Shown: positions 1-64,000 of the stretch, piece after piece | Position numbering within the stretch: position 1 is the stretch's first letter | How the letters are laid out: every line of letters starts with the position of its first letter | Origin: Methanolobus bombayensis | Lineage (GTDB): Archaea > Halobacteriota > Methanosarcinia > Methanosarcinales > Methanosarcinaceae | NCBI RefSeq assembly: GCF_017873415.1 | Contig: NZ_JAGGKD010000001.1 | Coordinates: forward strand, 1 to 64,000 | DNA: 64,000 nt | Reading direction: 5' to 3' | Notes under the pieces: generated by a model | Database searches by the model: none | What the model was told of the DNA's origin: nothing | What the model saw: only the letters and a program-made list of their open reading frames with translations | Program-made: the position numbers and the translations under genes

Positions 1-1
1 T

Positions 2-880
2 GTTGCTTTGAAAGCAGCTAAAAACTATCTCAGAAACACCATTGTAGACATTGACCTTGAAGGCGACATAATTCTTGACTGTAAACTTGGTACCGTCTCA
101 TCTGATCTGAGAGATGTTTTCCAGAGGGACAGGGTTCCTGTGGCAAACGATACTTCCTTTGGTGTAGGTCACGCTCCTTTTTCAGAACTTGAGCAGATAG
201 TGTATGATTCCGAGAGGATGCTTATCACATATCTCAAGAAGAAGATTCCTGGAATTGGTACTGACATCAAGGTAATGGGTCTGAGAGATAATGATGACAT
301 CCAGCTTACCATCTGCTGTGGAATGGTAGGAAGACACATTGATGATATGGATCACTACGTCAACATAAAGGAAGAAATGGTTGACTATGTTACAGATCTT
401 GCTCTTAAACGCACAGACCGCAAAGTTAAGACTTTCATTAATGCAGCAGACAATATTGATGCAAACTCTGTGTTCCTGACTGTAACCGGTACTTCTGCAG
501 AAATGGGCGATGACGGTTCAGTTGGTCGTGGAAATCGTTCTAACGGACTTATCACACCAAACAGGCCAATGAGTATGGAGGCAACCAGTGGAAAGAATCC
601 TATCAACCATATTGGTAAGATATACAATCTGCTGTCCACTCAGATGGCTAAGGATATTGTAAAGGCAGTTCCTGATGTACAGGATGTTTACATTAAGTTG
701 CTTTCCCAGATAGGGCAGCCAATAGACCAGCCATTCGTAGCCAGTGCACAGATAATTCCAGAGGATGGTGCAAACTTCAATTCCGTTAAATCAGAAGCTG
801 AAGTAGTAATTGATGAATGGCTTGCAGATGTAACCAGGATTACCAAGATGGTTATTAACGGCGAACTGGATACTTTCTGA
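2..880 (+). CDS. mat: S-adenosylmethionine synthetase, archaeal type (5'-truncated by window edge)
   Basis: Makes S-adenosylmethionine from methionine and ATP in the cytosol. The reading frame is open to the left edge (codons GTT GCT TTG from base 2), so the visible TTG at 8 is not the start. About 293 residues are present of the roughly 400 usual for the archaeal MAT family, which is distinct from bacterial MetK. Family-typical stretches are visible, including the Gly-rich [20 protein letters not shown] and [11 protein letters not shown] segments in the middle. A terminator-like hairpin with a T tract follows the stop. Family assignment is from overall sequence recognition; only the N-terminus is missing. 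Confidence 0.93.
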
Positions 881-883
881 TTC

Positions 884-925
884 TGAAGTATGTCCCTTGT
901 TAGAGGGCTACTTCATTTTTTGATT
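884..925 (+). terminator. hairpin plus T tract after mat
   Basis: An interrupted stem pairs GAAGTA with TACTTC and CCCT with AGGG, and is followed by ATTTTTTG. Position right after the mat stop suggests transcription termination. Archaeal termination depends mainly on the U tract, so the hairpin's role is inferred. Confidence 0.5.
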
Positions 926-1103
926 TTCAAGTGTTTTCTGTTTTATTCAATATATTAGATATTTAATTAGGCTGAGCTTGATTGTTTTCTTTTATATACT
1001 TGGCATGTGCAAACGTGTTTTACGGCGAAAGAGATAAGTATGATTGCGCTTATTGGAGTGTTGCATCGCACAACAATGTTGTGCAGAAGCATGATTTGTA
1101 AGA

Positions 1104-1212
1104 CCCGCTTTAACTCAGTTGGTAGAGTGCGCGGCTGTAGTTTGGTTCATGTGACATGATCACATTACGCGCAGGCACCGCGATGTCCCCGGTTCGAGTC
1201 TGGGAGGCGGGA
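1104..1212 (+). tRNA. tRNA-Tyr (GTA) with a 36-nt intron
   Basis: Acceptor CCCGCTT pairs with AGGCGGG (discriminator A at 1212). The T arm is CCCGG-TTCGAGT-CTGGG. The anticodon stem CGCGG/CCGCG closes a loop with anticodon GTA. The loop is split after position 37 by an intron at 1141-1176, the canonical archaeal intron site in tRNA-Tyr, which the splicing endonuclease would remove from a bulge-helix-bulge. No CCA is encoded. A TATA-like TTTATATACTT lies at about 991 and a short hairpin (GCACAAC/GTTGTGC, 1068-1084) lies in the long leader. Confidence 0.92.
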
Positions 1213-1297
1213 CTTTCAAAATCATGAATAATGCACAAAAAGCTTTATATACAAGAGCAGCCTTTTAGGGGTGCTCACAAGCGAAATTAACTCGAAT

Positions 1298-1370
1298 GTC
1301 CGAATAGTGTAGAGGCCTATCATGGAGCCCTGTCGAGGCTCCGACCCGGGTTCGAATCCCGGTTCGGGCG
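1298..1370 (+). tRNA. tRNA-Asp (GTC)
   Basis: Acceptor GTCCGAA pairs with TTCGGGC, allowing T-G at the second pair; discriminator G at 1370. The anticodon stem GAGCC/GGCTC encloses CTGTCGA, giving anticodon GTC. The T arm is CCGGG-TTCGAAT-CCCGG. A TATA box (CTTTATATAC, about 1241-1251) sits some 50 nt upstream, so this gene probably has its own promoter. No intron and no encoded CCA. Confidence 0.95.
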
Positions 1371-1383
1371 TTTTAAGCGAAAT

Positions 1384-1405
1384 CCCGGTTTACCGGGTTT
1401 TTTTC
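1384..1405 (+). terminator. tRNA-Asp terminator
   Basis: The stem CCCGG/CCGGG closes on TTTA and is followed by seven T residues, 13 nt after the tRNA 3' end. Confidence 0.65.
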
Positions 1406-1532
1406 TTATTTTGTTTTCAATCAATAGCTTATTTTTGTCTTTATTAAATCATCTTTATCATTCAGTTTTAATAATTTTTGAATTTTAACTACATATAAAT
1501 ATCATATGATTCTATGTCCTACTGTGGTACAT

Positions 1533-1640
1533 ATGAATGATTCTGGCAATTTGATTGCTGCTAAAGCGATTATACTTGCAATCCTGTACATAGTTCTACT
1601 ATTTGGGATTGTGATCTTTGCAGGTGTGACGAGTATATGA
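1533..1640 (+). CDS. 35-residue single-span membrane miniprotein, paralogue 1
   Basis: This ORF, too short for the usual gene-calling threshold, encodes 35 residues: a short polar N-terminus (MNDSGNLIAAK), then one hydrophobic helix of about 20 residues containing a Tyr at 19, ending AGVTSI. It lines up without gaps with the ORF at 2001-2108 (Lys11, Tyr19 and the AG-x-x-S ending are shared) and, with a one-residue shift, with the ORF at 1804-1911. The two outer copies also share the upstream context TGGTAC-x-TATGAA. A TATA-like CATATAAATA lies about 40 bp upstream. I do not recognise the family; a membrane-inserted small protein is inferred from hydrophobicity alone. Confidence 0.55.
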   Translation: MNDSGNLIAAKAIILAILYIVLLFGIVIFAGVTSI

Positions 1641-1708
1641 TTTGTGTTTTCTTCGTTATTTAGCTGGTCTTTTGGGATTATTTTGTTTTCTAGACAGGAG
1701 TTGATACT

Positions 1709-1810
1709 ATGATATTATTCGCTTTTTTCCGGTTCCTGCAGAGAACAATATTTGGATTATTTAGGAATCTATTTATAATGCAACAGTCATTTTGTAGACT
1801 GTTATGTTGA
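1709..1810 (+). CDS. possible 33-residue Arg/Phe-rich mini-ORF
   Basis: ATG at 1709 follows a good Shine-Dalgarno (AGGAGTTGAT). The frame encodes 33 residues with alternating Phe/Leu and Arg (FFRFLQRTIFGLFRN), which could form an amphipathic helix. It overlaps the start of the second miniprotein by 7 nt, so it might act as a leader peptide coupling translation of that ORF. It has no resemblance to the three miniproteins. Such short frames arise easily by chance; only the SD argues for it. Confidence 0.25.
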   Translation: MILFAFFRFLQRTIFGLFRNLFIMQQSFCRLLC

Positions 1811-1911
1811 ACAAAACCGGTAAAACCACAGCTATAAGGCTTATAATCCTTGTATCTGTATATCTGCTTCTTATGTTGTCTGTAGGGTTATTTTCTGCTC
1901 TGATTCATTAG
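1804..1911 (+). CDS. 35-residue single-span membrane miniprotein, paralogue 2
   Basis: Encodes 35 residues: a basic N-terminus (MLNKTGKTTAIR), then a Leu/Val-rich transmembrane helix with Tyr20, ending SALIH. Length, topology and the Tyr position match the ORFs at 1533 and 2001, though identity is low. A TATA-like TTTATAAT is about 35 bp upstream, so this copy may be transcribed separately. The immediate upstream sequence lacks a clear SD and overlaps the end of a small upstream frame. Function unknown. Confidence 0.5.
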   Translation: MLNKTGKTTAIRLIILVSVYLLLMLSVGLFSALIH

Positions 1912-2000
1912 TTTCTGGATTATTAAGGTCAAATTGCTCGCTATTTTATTATATGAAAGCAATTATTTATTGTATAAATGAATTGTTACTAATGGTACGT

Positions 2001-2108
2001 ATGAATTCAAAAGCAGATCTTCCAACAATGAAAATACTCTTTGTTGTAATGTTGTATCTTTTAATGATAGTCTCCATTGGCGTGATGGCAGGACTGATGT
2101 CAACTTAA
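2001..2108 (+). CDS. 35-residue single-span membrane miniprotein, paralogue 3
   Basis: Encodes MNSKADLPTMK followed by a Val/Leu/Met-rich helix with Tyr19, ending AGLMST. An in-frame ATG at 1992 would add three residues. The start at 2001 is preferred because it gives the same 35-residue length and the same TGGTAC-x-TATGAA start context as the copy at 1533. Third member of a tandem family with unknown role; conservation of length and topology over divergent sequence suggests selection. Confidence 0.52.
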   Translation: MNSKADLPTMKILFVVMLYLLMIVSIGVMAGLMST

Positions 2109-2166
2109 CACCATGATTAAAAAGATAAAAGAGTGGATGTATTTTAATTTAAACTGGTGGATTTGA

Positions 2167-2218
2167 CGTTTTTCCGTTTTTCCGTTTTGCGTCGTTTTTG
2201 GCACGTTTTTCCGTTTTT
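2167..2218 (+). terminator. cluster of T5 tracts (GTTTTTCC repeats)
   Basis: The motif GTTTTTCCGTTTT is repeated imperfectly, giving five T4-T5 runs separated by CCG or GGCAC. On the + strand this is a good archaeal U-tract terminator for the miniprotein region. It lies just beyond the 3' end of the DUF5658 gene on the other strand, where it reads as A-rich repeats. Confidence 0.45.
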
Positions 2219-2222
2219 ACCA

Positions 2223-2612
2223 TCATAAAGTTACTGAATGGATGATCTGTACAAGACTGCATTCCATGAATATGACCATCAGGTTGTTCACCACCAGAAA
2301 CAAGCCTACGAATGCAATCCCATTTCTTGACAGTACCCACAAAAGATCTGTCCACCTTGAATCGGAATCTTTAAGCATTGTGTAATTCCAGTACACTATT
2401 CCTATAAACAGGATCTTCAGTAACAGGAGTGAGCCAATGCCATAATTCTGCATAACTGCCGCAAGGAAGTCATTCTCTTCGAATCCATAGTTAAGTGCAT
2501 GGGCAGTTGTCAGGAAATCGCCGAGTACGTAAAACAGTATTATATATTTAATATCCCTGAGAAAATCAGAGACATTTGTGAACTGTGAAACATACTGACT
2601 TGCATTGTGCAT
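2223..2612 (-). CDS. DUF5658-like integral membrane protein
   Basis: 129 residues with about three hydrophobic segments (residues 23-42, 60-76, 96-115). The pattern GDFLTTAHAL followed by a Gly-Phe-Glu-Glu-Asn-Asp motif and a Lys in the next helix (LLLLKI) matches the DUF5658 signature, in which conserved Asp/Thr/Glu/Asn residues lie in and beside the membrane. Biochemical role unknown. It is monocistronic and convergent with the miniprotein array; the start is followed upstream by an AT-rich region with candidate TATA elements. Confidence 0.6.
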   Translation of the reverse strand: MHNASQYVSQFTNVSDFLRDIKYIILFYVLGDFLTTAHALNYGFEENDFLAAVMQNYGIGSLLLLKILFIGIVYWNYTMLKDSDSRWTDLLWVLSRNGIAFVGLFLVVNNLMVIFMECSLVQIIHSVTL

Positions 2613-2832
2613 AATAGTTGCTTTTCATGGAGTTGTATATAACCAAGATGTGGTTACATCGTACATTCATGTTCATAAATATTGGATATATGTAGTCCAA
2701 AGTTTCAAATTATGGCTCTGGTAACATGGCAGAATATATGCCAATAATATCTTGTCCTGTAAAAAGTGCTGTAATTAACTTACTTGTATACATTTGATAA
2801 CAATTTTGTACTAGTAACTACTAGATATTATT

Positions 2833-4008
2833 ATGGCCACATCAACAGTTCCCATTAATATTTCCAAAACGCTGGAAAACCACAAGTCAGATGCATATCT
2901 GATAGTAGGGAATTCGAATAATGCTGACATCTATTATACAACCCGCTTCTCTGCGTCAGATCAGTTCACCTATATTCAGATAAAAGATGGTTCTGAAATT
3001 CTTCTGGTATCTGATATGGAAAAAGGAAGAGCAGAGCTTGAATCCAGAGTGTCGGATATTCGTACTTTACAGGGCTGCGATTACAGATCAAAGGTAAAGG
3101 AAAGACAAGATCCGGCTCTTGCCTATTGTGACTGCATTGCTGAGATATTGCAGAAAGAAGGAGTAAGGCACATTGCAGTTCCCAGGGATTTCCCATATCA
3201 CATTGCACAGACTCTTAAAGAAGAAGGTTTCAGCATACAGGCGCTAAAAAGTCCCTTTGCTCTGTTGCGCGCAAGAAAAGATGAATCAGAGATAAATGTG
3301 GTCAGAAAGGTGCAGGATGCCTGCAACAAGGCAATGAAAGCCGCTGCTGAAATGATTCACAAATCTGAAAATGTGGAAGGTGTGCTTAACTACCGTGGCT
3401 TTGCTCTTACATCCGAAATGGTTCGCAAGGAGATCAATATTACTCTTCTTGAACAGGGCTGTGAGGCTGATAATACAATTGTTGCCGGCGGCAAGGGTTC
3501 AGCAAACCCTCATTGGGAAGGAAATGGTCCTTTAAAAGCTGATGAACCTGTGGTCATAGATATATTCCCACGCAGTAAAAGGGAAAAATACTATGCTGAT
3601 ATGACGCGCACCGTTCTACGTGGCACTCCGTCTGATAAGTTAAAGAAGATGTATGATGCGGTACTTGAAGCCCAGACCGCTGGTATTGAAATGGTAAAGC
3701 CTGGTGTCAAATGCAGTGACATACACAATAAGGTGTGTGACGTTTTCAAAGAAAGAGGGTATGATACCATAAGAGAAGGATCAACTGTAGGTTTCATTCA
3801 TTCAACAGGACATGGTGTGGGTCTTGAGATCCATGAACTGCCATATGTCGGAAACAGTGAGACCGAACTTGAAGAAGGGAACATCATAACCATTGAACCT
3901 GGGCTCTATTATCCTGATGTAGGTGGTATCCGCCTTGAAGATCTCATACTTGTGACTGCTGATGGGCATGAGAATCTTACTGAAATGGAAAAGAAATTTG
4001 TATATTAG
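2833..4008 (+). CDS. M24B Xaa-Pro aminopeptidase family protein
   Basis: Cytosolic metallopeptidase expected to remove an N-terminal residue preceding proline, or to cleave Xaa-Pro dipeptides. Residues 1-150 form the creatinase-type N-terminal domain; about 155-391 form the pita-bread catalytic domain. All five metal ligands are visible in order: Asp in VVIDIFPR, Asp in YYADMTRT, His in STGHGVGLEIHE, Glu in TIEPGLY and Glu in GGIRLEDL. Length (391) is normal. It lies 30 bp upstream of map, a second M24 enzyme, so the two may form a peptidase operon. Exact substrate cannot be read from the sequence. Confidence 0.88.
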   Translation: MATSTVPINISKTLENHKSDAYLIVGNSNNADIYYTTRFSASDQFTYIQIKDGSEILLVSDMEKGRAELESRVSDIRTLQGCDYRSKVKERQDPALAYCDCIAEILQKEGVRHIAVPRDFPYHIAQTLKEEGFSIQALKSPFALLRARKDESEINVVRKVQDACNKAMKAAAEMIHKSENVEGVLNYRGFALTSEMVRKEINITLLEQGCEADNTIVAGGKGSANPHWEGNGPLKADEPVVIDIFPRSKREKYYADMTRTVLRGTPSDKLKKMYDAVLEAQTAGIEMVKPGVKCSDIHNKVCDVFKERGYDTIREGSTVGFIHSTGHGVGLEIHELPYVGNSETELEEGNIITIEPGLYYPDVGGIRLEDLILVTADGHENLTEMEKKFVY

Positions 4009-4038
4009 TGCTAACTAACATTCTATAAGGAGATTTAC

Positions 4039-4935
4039 ATGGCTGACAAAGTTAAGGAGATCGAAGAGATCATTGAAAAATATCTCAAAGCAGGAAAGAT
4101 ACTCTCACAGGTAAGAAGTGAGGCAAAGGACAGGATCAAAGTAGGTGTCAGCTTGCTGGAGATCGCTGAGTTCGTGGAGAATAGAGCGGTAGAGCTCGGT
4201 GCGGATGGTTCGGCATTCCCATGTAATATTTCCCGAAATGATGAGGCTGCGCATGCAACACCATATGCAGGTGAGGAAACTGTATTTGGTGAAGACGTAA
4301 TCAAACTTGACCTTGGTGTCCATGTTGATGGATATATTGCAGATTCTGCAATCACAATGGACCTGTCCGGAAAATACACAGAGCTAGTAAATGCTTCCAG
4401 AGATGCACTTGATGCTGCAATTGATACAGTGAAGAACGGTGTGACAACTGCAGATATCGCAGCATCCATAGAAGATGCAATTCTTGATCATGATCTGAAG
4501 CCTGTAGGAAATTTGACAGGACACGGGCTTGCACAATATATTCCCCATGCTCCTCCAAGTGTTCCTAACAGAAGAGTAAGCAGTGGTGCTGAGCTTCATA
4601 CCGGTGACATTATTGCGATCGAACCTTTTGCAACAGATGGTGCAGGCAAGGTTGTTGACGGAACACTAACCGAGATCTTCCAGGTCGTAAACAAAAAGCC
4701 CGTTCGTTTGCCAGCCGCAAGAGTACTTCTCAAGGAGCTTGCTCCATACAGAACCCTTCCTTTTGCTAAGAGGTGGCTGAAGACGCCACAGCTTGACTTT
4801 GCTCTGATGCAGCTTGAAAAAGCAGGAATTGTCCATTCTTATCCGGTTCTTAAAGAAGTTGCAGGCGGCATGGTCTCGCAGGCAGAGCACACTCTCATAG
4901 TAATGGATGACGGGTGTCAGGTTACAACTAAATAA
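4039..4935 (+). CDS. map: methionine aminopeptidase, type II
   Basis: Removes the initiator methionine from nascent proteins. The 298 residues match archaeal type II MetAP. His in AAHATPYAG, Asp in IKLDLGVHVDGYIADSA, His in LTGHGLAQY, Glu in IIAIEPFAT and the C-terminal Glu in QAEHTLIV form the dinuclear metal site, and the type II insert lies between the last two. ATG at 4039 is preceded by GGAG at 4029. It follows the Xaa-Pro peptidase gene by 30 bp and precedes a secreted hypothetical protein by 20 bp. Confidence 0.95.
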   Translation: MADKVKEIEEIIEKYLKAGKILSQVRSEAKDRIKVGVSLLEIAEFVENRAVELGADGSAFPCNISRNDEAAHATPYAGEETVFGEDVIKLDLGVHVDGYIADSAITMDLSGKYTELVNASRDALDAAIDTVKNGVTTADIAASIEDAILDHDLKPVGNLTGHGLAQYIPHAPPSVPNRRVSSGAELHTGDIIAIEPFATDGAGKVVDGTLTEIFQVVNKKPVRLPAARVLLKELAPYRTLPFAKRWLKTPQLDFALMQLEKAGIVHSYPVLKEVAGGMVSQAEHTLIVMDDGCQVTTK

Positions 4936-4955
4936 ACTATCAGGAAGAGATTTGA

Positions 4956-5732
4956 TTGAGAATCGGGAGTTTCTTATCCTTAATCGTTCTTTTCTCAGTG
5001 ATGATAATTCCGGTAAGTGCAGCTTATGACTGGGATAATAGTATAAACATAAATAAAGATAACATGACCTGGAGCTATACGGAAAAATATTCCGGTGACA
5101 GATCAGTTATCTTCAAAAAATATATTGATGTTGAATTTGGAAATAACGATGGTTTTGTTGGTGCCTGGGAATTACTGAAGACCGATGTATCAATGAGTGA
5201 ATATTTCAAACAGTCCATAGAGGATAATATGGATGTGATGATAGATAATTCCTCCAAGAATATTACTTTACTTGGAGTTGAAACTGAAATGTCCTTCGAT
5301 CTAATAGGTCCGACAGATAAGGAAAGTGATATCGTCAACAAATACGAGGTATTTTATGAGTTCGCAAATCCTCTTGATGAGTCCGGTTCTTTGATGTGGT
5401 TCCAGGGGGAGCCGCAAACAGATATTAAGATTGTTCTGCCTGCAGGTATGGAACTATTATCTGTTGGTGGAATTAATCATGAATCTGTAAAGAAGACATC
5501 TGAAGGAACTACAATTGATGGAACTTTCGGTTTTACAGGTGAAGTGACCATTGAGTATTCAATAGATGAAGAGCCTCCAGTTTCAGAAGTAAATACAACT
5601 TCCAATGCTACAAAGGAATCTTCTGATCCCGTAAAGAATACTCGTGTAGAGGACTTTTTTGACAGGCTGTTTTCCGCAGATATAAACAAACTCATTAAAA
5701 AACTGAATCCTGATAATTCTAATTTATCTTAA
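4956..5732 (+). CDS. secreted protein of unknown function
   Basis: 258 residues starting at TTG (4956) behind AGGAAGAGAT. A signal peptide is clear (MRIGSFLSLIVLFSVMIIPVSAA). The rest is beta-rich and acidic with Asn-Thr/Ser sites, and has no second membrane span, lipobox or CTERM anchor, so the product should be released or held by other means. A Ser/Thr-rich linker (about 205-225) precedes a short helical, charged C-terminus. I do not recognise a domain. It is in line with map and the DUF1805 gene, spacing 20 and 23 bp, suggesting cotranscription. Confidence 0.65.
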   Translation: MRIGSFLSLIVLFSVMIIPVSAAYDWDNSININKDNMTWSYTEKYSGDRSVIFKKYIDVEFGNNDGFVGAWELLKTDVSMSEYFKQSIEDNMDVMIDNSSKNITLLGVETEMSFDLIGPTDKESDIVNKYEVFYEFANPLDESGSLMWFQGEPQTDIKIVLPAGMELLSVGGINHESVKKTSEGTTIDGTFGFTGEVTIEYSIDEEPPVSEVNTTSNATKESSDPVKNTRVEDFFDRLFSADINKLIKKLNPDNSNLS

Positions 5733-5755
5733 AAATAGTTATTTTAGGTGATATT

Positions 5756-6043
5756 ATGCTGGTGGAAATGATCGAACTTGAAAACGGAACTGCCATGGGT
5801 TTGGATTTTGCTATGCAGAATGCATCATTATTGGTAATTCGTGCAGACAAGGGTTTTGTGATGTGCGGTTATCTTGACATGGAAACTGCATCTGCTCTTG
5901 GTGATGTAGCTGTGAAGGTCAAAGGTGTTAACAGCTTTGAGGATGTGCTTGAAGCACCTGTTGTCGGAGCAACCCAGAAAGCTATCAACCTTGGTATCAA
6001 AGTAGGAATGACGGGAAAGGAAGCACTGGAACTAATGTTCTGA
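5756..6043 (+). CDS. DUF1805 (YunC-like) protein
   Basis: 95 residues matching DUF1805/YunC: the GFVMCGYLDMETASALGD core with a conserved Cys, a GVNSFEDVLEAPV segment and a C-terminal GIKVGMTGKEAL motif. The family is small, cytosolic and widespread in archaea and Bacillus, without an established reaction. The conserved Cys-Gly-Tyr could be functional. An SD (GGTGATATT) precedes the ATG. Likely the last gene of the map cluster. Confidence 0.85.
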   Translation: MLVEMIELENGTAMGLDFAMQNASLLVIRADKGFVMCGYLDMETASALGDVAVKVKGVNSFEDVLEAPVVGATQKAINLGIKVGMTGKEALELMF

Positions 6044-6127
6044 TATTTCTTCTCCACATTATATTTTCCATTTTTATCTTTCATTGAAACGCTTTAAATA
6101 CTACTTCTATTCTCTATTGCAGTTATT

Positions 6128-7159
6128 ATGCTGTATGCTTTTGAGTTATCCGGTGAACACGTTGTCCTGCCAGTAAAAGAGGTCTATGCATGTCTTTCAA
6201 TGGAAGGACTGACATACAGGGAACATGCATCCTATGACCAGTGCCTGATAGTTGATATTGACGGCGAAGATGTAGAAGCAAAACTTCAATTCATTGCAGG
6301 CCGGCTTTCAATGTCCCACCACATACTGAAGGTGGTTGGTATATGCGATGTTGAAACTGACCGGATAATTGAGATGTGTGACAGATCAGATATCTCAGAA
6401 CATCTGTCTGAAGGTCAGACCTATGTTGTCCGTGCAAAGAGAGCTAAACATCACGGTGATGTCAACAGGGAGTTCATAGAAGGAAGACTTGGCGGCAGCA
6501 TATATCGTAAAGGCTTCAGGGCAAACCTGAAAGAGCCTGATGTGACTTTCCGTTTTATAATGACAAACAAAGCAGTTCTGGGCTCAGTGGTGGCAACAGT
6601 TGACAGGGGTGATTATGAACACCGTGCACCACACAAGAAACCCTTCTTTTATCCCGGTGTACTCATGCCCAGGGTTGCAAGAGCTCTGGTTAATATTTCC
6701 CGTATTCGTTCAGATGAGGTACTTTTTGATCCTTTCAGCGGCACAGCCGGTATTCTGGTTGAAGGTGGTCTTGTGGGTGCCCATGTAATTGGCATTGAAG
6801 TCCGCCACAAGATATCCCACGGTGCAAAGATGAACCTGGATGAATACGATGCTCATTATTCATTGCTTGTAGGTGATGCATGTCGTGTTCCACTTAAAGA
6901 TTCATCCATTGATGCAATCGTAACTGACCCGCCTTATGGCAGGTCTGCAGCGATCAAGGCAGAATCTCTTCATCATCTTTATTCTGATTCATTTGCCGAG
7001 ATGTATCGTGTCCTTAAAACCGGCAAACTTGCAGTTGTGGTTTCCGAGATGAAGGTCGCTGAATTTGCAGAAAAGGCAGGTTTTTCAGTTATTGATGTAT
7101 TTACCCAAAAAGTACACAGGAGTCTCACAAGGATATTTACGGTTCTCTATAAAGAATGA
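6128..7159 (+). CDS. trmG10: tRNA (guanine10-N2)-dimethyltransferase
   Basis: Methylates G10 of tRNA to m2G/m2,2G using SAM. The N-terminal half (1-150) is a THUMP-type RNA-binding region. The C-terminal half is a Rossmann methyltransferase with the SAM motif DPFSGTAGILVEGGLVG (about 198-214) and the N6/N2-amino catalytic motif TDPPYGRS (about 265-272). Length 343 is typical of the archaeal family. The 3' end overlaps the convergent YgjP-type gene by 13 bp, so the two transcripts would be antisense there. A TATA-like TTTAAATACT lies about 35 bp upstream. Confidence 0.9.
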   Translation: MLYAFELSGEHVVLPVKEVYACLSMEGLTYREHASYDQCLIVDIDGEDVEAKLQFIAGRLSMSHHILKVVGICDVETDRIIEMCDRSDISEHLSEGQTYVVRAKRAKHHGDVNREFIEGRLGGSIYRKGFRANLKEPDVTFRFIMTNKAVLGSVVATVDRGDYEHRAPHKKPFFYPGVLMPRVARALVNISRIRSDEVLFDPFSGTAGILVEGGLVGAHVIGIEVRHKISHGAKMNLDEYDAHYSLLVGDACRVPLKDSSIDAIVTDPPYGRSAAIKAESLHHLYSDSFAEMYRVLKTGKLAVVVSEMKVAEFAEKAGFSVIDVFTQKVHRSLTRIFTVLYKE

Positions 7160-7725
7160 CCTGTATGGTACTTTTGCTGTATCAGAGACCAGTAGGCAGC
7201 AAGCTTAGTCTCTGATTCTTTATAATCCGGGTAACGCTTTTTGACATAGTTCCAGAATCTAGAACTATGGTTTAGTTCGATGAGGTGCACCATCTCATGA
7301 TGGACAATATATTCTATCATCTCATCCGGCAGATATCGCATGAAGGTGTTAAAATTGAGGTTTCCTCTTGAACTACAACTTCCCCATTTTGTTTTCATTT
7401 CCCTGAACCTTATTTTTTCAGGTCTGACATTAAGTTCCTTTTCAATTTCAGATGCGTATTTTTGAATGATCCTTTTCAGCTCATCTACTGACCTGTGGCT
7501 TACAAGTTCAATGTCCTGTGATAAATCCTGAATCTTCTGCAATCTGGAATAACGGTTGTATATCCATCTCTGATGCTTACGTATTATTTTCTCATGTTCC
7601 CTGAACGATCTTGGAACAATAAGATATAATTCTCCTTCCAGAAACTCCAGCCTGGGATTTCTGACATCTCTGCGGACAAGCTCATAATCTATAACCATGT
7701 CCCGAATGCTGACAGTACAACGCAT
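7147..7725 (-). CDS. YgjP-like zinc metallopeptidase (DUF45)
   Basis: 192 residues. The zincin signature HHEMVHLIELNHSSRFW is visible (HExxH, about residues 141-145, plus a downstream His). RFREMKTKWGSCSSRGNLNFN just before it is the typical DUF45/YgjP motif. The protein is soluble; the substrate is unknown. In some genomes members accompany type I restriction genes, but none is here. It lies downstream of truA on the same strand (24-bp gap) and converges on trmG10. Confidence 0.85.
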   Translation of the reverse strand: MRCTVSIRDMVIDYELVRRDVRNPRLEFLEGELYLIVPRSFREHEKIIRKHQRWIYNRYSRLQKIQDLSQDIELVSHRSVDELKRIIQKYASEIEKELNVRPEKIRFREMKTKWGSCSSRGNLNFNTFMRYLPDEMIEYIVHHEMVHLIELNHSSRFWNYVKKRYPDYKESETKLAAYWSLIQQKYHTGHSL

Positions 7726-7749
7726 TTTTGTAAAAAAGATAAAATGAGC

Positions 7750-8568
7750 TTATTCATTAGGAACCAGGTGGTCCATTACTTCTGCCATGACCCTGTGTCG
7801 TACCATATAGTCGTGTACATTTTCGGTGGCTCTTCTTATGGCATAACCATCCTCACACCATTCGATTGGCTCCGAATATTTCACTTTCATAAGTGTTAGT
7901 CCGTATTCAGCAGCAGACTCCAGTCCTTCTTCATATGATTCAGGATCAAGCATCTGAACAAGCCAGTCTTCATCCCGAACTCCGCTTCCAACCATTGTAA
8001 GTGCTGTGACTATCTTCCTGACCATGTTCCAGAGGAAACTGTTTGCCCGAATGTCAATCTTAGTAAGGGTTCCGCTTACGCGCACATCTATTCTTTCGAC
8101 ATTTCGAACAGTACTTTTGTCACCTTCTTTTGTGCAGAAATTAGCAAAATCATGCTCTCCAATAAGTATCTTTGAAGCAGATCTTATCTTTGAGATATCG
8201 TACTGCTCCCCACTCATGATATATCTGTATTTACGGCTGACTGCCCATCGTCTGGGGTCAAAATCATCTGGAACTTCTGCATGTGCCCAGGCCCATATAG
8301 AATTTGGCAATTTGGAATTAATGACTCTTGGAATAGCAAGATTAGGTTTGTCAGTATCAAAAGCCACAACCTGTTCTCTTGCATGAACTCCTGCATCTGT
8401 CCTTCCGGAACTTGAAAAACGTGCGGATTTAGGATCTTCTATGATCTCAAGCTGCGTGAGCGCATTGAACAGCTCGCCTTCTATTGTAGCCACATCCGGC
8501 TGAACCTGAGAACCATGGTAGCCTGTGCCTACATATGCTATTTTCAGAGCAACTCTCATACCATTCAC
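7750..8568 (-). CDS. truA: tRNA pseudouridine(38-40) synthase
   Basis: Converts uridines 38-40 of the tRNA anticodon arm to pseudouridine. The catalytic motif GRTDAGVHAREQVVAF (about residues 54-69) carries the nucleophilic Asp, and RANSFLWNMVRKIV (about 174-187) is the second family motif. Length 272 is normal. It lies 7 bp downstream of the membrane-anchored regulator gene on the same strand and upstream of the YgjP-type gene. The start could also be at the internal Met4 (MRVALKIAYVGTGYHG). Confidence 0.93.
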   Translation of the reverse strand: MNGMRVALKIAYVGTGYHGSQVQPDVATIEGELFNALTQLEIIEDPKSARFSSSGRTDAGVHAREQVVAFDTDKPNLAIPRVINSKLPNSIWAWAHAEVPDDFDPRRWAVSRKYRYIMSGEQYDISKIRSASKILIGEHDFANFCTKEGDKSTVRNVERIDVRVSGTLTKIDIRANSFLWNMVRKIVTALTMVGSGVRDEDWLVQMLDPESYEEGLESAAEYGLTLMKVKYSEPIEWCEDGYAIRRATENVHDYMVRHRVMAEVMDHLVPNE

Positions 8569-8575
8569 TCAGCCC

Positions 8576-9529
8576 TCATATGTTCTTTTTTCTATTATAC
8601 ATTTCTCTCACAAATAGAAGAGTAATAATAAACAGGCAACCGAAAAAGAACCAGACACTTACATGTGAAAGCAATCCGTGCATAAATGAGTCCGTAACAG
8701 CTCCTCCTGTTGCGGTCATGTTGTCTGTTACAGTGTTTGACATTGGTGCAACCTGGGTTTGATTCGTGGCTGACATGCTTTCTCTCACCATGTCTGCTCC
8801 TGCATCAGTTCCGTTTGGTGTGGAAGATGCCAGCATTTCAGGCTCTACTCCCTCAGCAGTGATTCCATCCATTTCAGCGGATTCAGTGGGCATTTCAACA
8901 GGCATCTCCTCAGCGGTGGTCTCTTCATCGTAGACTATATCAGATGCATTTGTCTCTGCGTCATATTCGTACCCTGCAAAATCCTGTACTTCAGATTCAG
9001 GCATTTCTTTGGTCATAGCTTCTACGTTTTCTCCCTCTCCGGGGACAACAGGGATATTTGCAGAGTTTGCAGAATCCTGTGCCATTTGTGGTGCAGGAGA
9101 AAACATTGAGTATCTGCTGAGGGCTTCAAGTCCTGTTGCAGCGAAAAGAGCACCAGCAACAAGGCCCAGATACTTTTTCAGCATGCTGAGTATTGATGAC
9201 CTGTCGTTTTTCATGCTTCCCGGGGCAACGACAATGAGTTTCTGGACGGGTTCGTATATTTTTACCTCTCTTCCCTTACGGCTCCATTTTGTTTCTTTCA
9301 CTTTAATGAGGTCAGCTTCAATCAGTCCGTCAAGGTTATATTTTACAGTGGTCAGTGGCATATCAAGTTTTTCAGCAACATCACTGGCAGACATTGGTTT
9401 ATCCGCAAGTATTTCCAGCATTTTCATTGCTTTCTCGTTGGAAAGCAACTGAGTGATTCTTTTGGAATCCTCGCTAAGAGGTAGAATGAGCACTTTTTCC
9501 GAACCTGTACCTTCTTCGTTATCTCCCAT
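8576..9529 (-). CDS. membrane-anchored ArsR-like winged-helix regulator
   Basis: The N-terminal domain (about 25-95) is a winged helix (EKAMKMLEILADKPMSASDV.., then DMPLTTVKYNLDGLIEADL) of the ArsR superfamily, so it should bind DNA. Two membrane segments follow (about 115-135 and 290-312). Between them is a roughly 150-residue low-complexity loop rich in Glu, Thr and Met, presumably outside the cell. The architecture suggests a one-component transmembrane regulator. An upstream ATG at 9547 lies in a GCATATAAAG element; the ATG at 9529 after AAAGGG is preferred because a TATA box (CAATATAAG) about 30 bp further up would put the transcript start between the two. Ligand and targets unknown. Confidence 0.72.
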   Translation of the reverse strand: MGDNEEGTGSEKVLILPLSEDSKRITQLLSNEKAMKMLEILADKPMSASDVAEKLDMPLTTVKYNLDGLIEADLIKVKETKWSRKGREVKIYEPVQKLIVVAPGSMKNDRSSILSMLKKYLGLVAGALFAATGLEALSRYSMFSPAPQMAQDSANSANIPVVPGEGENVEAMTKEMPESEVQDFAGYEYDAETNASDIVYDEETTAEEMPVEMPTESAEMDGITAEGVEPEMLASSTPNGTDAGADMVRESMSATNQTQVAPMSNTVTDNMTATGGAVTDSFMHGLLSHVSVWFFFGCLFIITLLFVREMYNRKKNI

Positions 9530-9669
9530 AAATCCCTTTATATGCACATTGACTTATATTGTTTCCTTTAAGTTCAATTTCGTTTGAAGTTATAACAATT
9601 TAAAATGTAACTCGAAAAGTTAAAGAATAGCAAGAACAATATGGGGTAAATTCTAGGGGCTATTACATT

Positions 9670-10737
9670 ATGATAACTAAAGAACAAATAATGGAAATTG
9701 TTGAGAATTACGACCATGACAATCTGAGCATTGCCACTGTTTGTTCTCATTCCAGTCTTCAGATATTCTATGGCGCAAGACAGGAAGGTTTCAGGACCAT
9801 AGGCATCTGTGTAAAAGAGCCACCAAGATTCTACGATGCTTTCCCTCTGGCAAAACCTGATGAATTCATTGTGGTTGACAGTTATAAAGAAATCCCTGAT
9901 ATCCTTGAAGAGCTGCGTTCAAAGAATTCTATAGTAATTCCACATGGTTCATTTGTAGAGTATATGGGTGGAGAAGCTTTCGCAGAACTTGCAATTCCAA
10001 CTTTCGGCAACAGAGCAGTTCTTGAATGGGAATCCGACAGGGAAATGGAGCGTGTATGGTTAGAAGGTGCAGGAATTGAAATGCCCCAGCTAGTCAAACC
10101 TCAGGATATCGATGGCCCTGTAATGGTCAAGTATCATGGTGCAAAAGGCGGACGTGGTTTCTTTGTTGCCAAGAACTATGAGGAATTCAAGGAACACATT
10201 GACCCTGATGAAAAATACACAGTTCAGGAATTTATAGTAGGTACAAGGTATTATCTTCATTTCTTCTATTCTCCTTTGAGGGAAGAAGGGTACAAACTAA
10301 GCAATGGTATCCTTGAGATGCTGAGCATGGACCGAAGGGTTGAGTCTAATGCGGATGAAATTTTCAGGCTTGGTTCTCCGAAGGAACTTGAAGAAGCTGA
10401 TATTATCCCGACATATGTGGTAACAGGAAATGTTCCTCTTGTTGCAAGGGAATCACTTCTTCCAAAGATCTTCAGCCTTGGAGAAAGGGTGGTTGAGCAG
10501 TCACTTGAACTGTTTGGAGGTATGATAGGTCCTTTCTGTCTTGAAACAGTTGTTACAGACAAGCTTGAGATCAAGGTCTTTGAGATATCGGCACGCATAG
10601 TTGCAGGTACCAATATCTATCTTTCAGGCTCCCCATACTCTGATCTAATAGAGCCCAACCTTTCAACAGGCAGGAGAATTGCCCAGGAGATCAAGCTGGC
10701 AAATGCTGCCGGAAAACTCGATACTATCTTATCATAA
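9670..10737 (+). CDS. purP: FAICAR synthetase PurP
   Basis: Archaeal purine enzyme that formylates AICAR using formate and ATP, in place of the folate-dependent PurH step. The 355 residues match PurP throughout: ATVCSHSSLQIFYGARQEGF near the N-terminus, IPHGSFVEYMGGE in the middle, then an ATP-grasp fold with VKYHGAKGGRGFF and EISARIVAGTNIY. The gene is monocistronic; the next gene is separate by about 65 bp. The start context is weak (no SD just upstream), but the N-terminus MITKEQIMEI is family-like. Confidence 0.93.
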   Translation: MITKEQIMEIVENYDHDNLSIATVCSHSSLQIFYGARQEGFRTIGICVKEPPRFYDAFPLAKPDEFIVVDSYKEIPDILEELRSKNSIVIPHGSFVEYMGGEAFAELAIPTFGNRAVLEWESDREMERVWLEGAGIEMPQLVKPQDIDGPVMVKYHGAKGGRGFFVAKNYEEFKEHIDPDEKYTVQEFIVGTRYYLHFFYSPLREEGYKLSNGILEMLSMDRRVESNADEIFRLGSPKELEEADIIPTYVVTGNVPLVARESLLPKIFSLGERVVEQSLELFGGMIGPFCLETVVTDKLEIKVFEISARIVAGTNIYLSGSPYSDLIEPNLSTGRRIAQEIKLANAAGKLDTILS

Positions 10738-10803
10738 TATTTTAATCTATATAGTTCCAATATTTATCCATGGTTCTTTTGAAGGGAACCATGGAGTGAT
10801 ACT

Positions 10804-12201
10804 ATTTCTGATATTAACTATGACTTTGACGTAGTTGTCGTAGGTGCCGGCCCTGCCGGACTATTTGCTGCCTATGAACTTGCCGGCAAAGGATTAGAAG
10901 TGCTTGTTGTAGATGCCGGTAAAGACATCAATGAAAGACATTGCTGTGTTTCCTCTGTTTCATCATGTAATCATTGTTCTCCATGTTCCATCTTATGTGG
11001 TGTAGGGGGAGCAGGTGCTTATTCAGATGGCACTTTAAACCTTAGGCCTGATGTTGGTGGTAACTTGGCCGAACAAACAGGTGATGTTGAGTCTGCATGG
11101 GGTATTGTGGATTATGTGGACAAGATCTATCTTAGATATGGAGCAACAACTAAAACATATTCTGCAACAGGAGAGGAAGTCGAGATACTTAAACGAAGAG
11201 CAGCTTCCGTTGGTGCAAGATTTATAGATATAAAACAACGTCATATAGGTTCTGACAATTCAGTTGCACTAATTGAATCCATGAAGAATGATCTTGAATC
11301 AAAAGGCATTTCTTTCCTGCTTGAATCCAAAGTTAAGGATCTAATTGTTGAAGATGACACCTGCGCCGGCATTATTCTGGAATACAGGCAGATTCGTTCA
11401 AAATACACTTTACTTGCACCGGGAAGGGTCGGTTATGAATGGGTAAATGATCTTGTGGACAGACATTCCATTAAATTTTCCTATAGTGGTGTTGATATTG
11501 GTGTTCGTGTGGAAGTTCCCTCGATTATCATGGACCCTGTGACACGGATCAACCATGATCCCAAATTTCACATTTATACTAAAGGTCATGATGACTTTGT
11601 CAGGACTTTTTGTACCAATGAACATGGATTTGTTGTAAAGGAAGAATATGAGGGCTTTGTTGCCACTAATGGACATTCCATGCACAGTAAAGAATCAGAG
11701 AACACCAATTTTGCTTTTCTGGTGCATGTGGAACTGACAAGGCCAATGGAAAATACCATAAAGTATGCAAGGTCTGTAGCAAAACTTGCAACAACTATCG
11801 GTGGAGGAAAACCTGTTCTGCAAAGGCTTGGTGATCTTAGGAGGGGACGCAGGTCAACTGCAGATGGGATTAAAAGAAACGCTGTCAACAACACTCTTAA
11901 GGATATTACACCGGGGGATATCTCCATGGCGATGCCTCATAGGATAGTCATGGATATCATGGAAGGTCTCGAAGTTCTTAATCAGATAATTCCCGGAGTG
12001 GATTCGGATTGTACTCTTCTCTATGCACCTGAAGTAAAGTTCTATTCCCTGAAAATAGATGTGGACAATACCATGCAAACTAACATTGGCAACCTCTTCG
12101 TTGCAGGCGATGGTGCGGGCCTGTCGCGTGACCTTATTAATTCATCTGCCACTGGAATTCTGGCAGCAAGAGGTATACTGGCTCATGTTCGGCAGAATTG
12201 A
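10804..12201 (+). CDS. FAD-dependent dehydrogenase (COG2509 family), probable ATT start
   Basis: 465 residues. The FAD-binding beta-alpha-beta (DFDVVVVGAGPAGLFAAYEL) begins at about residue 6. A Cys-rich VSSCNHCSPCSILCGVGGAG segment and GAYSDGTLNLRPDVGG follow, and the C-terminus has NLFVAGDGAGLSRDLINSSA, all typical of the COG2509 flavoproteins of unknown substrate. No in-frame ATG, GTG or TTG lies between the stop at 10780 and GTG 10900, which would cut off the FAD motif. ATT at 10804 sits 3 nt after a near-perfect SD (GGAGTGAT, 10793-10800) and gives the usual short N-terminus. The clustered cysteines could bind an Fe-S centre or metal. Confidence 0.82.
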   Translation: MSDINYDFDVVVVGAGPAGLFAAYELAGKGLEVLVVDAGKDINERHCCVSSVSSCNHCSPCSILCGVGGAGAYSDGTLNLRPDVGGNLAEQTGDVESAWGIVDYVDKIYLRYGATTKTYSATGEEVEILKRRAASVGARFIDIKQRHIGSDNSVALIESMKNDLESKGISFLLESKVKDLIVEDDTCAGIILEYRQIRSKYTLLAPGRVGYEWVNDLVDRHSIKFSYSGVDIGVRVEVPSIIMDPVTRINHDPKFHIYTKGHDDFVRTFCTNEHGFVVKEEYEGFVATNGHSMHSKESENTNFAFLVHVELTRPMENTIKYARSVAKLATTIGGGKPVLQRLGDLRRGRRSTADGIKRNAVNNTLKDITPGDISMAMPHRIVMDIMEGLEVLNQIIPGVDSDCTLLYAPEVKFYSLKIDVDNTMQTNIGNLFVAGDGAGLSRDLINSSATGILAARGILAHVRQN

Positions 12202-12485
12202 TGAAAAGAAAGAGGAACCTCGCATAATGATGGTTTGGGTGAAGTTTGGGGTATGATACATTAAAAGAATCAATGCATCAGAGGGGAATGATGTGATGAC
12301 GAAGATTCCTCTTCCACCTACATATTATTGTCCCTATATAAATTTTGTCAAACCACGTTATCCGATAACTATTATATTTTTATTTTTATTTTTATTTTCT
12401 CATCTATGATTTTTTGTTCTTTTTCTTTTGATTATTTAAAACAAAATCAAAAATAATATATGTTTTTACTAAGTTTTCTTGTATC
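12202..12485. other. AT-rich intergenic region, 284 bp
   Basis: No supported gene. It holds T-rich runs (TTTTTATTTTTATTTTTATTTT, about 12367-12389, an A-free T5A repeat) that would work as U-tract terminators for the flavoprotein gene, and an AT-rich promoter region before the HerA-like gene (AATAATATATG at about 12451). Confidence 0.4.
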
Positions 12486-13742
12486 ATGTCGGTTTCTTTA
12501 AATGCAGGTATTTCAAAACAACAGTATATTCTTGGTGGAAATGGCGAAGATGTTCTTCTTTATCTTGGAAGGTATCTTGCAAGAGACCGCTCTTACGGAT
12601 CTCATGTGTCACTGGATGTTAACAAACCCCATGCATTGTTCATTGCAGGTAAAAGAGGGTATGGTAAATCTTACACAATGGCAGTGTTGATGGAAGGTCT
12701 GATGATGCTTCCTGATGAGTTCAAAAATGACATCTCTTCTGTTGTTATCGACACAATGGGAATTTTCTGGACACTTAACAAATCTAACATACCCCAGGAA
12801 GAGCAGGTAATTGAATGGGGACTTGATGTGGCCGGATTTGATGTTGATGTCTTTGTACCTGCAGGCAACCTCATCTCCTATGAGAAAAGAAATATCAGTG
12901 TCAGACCTCTTTCTCTTTCCATATCCCGGATGGATGGATATGAATGGTGCAAACTCTTTGGAATAGAAACAGTCTCTTCTTCCGGTGTTCTTTTGATAAG
13001 GATTATAGATGAACTACAAGATAAAGGTACATTTTCGTTTGAAGATGTCCTGGATTCTGTAATGAAAGATGAACGCTCGGATCCTGTTGCTAAAGCTGCT
13101 GTTGAAAATTATATCAGGACAGCCTCTTCATGGGGTATATTTGCAGAAAAAGGTGCAGGCATTGAAGAACTGGTAAAAAGAGGTTCTACATCGGTAATCG
13201 ATATCAGCACCATAAGAAGTGCACCTGTCAGGTCTGCACTTGTCAGTTCTATTTCCCGCAGTATCTATCATATGAGGCTGGAAGCAAGGCGTTCGTATGA
13301 AAGAAAAATGATGGGTGATAACTCTGTTGAAAAAGGAATTCCTATGGTCTGGATGTTTATCGATGAGGCTCAACAGTTTCTGCCCGCACAGGGTGAAACT
13401 CTTGCATCTGATTTGTTGCTGAATGAGTGGCTAAAACAGGGTCGTCAACCCGGTCTTTCTCTTGTTCTTGCAACACAACGGCCAGCTTCTATTCATCCTG
13501 ATGTACTTTCACAATCCGATCTTGTAATTTGCCATCGTCTCACTTCCCGGGACGACATCAATGTTCTTGAATCCGTCAGGCCCACCTATATGAAGGATAA
13601 CTTTGGTGATTCCATTATGAAAATGGGTTCTGAGAAAGGTGTTGCATTTGTAGTGGATGACAATACGGAAGCAGCACATATTATCAGGATGAGGCCACGT
13701 CTTAGCTGGCATGGAGGAGACGATCCATCTGTCATTCAATAA
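12486..13742 (+). CDS. HerA/FtsK-like ATPase (DUF87 family)
   Basis: 418 residues. Walker A is FIAGKRGYGKSYTM (about 55-68); Walker B is MVWMFIDEAQQFLP (about 286-299), followed by a sensor-like LVLATQRPASIHPDVL and an arginine-rich LTSRDDINVL. This is the HerA-type hexameric DNA translocase core. An N-terminal beta-barrel (HAS) domain is reduced to about 50 residues with GSHVSLDVNKPHALF. No NurA nuclease is adjacent, so it is either a stand-alone HerA paralogue or works with a partner elsewhere. Flanked by AT-rich spacers; probably monocistronic. Confidence 0.82.
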   Translation: MSVSLNAGISKQQYILGGNGEDVLLYLGRYLARDRSYGSHVSLDVNKPHALFIAGKRGYGKSYTMAVLMEGLMMLPDEFKNDISSVVIDTMGIFWTLNKSNIPQEEQVIEWGLDVAGFDVDVFVPAGNLISYEKRNISVRPLSLSISRMDGYEWCKLFGIETVSSSGVLLIRIIDELQDKGTFSFEDVLDSVMKDERSDPVAKAAVENYIRTASSWGIFAEKGAGIEELVKRGSTSVIDISTIRSAPVRSALVSSISRSIYHMRLEARRSYERKMMGDNSVEKGIPMVWMFIDEAQQFLPAQGETLASDLLLNEWLKQGRQPGLSLVLATQRPASIHPDVLSQSDLVICHRLTSRDDINVLESVRPTYMKDNFGDSIMKMGSEKGVAFVVDDNTEAAHIIRMRPRLSWHGGDDPSVIQ

Positions 13743-13987
13743 TACTTGCTTTGCAGATTCTGCATAAATAAAGACATAAATTATCGGAATATTCAGATAA
13801 ATTATATATTATCTTAAAAGATTATTTTGTGTAAATCAATATGTAAATTCATGCAGAAAACAAGCACAGAAACTAATTCGTACTATGATTTATACAATAT
13901 TCATAGATTGTAACCTGAAATATACACACTCTGTGTAAACTGTTTTTAATTATTTTCTGTAAATTCATTATACAATTAAGTGATTTG
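13743..13987 (+). promoter_or_regulatory. abl upstream region with repeated TGTAAA elements
   Basis: This 245-bp leader has no gene. TGTAAA occurs at 13830, 13842, 13934 and 13958; two copies extend to the 11-mer TGTAAATTCAT (13842-13852 and 13958-13968). A TATA-like AATTATATATTATC is at about 13800. In related methanogens abl genes are induced by salt. Whether these repeats mediate that is inference. Confidence 0.35.
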
Positions 13988-15301
13988 ATGCAATTATACG
14001 AAAGCAGGCAGCAAAACATTGTAGATAGAATAGACTCCGAAGAACCTCTTGCAAAATGGAATGACTGGAAGTGGCAGTTAAAACACTCAGTTAATGATAT
14101 CGATACATTTGAGACCCTTCTTGACATTAAATTTGAAGCTGAAGAGAGGGAATCATTAATCAAAACACTTGAAAAGTTTCCATTGTCCATTACACCTTAC
14201 TACTTATCTCTTATAGAAGTGGAAGATTTCAGAAACGATCCGATCTTCATGCAATCTTTCCCTTCACCACAGGAGCTTATAGTATCCTGTGATGAAATGG
14301 CAGATCCCCTGAGTGAAGACCACGACAGTCCTGTTCCGGGAATCACTCACAGGTATCCTGACAGGGTGCTATTCCACATAAGTAATGTTTGTTCAATGTA
14401 TTGCAGACATTGTACCAGAAAACGAAAAGTAGGTGATGTGGATTCTATTCCTGATAAGGATGAAGTCCTTAAGGGAATTGAGTACATAGCTAATAATCCT
14501 CAGGTAAGGGATGTGCTCCTGTCTGGTGGTGATCCTTTGATGCTCTCTGATGAATATCTGGACTGGATCCTCACTAAATTACGTGAGATCCCGCATGTTG
14601 AGGTAATAAGAATTGGTAGCAGAATGCCGGTGGTTTTACCATACAGAATTACGGACAACCTTGTAAATGTACTGAAAAAGCACCACCCTGTATGGCTTAA
14701 CACTCATTTCAATCATCCTCGTGAAGTTACAAAATCTTCAAAGGAAGCTCTCAGGAAGCTTGCAGATGCAGGTGTTCCCTTGGGTAATCAGACAGTGCTT
14801 CTTGCAGGTGTGAATGACTGTTACAGAATATTAAAGAAACTCTTCCATAAACTGGTTCAAAATCGTGTAAGGCCTTATTATCTGTATCAATGTGACCTTT
14901 CTGAAGGTCTGACGCATTTCAGGACATCTGTTGGTAAAGGTATTGAGGTCATGGAACACCTTATTGGTCATACAAGTGGTTTTGCAATCCCTTCCTACGT
15001 AATCGATGCTCCGGGAGGCGGAGGTAAAATCCCTGTAATGCCGAATTATCTGCTATCCTGGTCAACTAATAAGGTAATACTGAGGAACTATGAAGGTGTG
15101 ATTACCACTTATGCAGAACCTGATTCATATGAGGCTGTTTATTGTGACCGTGAATGCGATGACTGCAAGTTGCACCTGAAACTTGATGAGGCTCAGGAGT
15201 TCAAATCAGTTGGAATAGCCAAACTGCTTTCCGATTACGAAGAAGCGACCAGTCTTGTACCAGAAGATACTGAACGTATGGGGAGAAGGAACGTTGAGTG
15301 A
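13988..15301 (+). CDS. ablA: lysine 2,3-aminomutase
   Basis: Radical-SAM, PLP-dependent enzyme converting L-alpha-lysine to L-beta-lysine, the first step to the osmolyte N-epsilon-acetyl-beta-lysine. Counted from TTG 13985, Cys136, Cys140 and Cys143 (CSMYCRHC) bind the [4Fe-4S] cluster, and Lys348 in APGGGGKIP binds PLP. The C-terminal DREYCDDC-like Cys cluster ([10 protein letters not shown], about 383-392) matches the metal-binding tail of the family. ATG 13988 follows AAGTGAT; TTG 13985 is an alternative. Overlaps ablB by 8 bp, so translation is coupled. Confidence 0.96.
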
Positions 15302-16127
15302 TCAGGTCCTTAAGATAGGTAAATCCGTCATCCAGCATGGTCCTTTTAATGATCGTGTTTATCTGATGAAACTTTCACCTCACGACTATGGGGAGGTACC
15401 TCTTGAGATAGAGAAGATGGCCAAATCCTGTGATTATTCAAAGATATTCTCAAAGATACCATCCTCTGCAAAGGACTATTTTCAGGAGCTGGGGCATGTT
15501 GAGGAAGCTACTGTTCCGGGAATGTATAATGGAACTGAAGATGCCAGTTTTATGGCTAAGTTCCTTTCCACGGAACGTGAAAATGAAAAAGATCCGGCTG
15601 AACTCAAAGAAGTCCTCGATACTGCTCTTTCAAAGTTTGATCGTTCCAAAGAGGTGAAACTTGAAGATGATGAAGAGTGTTCTATCTGTGATGAAAGTGA
15701 AGTAAGGGAGATGGCAGAAATATATGCCAGTGTATTTTCAAGCTATCCGTTTCCAATACAGGTCCCTGAATATCTTCTTAGCACCATGCAGGAGAACCTT
15801 GTCTATTTTGGTATTAGAAAAGCCGGCAAACTTATTGCAGTATCATCCTGCGAAATGGATGTTGATAACAGCAATGTTGAGATGACCGATTTTGCCACTC
15901 TTCCTGAATATCGGGGAAGAGGTTATTCGTACTATCTTTTGACAAAGATGGAAGAAAAGATGTGTGAAATGGGTATCAAAACGGCATATACGATTGCAAG
16001 AGCAAAGTCATATGGGATGAACACTGTGTTTTCGCGCAATTCATATTCGTATGCAGGAACTCTTGTTAATAACACAAATATTTCCGGCTCCATCGAAAGT
16101 ATGAATATCTGGCACAAAAAGCTCTGA
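15294..16127 (+). CDS. ablB: beta-lysine N6-acetyltransferase
   Basis: GNAT enzyme that acetylates beta-lysine to the compatible solute N-epsilon-acetyl-beta-lysine. The GNAT core is in the C-terminal half: [10 protein letters not shown]-type beta strands, then the acetyl-CoA loop [15 protein letters not shown] (about 209-223) and an [13 protein letters not shown] segment. TTG 15294 is chosen over the upstream TTG 15255 because GGAGAAGGA lies 4 nt before it and the product ([18 protein letters not shown]) matches AblB N-termini. Overlaps the ablA stop (TTGAGTGA) and ends one base before the convergent lrp-type gene. Confidence 0.93.
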
Positions 16128-16619
16128 TCATATGTGATAGATGCTGTCCTTGATACTTTTTGTCACTATCTCGACACTGTAGTTCTGGACAGGTATCTCG
16201 TATAAAAGACGGTTGTTTATAAAACTGGTAAGTTCTTCCTCATCGTCAAAAAGTCCGAATGCTTTAATGGAATATTGGCCTGTTGTCTGGTATATCTTAG
16301 TGAACTCGTCCAATAGCATCAGTTTTTTGATGCTCTCTTTTGTCTTTTTTGGTTCCATTTCCAGATTGAATATGGCAAAGGTACTTTTTCCAAATTTTTT
16401 TGGGTTCAATAGTAAAGTATAATTCTTTATATAGCCTTCATCTTCCAGTTTCTCAAGCCTGTATCTAACTCCGTTCTCACTTAAACCAACTTCTTTTGCT
16501 ATCTCTGAGATCGGTGTTCTGGCTCCCTCTTGCAGAATGGATAAAATTAACTGATCCTTTTTGCTGACCATTATCTTAAATTTGGGGTTGCTACTATTAA
16601 TGATTTCTGTTATAGTCAA
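16128..16619 (-). CDS. Lrp/AsnC family transcriptional regulator
   Basis: 163 residues. The N-terminal HTH (ILSILQEGARTPISEIAKEVGLSENGVRYRLEKLEDEGYI, about 27-66) is the classical Lrp domain. The C-terminal part (about 75-155) has the alpha/beta RAM-like effector fold, with the pattern YQTTGQYSIKAFGLF. The gene is divergent from leuDB with a 142-bp spacer that contains a palindrome, and it converges on ablB with zero spacing. Control of leuDB and itself, with leucine or lysine as a possible ligand, is inferred from position only. Confidence 0.9.
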   Translation of the reverse strand: MTITEIINSSNPKFKIMVSKKDQLILSILQEGARTPISEIAKEVGLSENGVRYRLEKLEDEGYIKNYTLLLNPKKFGKSTFAIFNLEMEPKKTKESIKKLMLLDEFTKIYQTTGQYSIKAFGLFDDEEELTSFINNRLLYEIPVQNYSVEIVTKSIKDSIYHI

Positions 16620-16726
16620 TTACAGCATCTGCAAACCTCACTATACAAAGTATTTATATTATTTGCAGTTTGGCAGTAGTATTATTTAGTATGATGATAT
16701 CTAAGGTATAGTTTCAATTTCATTAA

Positions 16727-16738
16727 TGATAATTATCA
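16727..16738. promoter_or_regulatory. palindrome between lrp-type gene and leuDB
   Basis: Perfect 12-bp palindrome TGATAATTATCA, flanked by further TTAA symmetry, 24 bp before the leuD start. Lrp-type proteins bind AT-rich dyads of this kind, and the regulator gene is divergently adjacent. Binding is inferred. Confidence 0.4.
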
Positions 16739-16761
16739 ATTAATACTAATTAGGTGTAAAT

Positions 16762-17241
16762 ATGAGCGGAAGAGTCTGGAAATTCGGAGATGACGTTGAT
16801 ACGGATGCTGTAATTCCGGGTAGGTATTTGATAATGAATACTCCTGAAGAGCTTGCAGCACATGCTTTTGAAGGTGTAAGGCCTGAGTTCCCTGAAGAGG
16901 TCAGGGAAGGTGACATTATCGTTGCTGGTAATAATTTTGGATGCGGTTCTTCAAGAGAACACGCTCCTATAGCTCTTAAAGGAACAAAGATTAACTGTGT
17001 GATTGCAAAGTCCTTTGCACGTATCTTTTTCAGAAATTCTATAAATATCGGTGTTGCACTGCTTGAGTGCCCTGATACCGACAAGATAGATGATGGTGAT
17101 GAGCTTGATGTTGACTTTGCAACAGGTGTAATCAAGAATGTAACAAAGGGTGAAGAGTACCAGGCTACACCTCTGCCGGAATTTGTAAGGGGCATAATGG
17201 ATGCCGGTGGACTCATCGAATATACAAGGCAGATAATCTGA
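16762..17241 (+). CDS. leuD: 3-isopropylmalate dehydratase small subunit
   Basis: Small subunit of the aconitase-type dehydratase that isomerises 2-isopropylmalate to 3-isopropylmalate in leucine synthesis; it pairs with a large LeuC subunit encoded elsewhere. The swivelling domain motifs [12 protein letters not shown] and [17 protein letters not shown] are present; length 159 is normal. The residues after the loop (YLIM rather than YLRT) fit isopropylmalate isomerase rather than methanogen homoaconitase, as the two are distinguished in methanogens, and the adjacent leuB agrees. Either role in 2-oxoacid elongation remains possible. Confidence 0.85.
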
Positions 17242-17264
17242 TATTAATTAAAGTAGGAATAATT

Positions 17265-18392
17265 ATGACACAGTACAAAATACCTGTAATACCAGGAGAC
17301 GGTATCGGACCTGAGATCATTGCCGAAGGACGTAAGGTAATCGATGCTGCAGGTGAGAAATTCGGTTTCGATGTTGACTGGGTGGAGTTTCCACACGGAG
17401 CAGATCACTATCTTGAAACAGGGGAGCTTATCTCTGAGGATTCCCTGAAAGAGCTTTCAGGTTACAAAGGGATTTTCCTTGGTTCAATCGGAGATGACAG
17501 GATCGCACCAGGTGTACTTGAAAAAGGTATTCTGCTTGCTGCAAGGTTCTATTTTGACCAGTATGTGAACCTTCGTCCTATTAAGCTTCTTGATGGTGTC
17601 TGGTGCCCTCTTAAGGACAAGAAACCTGCAGACATTGACTTTACAGTTGTAAGGGAAAACACCGAGGACTTTTACATCGGTATTGGCGGGCGTGCAAAGT
17701 CAGGTGCCAGCAAGGACCTGCTTGAGGTTCACAGGACACTTTACAACGCAAAGTTCGGTCTTGATATTGAGACAGACAGCGAGGAGATCGGATACCAGAT
17801 AGGTATGATCTCAAAGGAAGGTACACAGAGGGTAATTGAATACTCCTTTGACCTGGCTGAGAAGAGGGATAAACATGTCTCATCAGTTGACAAGGCAAAC
17901 GTTCTTTCAGACATCTATGGTTTTTGGAGGGAGGAATTCAATGCTGTTGCAGCAAAGCACCCTGATATAAAAACCGACTTCAATTTCGTTGATGCTATTA
18001 CAATGTGGTTCGTAAAGAATCCTGAGTGGTTCGATGTTGTTGTAACACCAAACATGTTCGGTGACATTATCACTGACCTCGGCGCAATGGTACAGGGCGG
18101 TCTTGGACTTGCACCTGGAGGAAACATCAACCCTGAAGGTACCAGTATGTTTGAGCCAATTCACGGTTCAGCACCAAAGTACAAGGGACAGAACAAGGTC
18201 AATCCTATCGCAACCATATGGGCAGGTGCAATGCTCATCGAGCAGATGGGTGAAAAAGAAGCCGCAGATTCTATTGTTTCAGCTATTGAGACCAACATAA
18301 GTGAAGCAAAGGTCCAGACCTACGACATGGGTGGATCAGCAGGCACATCAGATGTTGGTGACGATATCGCAAGGATTGTTCTTGGAAAATAA
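17265..18392 (+). CDS. leuB: 3-isopropylmalate dehydrogenase
   Basis: NAD-dependent oxidative decarboxylation of 3-isopropylmalate to 2-oxoisocaproate. GDGIGPEI is at the N-terminus, [14 protein letters not shown] is the substrate loop and the NAD-binding region includes [20 protein letters not shown] (about 297-316). [19 protein letters not shown] supplies metal-binding Asp residues. The 375 residues resemble archaeal LeuB-type beta-decarboxylating dehydrogenases. It is 23 bp behind leuD and likely cotranscribed; a hairpin terminator follows. Confidence 0.88.
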
Positions 18393-18402
18393 ATACTTCT
18401 TT

Positions 18403-18432
18403 TGCATCCTTTGTGGATGCATTTTCTCTTTT
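18403..18432 (+). terminator. leuB terminator
   Basis: Stem TGCATCC/GGATGCA with a 5-nt loop, followed by TTTTCTCTTTT, 10 bp after the leuB stop. Confidence 0.7.
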
Positions 18433-18576
18433 CGTTCGATTTAACTTCATTAGTTGAAATTATTTTTCATGTTGTTGGCATTTTTTTCTTTAAACCGGGT
18501 GCTAGCGATTTATTTTATATATTTTTATTTTTTTATGTAGATTAGTTATAGATTACTTTATTTGAATCGTTGCTTT

Positions 18577-18634
18577 TATATATAATGGCAAAATTGTCGA
18601 ACATGTGACTAAATTGCACTATATGTGGCAATTT
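18577..18634 (+). promoter_or_regulatory. TATA box and inverted repeat before the corrinoid-like gene
   Basis: TTTATATATAATG (about 18576-18588) is a strong TATA box, predicting initiation near 18605-18612. The inverted repeat AAATTGC (18611-18617) and GCAATTT (18628-18634) with a 10-nt spacer lies at the start of the transcript. It could be an operator or a 5' hairpin. Confidence 0.45.
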
Positions 18635-18667
18635 AGAATGTGCAAATCCAAGCAGAGGGTTGATACC

Positions 18668-19186
18668 TTGTCTCAGGGAAAAACAATTACGGAACTTGTA
18701 AATGAAGCAAAGAGTTCGATACTGGACTTTGATGAGAAAGGGGCAGAAAAAGCAGCAAAAGAAGCCCTTGAATTGGGTTATGACATAAACGAAATTATAG
18801 AGAAGGGATTTCTCGAAGGCATGAAAGCAATTGGGGACATGTTTGAAGAGGGAAACGCATGTCTCCTACATATTTTTGCAGCAGCCGACACAATGGATGC
18901 AGGTATTGCTGTGTTTGAGGATTGTGAGGAATATAACAAACTTAGCAAAAACATGGCAATTGAACTTGTCAGGGAAGATCAGAGAGATGACAAGATAGAT
19001 GTTCTTGAGACCATGTTCCGGATAAACGGATATGATGTGGTTGAAATTCCTGATGATATATCTATAGTTGATTTTCTTGAAAAGGATAAAGCATTTGTTA
19101 GCATTCCCGATTCCTGCAAGGCAGAGATCATGGAGAAGATTGCTGCCAATCCGGGAATAACAACTTTCCAGCTCAGTGAAATGTGA
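18668..19186 (+). CDS. corrinoid-protein-like protein lacking the cobalt-ligand His
   Basis: Residues about 1-85 match the helical cap domain of methanogen corrinoid proteins (MtmC/MtbC/MttC type), including EIIEKGFLEGMKAIGDMFEEG and LLHIFAAADTMDAG. The following Rossmann-like part should carry D-x-H-x-x-G. Here the equivalent stretch reads EDQRDDK: the His that coordinates cobalt and the Gly are absent and one residue is missing. The domain also ends early after a NGYDVVEIPDDISIVDFL segment. TTG 18668 is chosen because GAGGGTTGAT precedes it; a longer frame from 18605 would start at the predicted transcript start. No methyltransferase gene is adjacent. A regulatory or scaffold role is possible. 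Confidence 0.65.
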   Translation: MSQGKTITELVNEAKSSILDFDEKGAEKAAKEALELGYDINEIIEKGFLEGMKAIGDMFEEGNACLLHIFAAADTMDAGIAVFEDCEEYNKLSKNMAIELVREDQRDDKIDVLETMFRINGYDVVEIPDDISIVDFLEKDKAFVSIPDSCKAEIMEKIAANPGITTFQLSEM

Positions 19187-19404
19187 GTAATTTTTGGTAC
19201 TTTTTCTTTTATTTTACCTTTTTTGATTGCAGTAATTTTTACTTTATCATCATCATCATTGTGATTAGATGCTTTAGGATAGATATTTTTATATAGTGTT
19301 ATATTCACCCTTTAGATGTAAACTTGTGGCGTAACGGGCTGTAGAGTTAATAACAGAAAAACGGACCTTTAGTCAGAGTTAAATTAAAGGAGTGTGAAAC
19401 TCAT

Positions 19405-19704
19405 ATGGCAAAAACAATTGAAGAACTGGAAAATGACCTTGATGTCATGAATGAGATGTTTCGTAAGTACGTAAAACTCTCTCTAAATTACCAGCAGCAG
19501 ATAAACAACGCAGATATTCCTGAAAAACAGCGTAAAGCTCTTATGGAAAAACTGGAAGTTGAAAATGAAAAGGTCCGGAAGGCAAAAGAGCAGATGGAGA
19601 AATTCGAGAAAACTATCGAGGCTCTTAAGAATTCCAATGATAAATTAAAAGAGGTAGCTTCCTGTAAGGAAGAACCTGTAGAATATCTTGTGGCTTACAA
19701 CTAA
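19405..19704 (+). CDS. small coiled-coil protein, unknown function
   Basis: 99 residues, almost entirely charged helix. About residues 3-85 show heptad spacing of Leu/Ile/Met among Glu and Lys (VENEKVRKAKEQMEKFEKTI), predicting a long coiled coil. The C-terminus ends CKEEPVEYLVAYN with a single Cys. ATG 19405 follows AGGAGTGTGAAAC, a good SD. It is downstream of the corrinoid-like gene on the same strand but 218 bp away, with an AT-rich promoter between. I do not recognise a family. Confidence 0.65.
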   Translation: MAKTIEELENDLDVMNEMFRKYVKLSLNYQQQINNADIPEKQRKALMEKLEVENEKVRKAKEQMEKFEKTIEALKNSNDKLKEVASCKEEPVEYLVAYN

Positions 19705-19743
19705 GCCACTCTGGCTACTTTTATATCGGTATTAGAATCAGAA

Positions 19744-20448
19744 TCAGTTTATGATCCTTGTGCCCAAATAAACATCTTTTTTATCTTCAGTTTTCTTACT
19801 TTCATCACGAATGACCTTCAGTACATCCTGTGGATTACTACCATCCATAACAATTGTCTCAATGTTGCAGCGTTCAATGATCTTTGCAGCAAGAGGATCA
19901 ACAGGTGACTTTGAACCGGCTTTCATTTCAGTGACCATGACAGTGTTTACAAGCTCTTTAGCTGTCATTTTCTCATATTTGATAGCTTTAGGATCCTTGC
20001 GAGGGTCTGCTGAATAGACACCATCTACTGCTGTTGCTATCACTAGAAGTTTTGCACCCAGATATTCTGTAAGGATCGCTGCTACAGCATCGGTAGTCTG
20101 TCCGGGAATAACTCCTCCCATTACAAGGATCTTGCCGGAGGAGAGCTTGTCCTGTGCTTCCTTGTAGTCCTTTGGAGGCTCTGGATATGCAGCATCTCCA
20201 AGTGCAGAAATGAGGAGTTTTGCATTGAGGCGGGTGATATCTATTCCAAGATAGTCACATTCAACTTCGTTGGCACCGGTACTTCGTGCAACATTGATAT
20301 AATCCCTTGCAGCTGCACCGCCACCTGTAACGATAACTATATTATGCTCTTTTGCAAGTTCTTTCAGAGCATCAGCATATCCCTTAAAACTGTCAGGGTT
20401 GAGTTCTTTTGCCAGTATTGATCCACCGACTGATAATACGATTAACAT
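19744..20448 (-). CDS. pyrH: UMP kinase
   Basis: Phosphorylates UMP to UDP. 234 residues of the amino-acid-kinase fold, archaeal UMP kinase length. The N-terminal phosphate loop is LSVGGSILAKELNP. IVTGGGAAARDYINVAR (about 40-56) and the LLVIATAVDGVYSADPRKDP stretch (about 135-154) are typical of the family. It follows the OB-fold protein gene by 8 bp on the same strand, suggesting one transcript. Confidence 0.92.
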   Translation of the reverse strand: MLIVLSVGGSILAKELNPDSFKGYADALKELAKEHNIVIVTGGGAAARDYINVARSTGANEVECDYLGIDITRLNAKLLISALGDAAYPEPPKDYKEAQDKLSSGKILVMGGVIPGQTTDAVAAILTEYLGAKLLVIATAVDGVYSADPRKDPKAIKYEKMTAKELVNTVMVTEMKAGSKSPVDPLAAKIIERCNIETIVMDGSNPQDVLKVIRDESKKTEDKKDVYLGTRIIN

Positions 20449-20456
20449 GATGATCT

Positions 20457-21197
20457 CTAGTCGTTACGCTGTTTTGATTTTAAAAGTAACGCCATGGACA
20501 ATATTGCAATAGCTCCGAAAAGTGATGAAAATCCGGGAACAAGTGTGGAAATTGACAGTGGTGATTTGTTTAATCCCATTGTTTCACTGTGAAGTATTTT
20601 TCCGTTATAAAGTCCTATGACTTTGGTATTGTCTCCAACTTCAAGTTCAGTGGAACCATAGAAAAACACTTTAAGGGTGTTTCCTTCTTCGTCCTCTACA
20701 ATAACCGTATATCTTCCCATACTAGTTTCAATACTTGTAAGGTTGCCGGTTACTGTTATGTATTTTCCATTGTATGCTGCGGTGTCTGTAACAACATCAC
20801 TTATATTTACAAGTCCCATATCCTGTGTAGGGTAATGGAGTACATAACTGGGAGTTAGTATACTATCGCCAAGCGGGTCATATATAAATTCACCTGTAAC
20901 CATTATCTGATCGCTTACATTGAAGCCTTCAAAAAGTTCAATCTTCGTAATATCAATTTTCAATGGATCAGAAGTGTCATCGTCAATAGTTGCAGATTGT
21001 TTGTCAAGTTCCGTGATATTTCCGACGACACTTATCTTTCGATAAGCCATTGTACTATCATAAACAGAAGGGTCTTCATTGATCTTGGATATTGGCACAA
21101 TCTCCAGTTCAAACATTGAAGCATATGCACAAGTGGCAGTACAACTGAGCAACAGCAGTGCCATAAATATCGTTCTCATCATACTGACTTTTAGCAT
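20457..21197 (-). CDS. secreted OB-fold-type protein with PGF-CTERM anchor
   Basis: 246 residues. A signal peptide (about 5-27, FMALLLLSCTATCAYA) is followed by two beta-rich units resembling OB folds (about 45-120 and 130-205; VVGNITELDKQSATIDDD and TVTGNLTSIETSMGRYTVIV). The C-terminus has PGF followed by a hydrophobic helix and a basic KSKQRND tail, i.e. the PGF-CTERM signal processed by archaeosortase A. The product should be lipid-anchored at the outer face. The start may be at Met6 or Met7. Located 8 bp upstream of pyrH. Confidence 0.7.
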   Translation of the reverse strand: MLKVSMMRTIFMALLLLSCTATCAYASMFELEIVPISKINEDPSVYDSTMAYRKISVVGNITELDKQSATIDDDTSDPLKIDITKIELFEGFNVSDQIMVTGEFIYDPLGDSILTPSYVLHYPTQDMGLVNISDVVTDTAAYNGKYITVTGNLTSIETSMGRYTVIVEDEEGNTLKVFFYGSTELEVGDNTKVIGLYNGKILHSETMGLNKSPLSISTLVPGFSSLFGAIAILSMALLLKSKQRND

Positions 21198-21346
21198 AGT
21201 ATCACATTCATCTGGTTTTAATACTAGTTAAGTTATTTAATTATATATATTTTGCACTGGGTATAATTTTTGTAAGTTCCAGGTGCCAGAAAAAGATCGG
21301 ATAAAAAAAGAATAGAAAAGAAAAAAGTTTGGAATAGATTTACATC

Positions 21347-21523
21347 TTATTCCATTGCGATTGCGTCTGTTGGGCAGACGTCAACACATGCACCGCAGTC
21401 AAGGCACTCGCCTGCATCTACGATTGCGATGTTTTCACCGTTGAGTGTGATTGCCTCCGCTGGGCACTCATCTACACAGGTTCCGCATCCTACACATTCA
21501 TCGACAGTAATAATTGCTACCAT
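21347..21523 (-). CDS. 2[4Fe-4S] ferredoxin
   Basis: A 58-residue ORF. Two motifs, [12 protein letters not shown] (Cys10, 13, 16, 20) and [12 protein letters not shown] (Cys40, 43, 46, 50), each bind one [4Fe-4S] cluster through CxxCxxCxxxCP. The protein is very acidic and small, as for clostridial-type ferredoxins that carry electrons for CO dehydrogenase and related methanogen enzymes; its exact partner cannot be told. An SD (AGGAGCG) lies 9 nt before ATG. Monocistronic. Confidence 0.95.
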
Positions 21524-21807
21524 TTTGTTTTACGCTCCTTTAGTTGTATAACAATATGCTATTGCATTTGTATATTTCACTAGAGTATATTAGTTGAACT
21601 CTACACTCTATCATAACAGAAGTGAGATAAAAAGTTATCGTTATTCAAATGAAACAATGGACACTGCTATTTTATTGTTGTACTGGATGGATGTTTTAAT
21701 ATCCTGATTTTTCATGTAGTTTAGATTATTATGATGCTTGTATACTGGTACTGAATATATTAGTTTAATTAAGATTAATTTATATAGTTCTTCTCAAAAT
21801 TTGACTT
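21524..21807. promoter_or_regulatory. divergent promoter region, ferredoxin / pilin genes
   Basis: 284 bp without a gene. AT-rich; TTTATATAG at about 21779 is a TATA box for the pilin gene, some 28 bp before its GTG, which would make that mRNA nearly leaderless. The ferredoxin promoter should be in the left part (TATGCTATTGCATTTGTATATTT). Confidence 0.45.
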
Positions 21808-22449
21808 GTGGCCAAACAAAATTTGAATATTGCACAGCATAATTGTGGAATCTCTCCAGTATTGGGTGTTATAATAATGGTGTTACTTACTGTAATCCTT
21901 GCAGGAATTACTGTCTCTGCAGTTTATAGTGATGATATGCTAGCATCATTGAAACCAACTCCTGTGGCAAACATTGATGTTGTCTCCGCAGAAGGTGGTT
22001 TTCCAAAATATCCTAATTATGTGAAATATGAAGATAATTTCGTTCACATGAGGCATGTGGCAGGAGAGCCACTACCACTGGATTCCATTAAAATAGAAAT
22101 TAATGGATGTGGGAGTGCCTATGAAGGTGTAGTTCCTCATGGGACTTTGCATACAGGTGATATTCACATTAGTTACGAAAATCTTAATTTTGATGGTAAG
22201 GATTCAGACTATTCATCTAACAACCAGGTTCTTTCAGATGGAATGTGGTCAGCAGGTGAAGAACTAGTTCTGAACGGACAGGATGGAATTTCCAGCAGTT
22301 CAACTGTTTCAGTTACTATCAATGGAATCACAAACACATCAAATAATTATGGTCTGAAAGAAGAAGAAATCGTATCTATTAAAATACTTGACAGGAAAAC
22401 CAAGCGTATTATTGCTGAATCTGAATGTCAGGTGACTCTGGCAGAATGA
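21808..22449 (+). CDS. archaeal type IV pilin-like protein (DUF1628 N-terminus)
   Basis: 213 residues from GTG 21808. The N-terminus has the class III signal arrangement: a polar leader ending CGISPVLGVIIMVLLTVILAG, with a hydrophobic helix at about 16-38, as in archaeal pilins processed by a prepilin peptidase. The rest is a beta-rich, acidic, secreted domain with NxS/T sites and the DGMWSAGEELVLN motif common in these proteins. Likely forms or decorates a surface filament. No other pilus gene is nearby. The TATA box is close, so the transcript is probably leaderless. Confidence 0.75.
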   Translation: MAKQNLNIAQHNCGISPVLGVIIMVLLTVILAGITVSAVYSDDMLASLKPTPVANIDVVSAEGGFPKYPNYVKYEDNFVHMRHVAGEPLPLDSIKIEINGCGSAYEGVVPHGTLHTGDIHISYENLNFDGKDSDYSSNNQVLSDGMWSAGEELVLNGQDGISSSSTVSVTINGITNTSNNYGLKEEEIVSIKILDRKTKRIIAESECQVTLAE

Positions 22450-22498
22450 TAAATCCTTATCAAAACCGTTTAAGTAATGTGAGCTCGTAGGTAGTGCG

Positions 22499-24682
22499 AT
22501 GAGCGGCAAAACCGGATACATGAAATATTTCCCAAAGGAAACCTGCTACCCAAACCAGCAGGATGCAATGGATAAGATCCATGCTTCTCTCATAAATAAG
22601 GAAATCATACTTTTTGAAGGAGCATGTGGTACAGGTAAGACACTCAGTGCGCTTGCACCTGCACTAAATGTCGGGAAACAACTTCAGAAAACCGTGATAA
22701 TTGCAACGAACGTTCATCAGCAGATGGTTCAGTTCATTAATGAAGCACGAGAGATCAAGCAGACAAATGATCTTAAGGTTGCAGTGGTAAAAGGTAAATC
22801 CACAATGTGTCCAAATGAGACTGATTATGAAGAATGCAGGCTCAAGCGTGAGAATACATTCGAACTTCTGGAAACTGAAAGAGAACTCGCTCTTAAGAAA
22901 CAGGAAATGAAGTCTGCGTATGAGAATTATAAAAAATCAAAGGATCCTGCTCTTATAGCATTACGTGATGCTCTTTCCAAGGAACTTGAAGTTGCAGAGG
23001 AAAAAACAACTGAGCTTCGAAAACGCTCATGTAATGAGCTTTATGAGGTTCTGCGCTATGATGGTGAAGCTTTCAGGCAATGGTTGTTCTCAGATGTACG
23101 CACCCCTGAGGAGGTCAATGATTATGCCTTCCAGAAAGGAATGTGTGGATACGAACTGTTGAAACGTGAACTGAAACATGCAGACCTTCTTATATGTAAC
23201 TTCCACCATGTGCTCAATTCCGATATTTTCATGACCGTGCTCAACTGGCTTGAAAAAGAGCCGCAGGATGTCATTGTGATCTTTGACGAAGCACACAACA
23301 TCGAATCTGCAGCCAGGTCACATTCATCTATTACAATCACAGAGCACACATTGGAAAAAGCAATCTCAGAGGTCGAGGCAAATATTGATATAATGCCGGA
23401 TGGGGGCATCCATAACCTTCTGAAGATACTGTCCGATGTGATGCGAGATATCTATAACAACCGTTTCAAGTTCGGTGAAAGAGAACGTGTCGGAAGACAC
23501 TGGTACGACATGCGTATAAGTGACCCTTATGAGCGTAACGATATGGTCAGAGGCAAATTCCTGAGACAGGCACAGGAAGCAAGCTTTGGTGACGAAGCTG
23601 CGATACAGGCAACTCTTTCTGAAGCAAGCGAATTCGGAGCTATGCTTGATGACAACTATCGTGAACAATATAAAAAGGGACTTACAGGTGTCCTGAAACG
23701 TTCACAAATAAGATATGCGGCAGATTTTCTTTCATCATATCTTGTGTTGTCAAATAACCTGAACTACTATCCAGTATTGAATGTCAGGCGTGACCTCAAT
23801 GATGAGATATACGGTCGTATCGAACTTTTCACATGTATTCCAAAGAATGTAACCGAACCACTTTTCGATTCAGTATTCTCGGCTGTTCTAATGTCTGCAA
23901 CCCTGCGTCCTTTTGAAATGATAAAATCCACTCTTGGAATTGCAAGACCTACGTGTGAACTGTCATATGGAACTTCATTTCCCGAAGAAAAGCGACTTAC
24001 ACTTACAGTTTCAGTGCCTCCTCTGTTTGCAAAGACAAGGGATGACCCACAGACACTTCAGGCACTGGAGGAAGTTCTTTTTGATTCCATTGAGCAGACG
24101 GAAGGTAATGTGATTATCTTTTTCCAAAGCTCTTTTGAGGCAAGAAGGTACTACAATAAGCTGGAAAAACGCCTTAATATTCCTGTTTTCCTTGATGAGG
24201 TGGGTGTTTCATCTCAGGAAATACGTGAAGATTTCTTCAGGATGGGTGAATCAGGTGGTAAGGCGGTACTTGTCTCATATATCTGGGGAACTCTAAGTGA
24301 GGGAATTGACTACCGCGATGGCCGGGGCAGGACAGTAATTATAGTAGGTGTCGGTTATCCTGCCCTGAATGACAGGATGAATGCTGTGGAATCTGCCTAC
24401 GATCATACATTTGGTTATGGCGCTGGCTGGGAATTTGCAGTTCAGGTCCCTACTATCCGCAAGATTCGTCAGGCCATGGGGAGAGTTGTACGTTCTCCGG
24501 TTGATTATGGTGTGAGAATTCTTCTTGATGGTCGCTATACTAGTGATGCACCCAGGAAATTTGGAAAATTCTCTGTGTTTGAGATGTTCCCTGATGATGA
24601 AAGGGAAGAATTCATTGATGTAGACCCTGAAAAGGTAAAATATTCCCTGATGAACTTTTTCCAGGATAATTCTGAAAATTAG
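22499..24682 (+). CDS. XPD/Rad3-family Fe-S DNA helicase
   Basis: Superfamily 2 5'-3' helicase of the XPD/DinG group. Walker A GACGTGKT is at 41-48 and the DEAH box (FDEAH) at 262-266. Between them, Cys104, Cys113, Cys178 and Cys216 are the four ligands of the [4Fe-4S] cluster that XPD needs for unwinding. Helicase motifs IV-VI are visible as GNVIIFFQSSFEARRYY, WGTLSEGIDYRDGRGR and IRQAMGRVVRSPVDYG with the arginine finger. Length 727 is normal. Probable role in nucleotide-excision repair or structure resolution. SD GTAGGTAGTG precedes ATG. Confidence 0.92.
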   Translation: MSGKTGYMKYFPKETCYPNQQDAMDKIHASLINKEIILFEGACGTGKTLSALAPALNVGKQLQKTVIIATNVHQQMVQFINEAREIKQTNDLKVAVVKGKSTMCPNETDYEECRLKRENTFELLETERELALKKQEMKSAYENYKKSKDPALIALRDALSKELEVAEEKTTELRKRSCNELYEVLRYDGEAFRQWLFSDVRTPEEVNDYAFQKGMCGYELLKRELKHADLLICNFHHVLNSDIFMTVLNWLEKEPQDVIVIFDEAHNIESAARSHSSITITEHTLEKAISEVEANIDIMPDGGIHNLLKILSDVMRDIYNNRFKFGERERVGRHWYDMRISDPYERNDMVRGKFLRQAQEASFGDEAAIQATLSEASEFGAMLDDNYREQYKKGLTGVLKRSQIRYAADFLSSYLVLSNNLNYYPVLNVRRDLNDEIYGRIELFTCIPKNVTEPLFDSVFSAVLMSATLRPFEMIKSTLGIARPTCELSYGTSFPEEKRLTLTVSVPPLFAKTRDDPQTLQALEEVLFDSIEQTEGNVIIFFQSSFEARRYYNKLEKRLNIPVFLDEVGVSSQEIREDFFRMGESGGKAVLVSYIWGTLSEGIDYRDGRGRTVIIVGVGYPALNDRMNAVESAYDHTFGYGAGWEFAVQVPTIRKIRQAMGRVVRSPVDYGVRILLDGRYTSDAPRKFGKFSVFEMFPDDEREEFIDVDPEKVKYSLMNFFQDNSEN

Positions 24683-24813
24683 GATATTCCTGCTTTCTTA
24701 AGCTATTGTACTTCATATATCTATAGGGCTACTTCTATATATTTTAAAGACACTTTTTTAGCAGGAACTAATATTACCTATAAAGGTAGATTTATTCTAA
24801 GGGGTTTTAGTAA

Positions 24814-25224
24814 ATGGCATTAGAAGATCTAATGAAAGAAGTATCCGGAGAGCTTGAAAGACTTGTTAGCACAAAGACCGTTGTCGGGGAGGCTATGGTT
24901 GTGGGAGAGACAACTATTATTCCTGTCACCAAGGTTTCATTTGGATTTGGAACCGGCGGCGGTGAAGGTAAGAAAATGGGTGAGGAAGAAGGCTTTGGCG
25001 GTGGTGGCGGTGCCGGTGCGAAGATAGAACCTGTTGCATTCATTGTAATATCTCCGGAAGGCACAAAACTCATGACCCTGTCTGGACAGACAGATTTCGG
25101 AAAGATTCTTGAATCGGTACCCGGGCTCATTGAGAAAGTCAAGTCAATGAAGAAGTCAAAGAAAGAAGACAGTTGTGAAGGCGATGAACCTTGCGAGGGT
25201 TCAAAAGAGTCTTCTGAAGACTGA
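24814..25224 (+). CDS. GerW/YtfJ-family protein
   Basis: 136 residues matching the GerW (YtfJ) family first known from Bacillus spores: VGEAMVVGETTIIPVTKVSFGFG near the N-terminus, a Gly-rich loop (GGGGGAGAKIEPVAFIVI, about 66-83), then a charged tail. In an archaeon it cannot have a spore role. The next gene is DUF2953, the same neighbour as in Bacillus (ytfI-ytfJ), pointing to a shared, unexplained function. The C-terminus has CEGDEPCEG, two Cys in an acidic context. A TATA box (TATATATTTTAAAG) lies about 70 bp upstream. Confidence 0.88.
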   Translation: MALEDLMKEVSGELERLVSTKTVVGEAMVVGETTIIPVTKVSFGFGTGGGEGKKMGEEEGFGGGGGAGAKIEPVAFIVISPEGTKLMTLSGQTDFGKILESVPGLIEKVKSMKKSKKEDSCEGDEPCEGSKESSED

Positions 25225-25263
25225 TATTTTCTTTTTTACTGACAGACATACACAGGAGCAGAT

Positions 25264-25971
25264 ATGCTATCGATTCTAACGTTTATACTGCTTCTTATTG
25301 TATTTTTAGTTCTCTTAGTCCTGTTTGCAGCAATTGATGTTGTTTTTGATATAAAGGGTTCGGGCGTTTCTGTAGAACATAGTGTTATTGTTCACTGGTT
25401 GTTGTTTTCCAGACAGGTGAGCCCTGAGCTGGAAAATGAAGATAAGTATAAGAATGATTCATCGTCGGATGAGTTTTCAAATGAGGTAAAAGATGCGGAG
25501 AACTTTGTTACGGAAAAGGTAAAAGGACATTTTCAGGAATCTGAGAAAAAGAAAAAAGAGAAGAAAAAAAAGTCAATTGATATGACATATTCCGAGATGA
25601 TAAAGGCTTTCAGGAAATTGAGGAATCCGATTTTTCTATTCATCAAGGGACTTATTTGTTCTGTAAAGATACCTGATGCAAGGATAAATGCGGTATATGG
25701 ATTTCCTGATCCTTCATATACAGGAGTAGCATGTGGCTATTCTCATGCATTGATAGCTTTTATGGCAAGCAACTTTGAAAATCTTAAAATGGATCTTGTG
25801 CCGGATTTTGTGGATGAAAAGATTGAATTTGATATGTCGGGTAAACTCCGTATAAGATTGTATCGTTTTATCCCTGTAATATTAAGATTTGTATTTAACA
25901 GGAGTGTACTGAGCTTTTCATGGGGCTTTTTTATTAAAAAATATTACAGAAAATCAAGTGGTAATCTTTAA
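25264..25971 (+). CDS. DUF2953 membrane-anchored protein
   Basis: 235 residues. One N-terminal membrane helix (about 2-26, ILTFILLLIVFLVLLVLFAA) is followed by a beta strand region, a highly charged Lys/Glu stretch (about 60-105), and the DUF2953 core (KIPDARINAVYGFPDPSYTGVACGYSHALIAFM, about 137-169). The C-terminal part ends with a basic hydrophobic RSVLSFSWGFFIKKYYRK segment. It follows the gerW-like gene by 39 bp, matching the ytfI-ytfJ pairing of firmicutes. Function unknown. Confidence 0.8.
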   Translation: MLSILTFILLLIVFLVLLVLFAAIDVVFDIKGSGVSVEHSVIVHWLLFSRQVSPELENEDKYKNDSSSDEFSNEVKDAENFVTEKVKGHFQESEKKKKEKKKKSIDMTYSEMIKAFRKLRNPIFLFIKGLICSVKIPDARINAVYGFPDPSYTGVACGYSHALIAFMASNFENLKMDLVPDFVDEKIEFDMSGKLRIRLYRFIPVILRFVFNRSVLSFSWGFFIKKYYRKSSGNL

Positions 25972-25998
25972 TAGTATGTGCCACTGATAACCCATGAC

Positions 25999-26958
25999 AT
26001 GATTACTATTAAGTCACCATCAAGACTTCATCTGACTCTTATTGATATGAACGCGCAACTTGGAAGAGTGGATGGAGGCGCAGGAATTTCGATAGAATCT
26101 CCACATGTTATTATATCTGCGGAGAAATCAGATACTATTGAAGTGGTGGGTGATTCTTTTCTTGCTGAAAGGATGATCGGTGCGGTAAAGCAGGTCATTC
26201 CGGAAGGCGAAGGTATTAGTCTTAAAATTGAAGAAGATATGTTGGCACATGTCGGTTTTGGATCTGGAACTCAGGCAGCACTCTCTGCTGCTGCGGCTGT
26301 TAATGAGATATATGGTCTCGGCAAGAGTGTAAGGGAACTTGCAATTGCAGTTGGACGCGGTGGAACATCCGGCATTGGGGTAGCATCATTTGAAATGGGC
26401 GGTTTCATTGTCGATGGAGGCCATAAGTTTAGTGATAAAGGTTCATTCTCGCCATCTTCTGCGAGCAGGGCAGACCCGGCTCCGGTGCTTTTCAGACATG
26501 ATTTTCCAGACTGGAATATAGTTCTTGCATTGCCTGAAACCACAGGAGCACACGATGCAAAAGAGGTCAATATTTTCCAGAAAGAGTGTCCGATTCCTCT
26601 TAGTGAGGTTCAGGAACTCTCTCATATCATTCTTATGAAAATGATGCCTGCAATTATGGAGCAGGATATCGAAGCTTTTGGTTATTGCATAAATCACATA
26701 CAAGGTCTTGGTTTTAAACAGCTAGAGGTAGCTTTACAGCATCAGGTTGTTAGAGATGTTATGACACTGATGCAGGACAACGGTGCCTATGGTGCAGGCA
26801 TGAGTTCATTCGGACCTGCTGTTTATGGAATTGTTGAAAATCCCGAAGATGCTGCATATCTACAGGAAGATGTACAGGAACTTCTTGACAAAACAATAGG
26901 TGGCAAGGTTCTGGTAACCAAGGCGAACAATACTGGTGCAGAGATCAGGAGGATTTGA
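25999..26958 (+). CDS. beta-ribofuranosylaminobenzene 5'-phosphate synthase
   Basis: Condenses 4-hydroxy- or 4-aminobenzoate with PRPP in the first committed step of tetrahydromethanopterin/sarcinapterin synthesis. GHMP-kinase fold: SPSRLHLTLIDMNAQLGRVDGG at the N-terminus, HVGFGSGTQAALSAAAA (about 77-93) as the glycine-rich loop and RGGTSGIGVASFEMGGFIVDGGH after it are all diagnostic. ATG 25999 gives the family N-terminus (MITIKSPSR); an upstream GTG at 25978 would add seven residues. Followed by nop5 with a 1-bp gap; the two appear to be one operon with flpA. Confidence 0.93.
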   Translation: MITIKSPSRLHLTLIDMNAQLGRVDGGAGISIESPHVIISAEKSDTIEVVGDSFLAERMIGAVKQVIPEGEGISLKIEEDMLAHVGFGSGTQAALSAAAAVNEIYGLGKSVRELAIAVGRGGTSGIGVASFEMGGFIVDGGHKFSDKGSFSPSSASRADPAPVLFRHDFPDWNIVLALPETTGAHDAKEVNIFQKECPIPLSEVQELSHIILMKMMPAIMEQDIEAFGYCINHIQGLGFKQLEVALQHQVVRDVMTLMQDNGAYGAGMSSFGPAVYGIVENPEDAAYLQEDVQELLDKTIGGKVLVTKANNTGAEIRRI

Positions 26959-26959
26959 A

Positions 26960-28021
26960 TTGACAGGTACGGAATTCACTGCATGGTTTGGTAAACTCAA
27001 ACTTGATGCTAATGGCGAGATAGAGGATTGCGACCTTTTCGATAAAGACCCTGAAAAGCTGGCAGAAATTGTTGTAGAGCTGCAGAATAATCCACAGTCT
27101 GTCCCGTTGCAGAGAGCTGATCTGAGAGATGCTGCACTTGAATGTGGTTTTGTTGAACTTGACGAGGATTATGATATTCTTCTCCGTGATGTATGTATCA
27201 GAGCTGCAAAGAGCCAGATATCACAGACCGATACTGATGATTCAAGGATTATCCAGGCCGTTGAAGCGCTGGATGATATTGATAAGAATGTGAATGAGTT
27301 GAGCGAGCGCCTGTTCGAGTGGTACGGAAGGTATTTCCCCGAACTTGAAATGACAGGCGAGGGGCTTGCAAACTTTGTTTCAGCCTACGGCTCCCGGACA
27401 AATGTTCCTGAAGACCATGCAATGTCAGAGAAAGCATCTCAATCAATGGGTGCTGAACTCCTGTTTGCAGATGAGGAGCTTTTGAGAACTTTTGCAAACA
27501 ACATCTGCAGTCTGTATGACACACGCCGGTATATTGAGAATTACATTAATACGAGCATGGGCTCAGTGGCACCAAACCTTTGCGAGGTTGCAGGTGCATC
27601 ACTTGGTGCCCGTCTTATGAGTATGGCAGGAAGCCTTGAAAAGCTGGCGGCTTTCCCATCCAGCACGGTTCAGGTGATTGGAGCCAACAGGGCGCTTTTC
27701 AAACATCTGCGCTCCCGTGCACCGTCCCCGAAACATGGAATTATCTTTAACAATCCAGTTATTAAGAATGCGCCCTGGTGGCAGAGAGGAAAACTTGCAA
27801 GGGCACTTGCAGCTAAGATAAGCCTTGCTGCAAGGACTGATTTCTATTCCGGTGAACTTGATCCAACTATCAAGGAAGCCCTCGATAAGAAACTGGAAAG
27901 CATAAGACAGGCTAACCCTAATCCACCGGAAAAGAAACCGGAAGCAAAACCACAGAAAAGGGGCGGCAAGCGTAAAAGCAGAGGCCGGAAGAAAAACAAA
28001 AAGTCAGGAGGTAATAACTGA
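26960..28021 (+). CDS. Nop5 (Nop56/58 homologue)
   Basis: Core scaffold of the archaeal box C/D RNP that guides rRNA/tRNA 2'-O-methylation; it binds fibrillarin, L7Ae and the guide RNA. The N-terminal domain (1-115) contacts fibrillarin, a coiled coil lies at about 115-215, and the NOP RNA-binding domain (TSMGSVAPNLCEVAGASLGARLMSMAGSLEKLA) is at about 205-237 with the following PSSTVQVIGANRALFKHLR. The tail is Lys/Arg-rich. TTG 26960 follows AGGAGGAT and is preferred over GTG 26936, which overlaps the upstream gene. The stop overlaps the flpA ATG by one base. Confidence 0.93.
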   Translation: MTGTEFTAWFGKLKLDANGEIEDCDLFDKDPEKLAEIVVELQNNPQSVPLQRADLRDAALECGFVELDEDYDILLRDVCIRAAKSQISQTDTDDSRIIQAVEALDDIDKNVNELSERLFEWYGRYFPELEMTGEGLANFVSAYGSRTNVPEDHAMSEKASQSMGAELLFADEELLRTFANNICSLYDTRRYIENYINTSMGSVAPNLCEVAGASLGARLMSMAGSLEKLAAFPSSTVQVIGANRALFKHLRSRAPSPKHGIIFNNPVIKNAPWWQRGKLARALAAKISLAARTDFYSGELDPTIKEALDKKLESIRQANPNPPEKKPEAKPQKRGGKRKSRGRKKNKKSGGNN

Positions 28022-28716
28022 TGCCGGTAAGAGAGTTATCCAGCGGAATCTATGAGCTGGACATCGATGACAGGAAGATGCTTGCGACAAAGAATATGAT
28101 TCCAGGCATGAGTGTCTACGGTGAACGTCTCATTACAGACGACGATACAGAATACCGCCAGTGGGATCCAAGCAGGAGCAAGCTCGGAGCCATGGTGCTT
28201 AAGAACTTCGATATCCCTCTTGAATCTGATTCAATAGTTCTGTACCTTGGTGCAGCTTCAGGAACAACAGTAAGTCACGTATCCGACATTCTAACAGATG
28301 GACTTGTCTATGCAGTTGAGTTTTCCCCACGCACCATGCGTGACCTTATCCAGCTCTGCGACCAGCGTCCGAACATAATTCCAATTCTTGCAGATGCCAA
28401 CAAGCCACAATCTTACGCTCAAATAGTGGAAAAAGCGGATGTAATTTTCCAGGATGTTGCTCAGCCCAACCAGGCTGAGATCGCGGCTATCAATTCAAAA
28501 TACTTCTTAGAAGAACAAGGCCACCTGATGCTCTCCATCAAGTCAAGGAGCATTGACACCGTAGCCAGCCCGAAAAAGATATTCAAGGAAGAGGTCCGCA
28601 AACTTGAAAGTGGCTTTGATATTGAGTTCGAGGTACTGGAAAGAAAAGAGCTTGATCCTTTCCATGAGGACCATCTGGGTCTGGTGGCACAGATGTTTGT
28701 GGATGATGAGGAATGA
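28021..28716 (+). CDS. flpA: fibrillarin-like 2'-O-methyltransferase
   Basis: SAM-dependent catalytic subunit of the box C/D RNP. The SAM site is VLYLGAASGTTVSHVSDI (about 75-92), followed by VYAVEFSPRTMRDL and DVIFQDVAQPNQAEI with the conserved Asp. 231 residues, full length. ATGA-type overlap with nop5 couples their translation. The last 104 bp are repeated at 30129-30232 with 7 mismatches, downstream of the DUF4143 ATPase gene, suggesting that the gene's 3' end was rebuilt when that module arrived. Confidence 0.95.
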   Translation: MPVRELSSGIYELDIDDRKMLATKNMIPGMSVYGERLITDDDTEYRQWDPSRSKLGAMVLKNFDIPLESDSIVLYLGAASGTTVSHVSDILTDGLVYAVEFSPRTMRDLIQLCDQRPNIIPILADANKPQSYAQIVEKADVIFQDVAQPNQAEIAAINSKYFLEEQGHLMLSIKSRSIDTVASPKKIFKEEVRKLESGFDIEFEVLERKELDPFHEDHLGLVAQMFVDDEE

Positions 28717-28736
28717 AGTTGTTTAAGGAACAAGTA

Positions 28737-29993
28737 TCATTCAAGCATCCATTTCCAAATCGGTTTTACAGTAATCTGCTTGCCATCAATTTCAATTTGA
28801 TCCTCTGTGTCATCTGTGAGAATAAGACCTTCACTCAGGTTATAGGCTTCCAGAGCATCAAACAATCCTTCGATTTCTCTTTTTCTTGTATCCGTATTTT
28901 CAAGGCTCTTTGTAACCTGAATAGCTTCAGAAATGTTGTAACCATTCCTGATGACAAAATCACATTCCTTATTTTCTCTATGATAGTAGATTTCAAGTTT
29001 CCTTCTTTTTAGTTCCATGAACACCATGTTCTCAAGTATTCTTCCATAGTCCTCTGATGTTCTGAAACCCAATATCTTTGCGATGGCTGTGTCTATGAAG
29101 TACACTTTTTTGTTGGAATAAACCTGCGTTTTGAGGGATGTGGAAAATCTAGGTAAAAGATATGCAAGATAACTGTTCTCAAGGTACTCGAAGTATTCTT
29201 TTACCGTAGTTGCACTGGAAAGTCCTGTCAGTTTTCTGACATTATTGTAACTTATCTCCTTTGCGATGTTGGATGCCGCAAAGTATGCTGTTGTTTTGAG
29301 TGCCTTTTCATCTTTGAGGTTGTATCTTGCAATTATGTCCCTGTAGATTATGTTCTCATAAAGCGTTTTGACATAAAGCTCATCCCGGTTCTTCACAAAT
29401 TCCGGTATTCCACCAGCTTCGATATACTCATTGAAGTGTCGTTTAAGTGTGCTTTTCTCCACAGTAGTAAGCACTTCCGGGATTGGCAGCTCGAATTTTT
29501 TGAAACGAAGGAATTCCCTGAAAGAATAAGGATATAATGAATAGCTAAGATGCCTGCCTGTGAGGTGTGTTCCCATCTCCCGGCTCAGCATGCTTGCATT
29601 AGAACCGGTGACATACACTTTCTTTCCATTATCATGAAGCCTTCTGACAAATCTCTCCCAACCACGAATGTTCTGTATCTCATCAAAAAAGTAGACGTTC
29701 CTTTCACCATACAGCTCGATGAGCAGTTCCTGCATGGTCTGAAAGTCCTCTATTGTAAAATCAAAGAGCCTCTCGTCATCAAAGTTCACAAAATAGCTTT
29801 CATTAAGATGATCTTTCCTTATCTCGTTCATGAGAGTTGATTTCCCAACTCTGCGAAGCCCTGCAACTATTGTGATAAGATCTGAATCCCTGCTCTTTAT
29901 TTCATCCAGCAGTTCCCTTTTGACCAGATCTTCAACATCTTTGATGTGGTCATTCTGCTCTTTCAGCAGGATTTTTAGTTTCTCTTTGTCCAT
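28737..29993 (-). CDS. AAA ATPase with C-terminal DUF4143
   Basis: 418 residues. Walker A is AGLRRVGKSTLMN (about 44-56), Walker B NVYFFDEIQNIRGWERF (about 97-113), and sensor VYVTGSNASMLSREMGTHLTGR (about 125-146). The C-terminal half (about 215-400) is DUF4143 with MVFMELKRRKLEIYYHRENKECDFVIR, which resembles a PD-(D/E)xK nuclease-like core (E...E-x-D). Such ATPases are common, patchily distributed and of unknown role in archaea. It is convergent with flpA and lies between two copies of the flpA 3' end. Two palindromes precede its start. No partner gene is adjacent on the same transcript. Confidence 0.88.
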   Translation of the reverse strand: MDKEKLKILLKEQNDHIKDVEDLVKRELLDEIKSRDSDLITIVAGLRRVGKSTLMNEIRKDHLNESYFVNFDDERLFDFTIEDFQTMQELLIELYGERNVYFFDEIQNIRGWERFVRRLHDNGKKVYVTGSNASMLSREMGTHLTGRHLSYSLYPYSFREFLRFKKFELPIPEVLTTVEKSTLKRHFNEYIEAGGIPEFVKNRDELYVKTLYENIIYRDIIARYNLKDEKALKTTAYFAASNIAKEISYNNVRKLTGLSSATTVKEYFEYLENSYLAYLLPRFSTSLKTQVYSNKKVYFIDTAIAKILGFRTSEDYGRILENMVFMELKRRKLEIYYHRENKECDFVIRNGYNISEAIQVTKSLENTDTRKREIEGLFDALEAYNLSEGLILTDDTEDQIEIDGKQITVKPIWKWMLE

Positions 29994-30023
29994 GTTTTAT
30001 ACTGGGGGTTCTTTGTTTATATA

Positions 30024-30046
30024 TATTTGGTTTGGTAGGCCAAATA
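30024..30046. promoter_or_regulatory. palindromic operator copy A (DUF4143 ATPase promoter)
   Basis: Arms TATTTGG and CCAAATA separated by 9 bp, matching the outer part of the perfect palindrome at 31786. It overlaps the TATATATA element (about 30018-30026) expected for the ATPase promoter on the minus strand. Confidence 0.55.
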
Positions 30047-30056
30047 AATGCATTAT

Positions 30057-30079
30057 TATTTAGTTTAGTAAACCAAATA
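30057..30079. promoter_or_regulatory. palindromic operator copy B (DUF4143 ATPase promoter)
   Basis: Arms TATTTAGTTTA and TAAACCAAATA around a central G, one mismatch in eleven pairs. The centre is 33 bp from copy A, about three helical turns, so two dimers could bind on the same face. Confidence 0.6.
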
Positions 30080-30106
30080 ATTAGTTGATGCTGATTTTAA
30101 TATCGT

Positions 30107-30232
30107 TTTGTTAAAATCTTAGAAAACAGCTTTGACATTAAGTTCGAGGTGCTGGAAAGAAAAGAGCTTGATCCTTTCCACGAGGACCATCTGGGTCTGG
30201 TGGCGAAGATGTTTGTGGACGATGAGGAATGA
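30107..30232 (+). pseudogene. flpA 3'-end remnant
   Basis: Bases 30129-30232 align without gaps to the last 104 bp of flpA (28613-28716) with 7 mismatches, mostly at third positions, including the stop codon. Conceptual translation keeps FEVLERKELDPFHEDHLG. Similarity continues weakly at protein level to about 30107 (VKILENSF versus VRKLESGF) and then stops at an in-frame TAA. No start or upstream fibrillarin sequence exists. Its TGA abuts the convergent stop of the membrane-protein gene, which suggests this copy is the original flpA end displaced by the 1.5-kb ATPase module. Confidence 0.85.
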
Positions 30233-31729
30233 TTAAGTTTCGTGGTCATCTTCTTCAGTATCTTTGACAACATGTAACACTTCATCTATCTGTTTAGTTA
30301 TCTTTCTCCATTTGAATTTTTTAATATGGTCCTTCCTTTTTATAGCTCTATCCTGCATCTCCCACATTTCCTCAATGTTTCTCTTTAAAATATTGAAACC
30401 TCTTTCACATTCTTCAGCAACTTGAGATTTTCCATTTTTTATTGCTATATTTCTTATTTCATCAAGTGCTTTTGAGACAGTTGATACAACTCCTTCACGT
30501 TCTTTATCTATCGCTTTAACTCCTATATTTTTGAGTTTTTTTGCAGCTTCTATAGCAGCTTCCACAAGTTTTTCTTCTTCTGCTTTCACTCCAACCTTTT
30601 TGATTTCGTCGACAGCAATGACTTCAATCCAATAAAGTTTCTTCTCAACTGCTATCGTTCCTACCTTCCCAAGTTCCCTTATAGCATTTATTGAACCCGT
30701 ATGAAGTCTTTTTTCAGAGGCATGAACTCCTATCTTCCCAAGTGTTTTTTCGGCTTTTTCGATAGTTATTTTAAGTTCTTCTTCCGCTGCTTTAACTCCT
30801 ATGATTCCAAGAGCAGTTACAGCATCCTTTAAAATCCAACGACGATTTTGCTTAACTGCTTCATGTCCAAGCTCTTCAAGGCAAATAATTATGGAATTTG
30901 TAGATTCTTCGTTTTTCTTGTTGATTGAATGAATTCCAAGCCTTTGTACATGTTGAAACATATAAAATGACATCTTCTTCTCTTCATGCTCATTAAAATG
31001 ATTGCTTTTGATAATGCAAGTTATGGATTTTTTTATAGCATTAATTCCGTTTTTAGCAGTTTCATAATCGTCATATAAAATAGCTCTATTTACCATGTCT
31101 ACGATTGACTGCATTGGATCCTTCTCTACAATATCTCCATCGTTTTCCAAAGCCTCAAGAATTTTTTCTTTTGTAATCTCCTCCGCCAACAACTTAATCA
31201 CAGTCGAAGGCTTCAGCAAGTCCAATGTCTTCAACATATACGGCACCAGACAAACAAAAGCAAAGAACCCCATGAAGTAAGCCACAAAAATGGCGCCCTC
31301 CATGTAGTTTCCTAAAATGCCAAGTCCAATGATTTTTGTCAATCCAAGTCCGTAGAAGATAGTAAAAATGTAAATGCAGAGAAGTATCCACATATCGGGG
31401 TTCCGTTTGTAGACATCAATGACTCTTGCAGAATAGGATTGGGCTGCGAGTTGTACGGCTACAAGGCTGAGTGTGATAACTAACGCGATGGTAGCTGCTA
31501 AACTCTGGACGAGGGCGCTGAGGAGATAGCGCTCGTTGTCGTAGTCAATGGCGTTGTTGGGGAATGTGAAATTTGGGAAAGTAAGATTGAATATTCCAAA
31601 AACGATTATGAATGCCAAGGTTATGCTTGCAAATATAGTAGCGTAGAACAGTGTTCTGTTAATCCATGCAGGTTTGTCGAAGTAATTTGCCAGATTATTG
31701 CATTTCTCTTTTAGTTTATTTGATAGCAT
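30233..31729 (-). CDS. DUF2254-like membrane protein with HEAT-like repeats
   Basis: 498 residues. Three to four membrane helices lie in about 1-180 (LFYATIFASITLAFIIVFGIF, ALVQSLAATIALVITLSLVA and two around 125-165); VAVQLAAQSYSARVIDVYKRNPDMW is the DUF2254 signature. Residues about 300-450 hold four to five repeats of about 30 residues, each with a Leu-x-x-(I/V)-Gly-(V/I)-x-Ala-x-Glu pattern, probably HEAT/ARM-like helices on the cytoplasmic side. ATG 31729 is chosen: the longer frame from 31849 would run through the palindrome at 31786-31808. The stop touches the flpA remnant. Confidence 0.65.
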   Translation of the reverse strand: MLSNKLKEKCNNLANYFDKPAWINRTLFYATIFASITLAFIIVFGIFNLTFPNFTFPNNAIDYDNERYLLSALVQSLAATIALVITLSLVAVQLAAQSYSARVIDVYKRNPDMWILLCIYIFTIFYGLGLTKIIGLGILGNYMEGAIFVAYFMGFFAFVCLVPYMLKTLDLLKPSTVIKLLAEEITKEKILEALENDGDIVEKDPMQSIVDMVNRAILYDDYETAKNGINAIKKSITCIIKSNHFNEHEEKKMSFYMFQHVQRLGIHSINKKNEESTNSIIICLEELGHEAVKQNRRWILKDAVTALGIIGVKAAEEELKITIEKAEKTLGKIGVHASEKRLHTGSINAIRELGKVGTIAVEKKLYWIEVIAVDEIKKVGVKAEEEKLVEAAIEAAKKLKNIGVKAIDKEREGVVSTVSKALDEIRNIAIKNGKSQVAEECERGFNILKRNIEEMWEMQDRAIKRKDHIKKFKWRKITKQIDEVLHVVKDTEEDDHET

Positions 31730-31785
31730 GCCCACATAAGATAAACAGTTCCAAGAAATAAAATTGTATTGTAGTATTATGTTAG

Positions 31786-31808
31786 TATTTGGTTTAGCAA
31801 ACCAAATA
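31786..31808. promoter_or_regulatory. palindromic operator copy C (DUF2254-like gene promoter)
   Basis: Perfect 10-bp arms TATTTGGTTT and AAACCAAATA around AGC, 57 bp upstream of the chosen ATG at 31729. Nearly identical to copies A and B before the DUF4143 ATPase, so one DNA-binding protein probably controls both genes. Confidence 0.65.
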
Positions 31809-31935
31809 GGTGAATAGTATCGTTTTTTAATCTTGATGCGCACCTTCAATTTTGAACGGTTAGCATCAAAACCTTTATCATCTCTACTCTCATAAATGAG
31901 ATTCTACTCAAATATGAGATTAATGTGGTAAGTCA

Positions 31936-32607
31936 ATGTATACAACAACGTCCCTTAAAGAACTGGCACTACTCGGTGCGATAGAGAAACCTGTGAAGAT
32001 ATCCTCCACTGAGTTCATGCACCATATATCCGCCAGTTCCAAGACTGCTGCAAGGGTACTCAAGCAGCTTGAAGACGATGGTTACATCTCAAGACAACTC
32101 GTAGCAGGTGGTCAGATGGTCCATCTCACAGAAGTTGGTGTCGACCTTCTCAAAAAGGAGTATGCAGATTACCAGCAGATATTCTGCAAGGACCACCCTG
32201 ATCTTGATCTATACGGAGTGGTCATAACAGGTCTAGGGGAAGGACAGTACTACATTGCAAAGGATGGTTACATGTCCCAGTTCAGGGACAAACTCGATTT
32301 CAAGCCATTCCCCGGAACACTCAATGTACGTCTCAACGATGAGAGTGCTCAGTTACGTGACAACATGGATTTCATGGAACCTCTGACAATCCATGGTTTT
32401 AACGATGGAGAAAGGAGTTTTGGTGGAGGGAAGTGCTATCCAGTTGAGATTGAAGGTATCAAGAGTGCAGTTATCATACCGGACAGGACACACTATCCGG
32501 CAGATCTACTTGAGATAATCGCACCTCTAAAACTGCGTGAAACACTCAAGCTGAATGATGGTGACGAAGTAAAGATAGTGGTGAAAAACCCGCAAAAATG
32601 CAATTGA
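31936..32607 (+). CDS. ribK: CTP-dependent riboflavin kinase with N-terminal HTH
   Basis: Archaeal RibK makes FMN from riboflavin with CTP. Residues 1-85 are a winged helix (STEFMHHISASSKTAARVLKQLEDDGYISRQ). Residues about 90-223 are the kinase, with ITGLGEGQYYIAKDGYMSQF, FKPFPGTLNVRL and the RTHYPADLLEIIAPLKLRE motif. The fused HTH suggests it senses flavin and regulates its own operon, as in other archaea. A TATA-like element (TAAATGAGATT context) is close upstream. ribB follows at once, making an FMN synthesis pair. Confidence 0.93.
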   Translation: MYTTTSLKELALLGAIEKPVKISSTEFMHHISASSKTAARVLKQLEDDGYISRQLVAGGQMVHLTEVGVDLLKKEYADYQQIFCKDHPDLDLYGVVITGLGEGQYYIAKDGYMSQFRDKLDFKPFPGTLNVRLNDESAQLRDNMDFMEPLTIHGFNDGERSFGGGKCYPVEIEGIKSAVIIPDRTHYPADLLEIIAPLKLRETLKLNDGDEVKIVVKNPQKCN

Positions 32608-32655
32608 TGATTGGAAAGTCAGGAAGAAGATAAGTGGAAGAGAGAAGTGATAATT

Positions 32656-33387
32656 ATGGGTTCAAATGCTGATTCAATTGAAAATTATAGTGAGAACATA
32701 CAGAAAGCAATCAAGGCTCTTCAGAACGGTGAGATGATCCTGCTCTTCGATTTAGAGGGTCGTGAGGCTGAAACTGACTTCACTATTGCTGCAAATGCTG
32801 TGACGCCTGATGATATCAGGTGGATGCGTAAAGACGCAGGCGGATTAATCTGTGTTGCCCTTGATTCTGATGCATCAGAAGAACTTGGTCTTCCATTCAT
32901 GGCAGACATAGTAAGGGAAGCCAATCAGTGCAGTACAGCCCTTCATAAGATCGTAGAAAAGGGTGGCGATCTTGAATATGATTCACGTTCATCTTTCTCT
33001 ATCTGGGTAAACCACAGGGATACCCGTACTGGAATTCCTGACAATGACAGGGCGCTGACAATTAACAAACTTGGTGAGATCGTTGAGAAAACACTCAATG
33101 GTGATGAGATCCATTTCGGAAACGAATTCAGAACCCCTGGTCACGTTGCAACTCTTCGTGCTGCAAAGGGACTTGTCCATGAACGCATGGGACAGACAGA
33201 ACTTTCAATTGCCCTTGCAAAGATAGCAGGGATAATTCCTGCGATGGTCGTCTGTGAGATGCTGGATGATGAAACCGGCAGAGCTCTTGAGAAGGACGAT
33301 GCAAAGCAGTACGGTAAAAATAATGACCTTGTTTTTGTTGAAGGAGAGGAAGTCGTTGAGGCATATGATATCTGGTTGAAGTCTTAA
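32656..33387 (+). CDS. ribB: 3,4-dihydroxy-2-butanone 4-phosphate synthase
   Basis: Converts ribulose 5-phosphate to the four-carbon precursor of riboflavin. Motifs DLEGREAETDFTIAA (substrate and Mg site), DAGGLICVAL and RTPGHVATLRAAKGLVHERMGQTE (about 156-179) are all visible. ATG 32656 is selected because GAAGTGAT precedes it and the product starts like other archaeal RibB; the frame is open from 32611 within the ribK-ribB gap. Cotranscribed with ribK. Confidence 0.93.
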   Translation: MGSNADSIENYSENIQKAIKALQNGEMILLFDLEGREAETDFTIAANAVTPDDIRWMRKDAGGLICVALDSDASEELGLPFMADIVREANQCSTALHKIVEKGGDLEYDSRSSFSIWVNHRDTRTGIPDNDRALTINKLGEIVEKTLNGDEIHFGNEFRTPGHVATLRAAKGLVHERMGQTELSIALAKIAGIIPAMVVCEMLDDETGRALEKDDAKQYGKNNDLVFVEGEEVVEAYDIWLKS

Positions 33388-33466
33388 TAGATTAGTTCAA
33401 ATCATTCAGAGCTTCTGTTCTCGGAAACACTAAAATACTGTAATGCATATCTAATTACAATCCTGC

Positions 33467-33541
33467 GGGATCGTAGGGTAGCCTGGTCCATCCTGTTAGG
33501 CTGGGGGTCTAGCGACTGGAGTTCAAATCTCCGCGATCCCA
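33467..33541 (+). tRNA. tRNA-Pro (GGG)
   Basis: Acceptor GGGATCG pairs with CGATCCC. The anticodon stem TTAGG/TCTAG (two G-T pairs) encloses CTGGGGG with anticodon GGG. The T arm is CTGGAG-TTCAAAT-CTCC. ACCA follows the acceptor, so CCA is encoded (33542-33544). No intron. Confidence 0.9.
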
Positions 33542-33544
33542 CCA

Positions 33545-33854
33545 TTTTCTAGTTTATCAATGAGGTATCACACGTAGTGTCATACCTCGTTTCGCGCTCC
33601 AGAAGCGTCATCTGGGTTGCAAATCTTTGAGATTTCATCATATTCCTATTGTAGTTATTACACTCTTTTTTCTCTATTTGTTCAACAATAACCAACATGT
33701 ATATATCATGTACAATTATACTATTAGTGAAATATTTGATATAGATGTCTGTGGATATTTTAATTCATGGATACCTATGCAATTCAAATAATATTGTTGT
33801 TAGGTACATTTTATTATTGAGTATAAAACAAGATTAATCTATGGAGAGGATTAT
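33545..33854. other. 310-bp intergenic region with an imperfect hairpin
   Basis: GAGGTATCACAC (33562-33573) and GTGTCATACCTC (33577-33588) form a 12-bp stem with one mismatch and a GTA loop, 20 bp after tRNA-Pro. No T tract directly follows. The rest is AT-rich with candidate promoter elements (ATTATACTATTAG, about 33715) for the large surface protein gene. No ORF is supported. Confidence 0.45.
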
Positions 33855-36800
33855 TTGATAAAGGAAGAAACGAAAAGAAAAAAGCGAATACTGCAATTAG
33901 GACTTGTTCTAATACTTGTCTTACTTTCAGTTATCTCTGCAAGTGCTGCTATAACACCTGCTGGAAATGGTGTTGTAACGGTTTATGGAGACAATAAGAC
34001 CGAATATATGGTCCCTACTTATTTGAATTTCACAGCAACGGAAAATGCAGGGGATATAACAGAGTTGAACATAGTATGCTCACAAGAAATCGGTCTTGAT
34101 GTTTTAGAGACTGGTCATTATAGTTTAAGTAGTTTTGAGAATGTTTCCTTAGATAATATCACATTCAATGAAACCAATAATGTACTGACCATTTCTAACG
34201 GTACAAATATTATTGTTCATAATAACACACAATTTTCCATTAACATATCAGATACTGCAGTAGTGTTTGAAGATAGTATTCTAGAAAACACCACCTATAC
34301 ATTCACACTCAACACTAGTGTAACAACTACAGGTGTCCCAATCTATTTAACAATAGATGGTGAACCTTCTGTAGTTCCTGTAAATTATACTCAATCATCT
34401 ACTACCTGGGTAAAGAATGGAACAACTTTGACGTTCAATACAAGTATTACTGACGCTGCATCGGGAGTGAAGAATGCTACAGTTGATATCACATCCATCA
34501 ATGCAAGTGCTGGCATAATTGATCTTTACAACACTTTCTCTGATTACTGGACAAACAGTTCATTTATTGTAAGTGCCACAGATGGTGAATACAATCTTCC
34601 AATCACATCTTACGATAATGTATCTTATGTAAACAATAGTGAGAATTTCACTGTGTGGGTGGATAATACAAAACCAACTGTCACTCCAAATACCTACGGC
34701 GAAACAATAACCTGGGCAAGTAACGGAACTCTACTAAATCTTAATGTAACTGTAGATGACGGAACAGGTTCCGGTGTGTACAATGTATCTGTAGGAGGAG
34801 GCTCTGTTAATAATTCTTATATGCAGGTACCTCTGTCATACGTTGATGGATACTGGATAAACGATACTATTATTGTGGGCACAAGCACCCAGGGTCAAAT
34901 TAACATGCCGATATTTGCAAGGGATAATCTTAGCAATGTCAATAGTACAACAAACTTTAGAATATGGATTGACAACGTTGAACCTGAAGTTACTCCAATA
35001 TCCCCAATCCCTGCAGATGCATGGGTGAACAATGGTTCCACACTTAACCTCAACTTAAGTGCTGTAGACATCGGAGGGGCCAATGCAAGTAACATCAGTA
35101 CTGTAACTGTTAATGTTTCATTAGTTAATTCGACAACAACAGCAATTCTTAGTAATATTGGGGGAACAGATTACTGGTATAATAACTCACTTCTGGTTTC
35201 CTCTTCTGAAGGAAGCATAGACTTACAGATAGAAGCATCTGACAATGCAGGTAATGTCAACAACAGCGTCAATCTTACACTAAAAGTGGACAATACAAAT
35301 CCTGTTGTAAGCAATGAATCTGTTGTATATACTTCAGGATTTAATGCTGTAAACAGAAATGAGACAGTATTATTGAATTTCACTGCAATCGATGTAACTT
35401 CAGATCTGAACCTTTCCGCTGTGAATATCAACGTTTCCAATCTTAATAGTTCACTCAATTGGGAAACAATGACACCTGCAGTTGGTAACAACTTTACATT
35501 ATCTGTAATAATCGACAATTCCAGTACAGGTACTGCAGTTGTTCCAATCAGTGTTGCTGACAATGCAACAAACACAAACACCAGTCAGTCCATCTCAGTT
35601 GTCCTGGATAATTCAGGTCCACTTGTAACAGGTGTAACACCTGATGGTTCCCAGTGGTTAACAAACGGTTCAACCATTGATATCAATGTCTCAAGTACAG
35701 ATATCGGTGATGCAGGAGTGCAGAATCTGATGGTCGATATCTCATCTGTAAATGCAACTGGAACTGCCAATCTGGCAAATTTAGCAGGTGATTACTGGAC
35801 CAATTCTTCACTTACTGTTTTGACAGCAAATGAAGGTACTATTGATCTTCCGGTAAGTGCATATGACAATCTGAGTAACCTGAATAATAGTGTCAATCTG
35901 ACGATCAAGGTAGATAATTCCGCACCTGTCTTTACAACCAATGAATCTGTTTATCCGGGAGGAATGAATGCTATCAACAATGGCGGAACTGTAACTTTGA
36001 ATGTCACAGTATCAGATGCTTATTCTGGAGTGAATGTGTCTACAGTACAGGTTAATGCAACTGGTATTAACAGTTCACTTGGATGGGAGACACTAGCATT
36101 AGCAAGTGGTGATGACTTTACACTGGATGTTATTGTCAATACATCATCATCCGGAACAGTGATCCTTCCGGTAAGAGCAGCCGATAATCTAAGCATGTGG
36201 AACACTTCAGCTTCCATATCTGTTGAAATCGATGTTGCAGAACCAACCGTCACTCCGGTTTCACCAATTAGTTCCATGTGGTTTAAGGATGGAGATGTTC
36301 TTGACCTGAATGCCAGCATCGTTGATGCAGGTACAGGAGTTAAGAATGCAACTGTCACTTTGAATAATGTTAATGCTTCAACATTAGCAATTCTGGAGCA
36401 TGGAGGTAGTAACTACTGGATCAATAATTCACTGATAGTTGATTCATCCTCAGAGGGAACCATAAATCTTACAGTGGTAACCTATGATAATGCAACCAAT
36501 TTCAACAATTCTGTGAATCTGACAATCAATGTGGATAACACTATTCCAGCAGTGAGCAGTGAATTAGCTGCATATCCATCTGGATTTAATGTTGTAAAAA
36601 GTGGTGGAACAGTACTATTGAACTTCACTGCAACCGATGCAACTTCAGGCTTGAACACTTCTGCTGTAATGATCAATGTTTCTAACCTTAACAGTTCACT
36701 TAACTGGGAAACAATGAGCTCTGCAGGCGGCGATGACTTTACCTTATCTGTGATTGTTGACAACTCAAGCACCGGTAATGCAGTTGTTCCAATTAGTGTT

Positions 36801-39113
36801 GCTGACAACGCATCAAATATGAACACCAGTCAGTCGATCTCTGTAGTTCTTGATAATTCCGCACCTCTTGTAACAGGCATTACACCAGATGGTTCAGAAT
36901 GGGTCACAAACAGCTCAACCATTGATCTCAATGTATCGAGCATAGACGCTGATTCAGGAATGAACAGTGTGATAGTAGATACTTCAGATGTATCAGCTGC
37001 AAGTACTGCAGTTCTTGCAAACTCTGCAGGAGATTACTGGACTAATTCCACACTTACGGTTTTGACATCAAATGAAGGTACTATCAATCTTACTGTCAGT
37101 TCTTACGACAACCTTAGCAATGTTAATAGCAGTGTCAACCTTACATTGAAAGTTGATAATTCAGCTCCTGTATTTACCAACACTGAAGCTGTTTATCCAG
37201 ATGGCTTGAGTGGGGTAAGAAATGGAGGACTTGTAACTCTCAATGTCACTGTAACAGATGCTTATTCCGGATTGAATGCATCTTCTGTGATGGTTGATGC
37301 TTCCAATGTAAACAGTTCACTTGGATGGGAAACAATGACTTCTGCAGGTGGTGATGACTTTACACTGACAGTGTTAGTCAACGCTTCTTCTGGAACACTA
37401 ACCCTGCCTTTGAAAGCAGCTGATAATGTGAGTCTGTGGAATACTTCAGGTTCTATTTCCGTAGAAGTGGACAGTACAGATCCTACAGTTACAGCAGTTT
37501 CACCAACAGGTTCCCAGTGGTTCAAGGATGGTGATACCCTTGATCTGAATACTACAATTGTTGATTCAGGAACCGGAGTTAAGAATGCTACAGTTACTTT
37601 GAACGGTGTCAATGCTTCCACCTTCGCAATTCTGGAATATGCAGGAAACGACTACTGGATGAATGATTCACTGATTGTTGATCTAACCGGTTCAGAAGGA
37701 ATAATTAATCTTACAGTTGTAGCTTATGACAACGTAAGTAACTTTGATTCTTCAGTGAACCTCAGTATCAAGGTAGACAATACTGAACCTCTTGTGATTG
37801 ATGCTCAGATTGAATATGCAACCGGTTACACAGCAGTAAACAATGGGTCTACTATTACACTCAATGCAACAGTCTCTGATGGCAGCCTTTCAGGTGTTTC
37901 AAGTGTAATGTCCATCGATAATATCAGCAGTGTAAGTGCAAGCGAGAATGTGACACTGACTCAGGTTTCTTCAACTGATTACTGGAAGTACAGCAATCTT
38001 GAGATTTCCGGAGCTGAAGGAACATACCTGCTTAATGTCACAGCAACCGATGAAGCAGGAAATGTCAATGGCAGTTCATCAGCAACCTTTGAGGTTATCA
38101 TTGACAACACAGATCCTGTCTTACACAACCTGACACTGAGCACAGAGGACCCAGGTTCTTATGGTGAGAGCATTGAGGTCACTGTGAATGTATCTGATGC
38201 TGGAAGCGGTATTAAGAGCGTCACAGCAGCAGGAACTGCACTTACAGATCAGGGTAGCAACATATGGAATGGAACAATATCTGCAGGATATGGTGCAAAT
38301 ACTGTAACAGTGATTGCAACAGATAATGCAAGCAATGCAGTAACTAATACCAGTTTGTCGTACACAGGTCCTGATGCTCCAAGCTCAGATTCCAGTTCAA
38401 GCAGCAGCTCAGGTGGTCTTTCATCAACAACACGTGAAGCTTTCCTTGAATCAAAGAGCACTTACGAAGGAGCAAAGATCGTAACTCAGGAATCTTCCGG
38501 AAAGGTTCTTTCTGATCCGGTAAAGGTTGTTTCTGTGAAACTGACCAGGACTGAAGTTACAGGTGTTGAAGTTGAATCTGAAGTCGATATTGAAAAGATA
38601 TCAGTTTCAGTCCAGAAACTTGATTCCAAGCCGGATAACATCCCTGGTTCTGCACCGGGCAATGTACACAGCTACCTTAACATCGAAGTAAGTGAACTTG
38701 ATGCCGGAAAGATCGCTGGAGCAAGCATTACCTTCAAGGTAGAGAAATCATGGCTTGAGGAGAATGGAATCTCAACCGACGACGTTGTACTTTCACATTA
38801 TACAGGAAGTAAATGGGATCAGCTTGAGACCTCTGTTTCAAGTGATGACGGAGAGTACGTGTATTATGTTGCTAAGACTCCAGGCTTCTCAACATTTGCA
38901 ATAAGCACCCGTTCAGATTCTGAAGAGGACTATGTAGCTTCAGATGACACAATTGGGTCTGACGCAGATTCCGGAGAAACTGAAAGTGAAGCTACAGATG
39001 AAATGCCTGATGCAGAAGAGGATAAAGGAACTCCAGGATTTGGAATTCTCCTTGGAATAATGGGTGTTTCAATGGTAGCTGCATTAATGCGCCAAAAGAA
39101 CAGGAATGAATGA
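33855..39113 (+). CDS. giant Ig-repeat surface protein with PGF-pre-PGF domain and PGF-CTERM anchor
   Basis: 1752 residues from TTG 33855 behind GGAGAGGAT. A signal peptide (about 11-33) is followed by some twelve beta-sandwich repeats of about 100 residues with the pattern W-x-x-(N/D)-G-x-x-x-x-(L/I)-x-(L/V)-(N) ... Y-W-x-N-(S/D) ... VDNT-x-P. Four of these form a 415-residue block that is duplicated (35.3-36.5 kb and 36.6-37.8 kb; period 1245 bp). A Ser-rich linker lies near 1510. The PGF-pre-PGF domain (about 1530-1690) and a C-terminal PGFGILLGIMG helix with a basic tail show attachment by archaeosortase A. Rich in NxS/T sites, so heavily N-glycosylated. Probably adhesin or cell-surface matrix. 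Confidence 0.85.
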   Translation: MIKEETKRKKRILQLGLVLILVLLSVISASAAITPAGNGVVTVYGDNKTEYMVPTYLNFTATENAGDITELNIVCSQEIGLDVLETGHYSLSSFENVSLDNITFNETNNVLTISNGTNIIVHNNTQFSINISDTAVVFEDSILENTTYTFTLNTSVTTTGVPIYLTIDGEPSVVPVNYTQSSTTWVKNGTTLTFNTSITDAASGVKNATVDITSINASAGIIDLYNTFSDYWTNSSFIVSATDGEYNLPITSYDNVSYVNNSENFTVWVDNTKPTVTPNTYGETITWASNGTLLNLNVTVDDGTGSGVYNVSVGGGSVNNSYMQVPLSYVDGYWINDTIIVGTSTQGQINMPIFARDNLSNVNSTTNFRIWIDNVEPEVTPISPIPADAWVNNGSTLNLNLSAVDIGGANASNISTVTVNVSLVNSTTTAILSNIGGTDYWYNNSLLVSSSEGSIDLQIEASDNAGNVNNSVNLTLKVDNTNPVVSNESVVYTSGFNAVNRNETVLLNFTAIDVTSDLNLSAVNINVSNLNSSLNWETMTPAVGNNFTLSVIIDNSSTGTAVVPISVADNATNTNTSQSISVVLDNSGPLVTGVTPDGSQWLTNGSTIDINVSSTDIGDAGVQNLMVDISSVNATGTANLANLAGDYWTNSSLTVLTANEGTIDLPVSAYDNLSNLNNSVNLTIKVDNSAPVFTTNESVYPGGMNAINNGGTVTLNVTVSDAYSGVNVSTVQVNATGINSSLGWETLALASGDDFTLDVIVNTSSSGTVILPVRAADNLSMWNTSASISVEIDVAEPTVTPVSPISSMWFKDGDVLDLNASIVDAGTGVKNATVTLNNVNASTLAILEHGGSNYWINNSLIVDSSSEGTINLTVVTYDNATNFNNSVNLTINVDNTIPAVSSELAAYPSGFNVVKSGGTVLLNFTATDATSGLNTSAVMINVSNLNSSLNWETMSSAGGDDFTLSVIVDNSSTGNAVVPISVADNASNMNTSQSISVVLDNSAPLVTGITPDGSEWVTNSSTIDLNVSSIDADSGMNSVIVDTSDVSAASTAVLANSAGDYWTNSTLTVLTSNEGTINLTVSSYDNLSNVNSSVNLTLKVDNSAPVFTNTEAVYPDGLSGVRNGGLVTLNVTVTDAYSGLNASSVMVDASNVNSSLGWETMTSAGGDDFTLTVLVNASSGTLTLPLKAADNVSLWNTSGSISVEVDSTDPTVTAVSPTGSQWFKDGDTLDLNTTIVDSGTGVKNATVTLNGVNASTFAILEYAGNDYWMNDSLIVDLTGSEGIINLTVVAYDNVSNFDSSVNLSIKVDNTEPLVIDAQIEYATGYTAVNNGSTITLNATVSDGSLSGVSSVMSIDNISSVSASENVTLTQVSSTDYWKYSNLEISGAEGTYLLNVTATDEAGNVNGSSSATFEVIIDNTDPVLHNLTLSTEDPGSYGESIEVTVNVSDAGSGIKSVTAAGTALTDQGSNIWNGTISAGYGANTVTVIATDNASNAVTNTSLSYTGPDAPSSDSSSSSSSGGLSSTTREAFLESKSTYEGAKIVTQESSGKVLSDPVKVVSVKLTRTEVTGVEVESEVDIEKISVSVQKLDSKPDNIPGSAPGNVHSYLNIEVSELDAGKIAGASITFKVEKSWLEENGISTDDVVLSHYTGSKWDQLETSVSSDDGEYVYYVAKTPGFSTFAISTRSDSEEDYVASDDTIGSDADSGETESEATDEMPDAEEDKGTPGFGILLGIMGVSMVAALMRQKNRNE

Positions 39114-39135
39114 AGGTTTTAAACCTTCATTTTCT
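39111..39135 (+). terminator. terminator of the giant surface protein gene
   Basis: TGAAGGTTT/AAACCTTCA hairpin that includes the stop codon, followed by TTTTCTATTTTTT. Confidence 0.7.
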
Positions 39136-39204
39136 ATTTTTTAATTATTAATTTACAACTACAATTTACAACAATAACTATTTTTGAATTATTGATCTCT
39201 GGAA

Positions 39205-39612
39205 TTATGGAACCAGAATCTCGTCAATTGCATGGATAATCCCGTTGCTACATTCAATATCGTTTTCTATGATATTTGCAGTTTCGACTTTGATTCCGCT
39301 GTTGTTTGTTATCCTTAGTTTTTTTCCACTAATGGTTTCCAGTTCACTGAGCCCTTCAAGGTCTTTTGTGGCATATCTACCTTCAACTATGTGGTAGTTG
39401 ATAATCCCCAGAAGATAACCGTGGTCATCAAAGGATTCATCAATTACATCATCAGGGATTGATTCAAAAGCTGATTCTACCGGTGCAAAGATAGTGAAAG
39501 GACCTTCATTGCTGTATTTGCTGACGAGCTTGAGTTTCTCTGCTGCCTTCATCAGGGTTGGAAAAGAACCCTTTTCTTTTGCTGTTGCTATCAGATTTTT
39601 CAATTCGGTCAT
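39205..39612 (-). CDS. fasciclin-domain protein
   Basis: 135 residues, a single FAS1 domain: ALKNLIATAKEKGSF-type start, GPFTIFAPVESAFESIP (about 36-52), YHIVEGRYATKDL and a final NGIIHAIDEILVP. No signal peptide or anchor is visible, so the protein would be cytosolic, unlike most fasciclins. Function in archaea is unclear; FAS1 domains mediate adhesion in other systems. GGAGGATTTAC precedes ATG. Confidence 0.85.
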   Translation of the reverse strand: MTELKNLIATAKEKGSFPTLMKAAEKLKLVSKYSNEGPFTIFAPVESAFESIPDDVIDESFDDHGYLLGIINYHIVEGRYATKDLEGLSELETISGKKLRITNNSGIKVETANIIENDIECSNGIIHAIDEILVP

Positions 39613-39768
39613 TGTAAATCCTCCGATTTTTCTTACCTATTCTGTATCATTATGTCCTTTATCATTAAATACTGATTGCACACAACCTGCAAAACCCCTG
39701 CAATCCTTAATTTCTCCAGTCGAAATCATTAATACTAACCCTTTCCAACTTCCTTAAAGGTGGTGTAG

Positions 39769-40677
39769 ATAGCTCCGATAATTGTAGCCAGGAATCTTAA
39801 AAAATCTTTCAGGGATTTTGTAGCTGTAGATGGGATTAACTTTAGTATTGAAGAAGGTGAGATGTTCGGATTTCTCGGACCTAACGGAGCAGGCAAAACA
39901 ACCACAATGCGAATGATACAGTGTATTTCTCCTGTAACAGGAGGCTCGCTTGAAGTTCTGGATATGGATGTTTCTACCTGTCAGCGAGAGATAAAATCAC
40001 ACATGGGAGTCGTTCCTCAGGAAAATAATCTTGATGAGGATTTCACGGTTTATGAGAATCTTCTGGTTTATTCAAGGTATTTTGATATCCCAAAGGATGA
40101 AGCAGAAAAGCGAGTTGAAGAGTTGCTGGATTTTGTGCAGCTTCTGGAAAAAAAGGATGTAATGACAGAAAGCCTTTCAGGCGGAATGAAACGCAGACTT
40201 GTACTGGCAAGAGCACTGATAAACCGTCCGGATGTTCTTATCCTTGACGAGCCAACTGTCGGACTTGATCCGCAGGCAAGGCATTTGATATGGGAAAAGC
40301 TCAGGAATCTGAAAAAGCAGGGAGTTACTATCGTACTCACCTCTCATTATCTTGACGAGGTTGAAAAGCTCTGTGACAGACTTGTTGTAATGGATAATGG
40401 TAAAATTCTGGTTGAAGGCAGCCCTATGGGAGTAATAGAAGAGTTCATAGGTTCAGATATCATAGAAGCTGAGAACAACCCTGAACTACTGGAATGCCTG
40501 CAACAAAAAGAAGCGAAATATGAAATAATTGGCGATACTGTTCACATCTATGCGGATAATGCCAGAGAGATCTCGGAATTCCTTCTCATGGAATGTTCAC
40601 TCTCAAAGATCAGTGCAAGGCCGGCAACACTTGAGGATGTGTTTCTCAAACTCACCGGCAGGAGGTTGAGGGAATGA
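39769..40677 (+). CDS. ABC-2 exporter ATP-binding protein, probable ATA start
   Basis: 302 residues. Walker A is GPNGAGKTT (about 37-45), the signature LSGGMKRRL and Walker B VLILDEPTVGLDP follow, then the His switch TSHYLDE. Resembles DrrA/NodI-type drug or polysaccharide exporters. The first ATG in frame (39862) is inside the domain just before Walker A. Upstream the frame is open to TAG at 39766. ATA 39769, after AGGTGGTG (39758-39765), would give an N-terminus APIIVARNLKKSFRDFVAVD normal for the family. Overlaps the permease gene by 4 bp. Confidence 0.85.
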   Translation: MAPIIVARNLKKSFRDFVAVDGINFSIEEGEMFGFLGPNGAGKTTTMRMIQCISPVTGGSLEVLDMDVSTCQREIKSHMGVVPQENNLDEDFTVYENLLVYSRYFDIPKDEAEKRVEELLDFVQLLEKKDVMTESLSGGMKRRLVLARALINRPDVLILDEPTVGLDPQARHLIWEKLRNLKKQGVTIVLTSHYLDEVEKLCDRLVVMDNGKILVEGSPMGVIEEFIGSDIIEAENNPELLECLQQKEAKYEIIGDTVHIYADNAREISEFLLMECSLSKISARPATLEDVFLKLTGRRLRE

Positions 40678-41465
40678 ACCCGGTGGATTATTTCAGTATT
40701 CCATCTGTAAGTTCAAGGTCATTTAAGGTCTGGCAGAGGAACAAAGATGTTTTCATAAAGAACATCAAACTCAACTTCCTGCCTCCTTTCATTGAACCTA
40801 TTCTTTATCTGTTGGCTCTTGGTTTTGGACTAGGGAAGTTCGTTGAGAGTATTGACGGAGTTCCTTATGCCCGGTTCATAGCTCCTGCATTGATAGCAGT
40901 TTCAGTTATGTATGCATCATTTTTCGAGTGCAGTTACAGTTCTTACGTCAGGATGTACTATCAGAAGACCTTTGATGCCATGATTGCAACCCCGCTCACA
41001 ATAGAGGATGTGATTGCAGGAGAACTTTTGTGGGGAGCCACAAGGAGCATGATAAATGCCACAGTTATGATCCCTGTTATAGCACTTTTTGGTTTGATCG
41101 ACCTGAAATATGCGGTTCTGATAATACCATTTGCTTTCATGGGAGGCTTACTCTTTGCAGCCATAGGTATGTGTTTTACAGCCATAACTCCAAACATTAT
41201 GTCCATCAATTATCCGGTACTGTTGTTTATCACTCCGATGTTCCTTTTTAGTGGAACATTCTTCCCTCTAAGTGCACTCCCTGTTCCAATTCAGTATTTT
41301 GCAACTGCATTCCTTCCGCTGACCCATATTGTGAATGTCATCAGGACTCTTTCCTATGGAATGCTGAGTTCATCTCTGATCTTTGATGTTGCATGGATAT
41401 TGTTTGTTGGTATAGCTCTGCTGGTGCTTTCAATAAATCTCATGAAAAGAAGATTAATTATCTGA
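40674..41465 (+). CDS. ABC-2 type exporter permease
   Basis: 263 residues, six predicted membrane helices. The ABC-2 signature is visible as ATPLTIEDVIAGELLWGATRS and FSGTFFPLSALP-x-P-x-Q, typical of DrrB/NodJ. The ATGA overlap with the ATPase gene indicates a coupled exporter. Substrate not deducible; the neighbours (surface proteins, lipoprotein) would fit export of a lipid- or glycan-linked molecule. Confidence 0.88.
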   Translation: MNPVDYFSIPSVSSRSFKVWQRNKDVFIKNIKLNFLPPFIEPILYLLALGFGLGKFVESIDGVPYARFIAPALIAVSVMYASFFECSYSSYVRMYYQKTFDAMIATPLTIEDVIAGELLWGATRSMINATVMIPVIALFGLIDLKYAVLIIPFAFMGGLLFAAIGMCFTAITPNIMSINYPVLLFITPMFLFSGTFFPLSALPVPIQYFATAFLPLTHIVNVIRTLSYGMLSSSLIFDVAWILFVGIALLVLSINLMKRRLII

Positions 41466-41584
41466 TTGGATGCAAATATTATTGAATTAGCTTTATGCAA
41501 CCTGCTATGCAACAGCATATATGACATAAAGCTTCACTATATGTAGCGATAGTTTCATAAAATAAATCATCAATTGGTGTAGCA

Positions 41585-42499
41585 ATGAAAAAATATTTTT
41601 TCCTGACACTGTTCCTTTTAAGTATCATGCTCTTCGCATCAGGCTGCATAGATGATCTTGTTCCTGTTGATGAGGATACTACTCAGGACATGTCTGCTTA
41701 TGAGTTTGAACTTTTCCTTAACAATAGTTATGACAATGGAACTTTTATTCCAACTCACACTTTTTATCTCTCAAAGAACGATTCTGCTAAGGTTGTTTCT
41801 ATTCTTGAGAATGAATCGTCTATCCAGATAATACCAATGGAGGATCTGGGAAATCAGGGTGAAACTGTAACTAACATTGTGGTACTCGGTGAAATAGCCA
41901 ATAATACCAAAGCCACGCCTGAAAACATTGAGTCTTTCTCTTCAATGAGCTCGGCCCTTGATATCAATTATACAATTTCAGATGATGTGATCCGGGGACA
42001 GAAGTATGTATTCGTTAATTTTGAACAACCGGTTACAGGCTTTGTAGCATACACCATGACTACTGCCATGGGACAGGATTTTATCTATCTCACAACGCCG
42101 CCATCAGTTGTTCGTTATGTTCTTCCTGAAGGCTATACAACAGGGAATTCCCTTATAGGGAAAGTAAAGCCAGACCCGGATCAGGTTTATTATGATTCTG
42201 AAGGAAGAGAGAATCTTGTATGGACAAACGAGGTTGAAACAAGCAGTTTTCTGAGTATTCTTGGGAGTTATTCACCGGAAGATGGGGATTCCATTGAACC
42301 TATGCCAAAGATGATCAGTGTGAAGTATTACACAAAAAATGCTCCAAGGGACCTTACTATAGCTGCTGTGATACTTGGATTGGTTGCCTTTACAATATTT
42401 TTCAGATATAGGAACGAAAGGAAAAAGCTGGAAAAAATTCGAGGAGAATTTGAAAGTCAATTGTCAAATTCCGGTAAGAAAGGTAATGATAAGAATTGA
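41585..42499 (+). CDS. DUF5803-like lipoprotein with C-terminal membrane helix
   Basis: 304 residues. A signal peptide ends in a lipobox (ASGC, Cys about 21), so the protein should be lipid-anchored outside. The central domain (about 35-240) is beta-rich, with TPPSVVRYVLPEGYTTGNSL. A membrane helix (about 256-276) and a charged cytosolic tail follow. This arrangement resembles archaeal DUF5803. It stands 120 bp behind the ABC permease and may be part of the same functional set. Role unknown. Confidence 0.7.
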   Translation: MKKYFFLTLFLLSIMLFASGCIDDLVPVDEDTTQDMSAYEFELFLNNSYDNGTFIPTHTFYLSKNDSAKVVSILENESSIQIIPMEDLGNQGETVTNIVVLGEIANNTKATPENIESFSSMSSALDINYTISDDVIRGQKYVFVNFEQPVTGFVAYTMTTAMGQDFIYLTTPPSVVRYVLPEGYTTGNSLIGKVKPDPDQVYYDSEGRENLVWTNEVETSSFLSILGSYSPEDGDSIEPMPKMISVKYYTKNAPRDLTIAAVILGLVAFTIFFRYRNERKKLEKIRGEFESQLSNSGKKGNDKN

Positions 42500-42540
42500 A
42501 CATGAAGCAATCTTCAGTTCAACTTCTTTTTTCCAAAATA

Positions 42541-43290
42541 TTATTTTTTAGCGAATTCAAAGGTCATACCATCATAACCAAGAGGGTATTCCTTGATGGC
42601 TTCCTCATGTGGAGGGAAAAAGTGGCTCAGATGAGTGAATATAACTTCTTTTGCCTTTATCTCATGTGCAAGGTCCATGGCTTCTTCTGTGTTCATGTGT
42701 TTTTTGACCTCGACTGTGGGAGGCACAATGGCATCTGCGATAAGAAGATCAGGTTCCATAATAAGCTCGATACTTTTTAGAGGAATATCCCTCTGGGTGT
42801 CACCTGTTATAACAACTTTTGTATCTCCTTCCCGGATCATCACTCCGATTGATTTCTTTACCGGAGGATGTATTACTTCAAAAAGGGTGAATTCCAGTCC
42901 AATAAGATTGAAAGGCTCATACATTTCCTTCTCATGCTTTTTAGGATGGAGGAATTGCAGATAATCTAAAATATATTCCAGGGTTTCAGATAGTCCGTAG
43001 ACATCAACATTGTACTGGACTCTGTGGAATTCGGCAAAGCCCGAAAAGTGGTCATAATGTCCGTGTGTCCAGATCACTCCATCTATATGCCTGGTTCCTG
43101 CTTTAAGTAACTGATATCTGAGGTCAGGTCCGCTGTCTATAAGAACAGTTCCTTCAGAAGATTCCACAAGGATTGCGAATCTGGTTCTCTGGCTTTTGCC
43201 ACCATTCATTGCATCCTGGCATGTGGGACAATTGCAGCCTATAACAGGAGTTCCGGTAGCATCACCAGTTCCCAGAAGTGTGATCTTCAT
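42541..43290 (-). CDS. MBL-fold metal-dependent hydrolase (PhnP-like)
   Basis: 249 residues. The signature WTHGHYDHFSG (about 75-85) departs slightly from HxHxDH by having HGHYDH; VLIDSGPDLRYQLL and VITGDTQRDIP supply further ligands, and FTHLSHF the last His. An N-terminal GCNCPTCQ motif suggests a zinc-binding Cys cluster as in PhnP-type phosphodiesterases. Substrate may be a cyclic phosphate. It follows the AAA ATPase by 9 bp in the same operon. Confidence 0.85.
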   Translation of the reverse strand: MKITLLGTGDATGTPVIGCNCPTCQDAMNGGKSQRTRFAILVESSEGTVLIDSGPDLRYQLLKAGTRHIDGVIWTHGHYDHFSGFAEFHRVQYNVDVYGLSETLEYILDYLQFLHPKKHEKEMYEPFNLIGLEFTLFEVIHPPVKKSIGVMIREGDTKVVITGDTQRDIPLKSIELIMEPDLLIADAIVPPTVEVKKHMNTEEAMDLAHEIKAKEVIFTHLSHFFPPHEEAIKEYPLGYDGMTFEFAKK

Positions 43291-43299
43291 AAATTATCC

Positions 43300-44571
43300 T
43301 TATTCTTCGTATTCGTTTGTCTTGATGACGGCTCTTTCATCAAATGCAGCAACTGCATTGAGCATGTCTTTTTGTGTTAGTTCCATTCTTTCGGTTACAA
43401 GTGCACTGAGCACACCTTCCCGGATGACCATTCTCAGATCGGAACCGCTGTATCCGTGTGTGAGTGCTGCAATTTCTGCAGTGTCAAAGTCACCTTTGAT
43501 CTCCTTTGTGACAATGTCAAGGATCTTCTTACGCATGTCAACATCAGGAAGTGGGAACTTCATTATCTCATCAAAACGTCTCCATGCTGCAGAGTCAAGC
43601 ATCTTCGGGTGGTTGGTTGCTGCAAGGAGAAGTACTCCGTCAGTTGTCAGGCTGATGTTATCAATTGCTTTGAGGAGTGTGTTAACAGCTCTTTTAAGTG
43701 CTGCATGTTCATCGGATGAACGTGTTTTTGCAACGAAATCGAACTCATCGATAAAGAGAATACAAGGGCTCAATCTCTTTGCCAGACTGAATACCCTGTC
43801 TATGTTCTTTGCGGTCTCTCCGAGATACTGATCGGTTATCATTGAAAGTCTGACTTCCACAAAGGGGATGGAGAGATGCTCTGACATTGCTTTTGCAAGC
43901 GAGGTCTTCCCGGTTCCTGGTGGACCGACCATGAGTATTTTTCCTACATCATAGAGCCCTATATGTTTCAGATAATCACGATATTGAATGGCCTTGACGA
44001 TCTTCTTAGTTTCCTCTTCCTGCTCGTGGGTTAGAACAAAGTCACCCATTGTCTGCTGAATATCTTCGGGTGCACTGATCTGTGCCAGTTTGAGCATGTC
44101 AGAGCCGCCTTCCTCATTTTCGATCTCTGCCATCAGGGATTCAATCCATTCCCTGTCAACTTCTTTTGGTCTTACTTTTGATCTGGCGGTGCTGTAATCT
44201 GCTCCTTCAGTCTTTTTTTCCTCATAGTAGAATGCAAGTGCAGGGTTGTGTGAAATACGATCCCTTTCTTCATCTTTTTTCTGGAACCATTCAGCACCAA
44301 TATCAAGTGCTGTTATCTTCGCAGAGAATTCTTTGTCATCGATATTGACAAAAGGAAGTGATCTCAATTTACTGTCAATGCTCTCTTCACCGAACATTTT
44401 CTCAATATCTTTGACTGTGACCCTGATGGGCTTTGGAACTGTTTTATGATCCCTGCTCCAGTAATACTTACGTATCTCCTTGGGCAGATCACTGGCATCC
44501 ATCTGTGAATATTTGTTGTATATTTGCGCTGTCAGAAGCAGTTCCACAATATCAAGGGTTGTATCGGACAT
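43300..44571 (-). CDS. AAA ATPase, proteasome/FtsH-like module
   Basis: 423 residues. A unique N-terminal region (1-165) precedes one AAA domain: Walker A MVGPPGTGKTSLAKAM (about 214-229), Walker B CILFIDEFDFVAKTR (about 272-286), sensor 1 LLAATNHPKMLDSAAWRRFD with arginine fingers, and the C-terminal helical lid. No protease domain or membrane segment. Such single-AAA proteins remodel substrates; the partner is not evident. Upstream of the MBL gene, 9 bp apart. Confidence 0.85.
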   Translation of the reverse strand: MSDTTLDIVELLLTAQIYNKYSQMDASDLPKEIRKYYWSRDHKTVPKPIRVTVKDIEKMFGEESIDSKLRSLPFVNIDDKEFSAKITALDIGAEWFQKKDEERDRISHNPALAFYYEEKKTEGADYSTARSKVRPKEVDREWIESLMAEIENEEGGSDMLKLAQISAPEDIQQTMGDFVLTHEQEEETKKIVKAIQYRDYLKHIGLYDVGKILMVGPPGTGKTSLAKAMSEHLSIPFVEVRLSMITDQYLGETAKNIDRVFSLAKRLSPCILFIDEFDFVAKTRSSDEHAALKRAVNTLLKAIDNISLTTDGVLLLAATNHPKMLDSAAWRRFDEIMKFPLPDVDMRKKILDIVTKEIKGDFDTAEIAALTHGYSGSDLRMVIREGVLSALVTERMELTQKDMLNAVAAFDERAVIKTNEYEE

Positions 44572-44750
44572 AATAATACCTTATGAAGTCATTTTTAAAG
44601 CAATTTCAATTTTTGGTAATCGTTGAGACATTCTATATTATACATCTTTTTAGATATATTTTTTGTATAGTCTAACAGAACATATTTTCTCATGGATGTT
44701 TGTATCTTAGAGAATAATGCTTTTCAGATTCAAAAAATAAATAAAATGAA

Positions 44751-45260
44751 CTATACTATTCTGATAACATCATTGGAGGGCGAATAAAGGTCTCCGGCAT
44801 CCTTCAACTTTTTGACAACATCTTCGAATTGCTCTTCTCCAACATCCATTTCCAGAACTTTCTCTTTCAGTTTTTCAATACTCATCCTATTGTTGTTTTC
44901 CATTAGTATTCCGAGTATTATTTCATCTGGTTTTTTCTTTCTCTTTTGAGTTTTTCTGTTGTCAATGAGACAGGCAGACTTTTCATCTATACCATTTCCG
45001 AATTTCTGAAAACTCTGCAACTGGCTATCAAAATTTCTATCTTTTAATGTAGGTGTACCGCCACTTTCAGCTATCTGAGCCTGTATCTGTGTTCTGACTG
45101 AAATCACTTCTTCAAGAATATCAGAAGAGAAGAATACGCGTAATTTCCTGGTTTTGAGGTTGGCGTTGCACTTCTGGCAGTGTGTGGTTTTACTGCTGTC
45201 AATTTCGATGATCTGTGCATGTTGCCGGCATTTGGTACAGACTACTACTCCGTAGGTCAT
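44751..45260 (-). CDS. zinc-ribbon protein (DUF5817-like)
   Basis: 169 residues from ATG 45260; a longer frame exists but its N-terminal part would be antisense to the rimI coding sequence. The N-terminus has a two-CxxC zinc ribbon (CTKCRQHAQIIEIDSSKTTHC-x-x-C, about 8-32), as in archaeal DUF5817, then a helical part and a C-terminal winged-helix-like region (DEIILGILMENNNRMSIEKLKEKV, about 110-133). Probably nucleic-acid binding. Divergent from rimI with a shared 73-bp promoter. Confidence 0.65.
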   Translation of the reverse strand: MTYGVVVCTKCRQHAQIIEIDSSKTTHCQKCNANLKTRKLRVFFSSDILEEVISVRTQIQAQIAESGGTPTLKDRNFDSQLQSFQKFGNGIDEKSACLIDNRKTQKRKKKPDEIILGILMENNNRMSIEKLKEKVLEMDVGEEQFEDVVKKLKDAGDLYSPSNDVIRIV

Positions 45261-45333
45261 TGGCAGCTTTTTAGTATGTATAATATAAATAATAGCACCC
45301 ATAGAAAGTGAATCACAATCCGTACGTTCAGGT

Positions 45334-45780
45334 GTGCAAACTGTGAAAGATGTTGTAATAAGAAGGGCAGAGATTTCGGATATTCCTGAAGTTGTAGAGA
45401 TTGAGGAATGTTCCTTTGATGTTCCATGGCCTGATTTTCTTTTCAAAGCACATCTTAGCAACCCGGGCTTTCTTGTATATGAAAATGGATGGATACTTGG
45501 TTATGTTATAGTAGGTACTTCAGAGGATAGAAGTGTGTCTCATCTTCAGAGCATTGCTGTACGCAGTGACTGCCGGCGTCAGGGAATTGCCAGTAAATTG
45601 CTTGAGTGGTGCATTGACCTTGCAAAACTCTATGGTTTTAGTAAAATGGTGCTGGAGGTCAGGGAGAAAAATATTGATGCACAGTCGTTCTATTTAGATA
45701 ACGGTTTTCAGGTTGAGGGCAGGATAGAAGGGTATTATCATGATGACAATGCCATTGTAATGGGAAAAAATCTGATCTGA
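45334..45780 (+). CDS. rimI: ribosomal-protein-alanine N-acetyltransferase (RimI/Ard1-like)
   Basis: 148-residue GNAT enzyme. AVRSDCRRQGIASKLLEWCI (about 71-90) is the acetyl-CoA loop, preceded by SHLQSIAV and followed by LEVREKNIDAQSFYLDNGF, all typical of RimI. In archaea the enzyme acetylates protein N-termini in general. GTG 45334 or GTG 45343 may be the start. Divergent from the zinc-ribbon gene. Confidence 0.88.
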   Translation: MQTVKDVVIRRAEISDIPEVVEIEECSFDVPWPDFLFKAHLSNPGFLVYENGWILGYVIVGTSEDRSVSHLQSIAVRSDCRRQGIASKLLEWCIDLAKLYGFSKMVLEVREKNIDAQSFYLDNGFQVEGRIEGYYHDDNAIVMGKNLI

Positions 45781-45790
45781 ATATGTGTTT

Positions 45791-46450
45791 CTATTTACCA
45801 AAACGTCTTTGACGCTTCTGAAAATCCCTGATTATCCTGATTATATCGAGTTTCCTGATACTCTGCCAGTCTACATCGGTAAAATAATATTCAGAATATA
45901 TCGACTGCCAGATGAGGAAATCAGATAGGTGTTTTCCTCCAGAGCGGATGAAAAGATCCGGTTCATGTTTTACTTTAAGTCGGGATTCAATATCTTTTTC
46001 ACTGATATCGGAAGGCTTGATCTTTCCTTCCTTTACTTTTTGCAGAATATCCCTTACAGCATTAGTTACTTCTTTTCGTCCGCCAAATCCAATTGAAACA
46101 TAGGCCTGAAAATCTTTTCCTTTTCTTTCAGAATGAACTTTTCCGTTCTCTGCGAAAATCCGATACCCGACACCTTGAGGAGTTTTTCTGAGAAATTCAC
46201 TGATCTTTTCTGTCAGCTTTTCTGTCATCTGGGATTTGAGTGTCTCTTCGGTATCAAGGACATCGATGTAGATGCTGACCATTTCGATGCCCGTCTGCTT
46301 ACACCATAAGACAAAATCCTTGAGCTTCCTGAAACCGTCTGCATGCAAAAGATCAGTCTCTGAGATGACCAGAGATATGTGTTCCGGGAGGGGATATTTA
46401 TTTACCTGCTGCATCAGGTGTTTTTCGTAGAGAGATGTTACAAAGCTCAT
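45791..46450 (-). CDS. Nus1/NgBR-like subunit of heteromeric cis-prenyltransferase
   Basis: 219 residues of the undecaprenyl diphosphate synthase family: VSIGFGGRKEVTNAVRDIL and FIRSGGKHLSDFLIWQSIYSEYYF (split here by description) are family motifs. The N-terminal catalytic motif (MDGNxRW, with the essential Asp) is replaced by ISETDLLHADG. The C-terminus ends RRFGK, i.e. the R-x-G motif that the non-catalytic partner (eukaryotic Nus1/NgBR) supplies to the active site. In Methanosarcina mazei a heteromeric enzyme of this kind makes the dolichol-type glycosyl carrier lipid. The catalytic partner is not in this window. Downstream of the YchF-type gene. Confidence 0.82.
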   Translation of the reverse strand: MSFVTSLYEKHLMQQVNKYPLPEHISLVISETDLLHADGFRKLKDFVLWCKQTGIEMVSIYIDVLDTEETLKSQMTEKLTEKISEFLRKTPQGVGYRIFAENGKVHSERKGKDFQAYVSIGFGGRKEVTNAVRDILQKVKEGKIKPSDISEKDIESRLKVKHEPDLFIRSGGKHLSDFLIWQSIYSEYYFTDVDWQSIRKLDIIRIIRDFQKRQRRFGK

Positions 46451-46520
46451 TGTGGTTCAGAATACTGGTATGTCCTCAATATTATTTTTAATATTGTATT
46501 TAATTTTGCTTTTAATAACG

Positions 46521-47705
46521 TTATTTTGCAGTGGAAACTATCTTGACAACATCCCCATCGTTGAGTTCATGCTTTTCTCCAAGACGCATTTTTGTTTTTG
46601 CATCCACTGCGTAGAGGAAGCTTTCTCCAATATCAGAGTGGACCTTGTATGCAAGATCATGGGCATTTGATCCTCTTTTCATGAGGAAGGCATCAGGAAG
46701 CATGCGTCCATTCTTGTCCGTCCACTTACCTTCATCCTCTACCGGATAGACGATTATGAGATCAAGAAGTTCGAATACGGCGCTGTTAATGCAGTTTTGA
46801 ACGCCCGTTCCTTCTGTTTTCTGTATGAGTGCGCGTACATTCTCAAGTCCTTTTTTCTGCGCAGGGCTGAGTTCCTCGGAGATTATAGCGAAATCTTTGT
46901 CTCCTGGTTCGTATTTGATGGCCTGACTTTTGGATGCGGAACGCAGTGCCAGTTCAGCGGCTGCGCTTGTGGACACAACTATTTGATCAAGTGCCTGTAG
47001 ATTTGTGATGTTTTCAGGTGGTGCTACATCCATCTTGTTTGCAGCGATTATCATTGGTTTGCTCAGGGCACGGATTACGTCACAGAAATGGATTATATCT
47101 TCCTCAGACCACTTGGTTAGGTGGTTCCTGTCAAGCTTGCATTCGTTGAGTGCTTCACTGATGTGATGCTCGTTAACTCCTGCTCCCATGAGCTGGTCTG
47201 CAAGTATGTGCTCGATGTTAAGTCCTTCTGCCTGTATCTTGCGTGACAGTTTTGTCCAGTTCCTCATGATGATACTATGTATCCACATAGTGAGTTCATG
47301 GTTGAGAAAATCTATGTCACCTAACGGGTCATGCTCACCGATATCCGTTGGATTGCCTTCTATATCTGTTGCACCGGAGGCGTCTATCACGTGAATGATG
47401 GCCTGTGCCTGACGGAGGTCATCAAGGAAATTATTACCAAGCCCGCGTCCCTGGTGGGCGTCAGGAACCAGTCCTGCAACGTCTATGAGTTCTATGGGTA
47501 CATAACGTATGCCATCGGTACAGTTGCCACAGCGCTTGTCACGGCTGACACAAGGACACTCGGCTTTTACGTAGGTCACTCCTTTGTTTGCATGAATGGT
47601 CGTGAATGGATAATTAGCAATTTCAACGTCTGCAAGTGTTGCAGCCTTAAAGAATGTGGATTTGCCTGCATTCGGCTTTCCTGCAAGTCCTATTGTCATC
47701 GACAT
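46521..47705 (-). CDS. YchF/Obg-family GTPase with TGS domain
   Basis: 394 residues. G1 is GLAGKPNAGKSTFFKA (about 6-21), G3 DVAGLVPDAHQGRGLG, and G4 AANKMDVAP. An insertion with CPCVSRDKRCGNC (about 51-63) gives four Cys that could bind zinc, characteristic of the archaeal YchF/Ygr210 group. The TGS domain is at the C-terminus (about 310-394, ending LNDGDVVKIVSTAK). Probable ribosome-associated ATPase/GTPase. On the same strand as, and 70 bp ahead of, the cis-prenyltransferase gene. Confidence 0.9.
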   Translation of the reverse strand: MSMTIGLAGKPNAGKSTFFKAATLADVEIANYPFTTIHANKGVTYVKAECPCVSRDKRCGNCTDGIRYVPIELIDVAGLVPDAHQGRGLGNNFLDDLRQAQAIIHVIDASGATDIEGNPTDIGEHDPLGDIDFLNHELTMWIHSIIMRNWTKLSRKIQAEGLNIEHILADQLMGAGVNEHHISEALNECKLDRNHLTKWSEEDIIHFCDVIRALSKPMIIAANKMDVAPPENITNLQALDQIVVSTSAAAELALRSASKSQAIKYEPGDKDFAIISEELSPAQKKGLENVRALIQKTEGTGVQNCINSAVFELLDLIIVYPVEDEGKWTDKNGRMLPDAFLMKRGSNAHDLAYKVHSDIGESFLYAVDAKTKMRLGEKHELNDGDVVKIVSTAK

Positions 47706-47831
47706 GCTTAGTAATCATTCTGGCAGCATTTAACTTTTATTGATTGCACGCGTACATTTTTAAGAGTATTATATCCTTTCACAACCAATAATCTTTATAT
47801 GCCAGAAAGACATTAGTGCATGAACCCCAAT

Positions 47832-47903
47832 GTCCCGGTAGGGTAGCGGATATCCTTGAGGCCTGCGGAGCCTTAGACCCGAGTTCAAGTCTCGGTCGGG
47901 ACG
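47832..47903 (+). tRNA. tRNA-Arg (GCG)
   Basis: Acceptor GTCCCGG pairs with TCGGGAC; discriminator G at 47903. Anticodon stem GAGGC/GCCTT (one G-T) encloses CTGCGGA, anticodon GCG. T arm CCGAG-TTCAAGT-CTCGG. TATA-like CTTTATATG at about 47792. No intron, CCA not encoded; TTTT follows closely. Confidence 0.92.
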
Positions 47904-47978
47904 CTTTTCTATTATTTTATTATAATTGTTAGTAATCATCAGAAAAAATATTTATATTCAAATCAAATATGTTTTTGG

Positions 47979-48140
47979 ATGTTAAGTGATATAAAAAGTT
48001 ATATTGAATCTCCCGTAACCATCCATTTATTCACTGGAAAATGGAAACATTATGATTGGATATTCTGTTTTGTATTAATTCGATTGTGTATCCTCTTTAC
48101 TTTTAAACTTCCAAGCGATTTTGATAAGATAGAAAGCTAA
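47979..48140 (+). CDS. 53-residue small protein upstream of the rhomboid gene
   Basis: ORF from ATG 47979 to TAA 48138. A polar start (MLSDIKSYIESP) is followed by TIHLFTGKWKHYDW, then a hydrophobic segment (IFCFVLIRLCILFTF, about 28-42) and an acidic tail (LPSDFDKIES). One membrane span is likely. It sits between tRNA-Arg and the rhomboid-like gene, on the same strand. Amino-acid composition looks protein-like, but there is no SD and I do not recognise it; it could be a detached remnant of a longer membrane protein. Confidence 0.4.
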   Translation: MLSDIKSYIESPVTIHLFTGKWKHYDWIFCFVLIRLCILFTFKLPSDFDKIES

Positions 48141-48232
48141 GATTTAGAAATTTATTTTTCTTGCTATTGATTAATTTTTTATCAAATTCTCCCCAAAAAC
48201 ATATCTATCTTCAAATTAAAATAGATTTTATA

Positions 48233-49096
48233 ATGTCGGAAGAGATTCATGCTTGTGTTGAGCCTTTGTTTTCAACACATCTGTTTGATGCAAACTGGGA
48301 AACAAAGGACTGGGTGTATTATTTTCTACTAGTTCCGGCACTATTAATGATCACATTTGTACTTCCGGCTGGTATTAAAGAGGAATATTTCATATTGAAC
48401 CCTTCTGAGATAACAGCCTATTCATTATTCCTGTCAAACTATACACACAGCAGTCTGCCGCACTTTATGGGAAACCTGGCTTCTTATCTGGCAGCCTGTT
48501 TTCTGATATTCAATTTTGAGACCAGCAAACGCAGTTTCTATATGTACTCGATATTCATGTTTCTGCTACTGCCATGGATTATCTCTACAACATCTTTGGA
48601 AATGATAGGCTTTCAGACAACTTATCAGGGTTTTTCAGGAATAGTCAGTTCTCTATTTGGATATCTTACATATGCCATCTACAAATTTCTGAAAGAATAT
48701 TGCTGCAAGAGTCTGAACCTTACATTCCTGTTCCTGATAATTTTAATGAATCTTGTATTCGTCCTTGGGAATATCTCCTCACAGGTTTTCCAGTACTCGC
48801 TTATAATAACATTTGCTCTGATACTTGTCTTCCTGCAAAAAGATGTCATTATAGAAGTGATCCAGAAACACGTTGAGATCAGGAAGTGGCTGGGAAGATT
48901 TCCCAATCTCCAGAAAATCTATCTGATAATATTATTTTTAGCCGCCATCAACTTCCTGTTCATTCTTCCTGACCTTATACCTCAGGATAACATGCAGAAT
49001 GGTGCTTTCATTAATTCCATCGGACATTACACAGGCTATTTTTTTGGTATATTTGTTCCCATTATTCTTGGAATAAGCTCTGAAAAATTATCCTGA
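48233..49096 (+). CDS. rhomboid-like intramembrane serine protease
   Basis: 287 residues, six to seven membrane helices. Rhomboid features in order: THSSLPHFMGNLASYL (HxxxN in helix 2), YQGFSGIVSSLFGYL (catalytic Ser in G-x-S-G) and NSIGHYTGYFFGI (catalytic His). The family cleaves membrane-anchored proteins within the bilayer. ATG 48233 is preferred over the upstream frame start at 48161, whose extra 24 residues look like untranslated sequence. No substrate is indicated by the neighbours. Divergence from typical rhomboids is high. Confidence 0.75.
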   Translation: MSEEIHACVEPLFSTHLFDANWETKDWVYYFLLVPALLMITFVLPAGIKEEYFILNPSEITAYSLFLSNYTHSSLPHFMGNLASYLAACFLIFNFETSKRSFYMYSIFMFLLLPWIISTTSLEMIGFQTTYQGFSGIVSSLFGYLTYAIYKFLKEYCCKSLNLTFLFLIILMNLVFVLGNISSQVFQYSLIITFALILVFLQKDVIIEVIQKHVEIRKWLGRFPNLQKIYLIILFLAAINFLFILPDLIPQDNMQNGAFINSIGHYTGYFFGIFVPIILGISSEKLS

Positions 49097-49194
49097 TTTA
49101 AACTTCAAATCTAATGCAAAAATAAAAATCCAACTATCTTCAGCATCCGAAAAATAATATTCTATTTAATCTTCCACCGCATCTTTTCTAAATC

Positions 49195-49455
49195 TCAGTT
49201 CACAAAAAGAAGCTCTTTGAGTTTCTGAACAAAAGTTTCATTGGAACGTTTCTCACACTTCTCCTTGAACTGCAATAGAAGAGTCTGTATCCGGGCAGGA
49301 GGGTGGTTATCATAGATCTGTTGCATAGCTTCAGAAATACAAGCATAGCGACATGGAGTACAACAGTGTTCCATATCATCCTGAATTAAGGTAATATGTC
49401 TCTGAATCTTTCCTGTAGAGTGTTTTTTCATATCTTCCGATACAAGACTTTGCAT
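49195..49455 (-). CDS. small Cys-containing protein, unknown function
   Basis: 86 residues, mostly helical and basic. The segment MEHCCTPCRYACIS (about 28-41) contains four Cys in 9 positions, which could bind zinc or form disulphides; one further Cys lies near 67. No HTH or known domain is recognised. Single gene, with the next gene diverging from it by 120 bp. Confidence 0.5.
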   Translation of the reverse strand: MQSLVSEDMKKHSTGKIQRHITLIQDDMEHCCTPCRYACISEAMQQIYDNHPPARIQTLLLQFKEKCEKRSNETFVQKLKELLFVN

Positions 49456-49575
49456 GATCGAACCCCATGATATATTTTGGGTTGACAGTACTTATTGATT
49501 TTGTCTTTAGAACATGCTTCCAAAAGTACTGCATGCTTCCTCTGATTTAAATAGAAAATTACTCATTCTACTATT

Positions 49576-50382
49576 ATGGATCAACCGGACATTAGCACAT
49601 ACATCGAGGAATCAGAAATTATCGAAAGGATGTATATGGACTTGCTGGAAGGTACCACACAAAAAAGGATGAAACGTGTTGATGACGGTTCTACGGGCTT
49701 GCAAAATGTCGAATACAGGATATGTGTGATTAATTCTAAGAACAAGCCTCTGCAAATTGCTCTTCTGCAAAGGTATGAGGAATGGTATGAAGGTTGTCGG
49801 GTTCTTTTTAATGAATATACCAAAGGCAGGAACTTGAAAAGTGAGGAGTTTGCAGAGCTTCACGAAAGGATATTGATCCTCATTGGCCTGAAGGATCCTG
49901 TCAGTAATTCCAATGAAAAGAGGGATTTGAAAAAAGAGTTCAGAGCTTGTTTTGATGCAATGGTGATTATGCTTCGCTCAATAGGACCCCTGATCATTTC
50001 AGCTAATAACAACCACGAGATTATGGATTCGATCGAACAAATGAATTCGGAGCTTGAAGAAGCCGAAAGCCTGTATGAGCAAGGATCCGTTCGTTCAGCG
50101 TGTATCACTGCAGGAAATGCTCTTGAAAGATACTTGAGGATGTTAGGTGAGATGAACGGCATCGAGCCGGAATCCGGGGAAACCATAGATTCAATAGTTC
50201 AGAACCTTCTTGAGACTAATAAGGCTAAAGAACTAGATCAGGAAATGCTTGAGACAATGGAATATCTTGTGAATCTGAGTAAAAGATGTACCATTGCTGA
50301 TGAGGATGAAGAGTCTCTGGAAGGTGATGTGAGGGAGCTTATCGACCGTGTGAGAGAAATTGTCTTTCTGGCTTTGTTTTAG
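49576..50382 (+). CDS. helical protein of unknown function, HEPN-like C-terminus
   Basis: 268 residues, all-alpha, acidic and soluble. Residues about 160-200 (ELEEAESLYEQGSVRSACITAGNALERYLRML) resemble the pattern of HEPN/DUF4145-like helical bundles, in which an alpha-helical hairpin with conserved charged residues binds nucleotides or RNA. The canonical R-x4-6-H motif is not evident, so an RNase function cannot be claimed. Neighbours do not help: both flanking genes are hypothetical. ATG 49576 is the natural first start. Confidence 0.5.
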   Translation: MDQPDISTYIEESEIIERMYMDLLEGTTQKRMKRVDDGSTGLQNVEYRICVINSKNKPLQIALLQRYEEWYEGCRVLFNEYTKGRNLKSEEFAELHERILILIGLKDPVSNSNEKRDLKKEFRACFDAMVIMLRSIGPLIISANNNHEIMDSIEQMNSELEEAESLYEQGSVRSACITAGNALERYLRMLGEMNGIEPESGETIDSIVQNLLETNKAKELDQEMLETMEYLVNLSKRCTIADEDEESLEGDVRELIDRVREIVFLALF

Positions 50383-50461
50383 TAGTTCGGATAAAAGACC
50401 ATGGCCTACGATAAATCATTTATTAGTAGGCTCTGTTGAACTCATTCTGATATGGAAATTT

Positions 50462-50755
50462 TTAAAATTTGTTCATTCCCAGTTGCTCTGGTAAGTCCAC
50501 TATCACAGCATCTCCTATGGTCTGGGATTGAATTTTTGCATTGGCTATTACAGAGAGTGCATTTGAGATCAATATATCCGGATCTTTATTACCCATGCAT
50601 TCCAGAACAGGATCGGCTGTTTCATAGGAAGACATTGCCATTATGTATTCCTCATCCTCGAATACAGTAGCATATAATTGGATTATGTTGTCAACATTTA
50701 TGTATGAACCGTCCAGTGCTCTGATGTAGACTGTATACACTTTGATCACTCCCAA
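50462..50755 (-). CDS. small protein of unknown function
   Basis: 97 residues with an alpha/beta pattern: VIKVYTVYIRALDGSYINVDNI (beta, substrate-like), then EDEEYIMAMSSYETADPVLECMG and a VVDLPEQLGMNKF tail. Acidic, soluble, no signal. The ATG is preceded by GGGAGTGATC, a good SD, which supports translation. No family recognised. Confidence 0.5.
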   Translation of the reverse strand: MGVIKVYTVYIRALDGSYINVDNIIQLYATVFEDEEYIMAMSSYETADPVLECMGNKDPDILISNALSVIANAKIQSQTIGDAVIVDLPEQLGMNKF

Positions 50756-50950
50756 TATATTATATTCAATATTAATTCATAAGGTTTGTTGGTATCAATT
50801 TCATTTACTCTAATGCCACAATATCTAATATCATCTATATATCTCACAATACTTTACCTGGAGCACAGTTATATATTTTTAAGCAAATATTAATTTGCAA
50901 GGGAAAATTCCTGTGTACGACTGAAGATACATTCTAACAGTACGAGAAAC

Positions 50951-51835
50951 ATGGATGCAATAACCTTCGATGGCTCATGCACACCTAATCCGGGAGGATG
51001 CATGGGGTTAGGCTGGGTTGTGACCTTGCAAAACAACTCATTCTCAATACTCGGAAACGACCGCCTTGAGAAACAAACCAGCAACAACGCTCTTTTTGCA
51101 GAATATCTTGCCCTTAAAAAAGGCATGCTTGAATATGTCAAAGCTGATGGTCAGGGTCCGCTGACAGTGATGGGAGACAGTCAGACAGTGATCTACCAGA
51201 TGCGTGGTATCTATCCTATAATGGATGACGAAATCTGGAACATCCATCGTGATATTATCAACATAATCAGGGAATATGAGCTTGATATTCATTTTCGCTG
51301 GGTTCCAAGGATGAGGAATAAGCAGGCTGACAGACTCTCAAAGACCAAACATAAAGTAAGGTTCGAGTATCCCAAAGACCGTGAATTCCTTGTTGATATA
51401 AGAAATTCTCCTGCTATAGGTAAACTGAGGAAAAAGATTGCTGTAATGAATGCAACTCCTTTTCCGACAAATGCAATGTATAAACGTCTTCATGTATCGT
51501 CTAAAGATGTCCTTTCAGACAAAGATCTTTTTGAGCTTCGGGAAATGGCAGGCAAAAAAGCCACTAGAATGGTAATCGAAACTTTTCCGGGTAAACTTAA
51601 TAAGAACAAATACCATCAGTCTCAGGCTCTTTGCTGGATGCTCAGGGGACTTGCTGTTGATCTGGCTATTAAGAAAGTGAAGTTCGATATTAATAAGAAA
51701 AAGGCAAATAATAATAGCAGCAAAAAATTCGTTTCCGCAAAGAAAAGAAATAAGAAATCTCAGTCTAAAAAGAAATCCAGAACATCAAATAGGGGAGCAA
51801 AGTATTATCTTAATAGGCAGACTTTCGCTTTCTGA
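50951..51835 (+). CDS. RNase HI-family protein with novel C-terminal extension
   Basis: 294 residues. The RNase H fold occupies about 1-140; the acidic catalytic residues are Asp7 (FDGSCTPNPGG), Glu in LFAEYLAL (about 50), Asp in VMGDSQTV (about 75) and Asp in NKQADRLS (about 124). A further ~100 residues of unknown fold follow, with RLHVSSKDVLSDKDLFELREM and YHQSQALCWMLRGLAVDLA. A very Lys-rich, low-complexity tail (about 240-280) ends the protein. It should cleave RNA in RNA-DNA hybrids; the extension probably adds nucleic-acid binding. Confidence 0.82.
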   Translation: MDAITFDGSCTPNPGGCMGLGWVVTLQNNSFSILGNDRLEKQTSNNALFAEYLALKKGMLEYVKADGQGPLTVMGDSQTVIYQMRGIYPIMDDEIWNIHRDIINIIREYELDIHFRWVPRMRNKQADRLSKTKHKVRFEYPKDREFLVDIRNSPAIGKLRKKIAVMNATPFPTNAMYKRLHVSSKDVLSDKDLFELREMAGKKATRMVIETFPGKLNKNKYHQSQALCWMLRGLAVDLAIKKVKFDINKKKANNNSSKKFVSAKKRNKKSQSKKKSRTSNRGAKYYLNRQTFAF

Positions 51836-52027
51836 TCTTCATTTTTTTATTTTATTCGATTTTTTCCTTTTTATTACATTCTGTTTTTATATCGATATAG
51901 AAAAGATACTTTGTTAACGGTGTGTAATTGTTGCTTTTCGGCAGTATTACCTCATGTTTATATAGGGCTGCTTTTGACATTTATATAGTAAGAAGGTTGG
52001 ATTTACTTTATTAAAAGGGGGTAAACC

Positions 52028-53566
52028 ATGAAACACAATATTCACATTGGGTTTTATTGTTTGCTGGCTTGTGTTCTTGCCTTGTCCTTTTCATCTTCTG
52101 CCGCGTATCTGAATCACTCATTCCTTACGGGGCCTTATGAAAACGGACCGGAAGTGACTGCGGAATGTATCTCGTGTCACGCTCAACAGGCTGCAGACAT
52201 GCTGAACTCAACTCACTGGCTCTGGACAACATGTTCAGAATGTTGTGGAGACGAGGCATATGAAGGACTTGGTAAGCGTACAGTAATTAACAATTTCTGT
52301 GTTGCCATTGCTTCAAATGAACCACGCTGTACTTCCTGTCACACAGGTTATGGCTGGGAAGACGATACCTTTGATTTCACAAACGCATCGAATATAGACT
52401 GTGTAGTTTGTCACGAGACTACAGGCACCTATGTAAAAATACCCACAGGTGCAGGCGCAGTTGATCCATCTGTCGATCTTGTAGCCGTAGCTCAGAGTGT
52501 TGGCAGTCCTTCACGTGATACATGCGGAGGAAGTTGTCACTTCTTCGGTGGAGGAGGAGATAATGTAAAGCACGGTGACATGTCATCTGCATTGCTTGAT
52601 CCTTCAAGAGAACTTGATGTTCACATGGGCGGCATGGACTTTGATTGTCAGAATTGTCACAAGACAACAGCTCATAATGTAGCAGGCCGATTTGCAGGTG
52701 TTCCGGGCTCTGAATGCAGGGTAGAGTGTTCAGATTGTCATGGCGACACACCGCACCAGGGTGTTTTCAAGGAAAGACTCGACGGTCACTCTGATTCAAT
52801 AGCATGCCAGACATGCCATATACCCGAATTTGCCCGTGAAGTACCGACAAAAATGTACTGGGACTGGTCACAGGCAGGCCAGGACATAGATCCGATACCA
52901 ACTGATGAGTACGGTAAGGAAACTTACAACAAGAAGAAAGGATCTTTTGTCTGGGGAATGAACGTTACACCAACATATGCATGGTTTAACGGCAGTTTCG
53001 ACAAATATTACCTGGGGGATGAAGTAGATCCCGATGTTGTTACAGTCCTGACAGCTCCACTGGGAGACCGCTATGATCGTGATTCCAAGATATATCCATT
53101 CAAGATTCATCTTGCAAAACAGATCAGTGATGCAGAATACAATTATCTGATCATCCCTGACCTGTTCGGAGGAGAAAACTCTTACTGGGCTAGCTTTGAC
53201 TGGGATAAGGCAGCTAGAGCAGGAATGGAATATGTGGATGTACCTTACAGCGGTCAGTACGAATTCGTGGAAACTTCATTATATGAAAGTATAAACCACG
53301 AAGTGGCTCCTAAAGAAGGTGCTCTGAAGTGTAAGGAATGCCATCTCGATGATGGTGCCATGGACTTCGAAGCTCTCGGTTACGAAGGTGATCCGATGAT
53401 CGTGGGTGAGAGGTTCATGTCAGAAGAGGAGATCAAAGAGATCGAGTCAATGGAAGCTGAATCAGAAGAATCAGAAACTGAAAGCTCTGAGTCAAGTCCT
53501 GGATTTGAATTTTTCATTGGAGTGTTCGGTCTTCTAGCTGCATTGTTAATTGCAAGGCGTAAGTAA
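52028..53566 (+). CDS. octahaem cytochrome c, tetrathionate reductase (OTR) family, PGF-CTERM anchored
   Basis: 512 residues with signal peptide (about 1-26). Haem sites: Cys47, 101, 125, 207, 234, 260 and 435 each start CxxCH; Cys166-Gly-Gly-Ser-Cys170-His171 is CX3CH. That makes eight. The stretches TAECISCH, TSCHTGYGWEDDTFDFTN, VCHETTGTY and GGGGDNVKHGD match the octahaem OTR family known from Shewanella. A CSECC at 69-73 lacks His. The C-terminus has an acidic Ser/Glu linker, then PGF (about 491), a helix and ARRK, the archaeosortase A signal. So a membrane-anchored outer-face cytochrome, probably for redox or electron export. SD AAAGGGGGT precedes ATG. Confidence 0.87.
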   Translation: MKHNIHIGFYCLLACVLALSFSSSAAYLNHSFLTGPYENGPEVTAECISCHAQQAADMLNSTHWLWTTCSECCGDEAYEGLGKRTVINNFCVAIASNEPRCTSCHTGYGWEDDTFDFTNASNIDCVVCHETTGTYVKIPTGAGAVDPSVDLVAVAQSVGSPSRDTCGGSCHFFGGGGDNVKHGDMSSALLDPSRELDVHMGGMDFDCQNCHKTTAHNVAGRFAGVPGSECRVECSDCHGDTPHQGVFKERLDGHSDSIACQTCHIPEFAREVPTKMYWDWSQAGQDIDPIPTDEYGKETYNKKKGSFVWGMNVTPTYAWFNGSFDKYYLGDEVDPDVVTVLTAPLGDRYDRDSKIYPFKIHLAKQISDAEYNYLIIPDLFGGENSYWASFDWDKAARAGMEYVDVPYSGQYEFVETSLYESINHEVAPKEGALKCKECHLDDGAMDFEALGYEGDPMIVGERFMSEEEIKEIESMEAESEESETESSESSPGFEFFIGVFGLLAALLIARRK

Positions 53567-53581
53567 GATCAATTTATGTCA

Positions 53582-53607
53582 GGTGTGAATATTTCACACC
53601 ATTTTTT
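53582..53607 (+). terminator. terminator of the octahaem cytochrome gene
   Basis: Stem GGTGTGAA/TTCACACC, 3-nt loop, then ATTTTTTC, 15 bp after the stop codon. Confidence 0.75.
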
Positions 53608-53667
53608 CTATTTTTCATCTCCTTATTAATTAATTTCTATATCAAGAGGTTAACATTTATTATTTAC

Positions 53668-53958
53668 TCAATAAGTCATGATAAGTAAAGCGATAAAAGC
53701 GATTATTCCCAGCAGGAAAATTCCACTTAAAGTCATAATTATCTTTTTTCGTTGAGCTTTCTCTTCCTGTGTCAGTGTTAAAGGATCAGGATTATACTTT
53801 TTTTCAAGATACAAACCAGTTCCAAGTCCAAGAACAAGCCCAATGGCCGGTCCAAAAGCTATCATTTCCAGGGCAATTCCTATAGGAATTCCAAGCGGAA
53901 GTCCAATAACCATACCTATTGCTATAAAATGACCGTTTGGATATCTTTTTTCCTGCAT
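53668..53958 (-). CDS. small glycine-rich membrane protein
   Basis: 96 residues, three hydrophobic segments: residues 10-30 and 33-48 are Gly-rich (GMVIGLPLGIPIGIAL, GPAIGLVLGLGTG), suggesting tightly packed helices. A polar linker with KKYNPDPLTLTQEEKAQRKK is cytosolic, and a third helix closes (IIMTLSGIFLLGIIAFIALL). No family recognised. Convergent with the cytochrome gene, 101 bp apart. Confidence 0.55.
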   Translation of the reverse strand: MQEKRYPNGHFIAIGMVIGLPLGIPIGIALEMIAFGPAIGLVLGLGTGLYLEKKYNPDPLTLTQEEKAQRKKIIMTLSGIFLLGIIAFIALLIMTY

Positions 53959-54039
53959 AGCCTAAAATCGAGGTCAAAAGTATAAATATTCTGCTATATA
54001 CGATAATAAAAAAATAGAAAAGAAAGGAATGAGTAAAAT

Positions 54040-54984
54040 TTACTCCTTCCTGCGTCCGAAGACAAATGCAAGTCCAATGATTGCAACCATTGGTAGTGCT
54101 ACTGTTGGGAATTCGGGTATCTCTTCCATGCTGTGGATTCCTGCATCAACCAAACTGTTATAGTCACCAGCGTTTAGCGTGAAACAACTTGTAGCTCCAC
54201 CAGTCTGTGCATCGCTGTCTTCATCTTCTTCTCCCTGATCTGCTAAGGTGAATATATATCCTGAAGGGCTAACGAACTCAATGTAATAATCTCCTGCTTC
54301 GAGGTCAGTGAATTCATAGTATCCATCTTCATCAGTGAGTTTTGTATCCACCAGTTGACCTGAGCACGTATACAGCTTAACTGTGACCCCTTCCATACCA
54401 TCTTCATCATCTTCTTGTATTCCGTTGACGTTCAGGTCATTCCAGACATAGTTTCCTACGCCAGCCGGCTTTGGAGTTGGTTTATACATTCCAGCATCCC
54501 ATTTATCATAGTTACACCATATTTGTCTCCATTTTGTATTTCCAGTAATAACATCTGCATCACTGTCTTTCCAGGGTTTGGCATTGTCTTTGGGACTGAA
54601 TACATATCCTTCAATAAGCTCAAATTTGACGTAATAATAACAACCGTAACTGGCTGAAAATGAGTATTCTCCATCTTCATTGGTTTTAGTATCTTGGATC
54701 TGAATCCATTCATCTTTACAGAAATCATATTTGTACAGATACACACTTACTTCTGGAATTCCTGGTTCGCCTTTGTCTTGTTTTCCATCCATATCCAGGT
54801 CATTCCACACTTTATCACCAATAGATACATGACATGCAGAAGCCTGTGTAGATAGTGCAATTAAGGCTACGATCATTAGTATTGCCACTCTGGCAATTTT
54901 AAAAACATAGTTAGGTTTGCTTAATCTTTTTAACGTATTACCACCACCATGATAGTATGCTACCACGTTTTTCTTGATAAGCAA
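54040..54984 (-). CDS. SdrD/Cna-B-repeat surface protein with PEF-CTERM
   Basis: Signal peptide around residues 29-50 (IARVAILMIVALIALSTQASA). Two SdrD B-like domains follow, each starting GDKVWNDLDMDGKQD or GNYVWNDLNVNGIQED (about 55-150 and 177-280), with Ca-binding-like Asp/Asn loops and GYVFSP/GYIFTLA strands. The C-terminus PEFPTVALPMVAIIGLAFVFGRRKE is a PEF-CTERM sorting signal, for a different archaeosortase than PGF. The longest frame begins at TTG 54984, but a TATA box at about 54990-55000 suggests transcription begins near 54970; GTG 54966 or an initiator after GGTGGTGGT (54940-54948) is likelier. Confidence 0.78.
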   Translation of the reverse strand: MLIKKNVVAYYHGGGNTLKRLSKPNYVFKIARVAILMIVALIALSTQASACHVSIGDKVWNDLDMDGKQDKGEPGIPEVSVYLYKYDFCKDEWIQIQDTKTNEDGEYSFSASYGCYYYVKFELIEGYVFSPKDNAKPWKDSDADVITGNTKWRQIWCNYDKWDAGMYKPTPKPAGVGNYVWNDLNVNGIQEDDEDGMEGVTVKLYTCSGQLVDTKLTDEDGYYEFTDLEAGDYYIEFVSPSGYIFTLADQGEEDEDSDAQTGGATSCFTLNAGDYNSLVDAGIHSMEEIPEFPTVALPMVAIIGLAFVFGRRKE

Positions 54985-55285
54985 TGCATATATATATTTT
55001 TAATAAAGTCCGTCGGATATTTATTAATAAAGTGTTTTTGGAACAGAATATTCCTGGTTTTGTCAGAATTTGATTTTAGGCTTAAAACGCTCATACAAAA
55101 CTAATTTTATCTTTGCTATAAAGAATAAGATATCCTGAATTTTTCATCTATTTCTACTTATTCTAAATGAACTATAGGTCTATATAGAATTACATATCAG
55201 AATATTTTTATATAATAATGACAGATATATATATATTATATATAAATGAAAACTATGTTAATATACGTAAATTCGAGGGGAATTT
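54985..55285. other. AT-rich intergenic region, about 300 bp
   Basis: No ORF is supported. It is about 75% AT with a long alternating AT stretch (TATATATATATTATATATAA, about 55226-55245) serving as TATA for the small gene at 55286, and AATATATATATG near 54990 for the SdrD-type gene on the other strand. A weak IR (GGTCTATATAGA) lies near 55178. Confidence 0.4.
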
Positions 55286-55441
55286 GTGAACAACCAAGAT
55301 GAAGAAAAGTTCGATGAGTTCAGGGAAATGTTCTGCAGATATATGGAAACAGACGATCTTTCAGAGCAGGAATTTGAACTTAGGTGCAACATGATCAACT
55401 TCGTAAAAACAGCATGTATACAGACTCTGGTTTCATATTGA
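55286..55441 (+). CDS. 51-residue acidic small protein
   Basis: GTG 55286 behind GAGGGG (about 55275-55280) and a strong TATA 40 bp upstream. The product is acidic and helical: NNQDEEKFDEFREMFCRY, then SEQEFELRCNMINFVKTAC, with three Cys (17, 34, 44). The good SD, TATA and protein-like composition support a real gene. I do not recognise it. Confidence 0.5.
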   Translation: MNNQDEEKFDEFREMFCRYMETDDLSEQEFELRCNMINFVKTACIQTLVSY

Positions 55442-55745
55442 TGCAATAATCTAAAACCAACAACAAACACCTTTCACTTTCATAGGAAGCAATAGCTATC
55501 TATTGTTTCCTGAAAACGATGGCTTTATGCTTCTTTAGTTTTTCTCAACTTTTTTCAGTTTCCTTTAATTCAACAGTTCCAGATGTATTCTGGGAAATGG
55601 TCAAGGATAATCTTCATATCATTCCATACATATGATAGTGGCAGGAAAAAAGGCCGATATGCGGCAACAATACAGGTAGATCAGAAATATATTAAGCTAA
55701 TTGCTTTTACAAATTAACCCCTGCAATCAGGCGGATGATATAATT
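55442..55745. other. 304-bp intergenic region with a strong hairpin
   Basis: AGGAAGCAATAG (55484-55495) pairs with CTATTGTTTCCT (55500-55511), 12 bp with one G-T and a CTAT tetraloop. No T tract follows, so it is not a simple terminator; it could be the 3' end of the 51-residue gene's mRNA or part of a small RNA. The remainder (TATAATTATG region) contains the asd promoter and leader. No other ORF is supported. Confidence 0.45.
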
Positions 55746-56738
55746 ATGAGTTACAAAGTAGGAATTATGGGTGCTACCGGTGCAGTAGGTAGAGAAATCA
55801 TTGAAGTATTGAACAACAGGAATTTCCCTGTAGAAGAATTACGATTATTTGCTTCTGTAAGAAGTGCCGGCAAGGTCATGGAAACCCCCTTTGGTGAAAT
55901 AACCATTGAAAATGCTGACATGGCAGACTACTCCGAAATGGATATTGCATTTTTTGCGATCAGTGGGGGATGGAGCAAGGAAAATGCAGAAAAGGCAACA
56001 AGTTCAGGATGCTATGTTATTGACAACAGCAGTGCTTTCAGGTACGACGACAATGTGCCTCTGGTAGTTCCTGAGATCAATGCAAATGCAATCGGGGAGT
56101 CAAAGCTAATTGCAAATCCTAACTGTACAACTGCTATTGCAGCTATACCTCTGTATGCACTTCATAAAGGATACGGTGTAAAAAAGGTTATCATGAGTAC
56201 CTATCAGGCTACAAGCGGAGCCGGTGCGGCAGGCATGAGCGAACTGACGGAAGAAACCCGCAATTACCTTGCCGGTAAGGAAGTCGGCAACAAGGTATTT
56301 GCCTATCCGATTGCCTTCAATGCAATTCCACATATTGACAGTTTCCAGGAGAATGATTACACCCGTGAGGAAATGAAGGTTGTCTGGGAAACCAGAAAGA
56401 TCTTTTCAGAACCTGAGATGCCAATAAGCTGTACATGTGTAAGGATACCCACCATGAGGGTACATGCTGAAAGCATAGTTATTGAAACTGAAAAACCTGT
56501 GAACCCCGATGATGCAAAGAAGTTGTTGAGCTCAATCGAGGGTGTTGACCTCAAGGATGATATTTCCAACAATGTTTATCCAATGCCAATAACTGCTACA
56601 AAGAAATATGATGTGGAAGTCGGCAGAATCAGGCAGAACATCGTGTTTGGTGACCACGGTCTTGAGTTCTTCGTTTGCGGCGACCAGATTCTTAAAGGTG
56701 CAGCACTGAATGCTGTGCAGATAGCTGAAAAACTTTGA
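55746..56738 (+). CDS. asd: aspartate-semialdehyde dehydrogenase
   Basis: Reduces aspartyl phosphate to aspartate semialdehyde for lysine, threonine, methionine and isoleucine. GIMGATGAVGREIIEVL (about 6-22) binds NADP; the catalytic Cys is in NPNCTTAIAAIPLYAL (about 121-136); His in VRIPTMRVHAES (about 233-244). Length 330 is normal. ATG 55746 follows GGATGATAT; an upstream start at 55701 is less likely. Monocistronic, closed by a hairpin terminator. Confidence 0.95.
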   Translation: MSYKVGIMGATGAVGREIIEVLNNRNFPVEELRLFASVRSAGKVMETPFGEITIENADMADYSEMDIAFFAISGGWSKENAEKATSSGCYVIDNSSAFRYDDNVPLVVPEINANAIGESKLIANPNCTTAIAAIPLYALHKGYGVKKVIMSTYQATSGAGAAGMSELTEETRNYLAGKEVGNKVFAYPIAFNAIPHIDSFQENDYTREEMKVVWETRKIFSEPEMPISCTCVRIPTMRVHAESIVIETEKPVNPDDAKKLLSSIEGVDLKDDISNNVYPMPITATKKYDVEVGRIRQNIVFGDHGLEFFVCGDQILKGAALNAVQIAEKL

Positions 56739-56751
56739 TACCTTAAATTGG

Positions 56752-56776
56752 AACGATGCAATATGCATCGTTTTAA
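56752..56776 (+). terminator. asd terminator
   Basis: Stem AACGATGCA/TGCATCGTT with ATA loop, followed by TTAAATACTTCTTTTTTT. Confidence 0.7.
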
Positions 56777-56866
56777 ATACTTCTTTTTTTATGACTGCTT
56801 TTCCGGGTAACTCTTATTTGTGTTCAGGACTTCTTTTAACTGGGTTTATTGTCCCGGGTGTAAAAC

Positions 56867-57277
56867 ATGAATGAGATCAATATCTATATTGAAAAGTTAG
56901 ATAATAATACATTTAGCTCGTCTGATGTTCCTCTTGTCCTTAAAGTCCTGCGCCAGGATTCTAAAAGTGGCCGGATAGAGTTAAATAAAAATGATGTCAG
57001 CCTGTTGCAGGTCTATACATTTGCATTGCAGCAACTTGAGCTTGCAAATGGAAATGCTTCTTCTTCAGTGCATACTGGTGACTGGAGAGAAACAGTTGAT
57101 GATCTCTCAATGTTAAAGCAGCTAATGGATGAAATGGAAGAACGCAAAGTTATAACCAACGTTGCATGGAATGCGGGAAGTATGGCTATTTTCGGTATAC
57201 CGGATGCAGGTGTGTACAGGCGCTATATTTACAATCTGATATTTGCACACCTGAATAAGCTTTACAGGCTTCAATAG
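56867..57277 (+). CDS. small alpha-helical protein of unknown function
   Basis: 136 residues, soluble, helix-rich. MNEINIYIEKLDNNTFSSSD starts it; the middle has a GDWRETVDDLSMLKQLMDEMEERKV helix and the end reads IPDAGVYRRYIYNLIFAHLNKLYRL. No motif for catalysis or metal binding is evident. It sits alone between asd and the thermosome gene on the same strand. No family recognised. Confidence 0.5.
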   Translation: MNEINIYIEKLDNNTFSSSDVPLVLKVLRQDSKSGRIELNKNDVSLLQVYTFALQQLELANGNASSSVHTGDWRETVDDLSMLKQLMDEMEERKVITNVAWNAGSMAIFGIPDAGVYRRYIYNLIFAHLNKLYRLQ

Positions 57278-57481
57278 TTTTCTGTAATTTTATTTTGAAC
57301 TGCTGATCGGCAGTTTCTCTCTGTATTTTTTCCTTCTTTTTATGTAAATAGCCGAAATCTCATCAGTTATCTTTATATAGAACTGCTTGCATTTAGATTG
57401 AGCAGTACTATCAGTGTACTCAAATTAAACTAATATTCACTTCTAGCTTATAGAACGGTTATTATTATAGGAGGTTTAAAA

Positions 57482-59098
57482 TTGGCAGGACAGCCCACTT
57501 ACGCTTTAGGGAACAGAAACAGGTCCCGGACAAGGGATGCACAGAGCATTAATATCCTTGCAGGGAAGGCAGTTGCAAAAGCAGTCAGAACAACACTTGG
57601 TCCAAAAGGAATGGACAAGATGCTTGTTGACGGACTTGGAGACATAGTCATCACAAATGATGGTGCGACAATCCTCAAGGAAATGGATATCGAACATCCG
57701 GCTGCAAAGATGGTAGTTGAGGTATCAAAGACCCAGGACGATGAGGTCGGTGACGGTACAACAACCGCAGCAGTACTCACTGGAGAACTTCTCACAAAGG
57801 CAGAAGAACTCATAGAAAAAGGTGTTCACCCAACAATCATATCCGGTGGTTACAGGCATGCAGCAGAGAAGGCAGTTGACATCTTAAAGACAATCACAAT
57901 CGATGTCTCTACCGATGACAGGGAAACCCTGATGAAACTGGCAAAGACAGCTCTTACCGGAAAAGCAGCAGGTGAGTATAAAGACTTCCTTGCAGAGAAA
58001 GCTCTCGATGCAGTCCTTTCAGTTGTGGAAGAGTCCAATGGCAATATCTCAGTCGATGTAGATGACATCACAATCGAGAAACGTGAAGGTGGCAGCATCC
58101 TTGACACAGAACTTGTCACAGGTCTTGTTATCGACAAGGAAAGAGTCAGACCAAACATGCCAAAGAAAATCGAAAATGCAAAGGTTCTCCTTGCAAGCTT
58201 CGCAATCGAATTCCAGAAGATCGAGAAGAGCGCAGAGATCAAGATAACATCCCCTGACCAGATGAACCTCTTTGTTGAACAGGAAGAGAAAATGGTCAAG
58301 GAAATGGTAGACAAGATCGTTGCAAGTGGTGCAAACGTAGTATTCTGCCAGAAAGGTATCGATGACCTTGCACAGTACTATCTTGAGAAAGCAGGTATCT
58401 ACGCATGCAGAAGAATCACAAAGAGCGACCTCAAGAAGCTGGCAAAAGCAACCGGTGCAACTCTTTTCCAGGATGCAGCAGATATCAGACCGGAAGACCT
58501 CGGCGAAGCTGAAGTTGTAGAAGAACGTGAGCTTCATGGTTCTAAGATGACATTCCTGCTTGGATGCAAGGAAGCAAAGACCGCTTCACTTATTCTTCAC
58601 GGCGGTACAACACACATCGTCGACAGTCTTAAACGTGCTCTTAACGATGCGCTATGTGTGATCGGTGTAGGACTTGAAGACAAGAAGATTGTTGTAGGTG
58701 GCGGATCCACTGAGATCGAACTTGCACTCAGACTCAGGGACTATGCAGCAACACTCAAGGGTAGAGAGCAGCTTGCAGTCGGTAAGTTCGCTGAAGCACT
58801 TGAGATCATTCCACAGACACTTGCAGAAAATGCGGGTCTTGACCCAATAGACAAGCTCATTGACCTCCGTGCACAGCACGAGCAGGGCAACAAGAACATG
58901 GGTCTTGATGTCTACACCGGAAAGGTAGTAGATATGTATGAGAATGATGTCCTGGAACCACTCAGAATTAAGACACAAGCAATCAATGCAGCAACCGAAG
59001 CAACAGTGATGATCCTCAGGATCGATGATGTCGTGGCTGCAAGTGGCAAGAGTGGTGCAATGCCACCAGGTATGCCACAGCCTGAGATGGATATGTAA
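57482..59098 (+). CDS. thsA: thermosome subunit (group II chaperonin)
   Basis: 538 residues from TTG 57482 behind AGGAGGT. ATP-driven chaperonin that folds proteins in a double-ring complex. Equatorial motifs [18 protein letters not shown] (38-55) and [15 protein letters not shown] (90-104), apical [18 protein letters not shown] and C-terminal [20 protein letters not shown] are typical. The tail is Met/Pro/Gly-rich. A TATA box (TTATATAG, about 57370) lies 110 bp upstream, leaving a long leader. Other subunits may lie elsewhere; the symbol is a group label, since alpha/beta type cannot be told. Confidence 0.95.
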
Positions 59099-59113
59099 AT
59101 CTTTTTTGTTTTT

Positions 59114-59131
59114 GTGCAGGGAATCCTGCAC
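59114..59131 (+). terminator. thermosome terminator
   Basis: GTGCAGG/CCTGCAC hairpin with GAAT loop, flanked by CTTTTTTGTTTTT upstream and ACAATTTCACTTTTT downstream. Confidence 0.55.
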
Positions 59132-59198
59132 ACAATTTCACTTTTTATACCATTATTTTCTGTTCTTTCTTTACCTTTTGCACAAGGATTATATATTT

Positions 59199-59230
59199 CG
59201 TAAACCATTGGTTGCAGGCATTGGTTAACA
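59199..59230 (+). promoter_or_regulatory. BirA-type biotin operator before bioY
   Basis: CGTAAACC (59199-59206), 16 bp, GGTTAACA (59223-59230): an inverted pair matching the TGTAAACC-N14-16-GGTTTACA biotin operator known in bacteria and archaea. TATATATTTCG just upstream (59189-59199) is the TATA box, so a bound biotin repressor would cover the transcript start. No birA gene is in the window. Confidence 0.7.
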
Positions 59231-59261
59231 ATGCTTTTCGACTAAAATCAATGGTGATCTA

Positions 59262-59816
59262 ATGGTAGGAGAAAATCGTTTTCATACCACTAATAGCGGC
59301 AATATTAGAAAAATGGTGTTTGCATCTCTTTTTGCTGCCATGATGGCAGTAGGCGCTTATATTGAGATTCCTGTACCCGCAAGTCCTGTTCCTATTACAC
59401 TACAGACTCTTTTCGTACTGTTGGCAGGTGCAATACTGGGTGCAAGATGGGGAACCTTAAGCGTGATCGTATATCTTCTTCTGGGAATCGCAGGTCTGCC
59501 AGTATTTTCCGGTGGCAGCTCCGGTCTGGGTATGATATTCGGACCCACAGGTGGTTTTCTGATTGGTTTTGTATTCGGCACTTTTATTATAGGCTATCTG
59601 TCTGATCGTTTTGGAACTAAAAAGATAAGTGTGAACATTGTTTCAATGGTGGCCGGTCTTTTCATAATATATGTTTTTGGAATTCTCCAGCTCATGAACG
59701 TTGCAGACCTCAGTCTGAATCAGGCAATAGTTCTCGGAATGATTCCTTATGTTCCGGGCGCTATTATTAAGTTGATAGCAGCCGCAGTAATCTCTTCCAG
59801 ATATTCTCTGAATTAG
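59262..59816 (+). CDS. bioY: biotin ECF transporter S component
   Basis: 184 residues, six membrane helices. BioY captures biotin for an energy-coupling factor module. MVFASLFAAMMAVGAYIEIPVPASPVPITLQTLF (a family core, about 17-50), RWGTLSVIVYLLLGIAGLPVFSGG and FGPTGGFLIGFVFGTFIIGYL are typical. The three downstream genes supply the ATPases and the EcfT subunit, so the transporter is self-contained. A BirA-type operator precedes it. 4 bp separate it from the first ATPase gene. Confidence 0.94.
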   Translation: MVGENRFHTTNSGNIRKMVFASLFAAMMAVGAYIEIPVPASPVPITLQTLFVLLAGAILGARWGTLSVIVYLLLGIAGLPVFSGGSSGLGMIFGPTGGFLIGFVFGTFIIGYLSDRFGTKKISVNIVSMVAGLFIIYVFGILQLMNVADLSLNQAIVLGMIPYVPGAIIKLIAAAVISSRYSLN

Positions 59817-59820
59817 TAAC

Positions 59821-60636
59821 ATGATCAATATTGAAAACCTGAGTTATAGTTATCCTGACGGCACGCTTGCGCTGGATTCCATATCACTCAATATACTCAA
59901 AGGTGAATTTGTCACCATTGCCGGAAAAAATGGTTGTGGTAAGTCAACCCTGCTGCGACATATTAACGGACTTCTGCAACCAGGTCAAGGCTCTGTAGTT
60001 GTCAAAGGAATGGACACATGTGACCTTTCAAATCTGCAGGATATAAGACGCACAGCCGGAATGATATTCCAGGATCCGCAATCACAGTTCATAGGCATGA
60101 CCGTTGAAGAGGATATTGCATTCGGTCCTGAGAATCTGGGTCTTTCATCTTCTGAGATAAACAGACGTGTTACCGAAGCACTTGAATCAGTAGGCATGTC
60201 CGGCCACAGGCATAATACACCCAGAACTCTCAGTGGTGGCCAGAAACAGAAGGTAGCTCTGGCTTCAGTCCTGGCAATGGAACCTGAGATAATACTGTTT
60301 GATGAGGTAACTTCAATGCTTGATTTCAGCTCAAGGAGTGATATTCTGGACTTGATAAAACAGCTTCACAAAACAGGTACCACCATTATCTATGTGACAC
60401 ATTTGCTGGAAGAACTTGTTCATGCTGACAGGCTTGTGTTAATGGAAAAAGGTCGTGTAGTCCAAAACGGATGTCCCAGAGAGATAATAAGCAAGATAAG
60501 TTCTGAAGATTTTGGTTTTGATTTTCCTCCGATAATCGAATTATCAAAAAAGCTGTTGGATGCCCGTATCATCGATGAAACATCCTTCCCTTTATCTAAG
60601 GATGAGCTATTGGAGGCTATATGTCCATCGAAGTAA
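59821..60636 (+). CDS. ecfA1: ECF transporter ATPase 1
   Basis: 271 residues. ABC ATPase of the energy-coupling factor: Walker A AGKNGCGKSTLLRH (about 34-47), Q-loop MIFQDPQSQFIGMTVEEDIAFGPENLG (the Q helix typical of EcfA), signature TLSGGQKQKVALASVLAM, Walker B IILFDEVTSMLD, and switch His in VTHLLEE. Works as a heterodimer with the product of the next gene, which overlaps by 16 bp. Powers biotin uptake with BioY and EcfT. Confidence 0.92.
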   Translation: MINIENLSYSYPDGTLALDSISLNILKGEFVTIAGKNGCGKSTLLRHINGLLQPGQGSVVVKGMDTCDLSNLQDIRRTAGMIFQDPQSQFIGMTVEEDIAFGPENLGLSSSEINRRVTEALESVGMSGHRHNTPRTLSGGQKQKVALASVLAMEPEIILFDEVTSMLDFSSRSDILDLIKQLHKTGTTIIYVTHLLEELVHADRLVLMEKGRVVQNGCPREIISKISSEDFGFDFPPIIELSKKLLDARIIDETSFPLSKDELLEAICPSK

Positions 60637-61454
60637 AAGAGCTTGAGTTTTTCTATAATAAAGGTACCTCTCTTGAAAAAAAAGCTCTTGACAGGGTAAG
60701 TTTCTCTGTCAGAAAAGGTGAATTCGTTCTTATTGCAGGTGGAATAGGTTCAGGAAAATCAACTCTTATCAGACATTTCAATGGATTACTAAAACCACAT
60801 TCTGGTTTCGTGACAGTTGATGGTATTTACTCCGGGGATAAAAATCTGAGATCTAAGATTGGTTTGTTGATGCAGTATCCGCAAAGGCAGCTTTTCGGGA
60901 AGACCGTTTTTGAAGATATATCTTTTGGACCTTCAAATTTCGGTCTGGAGGGTGATGCACTGAAAGAACGTGTAAATGAAGCTTTGATTCTTGCAGGTCT
61001 GAACCCTGATATTTCAGAAATATCGCCCTTCTCATTGAGTGGTGGCCAAATGAGACTGGTGGCTCTTGCAGGTGTGCTTTCCATGAAGCCGGAATATATA
61101 GTTCTGGATGAGCCCACATCCGGTCTTGACCCGGATAACAAGATATCTCTTTTATCAACCCTGAAAAAACTTCATAGTTCGGGAATATCTGTGATTGTAG
61201 TTTCACATCAGATAGATGATTTCCTGCCTTTTGCCGATAAGGTAATTCTTTTAAAAAAGGGCAGTGTTGCTTTTACCGGAAGCTCAAAAGAGTATCTCTG
61301 CTCAGCATCTTCACAGGTTCCTGTAATCACTTCTCTTATGAAAGATATGAAATACCGTGGTTTTGATGTAGCTGTTGACATATTTTCTGTAGATGAAGCT
61401 TTTAACGAGATTACAAGAGTAATGAGATCAAAAGGAGTGAAAAAAGATGAATGA
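60621..61454 (+). CDS. ecfA2: ECF transporter ATPase 2
   Basis: 277 residues. Walker A AGGIGSGKSTLIRHF (about 39-53), Q-loop LLMQYPQRQLFGKTVFEDISFGPSNFG, signature FSLSGGQMRLVALAGVLSM, Walker B YIVLDEPTSGLDP, switch His in VVSHQIDD. ATG 60621 follows GGAGGCTAT. The C-terminal part (about 225-277) is a family-specific helix. Overlaps both neighbours (16 and 8 bp), so the four genes are translationally coupled. Confidence 0.92.
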   Translation: MSIEVKELEFFYNKGTSLEKKALDRVSFSVRKGEFVLIAGGIGSGKSTLIRHFNGLLKPHSGFVTVDGIYSGDKNLRSKIGLLMQYPQRQLFGKTVFEDISFGPSNFGLEGDALKERVNEALILAGLNPDISEISPFSLSGGQMRLVALAGVLSMKPEYIVLDEPTSGLDPDNKISLLSTLKKLHSSGISVIVVSHQIDDFLPFADKVILLKKGSVAFTGSSKEYLCSASSQVPVITSLMKDMKYRGFDVAVDIFSVDEAFNEITRVMRSKGVKKDE

Positions 61455-62217
61455 CCTTTTTCTTTCTTTCATTCCCGGAAAATCCCTGCTACACAGACTT
61501 GATCCCAGAACCAAGATCATCGGACTTATGGTAATCAGCATCTGTATTCTTAATGTTTCATCTCTTGAAACAATGGCATTAGTTGGTTTGGTCTTTTCAA
61601 CACTGGTTTTTATCTGCAGACTTCCTGTTATTCATTTCATAAAGTCTGTGCGTCCGATGATACCATTTTTCTCATTGATATTTTTAATGCAATTTTTCTT
61701 TACGGAAGGCACTCCCATTTTGGATCTGAATTTGGTGAGCGGAACTTACGAAGGATTGCTGCTTGGTGGCATAGTTACTTTGAAATTTGTTTTCCTTATC
61801 CTTTTTGCTGCTCTTATTACGGCCACAACCTCTCCCTCAGGACTAACTACAGGCATCGAAAAGCTTCTCAGACCTCTGCCGTTAAGATATTTTGGGATAT
61901 CCTCGCATGATATTGCAATGATGATGTCTCTATCTCTTTATTTTGTCCCAATGCTATATGATAATTTCAAAGATTTGAAGGATGCACAATTATCAAGAGG
62001 TCTGGATGCCAGAAAAGAACCCGTAAAAGCAATCATGTCTCTTGTAGTTCCACTTGTCAGGATGTCTCTGAGATCTGTGGATGAAGTTGCTCTTGCAATG
62101 GAAAGTCGTTGTTATACAGGTCAGGGGCGCAGTTCAATGCATGTGTTGAATTTTAAAAATATGGATTATGGTTTATTTGTTCTTTTTATTCTGCTTGTTT
62201 CATGTCTGGTATTTTGA
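61447..62217 (+). CDS. ecfT: ECF transporter transmembrane component
   Basis: 256 residues with about five membrane helices. EcfT links the ATPases to the S component. FIPGKSLLHRLDPRTKIIGLMV is the N-terminal family motif. The cytoplasmic coupling helices carry the A-R-G-type signals: ALAMESRCYTGQGRSSM (with an Ala-Met-x-x-R-G-like pattern) and AQLSRGLDARKE. Last gene of the biotin operon; no terminator is obvious before the ArsR operator. Confidence 0.9.
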   Translation: MNDLFLSFIPGKSLLHRLDPRTKIIGLMVISICILNVSSLETMALVGLVFSTLVFICRLPVIHFIKSVRPMIPFFSLIFLMQFFFTEGTPILDLNLVSGTYEGLLLGGIVTLKFVFLILFAALITATTSPSGLTTGIEKLLRPLPLRYFGISSHDIAMMMSLSLYFVPMLYDNFKDLKDAQLSRGLDARKEPVKAIMSLVVPLVRMSLRSVDEVALAMESRCYTGQGRSSMHVLNFKNMDYGLFVLFILLVSCLVF

Positions 62218-62234
62218 ATAAGGGTCAAATTAAT

Positions 62235-62254
62235 ATATGAACATGTGTTCATAT
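62235..62254. promoter_or_regulatory. metalloregulator operator overlapping its start codon
   Basis: ATATGAACA-TG-TGTTCATAT, a perfect 9-bp inverted repeat typical of ArsR/SmtB operators, with a further GTTCAT half-site at 62255. Its last bases are the ATG (62253) of the regulator, so repression would block initiation. Autoregulation is inferred. Confidence 0.7.
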
Positions 62255-62609
62255 GTTCATGGATAGTTCAGAACATATCTGTGCCGATTCAAAAAGTCTC
62301 GATGACAGATTCAGTAATCTTCCATCTGAAGAGTCCATTTCTTCAATGTGCAAGATATTCAATGCACTCCAGTGCACAACCCGGCTGAAGCTCTTATTCC
62401 TTTTACTGCAGGGTGATCTTTGTGTAAAAGCAATGGAGGATGCCCTGGGTATCAGCCAGTCTGCAATATCCCACAGCCTGAAAAACCTGAGACAACTTGA
62501 TCTTGTGAGGGTGAGAAAAGAAGGAAGGTTTGCAGTTTATTACATTGCGGATGAGCATGTCGAATTGTTAATGTCTATGTGCCGGGAACATGTGGAGGAA
62601 AACAAATAA
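62253..62609 (+). CDS. SmtB/CzrA-like metal-sensing ArsR regulator
   Basis: 118 residues; winged helix with GDLCVKAMEDALGISQSAISHSLKNLRQLDL (about 54-84). The C-terminal alpha5 has Asp100-x-His102-x10-His113-x2-Glu116, the D-x-H-x10-H-x2-(E/H) site of zinc, cobalt or nickel sensors of the SmtB/CzrA class. The alpha3 ELCVCD-type site has only one Cys (57), so sensing is likely through alpha5. Stop codon and the permease ATG share one base. It should derepress the efflux gene when metal is high. ATG 62259 is an alternative start. Confidence 0.88.
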   Translation: MFMDSSEHICADSKSLDDRFSNLPSEESISSMCKIFNALQCTTRLKLLFLLLQGDLCVKAMEDALGISQSAISHSLKNLRQLDLVRVRKEGRFAVYYIADEHVELLMSMCREHVEENK

Positions 62610-63727
62610 TGGCAGTTATTGATTCAATTTTCTCTCTTGTATATGGGATTCTTGCAGAGTCATGGGAACTGCTGAAAGAGGCAGCACCGTATCTTTTTCT
62701 CGGATTCGCAGTTGCAGGATTATTGCATGCAATTGTTCCTGATGAAAAGATCTTAAAGTATCTTGGCAAATCAGCAGGAAAAATCAGATCAGCTTTCAAT
62801 GCTTCACTAATAGGAATTCCATTGCCTTTGTGTTCCTGTGGTGTGGTTCCAACTGCAATTTCGTTAAAGAACCGCGGAGCTACCAAGGGAGCAACTCTTT
62901 CTTTCCTCATATCCACGCCGGAAACAGGTGTGGATTCAATTGCAATAACTTATGCTCTGCTTGATCCTATAATGACTGTTTTCCGTCCCATAGCCAGTAT
63001 GACCACTGCTTTGTTTACCGGAATTACAGAAAACATCATTGGTGAAAGAAGAACTGCAAAAAAATCATTTTCACAATCTCCCGATGGTTCAATTGCTTTG
63101 ATGCAGGCACCTTCATGCAATGATTCATCCTGCTCATGTAATTCGGATATGGCTACAGTTGAGGATGCTTCGGTATTGACCAAAATAAAGGAATCTCTGA
63201 GATATTCTTTTGTAGAGTTGCTTGGAGATATTTCTGGATGGCTGATTGTTGGCATACTGATAGCAGGAGTAATATCTTATGCAATACCTGATGAACTGGT
63301 AGGTGACTATCTTGGAGGAGGAGTTTTCTCCATGCTACTGATGCTGGTAGTAGGTATTCCACTGTACATATGTGCAACAGCCTCAACTCCTCTTGCCGCT
63401 GCTCTGGTGGCAAAGGGAATGAGTCCGGGTACTGCTTTTGTATTTCTACTTGCCGGTCCTGCTACCAATGCAGCAACTATTACTATGGTGACAAAGTTTC
63501 TGGGTAAAAGAAGTGCGGCTATATATCTTTCCATGATTGCCATCTGCTCTCTTGCATTTGGTTTACTACTGGATGCTATCTATTTCAGATTGGGCATTGA
63601 AGCATCGTCTATTGCAGGAACTGCAAGTGAGGTACTGGATCCATGGATAAAAACAGGGTTTGCACTAATGCTGATTCCTTTTATCATCAATGGTATCTAT
63701 AAGCAAAGAAAACAGAAGAAAGCTTGA
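62609..63727 (+). CDS. Cu/Zn efflux permease, SO_0444/ArsP-like
   Basis: 372 residues from ATG 62609 (TAATG overlap with the regulator; the frame start at 62579 lies inside it). Eight or so membrane helices. PLPLCSCGVVPTAISLKNRGA and FLISTPETGVDSIAITYAL in the first half, GIPLYICATASTPLAAALVAKG and AGPATNAATIT in the second, are the paired SO_0444/ArsP_1 motifs. A cytoplasmic loop (about 165-195) holds SCNDSSCSCNSD, four Cys that could collect metal. With its SmtB-type regulator, zinc export is the most likely role; copper is possible. Confidence 0.88.
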   Translation: MAVIDSIFSLVYGILAESWELLKEAAPYLFLGFAVAGLLHAIVPDEKILKYLGKSAGKIRSAFNASLIGIPLPLCSCGVVPTAISLKNRGATKGATLSFLISTPETGVDSIAITYALLDPIMTVFRPIASMTTALFTGITENIIGERRTAKKSFSQSPDGSIALMQAPSCNDSSCSCNSDMATVEDASVLTKIKESLRYSFVELLGDISGWLIVGILIAGVISYAIPDELVGDYLGGGVFSMLLMLVVGIPLYICATASTPLAAALVAKGMSPGTAFVFLLAGPATNAATITMVTKFLGKRSAAIYLSMIAICSLAFGLLLDAIYFRLGIEASSIAGTASEVLDPWIKTGFALMLIPFIINGIYKQRKQKKA

Positions 63728-63730
63728 ACT

Positions 63731-63952
63731 TTAATGTTTTCTATGGAGTTCTCTTGAGAGTATCTCCGTCATTTTTTCTTTGAACTCATCAATTACGATG
63801 TCTGACTGTTCTTCATGCATCTGTTTTCTACTTGTTTCGTCTAAAGTTTCCGGCTCTGAATCATCCTGGGTGGGAATTGCTACTATCTTCCCCAGAGTGT
63901 CACCGTTTTTTATTTTGCCGTTCTCCCACGAAAAATCATTTTTATTTCTCAT
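63731..63952 (-). CDS. small charged protein, unknown function
   Basis: 73 residues, soluble, very acidic: DDSEPETLDETSRKQMHEEQSDIVIDEFKEKM. The segment TLGKIVAIPTQDD (about 19-31) could be a short beta hairpin; a C-terminal helix follows. Convergent with the efflux permease, 3 bp apart. No family recognised. The remaining 48 bp to the window end hold nothing supportable. Confidence 0.45.
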   Translation of the reverse strand: MRNKNDFSWENGKIKNGDTLGKIVAIPTQDDSEPETLDETSRKQMHEEQSDIVIDEFKEKMTEILSRELHRKH

Positions 63953-64000
63953 GATTTTCTTCCTAAATGGAACAACAAATATCGACTTTTTATTGCAAGA

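Follow-up and report, generated by a model that had tools for sequence, protein, structure and literature searches.

A DUF4143 ATPase gene of Methanolobus bombayensis lies between two copies of the 3′ end of flpA, and this duplicated end is a real feature of the genome. The flpA site is a hotspot at which modules have been added repeatedly, at times in series, and relatives of the ATPase sit likewise at the ends of other genes and therefore appear to spread by landing there, with no integrase. The account that we favor, with modest confidence, is that the ATPase module is explained by homology-facilitated illegitimate recombination, with later exchange across the repeats that it produced.

The duplicated flpA end in M. 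bombayensis

The window is the whole stretch of 64,000 nucleotides (nt) that was analyzed, and in it flpA, encoding a fibrillarin-like rRNA methyltransferase (PF01269, E 7e-86), occupies positions 28021 to 28716 of the forward strand as an intact target gene. Its 3′ end forms the first copy (28606 to 28716, forward strand) of a 111-nt direct repeat; the second copy (30122 to 30232, forward strand), a displaced stub of the flpA 3′ end, follows at a spacing of 1516 with 91% identity. A preliminary description of this DNA had reported that the last 104 bp of flpA recur 1516 bp downstream with seven mismatches, and a repeat search agrees, the two copies matching at 93% over those 104 nt. They differ mostly at synonymous sites, as had also been noted. 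A search of the 3.12-Mb genome returned these two copies only, the second at an E value of 1.9e-39, and the repeat far exceeds what chance would give.

Between the two copies lies the cargo of the module, a gene for an AAA+ ATPase (AAA_14 plus DUF4143; PADLOC PDC-S01) on the reverse strand (28737 to 29993), convergent to flpA. It is preceded by two 19-bp palindromes of the type TTTGGTYT-N3-ARACCAAA, 33 bp apart, namely, TTTGGTTTGGTAGGCCAAA (30026 to 30044), beside the gene's TATA-like box (about 30014 to 30026), and TTTAGTTTAGTAAACCAAA (30059 to 30077). The module junction falls at about 30115 to 30125, equivalent to flpA nt about 580. The next gene, on the reverse strand, encodes a DUF2254 membrane protein (30233 to 31849; PF10011, E 6e-12); its annotated start is TTG, an ATG at 31729 being likelier. 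Its stop directly adjoins that of the second flpA-end copy in convergent orientation, so the neighbor said earlier to abut the second copy is the DUF2254 gene. Between flpA and this gene, no integrase was detected. Farther along, downstream of ribB and a tRNA-Pro gene, the window holds a gene for a repetitive 1752-aa protein (33855 to 39113) that is probably surface exposed.

The flpA site in relatives and repeated ends at other genes

We compared flpA, together with as much as 16 kb of the sequence after it, in 27 Methanolobus species, the window genome (G000) and 26 others. An empty site, in which flpA converges straight onto the DUF2254 gene with stops 1 to 19 bp apart, was present in five species (G003, G004, G007, G012, and G014); the preliminary description had named this arrangement as one that would favor insertion, and it supports the view that the ATPase module was inserted between flpA and the DUF2254 gene. 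In G010, flpA runs directly into ribK. An orthologous ATPase gene adjoins flpA in 8 of the 27 species (G000, G005, and G019 to G024; broken in G020). A profile of the flpA end detected displaced ends in G000, G001, G005 (two), G006, G008, G011, G020, G021, and G022; the trace that it gave in G023 is doubtful (E 0.17). For the sister genus, the profile gave an unambiguous hit at L105 (E 3e-16) and a weak one at L107 (E 0.005).

Stub and ATPase do not always occur together. A stub accompanies the ATPase in five of the eight Methanolobus carriers; G019 and G024 have the ATPase with no detectable stub, G023 has a doubtful trace at best, and four genomes (G001, G006, G008, and G011) have a stub without the ATPase. 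Thus, both arrangements that the preliminary description had set against an insertion, the ATPase without the repeated end and the repeated end without the ATPase, do occur. The stub-only sites of G006, G008, and G011 and of L105 in the sister genus are nevertheless explained by loss and decay of the module, because operator or module sequences persist there (at L105, the ATPase tail and a palindrome), and in G001 a different cargo, HepT/MNT genes, separates flpA from its stub. In G005, two stubs stand in series, a PIN gene preceding the second. The stubs retain the order of the gene through the stop codon, and their starts cluster at flpA nt about 572 to 583 in six cases, one of them with PIN cargo, the others ranging from nt about 510 to 640. 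Stubs that are repeated and serial, together with varied cargo and module remnants, identify the flpA site as an insertion hotspot. As a separate observation, the interval between flpA and ribK (L033 to L059) is variable and holds many genes of toxin-antitoxin type (MNT nucleotidyltransferase, HepT, and PIN), and its DUF2254 genes are highly divergent (41 to 55% between most species).

The preliminary description had suggested a search for other DUF4143 genes with target-gene ends on both sides, and such loci were found among about 120 related ATPase loci checked. The genes concerned are purB (L206; 507 bp at 90%, the stub starting 2 bp past the ATPase stop), gyrA (L192; 178 bp at 88%), a histidine kinase gene (L233; 257 bp at 75%), and a gene for a 144-aa protein that matches no Pfam family (L187; 84 bp at 85%, ending exactly at the stop), giving repeat lengths of 84 to 507 bp outside flpA. 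With ATPases clustered at 75% identity and a wider distance to the stop allowed, target-end duplications were seen in 5 of 49 ATPase clusters (flpA counted) and in none of 103 control genes (p = 0.003, indicative only, because the test followed sight of the examples). A stricter earlier test gave a nonsignificant difference (4 of 81 ATPases versus 1 of 103 controls, p = 0.17), and the enrichment of target-end duplications around the ATPase is therefore suggestive, not proven. Only repeats at a neighboring gene's 3′ end were counted, because the general excess of flanking repeats of any kind in Methanosarcina (16 of 49 ATPase clusters versus 9 of 103 random genes) is partly due to repeat-rich intergenic DNA. 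Most ATPase loci have no target-end repeat, and among HepT modules 1 of 28 has one.

A second hotspot is gyrA, in Methanosarcina, where the ATPase is convergent to gyrA within a few kilobases in 5 of 20 genomes; the stub is clear in G171 and lies nearer the gene in G159. A further candidate was rejected. In G014, three 3′ fragments of ftr (formyltransferase) occur, two inside L125 (G014:C44:104000-117000) and one at G014:C44:117786, and the DUF4143 ATPase near them is flanked by 146-bp repeats; the intact ftr sits on another contig, and the locus was not counted as the same anatomy.

Possible routes of insertion and exchange

In our preferred account, the ATPase gene and its upstream palindromes, a predicted operator pair, would have entered the flpA 3′ end without an integrase, as a one-gene insert of about 1.4 kb flanked by direct repeats built from the target gene's own end. 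The founding insertions would most likely have occurred by homology-facilitated illegitimate recombination. On one side, donor DNA with the target gene end and the ATPase would pair with the target gene of the recipient; on the other, it would be joined illegitimately to the interior of that gene, so that a complete gene is rebuilt and the recipient's old 3′ end is left as a stub. With target-gene ends on both sides, the cassette could then be gained, exchanged, or precisely lost through ordinary homologous recombination, and new cargo could stack at the same gene end. A complete target gene at one end and a join of variable position at the other, as illegitimate recombination would leave, are seen both at flpA and at the other genes. 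The variable stub starts and repeat lengths argue against a fixed att core, although the nearly identical start of six stubs could point to a preferred site. Since stubs also accompany PIN (G005) and HepT/MNT (G001) genes and one of the HepT loci, the route may not be exclusive to the ATPase. Counting against recombination, no intermediate or recent strain pair was seen among these genomes, each of which is from a different species.

This type of recombination is known in bacteria at low frequency (PMC3240628) and has been proposed as the source of stacked displaced gene ends in the type VI secretion system (T6SS) effector-immunity arrays of Vibrio cholerae (PMC5361080). Those arrays would share with the flpA module a homology anchor upstream, an illegitimate join downstream, and older displaced parts in series (PMC5361080). 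However, their anchors are the competing effectors themselves, whereas the ATPase modules would be anchored in unrelated core genes (flpA, gyrA, and purB) and carry a single ATPase gene. Integrase-driven elements that restore a 3′ end, such as islands in tRNA and protein genes, likewise have a complete target gene beside the element and a displaced end on the far side; unlike them, the ATPase module has no integrase and apparently no fixed att core, measures about 1.4 kb with one gene, and uses several unrelated targets. Displaced gene ends could help to trace where such genes were recently gained and to reveal other integrase-free islands.

The two copies also bear on which end is old. The preliminary description had taken the second copy for the original flpA end and the first for a replacement brought by the module. 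In the window genome, neither copy is clearly closer to those of relatives, and G005 points the other way. At clade-diagnostic sites, its intact flpA end has clade-A alleles through nt 671, whereas its first stub is foreign at nt 601 to 654 and native-like at nt 655 to 671; judged by these alleles, the intact end is native and at least half of the stub is foreign. The G005 ATPase DNA is 85 to 87% identical to that of most carriers (82% to the G020 pseudogene), but the first 580 nt of its flpA are only 76 to 79% identical to those of other carriers. Because the ATPase is the closer of the two, this comparison indicates horizontal transfer from another clade into the same site. Bases not observed in any functional flpA number 22, 10, and 5 in the left, middle, and right thirds of six stubs, against a background of about 0.3 per sequence. 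This gradient suggests that the module side of a stub is old and the far side fresh native sequence; both it and the foreign-to-native order in G005 are as expected from crossovers inside the repeated gene end.

Alternatively, the ATPase itself may drive insertion: as an AAA+ protein whose C-terminal domain is PD-(D/E)XK-like, it would cut the 3′ regions of targets so that the module is copied in, and the module would be a new self-mobile single-gene element. The greater frequency of duplicated ends at unrelated genes in the cluster test, the capacity of an ATPase with a nuclease-like fold to act on DNA, the broad and patchy distribution of the ATPase, and the boundary near flpA nt 580 common to six stubs would all fit. 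We nevertheless consider this unlikely, given that the nuclease motif lacks its usual lysine in this clade, that stub lengths and starts vary, that PIN and HepT/MNT cargo have stubs without this ATPase, and that most ATPase loci lack a target-end repeat. A broader form, in which DUF4143/PDC-S01 ATPases at large are widespread self-promoting single-gene elements that bind a dimeric operator pair 32 to 33 bp apart and aid their own insertion at host-gene 3′ ends, rebuilding the gene and leaving a displaced end, is in our judgment quite unlikely.

If the module had been inserted just once, long ago, in a common ancestor of Methanolobus and its sister genus and passed down vertically since, gene conversion between flpA and stub within a genome would have kept some stubs fresh, and precise deletion between the repeats would have emptied sites. 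ATPase divergence matches flpA divergence in six of the eight Methanolobus carriers, and much of the Methanolobus pattern may thus be old and vertical; in addition, a stub and module remains are found in the sister genus (L105), and in G020 the intact flpA end and the stub share a derived terminal sequence. As a full explanation, however, this scenario seems improbable, since the G005 ATPase came from another clade and its stub is foreign, two boundary groups and serial stubs need more than one event, decay falls from left to right instead of symmetrically, and the same anatomy recurs at unrelated genes. Finally, it is very improbable that the module is the relic or a passenger of an element whose tyrosine integrase targeted flpA and rebuilt its end, the integrase having been lost or acting in trans. 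Although the anatomy mimics such elements and PF00589 integrases are present in all 27 Methanolobus genomes, every one of these lies more than about 25 kb from flpA. The flpA end was not found in the plasmid, phage, and viral-contig collections searched, boundaries vary, and several unrelated genes show the same anatomy. Relatives of the ATPase were also sought in viral contigs, and none was confirmed.

The ATPase family and its upstream repeat pair

The 418-aa window ATPase exceeds the curated cutoffs for both of its domains (AAA_14, 125.9 versus 27 bits; DUF4143, 79.1 versus 28.1 bits), and PADLOC PDC-S01, an AAA+ ATPase fused to a PD-(D/E)XK-type domain, matches nearly its whole length (E 8e-116); NCBIfam and PHROGs gave no match. 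The Walker and AAA+ residues G45, G50, K51, D104, and E105 are invariant in 18 homologues. An AF2 model (pLDDT 88) has the archaeal AAA+ ATPases 2qen and 2fna as its nearest folds (Z 17, residues 16 to 310), although AAA+ domains commonly have neighbors above Z 10, and such matches indicate the fold alone. The C-terminal PD-(D/E)XK-like motif reads D345...Q359-V-T in this clade, without the usual lysine, and E-V-K in some distant relatives; E343 and D345 are invariant. The ATPase is probably a defense-type gene, selected as such. PDC-S01 is among the commonest candidate defense genes, with several transfers between domains, and has been ranked as the fourth most common defense or candidate defense system in prokaryotes; validation is pending for most such candidates, and PDC-S01 itself is widespread and unvalidated (PMC12988326). 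Its role in virus defense is, in the literature, that of a candidate, and the papers that we found on PDC-S01 describe neither insertions of this kind at gene ends nor an operator pair before the gene, and give no account of how these genes move or are controlled; a search for DUF4143 found it mentioned in one unrelated paper. The present data offer a testable route for PDC-S01 movement, namely, integrase-free insertion at core-gene ends.

A repeat pair 32 to 33 bp apart upstream of the ATPase is a family-wide feature, seen in a first set of homologues and confirmed in a second. The best upstream repeat had this spacing in 18.8 of 30 nonredundant archaeal and bacterial homologues (control, 15.4 of 195) and, in an independent set, in 16.1 of 27 (control, 6.3 of 153), with binomial p values against the control rates of about 1e-13 to 1e-15. 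The upstream repeats of DUF4143 ATPases (L060 to L089 and L136 to L233) are often palindromes whose motif is specific to the subfamily while the spacing is constant. A motif that varies with the subfamily at a fixed spacing suggests that the ATPase itself would recognize the predicted operator pair, each subfamily its own sequence, and we infer that the ATPase probably binds upstream of its own gene.

The exact palindrome motif occurs in 9 of the 27 Methanolobus genomes, at the flpA hotspot, before the DUF2254 gene (G000 and G014), or by a broken ATPase copy (G006:C27). In the window, this ATPase-type palindrome, TTTGGTTTAGCAAACCAAA, lies upstream of the DUF2254 gene (31788 to 31806) and is the sole exact motif match in the genome; in G014, one precedes the DUF2254 gene at G014:C48:14856-14907. 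The same palindrome before both genes suggests that the DUF2254 and ATPase genes may be under shared control. At another locus, L126 (G006:C35; 4947 to 5030 and 6566 to 6647), a second operator-pair sequence stands downstream of an ATPase gene, perhaps left by a neighboring module since lost.

Follow-up and report, generated by a model that had tools for sequence, protein, structure and literature searches.

Tetrathionate-reductase-type octahaem cytochromes (OTRs) and the heptahaem cytochrome MmcA are the closest described relatives of the protein analyzed here. The OTR of Shewanella reduces nitrite, hydroxylamine, and tetrathionate, activities that, in the accounts of PMC4484225 and PMC11024163, are known for the Shewanella protein only. 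Its electron donor is a small tetrahaem cytochrome (PMC4484225), and haem 2, described as the catalytic haem, is ligated by a conserved Lys (PMC11024163). OTRs of Methanosarcinaceae, encoded beside genes for a thermosome and a biotin transporter, have already been reported (Nat Commun 2024, PMC11024163).

The window, a 64,000-nucleotide stretch of the Methanolobus bombayensis genome, carries an intact ORF with an ATG start at positions 52028-53566 of the plus strand. The 512-residue product and its features are listed below, all on the plus strand:

52028..53566 (+), octahaem c-type cytochrome of the OTR family, 512 residues, a single-gene unit (TIGR04315 and PDB 1SP3 matches)
52028..52102 (+), putative N-terminal signal-peptide-like hydrophobic helix, residues 1-25 (sequence; helix 2-22 in the model)
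52166..52180 (+), haem site 1, C47ISCH51 (motif scan)
52232..52246 (+), clade-specific Cys-rich loop C69-x2-C72-C73, CSECC (alignment of OTRs)
52298..52300 (+), C91 of the NNFC segment, counterpart of Cys64 in Shewanella OTR (1SP3 alignment)
52328..52342 (+), haem site 2, C101TSCH105, counterpart of the catalytic haem of Shewanella OTR (motif and 1SP3 alignment; role from PMC11024163)
52400..52414 (+), haem site 3, C125VVCH129 (motif scan)
52523..52540 (+), haem site 4, C166GGSCH171, the CX3CH site (1SP3 alignment; homologous to the CX3CH of MmcA)
52568..52570 (+), K181, counterpart of Lys153 in Shewanella OTR, ligand of catalytic haem 2 (1SP3 alignment numbering)
52646..52660 (+), haem site 5, C207QNCH211 (motif scan)
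52727..52741 (+), haem site 6, C234SDCH238 (motif scan)
52805..52819 (+), haem site 7, C260QTCH264 (motif scan)
52850..53347 (+), Pfam Cytochrome_cB region, residues 275-440 (PF11783)
53330..53344 (+), haem site 8, C435KECH439 (motif scan)
53483..53563 (+), PGF-CTERM-like tail, residues 486-512: PGF, hydrophobic helix, ARRK (PF18204 above its cut-off; TIGR04126 marginally below)

The window protein belongs to the OTR family (TIGR04315). The family profile scores 558.7 bits against a cut-off of 375 and is covered from position 6 to the end (6-440 of 440), PF11783 scores 218.6 bits against 22.1, and the Shewanella OTR chain 1SP3 aligns with residues 31-457 at 506.6 bits. An AlphaFold2 model, built without haems (mean pLDDT 77.7), retrieves 1SP3 as the only significant structural match (E 2.7e-54, TM 0.74/0.86). 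Membership in the MmcA family (TIGR04314) is rejected, since that profile reaches only 41.6 bits against a cut-off of 250 and the haem 2 motif C101TSCH of OTRs is present together with K181. The eight putative haem sites, seven CxxCH and one CX3CH, follow the OTR order and are in register with 1SP3. A preliminary description, made from the letters of the window, had proposed an OTR framework with seven CxxCH motifs, Cys166-x3-Cys170-His171, and GGGGDNVKHGD, NNFC, and GYGW segments, in a protein distinct from MmcA; all of these elements are found in the ORF, and both the assignment and the distinction stand. The catalytic residues are kept as well. K181 aligns with K153 of Shewanella OTR, the number we take the Lys ligand of haem 2 to carry, and is invariant in a 32-row alignment of OTRs; C91 aligns with Cys64, presumably the active-site cysteine of the 1SP3 work, and is nearly invariant among the 32. 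One table in PMC13188914 includes a form of TIGR04315 that GenBank annotates as a selenoprotein.

The departure from the canonical motif lies at haem site 4, where C166, C170, and H171 align with CGSCH of Shewanella OTR across a one-residue gap, precisely where the expanded motif had been placed beforehand. All 17 OTRs of the Methanolobus/Methanohalophilus clade have CX3CH, versus none of 22 other aligned OTRs. The 17 clade rows comprise the window protein, 13 further whole-genome loci, and three named relatives (from a Methanolobus sp., Methanohalophilus profundi, and a Methanosarcinaceae MAG); three pairs of rows have the same protein sequence, probably from one species sampled twice, and most rows come from separate genomes. 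The comparison set consists of 19 bacterial OTRs and three from a sister group, g14, within the same archaeal family, all with plain CxxCH at this site. All 17 clade sequences read CGG[SNY]CH, the third spacer residue being S, N, or Y, and the underlying codons vary (TGC GGA GGA AGT TGT, TGC GGA GGT AAC TGT, TGC GGA GGC TAC TGT, and others). A sequencing or assembly error, which would reduce the extra codon to an artifact, is therefore rejected as practically negligible: the same mistake would have to recur in 17 sequences, the majority of them from separate genomes, and in varied codons.

The expanded motif is also not a general archaeal trait. It had been asked whether Gly168 or a neighbor is an insertion in all archaeal homologues; CxxCH in g14, and again in two OTRs (L048 and L049) from a different family of the phylum, rules out universality. 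Because g14 reads C-G-G-C-H, the simplest placement of the insertion is immediately ahead of the second Cys, which suggests Ser169 (S, N, or Y in relatives) as the added residue instead of Gly168. In a tree computed without the motif and loop columns, a single CX3CH change is needed within OTRs and the 17-row clade has support of 100/99 (100/100 with those columns included); CX3CH thus appears from the sequences to have arisen once within OTRs, on the stem of the Methanolobus/Methanohalophilus clade. One divergent OTR-like octahaem protein of g14 (L044, genome G106) has a CX4CH at site 6 and a PGF tail and lacks the GGGG..VKHGD segment.

The same stretch occurs in MmcA. The MmcA of this genome (G000:C7, 677 bits) carries a CGDNCH that aligns with the CGGSCH of the OTR in a matching context (GAPGKALCGDNCH vs GSPSRDTCGGSCH), so that OTR site 4 and MmcA site 3 are aligned as the homologous haem with CX3CH in both, a feature common to the two proteins. 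Across MmcA loci, 46 of 47 have CX3CH at this haem; CxxCH is found in the remaining one (L068), where the extra residue has been lost (CSNCH). Despite the heptahaem name of the family, an eighth CxxCH close to the C-terminus is found in many MmcA proteins from outside Methanosarcina; examples are L045 (G000:C7:120751-122298) and loci of Methanolobus, Methanohalophilus, and others.

In the joint tree, long and fully supported branches separate the OTR and MmcA families, and OTRs with CxxCH fall between the CX3CH-bearing sets. Over the whole OTR and MmcA tree, three motif changes are needed, a count that by itself leaves their direction unfixed. With CxxCH in the sister group g14 as well as in the bacterial OTRs, the simplest reading of the sequences is a parallel gain of CX3CH on the methanogen OTR stem. 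Gene conversion, in which the OTR motif would have been copied from MmcA, would account for the identity of the haem site in the two families and for the resemblance of CGSNCH or CGDNCH in Methanolobus MmcA to CGG[SN]CH in the OTR. Both flanks, at the level of codons and residues, are plainly OTR-like (GSPSRDT before the motif, HFFGGGGDNVKHGD after it); any converted tract would therefore be only a few codons long, and we regard such a copy as quite improbable next to the parallel gain.

Whether a haem is attached at the stretched site can be judged from the same homology. LC-MS/MS of MmcA from M. acetivorans found all seven haem peptides with a +615.17 Da shift, including those with CXXXCH and CXXXXCH (PMC11024163). 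The present genome encodes a CcmE with a CxxxY motif (C-PSK-Y) and two CcmC/CcmF-type proteins; for CcmH, no profile match over the cut-off was obtained in this genome, and CcmH is accordingly set aside as a loading factor. An archaeal-type Ccm of this kind has been described for M. acetivorans (PMC9084895). Because the homologous CX3CH of MmcA is haem-loaded, a haem at OTR site 4 is very likely and special machinery is unneeded. The preliminary description had envisaged a haem on an expanded motif that needs a tolerant maturation apparatus; the expanded site is real, and the need for new machinery falls away, for the Ccm of Methanosarcina loads haem on the CX3CH of MmcA, which answers the maturation question in principle. 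A site without haem, or with one bond only, would leave an effectively heptahaem protein with a decaying motif, as the departure from the canonical spacing and the CxxCH of all bacterial OTRs examined might suggest. We consider such decay very unlikely: all 17 clade members retain the two Cys and the His while their third spacer residue is S, N, or Y, the Cys and His columns of site 4 are invariant in the 32-row alignment, and the homologous site of MmcA does carry haem in the report cited above.

A second feature sets the CX3CH clade apart. Between HWLW and GKR, three Cys are found in 17 of 17 CX3CH OTRs (CSECC, CSECGC, CGDCEC, and similar), versus no Cys in 20 and one Cys in 2 of the 22 other OTRs. 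The pattern C-x2-C-x0/1-C is seen only in this clade of OTRs, and its gain maps to the same tree branch as CX3CH. In the AlphaFold2 model, which contains no haems, pLDDT falls below 50 at residues 69-75. As a conjecture, the loop might be a disulfide or a metal site. A more radical interpretation would join the two features into one new active-site arrangement, noting that the stretched motif lies ten residues before the catalytic Lys: the Cys cluster C69/C72/C73 would be redox-active or metal-binding, the substrate would have changed, and the stretch in MmcA would have been selected separately, tuning the haem to the potential of methanophenazine. We find this doubtful.

The C-terminal tail described beforehand, PGF, helix, and ARRK with archaeosortase anchoring, is present in the sequence, and the two PGF-CTERM models fall on opposite sides of their cut-offs. 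PF18204 scores 23.0 bits on the tail, above its cut-off of 18.8, and archaeosortase A (ArtA), the enzyme that recognizes PGF-CTERM (PMC5244752), is encoded in the same genome (270 bits, cut-off 75). The PGF, the hydrophobic helix, and the basic end resemble those of PGF-CTERM proteins processed by ArtA, although the window protein falls 0.1 bit below the NCBIfam cut-off (TIGR04126, 24.4 vs 24.5 bits). All full-length OTRs of the archaeal family, g14 included, keep the PGF tail. Many bacterial OTRs end in a hydrophobic helix without PGF, and tethering as such is therefore not specific to archaea. From these signals we infer that the tail would tether the protein to the membrane. The haems had been placed on the outer face of the methanogen; they would indeed be outside, more exactly on the outer side of the cytoplasmic membrane and beneath the S-layer. 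Multihaem proteins with PGF or PEF tails were noted earlier in ANME (PMC5244752). A second PGF-tailed multihaem cytochrome of this genome, with five CxxCH and a weak resemblance to ExtKL, lies outside the window about 62 kb from the OTR (L104:2763-4211, minus strand; G000:C1, about 115.8-117.2 kb) and adjoins flavoprotein and ferredoxin-reductase-like genes. A noisy genome-wide CxxCH scan gave one more multihaem cluster on contig 1 among the matches listed.

Taken together, we think it probable that the window protein is an exported, eight-haem, ArtA-tethered methanogen OTR that reduces a small oxyanion with electrons from methanophenazine. The protein would be exported and would receive its eight haems from the archaeal Ccm (CcmE with CxxxY, no CcmH), one of them on the CX3CH of site 4. 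ArtA would process the PGF tail, leaving the OTR on the outer face of the cytoplasmic membrane, where reduced methanophenazine could supply it with electrons, either directly or via MmcA. The haem chain would carry these electrons to haem 2 with its Lys ligand, the site at which a small oxyanion, or a product of it, would be reduced, serving detoxification or an auxiliary electron sink. By analogy with Shewanella, the only precedent, we favor nitrite or hydroxylamine over tetrathionate as the substrate, with low confidence.

In a different role, with the catalytic site a relic, the protein would act mainly as an electron conduit, as MmcA does, and link the cell in either direction with external acceptors or with partner cells (Fe(III), humics, DIET). 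Several observations are in keeping with this role: the tail signal for a surface tether, the second PGF-tailed multihaem protein in the genome, the reduction of AQDS and Fe(III) by the relative MmcA, and a potential range of Shewanella OTR similar to that of MmcA (both reported in PMC11024163). Three points weigh against it. First, the haem 2 motif and its Lys, lost in MmcA, are invariant here, as expected under selected catalysis. Second, no MtrCAB-like or S-layer-fused cytochrome lies beside the OTR in the window. Third, extracellular electron transfer in Methanolobus was still undemonstrated as of 2026 (PMC13374861). We hold a pure conduit to be possible but rather unlikely and prefer a reductase, because the catalytic residues lost in MmcA are kept here. 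Extracellular electron transfer and detoxification of an S or N oxyanion had been offered side by side in the preliminary description; with the catalytic Lys and Cys kept, the former is not supported over reduction of a soluble oxyanion.

The surroundings of the gene match the locus known from relatives. RNase H lies upstream of the OTR, which is followed by a small convergent membrane protein, an SdrD-like PEF-CTERM protein, aspartate-semialdehyde dehydrogenase, the thermosome, and the biotin transporter:

57482..59098 (+), thermosome subunit, a conserved neighbor that adjoins the OTR in several relatives (reported in PMC11024163)
59262..59816 (+), BioY-like biotin transporter subunit, a conserved neighbor (translation and synteny; name from the synteny in PMC11024163)
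59821-60636, ATPase after the BioY-like subunit

The BioY-like protein has no clear family-model match. The thermosome gene comes immediately after the OTR in Methanohalophilus and a related MAG. None of the neighboring genes in the window points to N or S oxyanion metabolism or hints at the substrate, which counts against the reductase reading. The SdrD-like B-repeat surface protein (54040-54984, minus strand) has a PEF-CTERM tail (33.1 bits, cut-off 23), and PGF and PEF sorting signals thus lie less than 1 kb apart in the window. At E<=1e-20, OTR matches occur in 8 of the 27 genomes listed for the genus and in 18 of 112 for the family (4 of its 14 genera), a patchy presence that marks the OTR as dispensable and likewise counts against that reading.

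The OTR family, the methanogen OTR locus, and the loading of CX3CH by the maturation machinery are already known, and the advance is for that reason modest; the stretched site is genuine, but it varies a known theme only modestly. The new findings are that CX3CH is shared by a whole clade of OTRs, that it apparently arose in parallel in MmcA at the same haem, and that a Cys loop is linked to it. The two families offer a natural experiment on haem-motif spacing, in which the same haem in two distant paralogues has acquired the same one-residue stretch, apparently independently, under a Ccm without CcmH. The presence of the OTR further singles out methanogens in which oxyanions could be reduced at the cell surface, a trait akin to respiration.

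Among known systems, the Methanosarcinaceae OTRs of PMC11024163 are of the same family and locus, and the window protein is a member of that set; the main text of that paper counts eight haem motifs in OTRs and leaves CX3CH, the PGF tail, and the Cys loop unmentioned. MmcA is a distant, Rnf-linked relative that shares CX3CH at the homologous haem; in contrast to the window protein, to which it is 26% identical over part of the length, it lacks haem 2 and the Lys of OTRs, has CX4CH at the equivalent of OTR site 6, is encoded with Rnf, and has no PGF tail. The OTR of Shewanella oneidensis (SO4144, PDB 1SP3) differs in its CxxCH at site 4, its lack of the Cys-rich loop, and its periplasmic location without a PGF tail, and yet it shares with the window protein 48% identity over the structural alignment, the fold, the eight haem sites in order, and the residue pairs K153/K181 and C64/C91.
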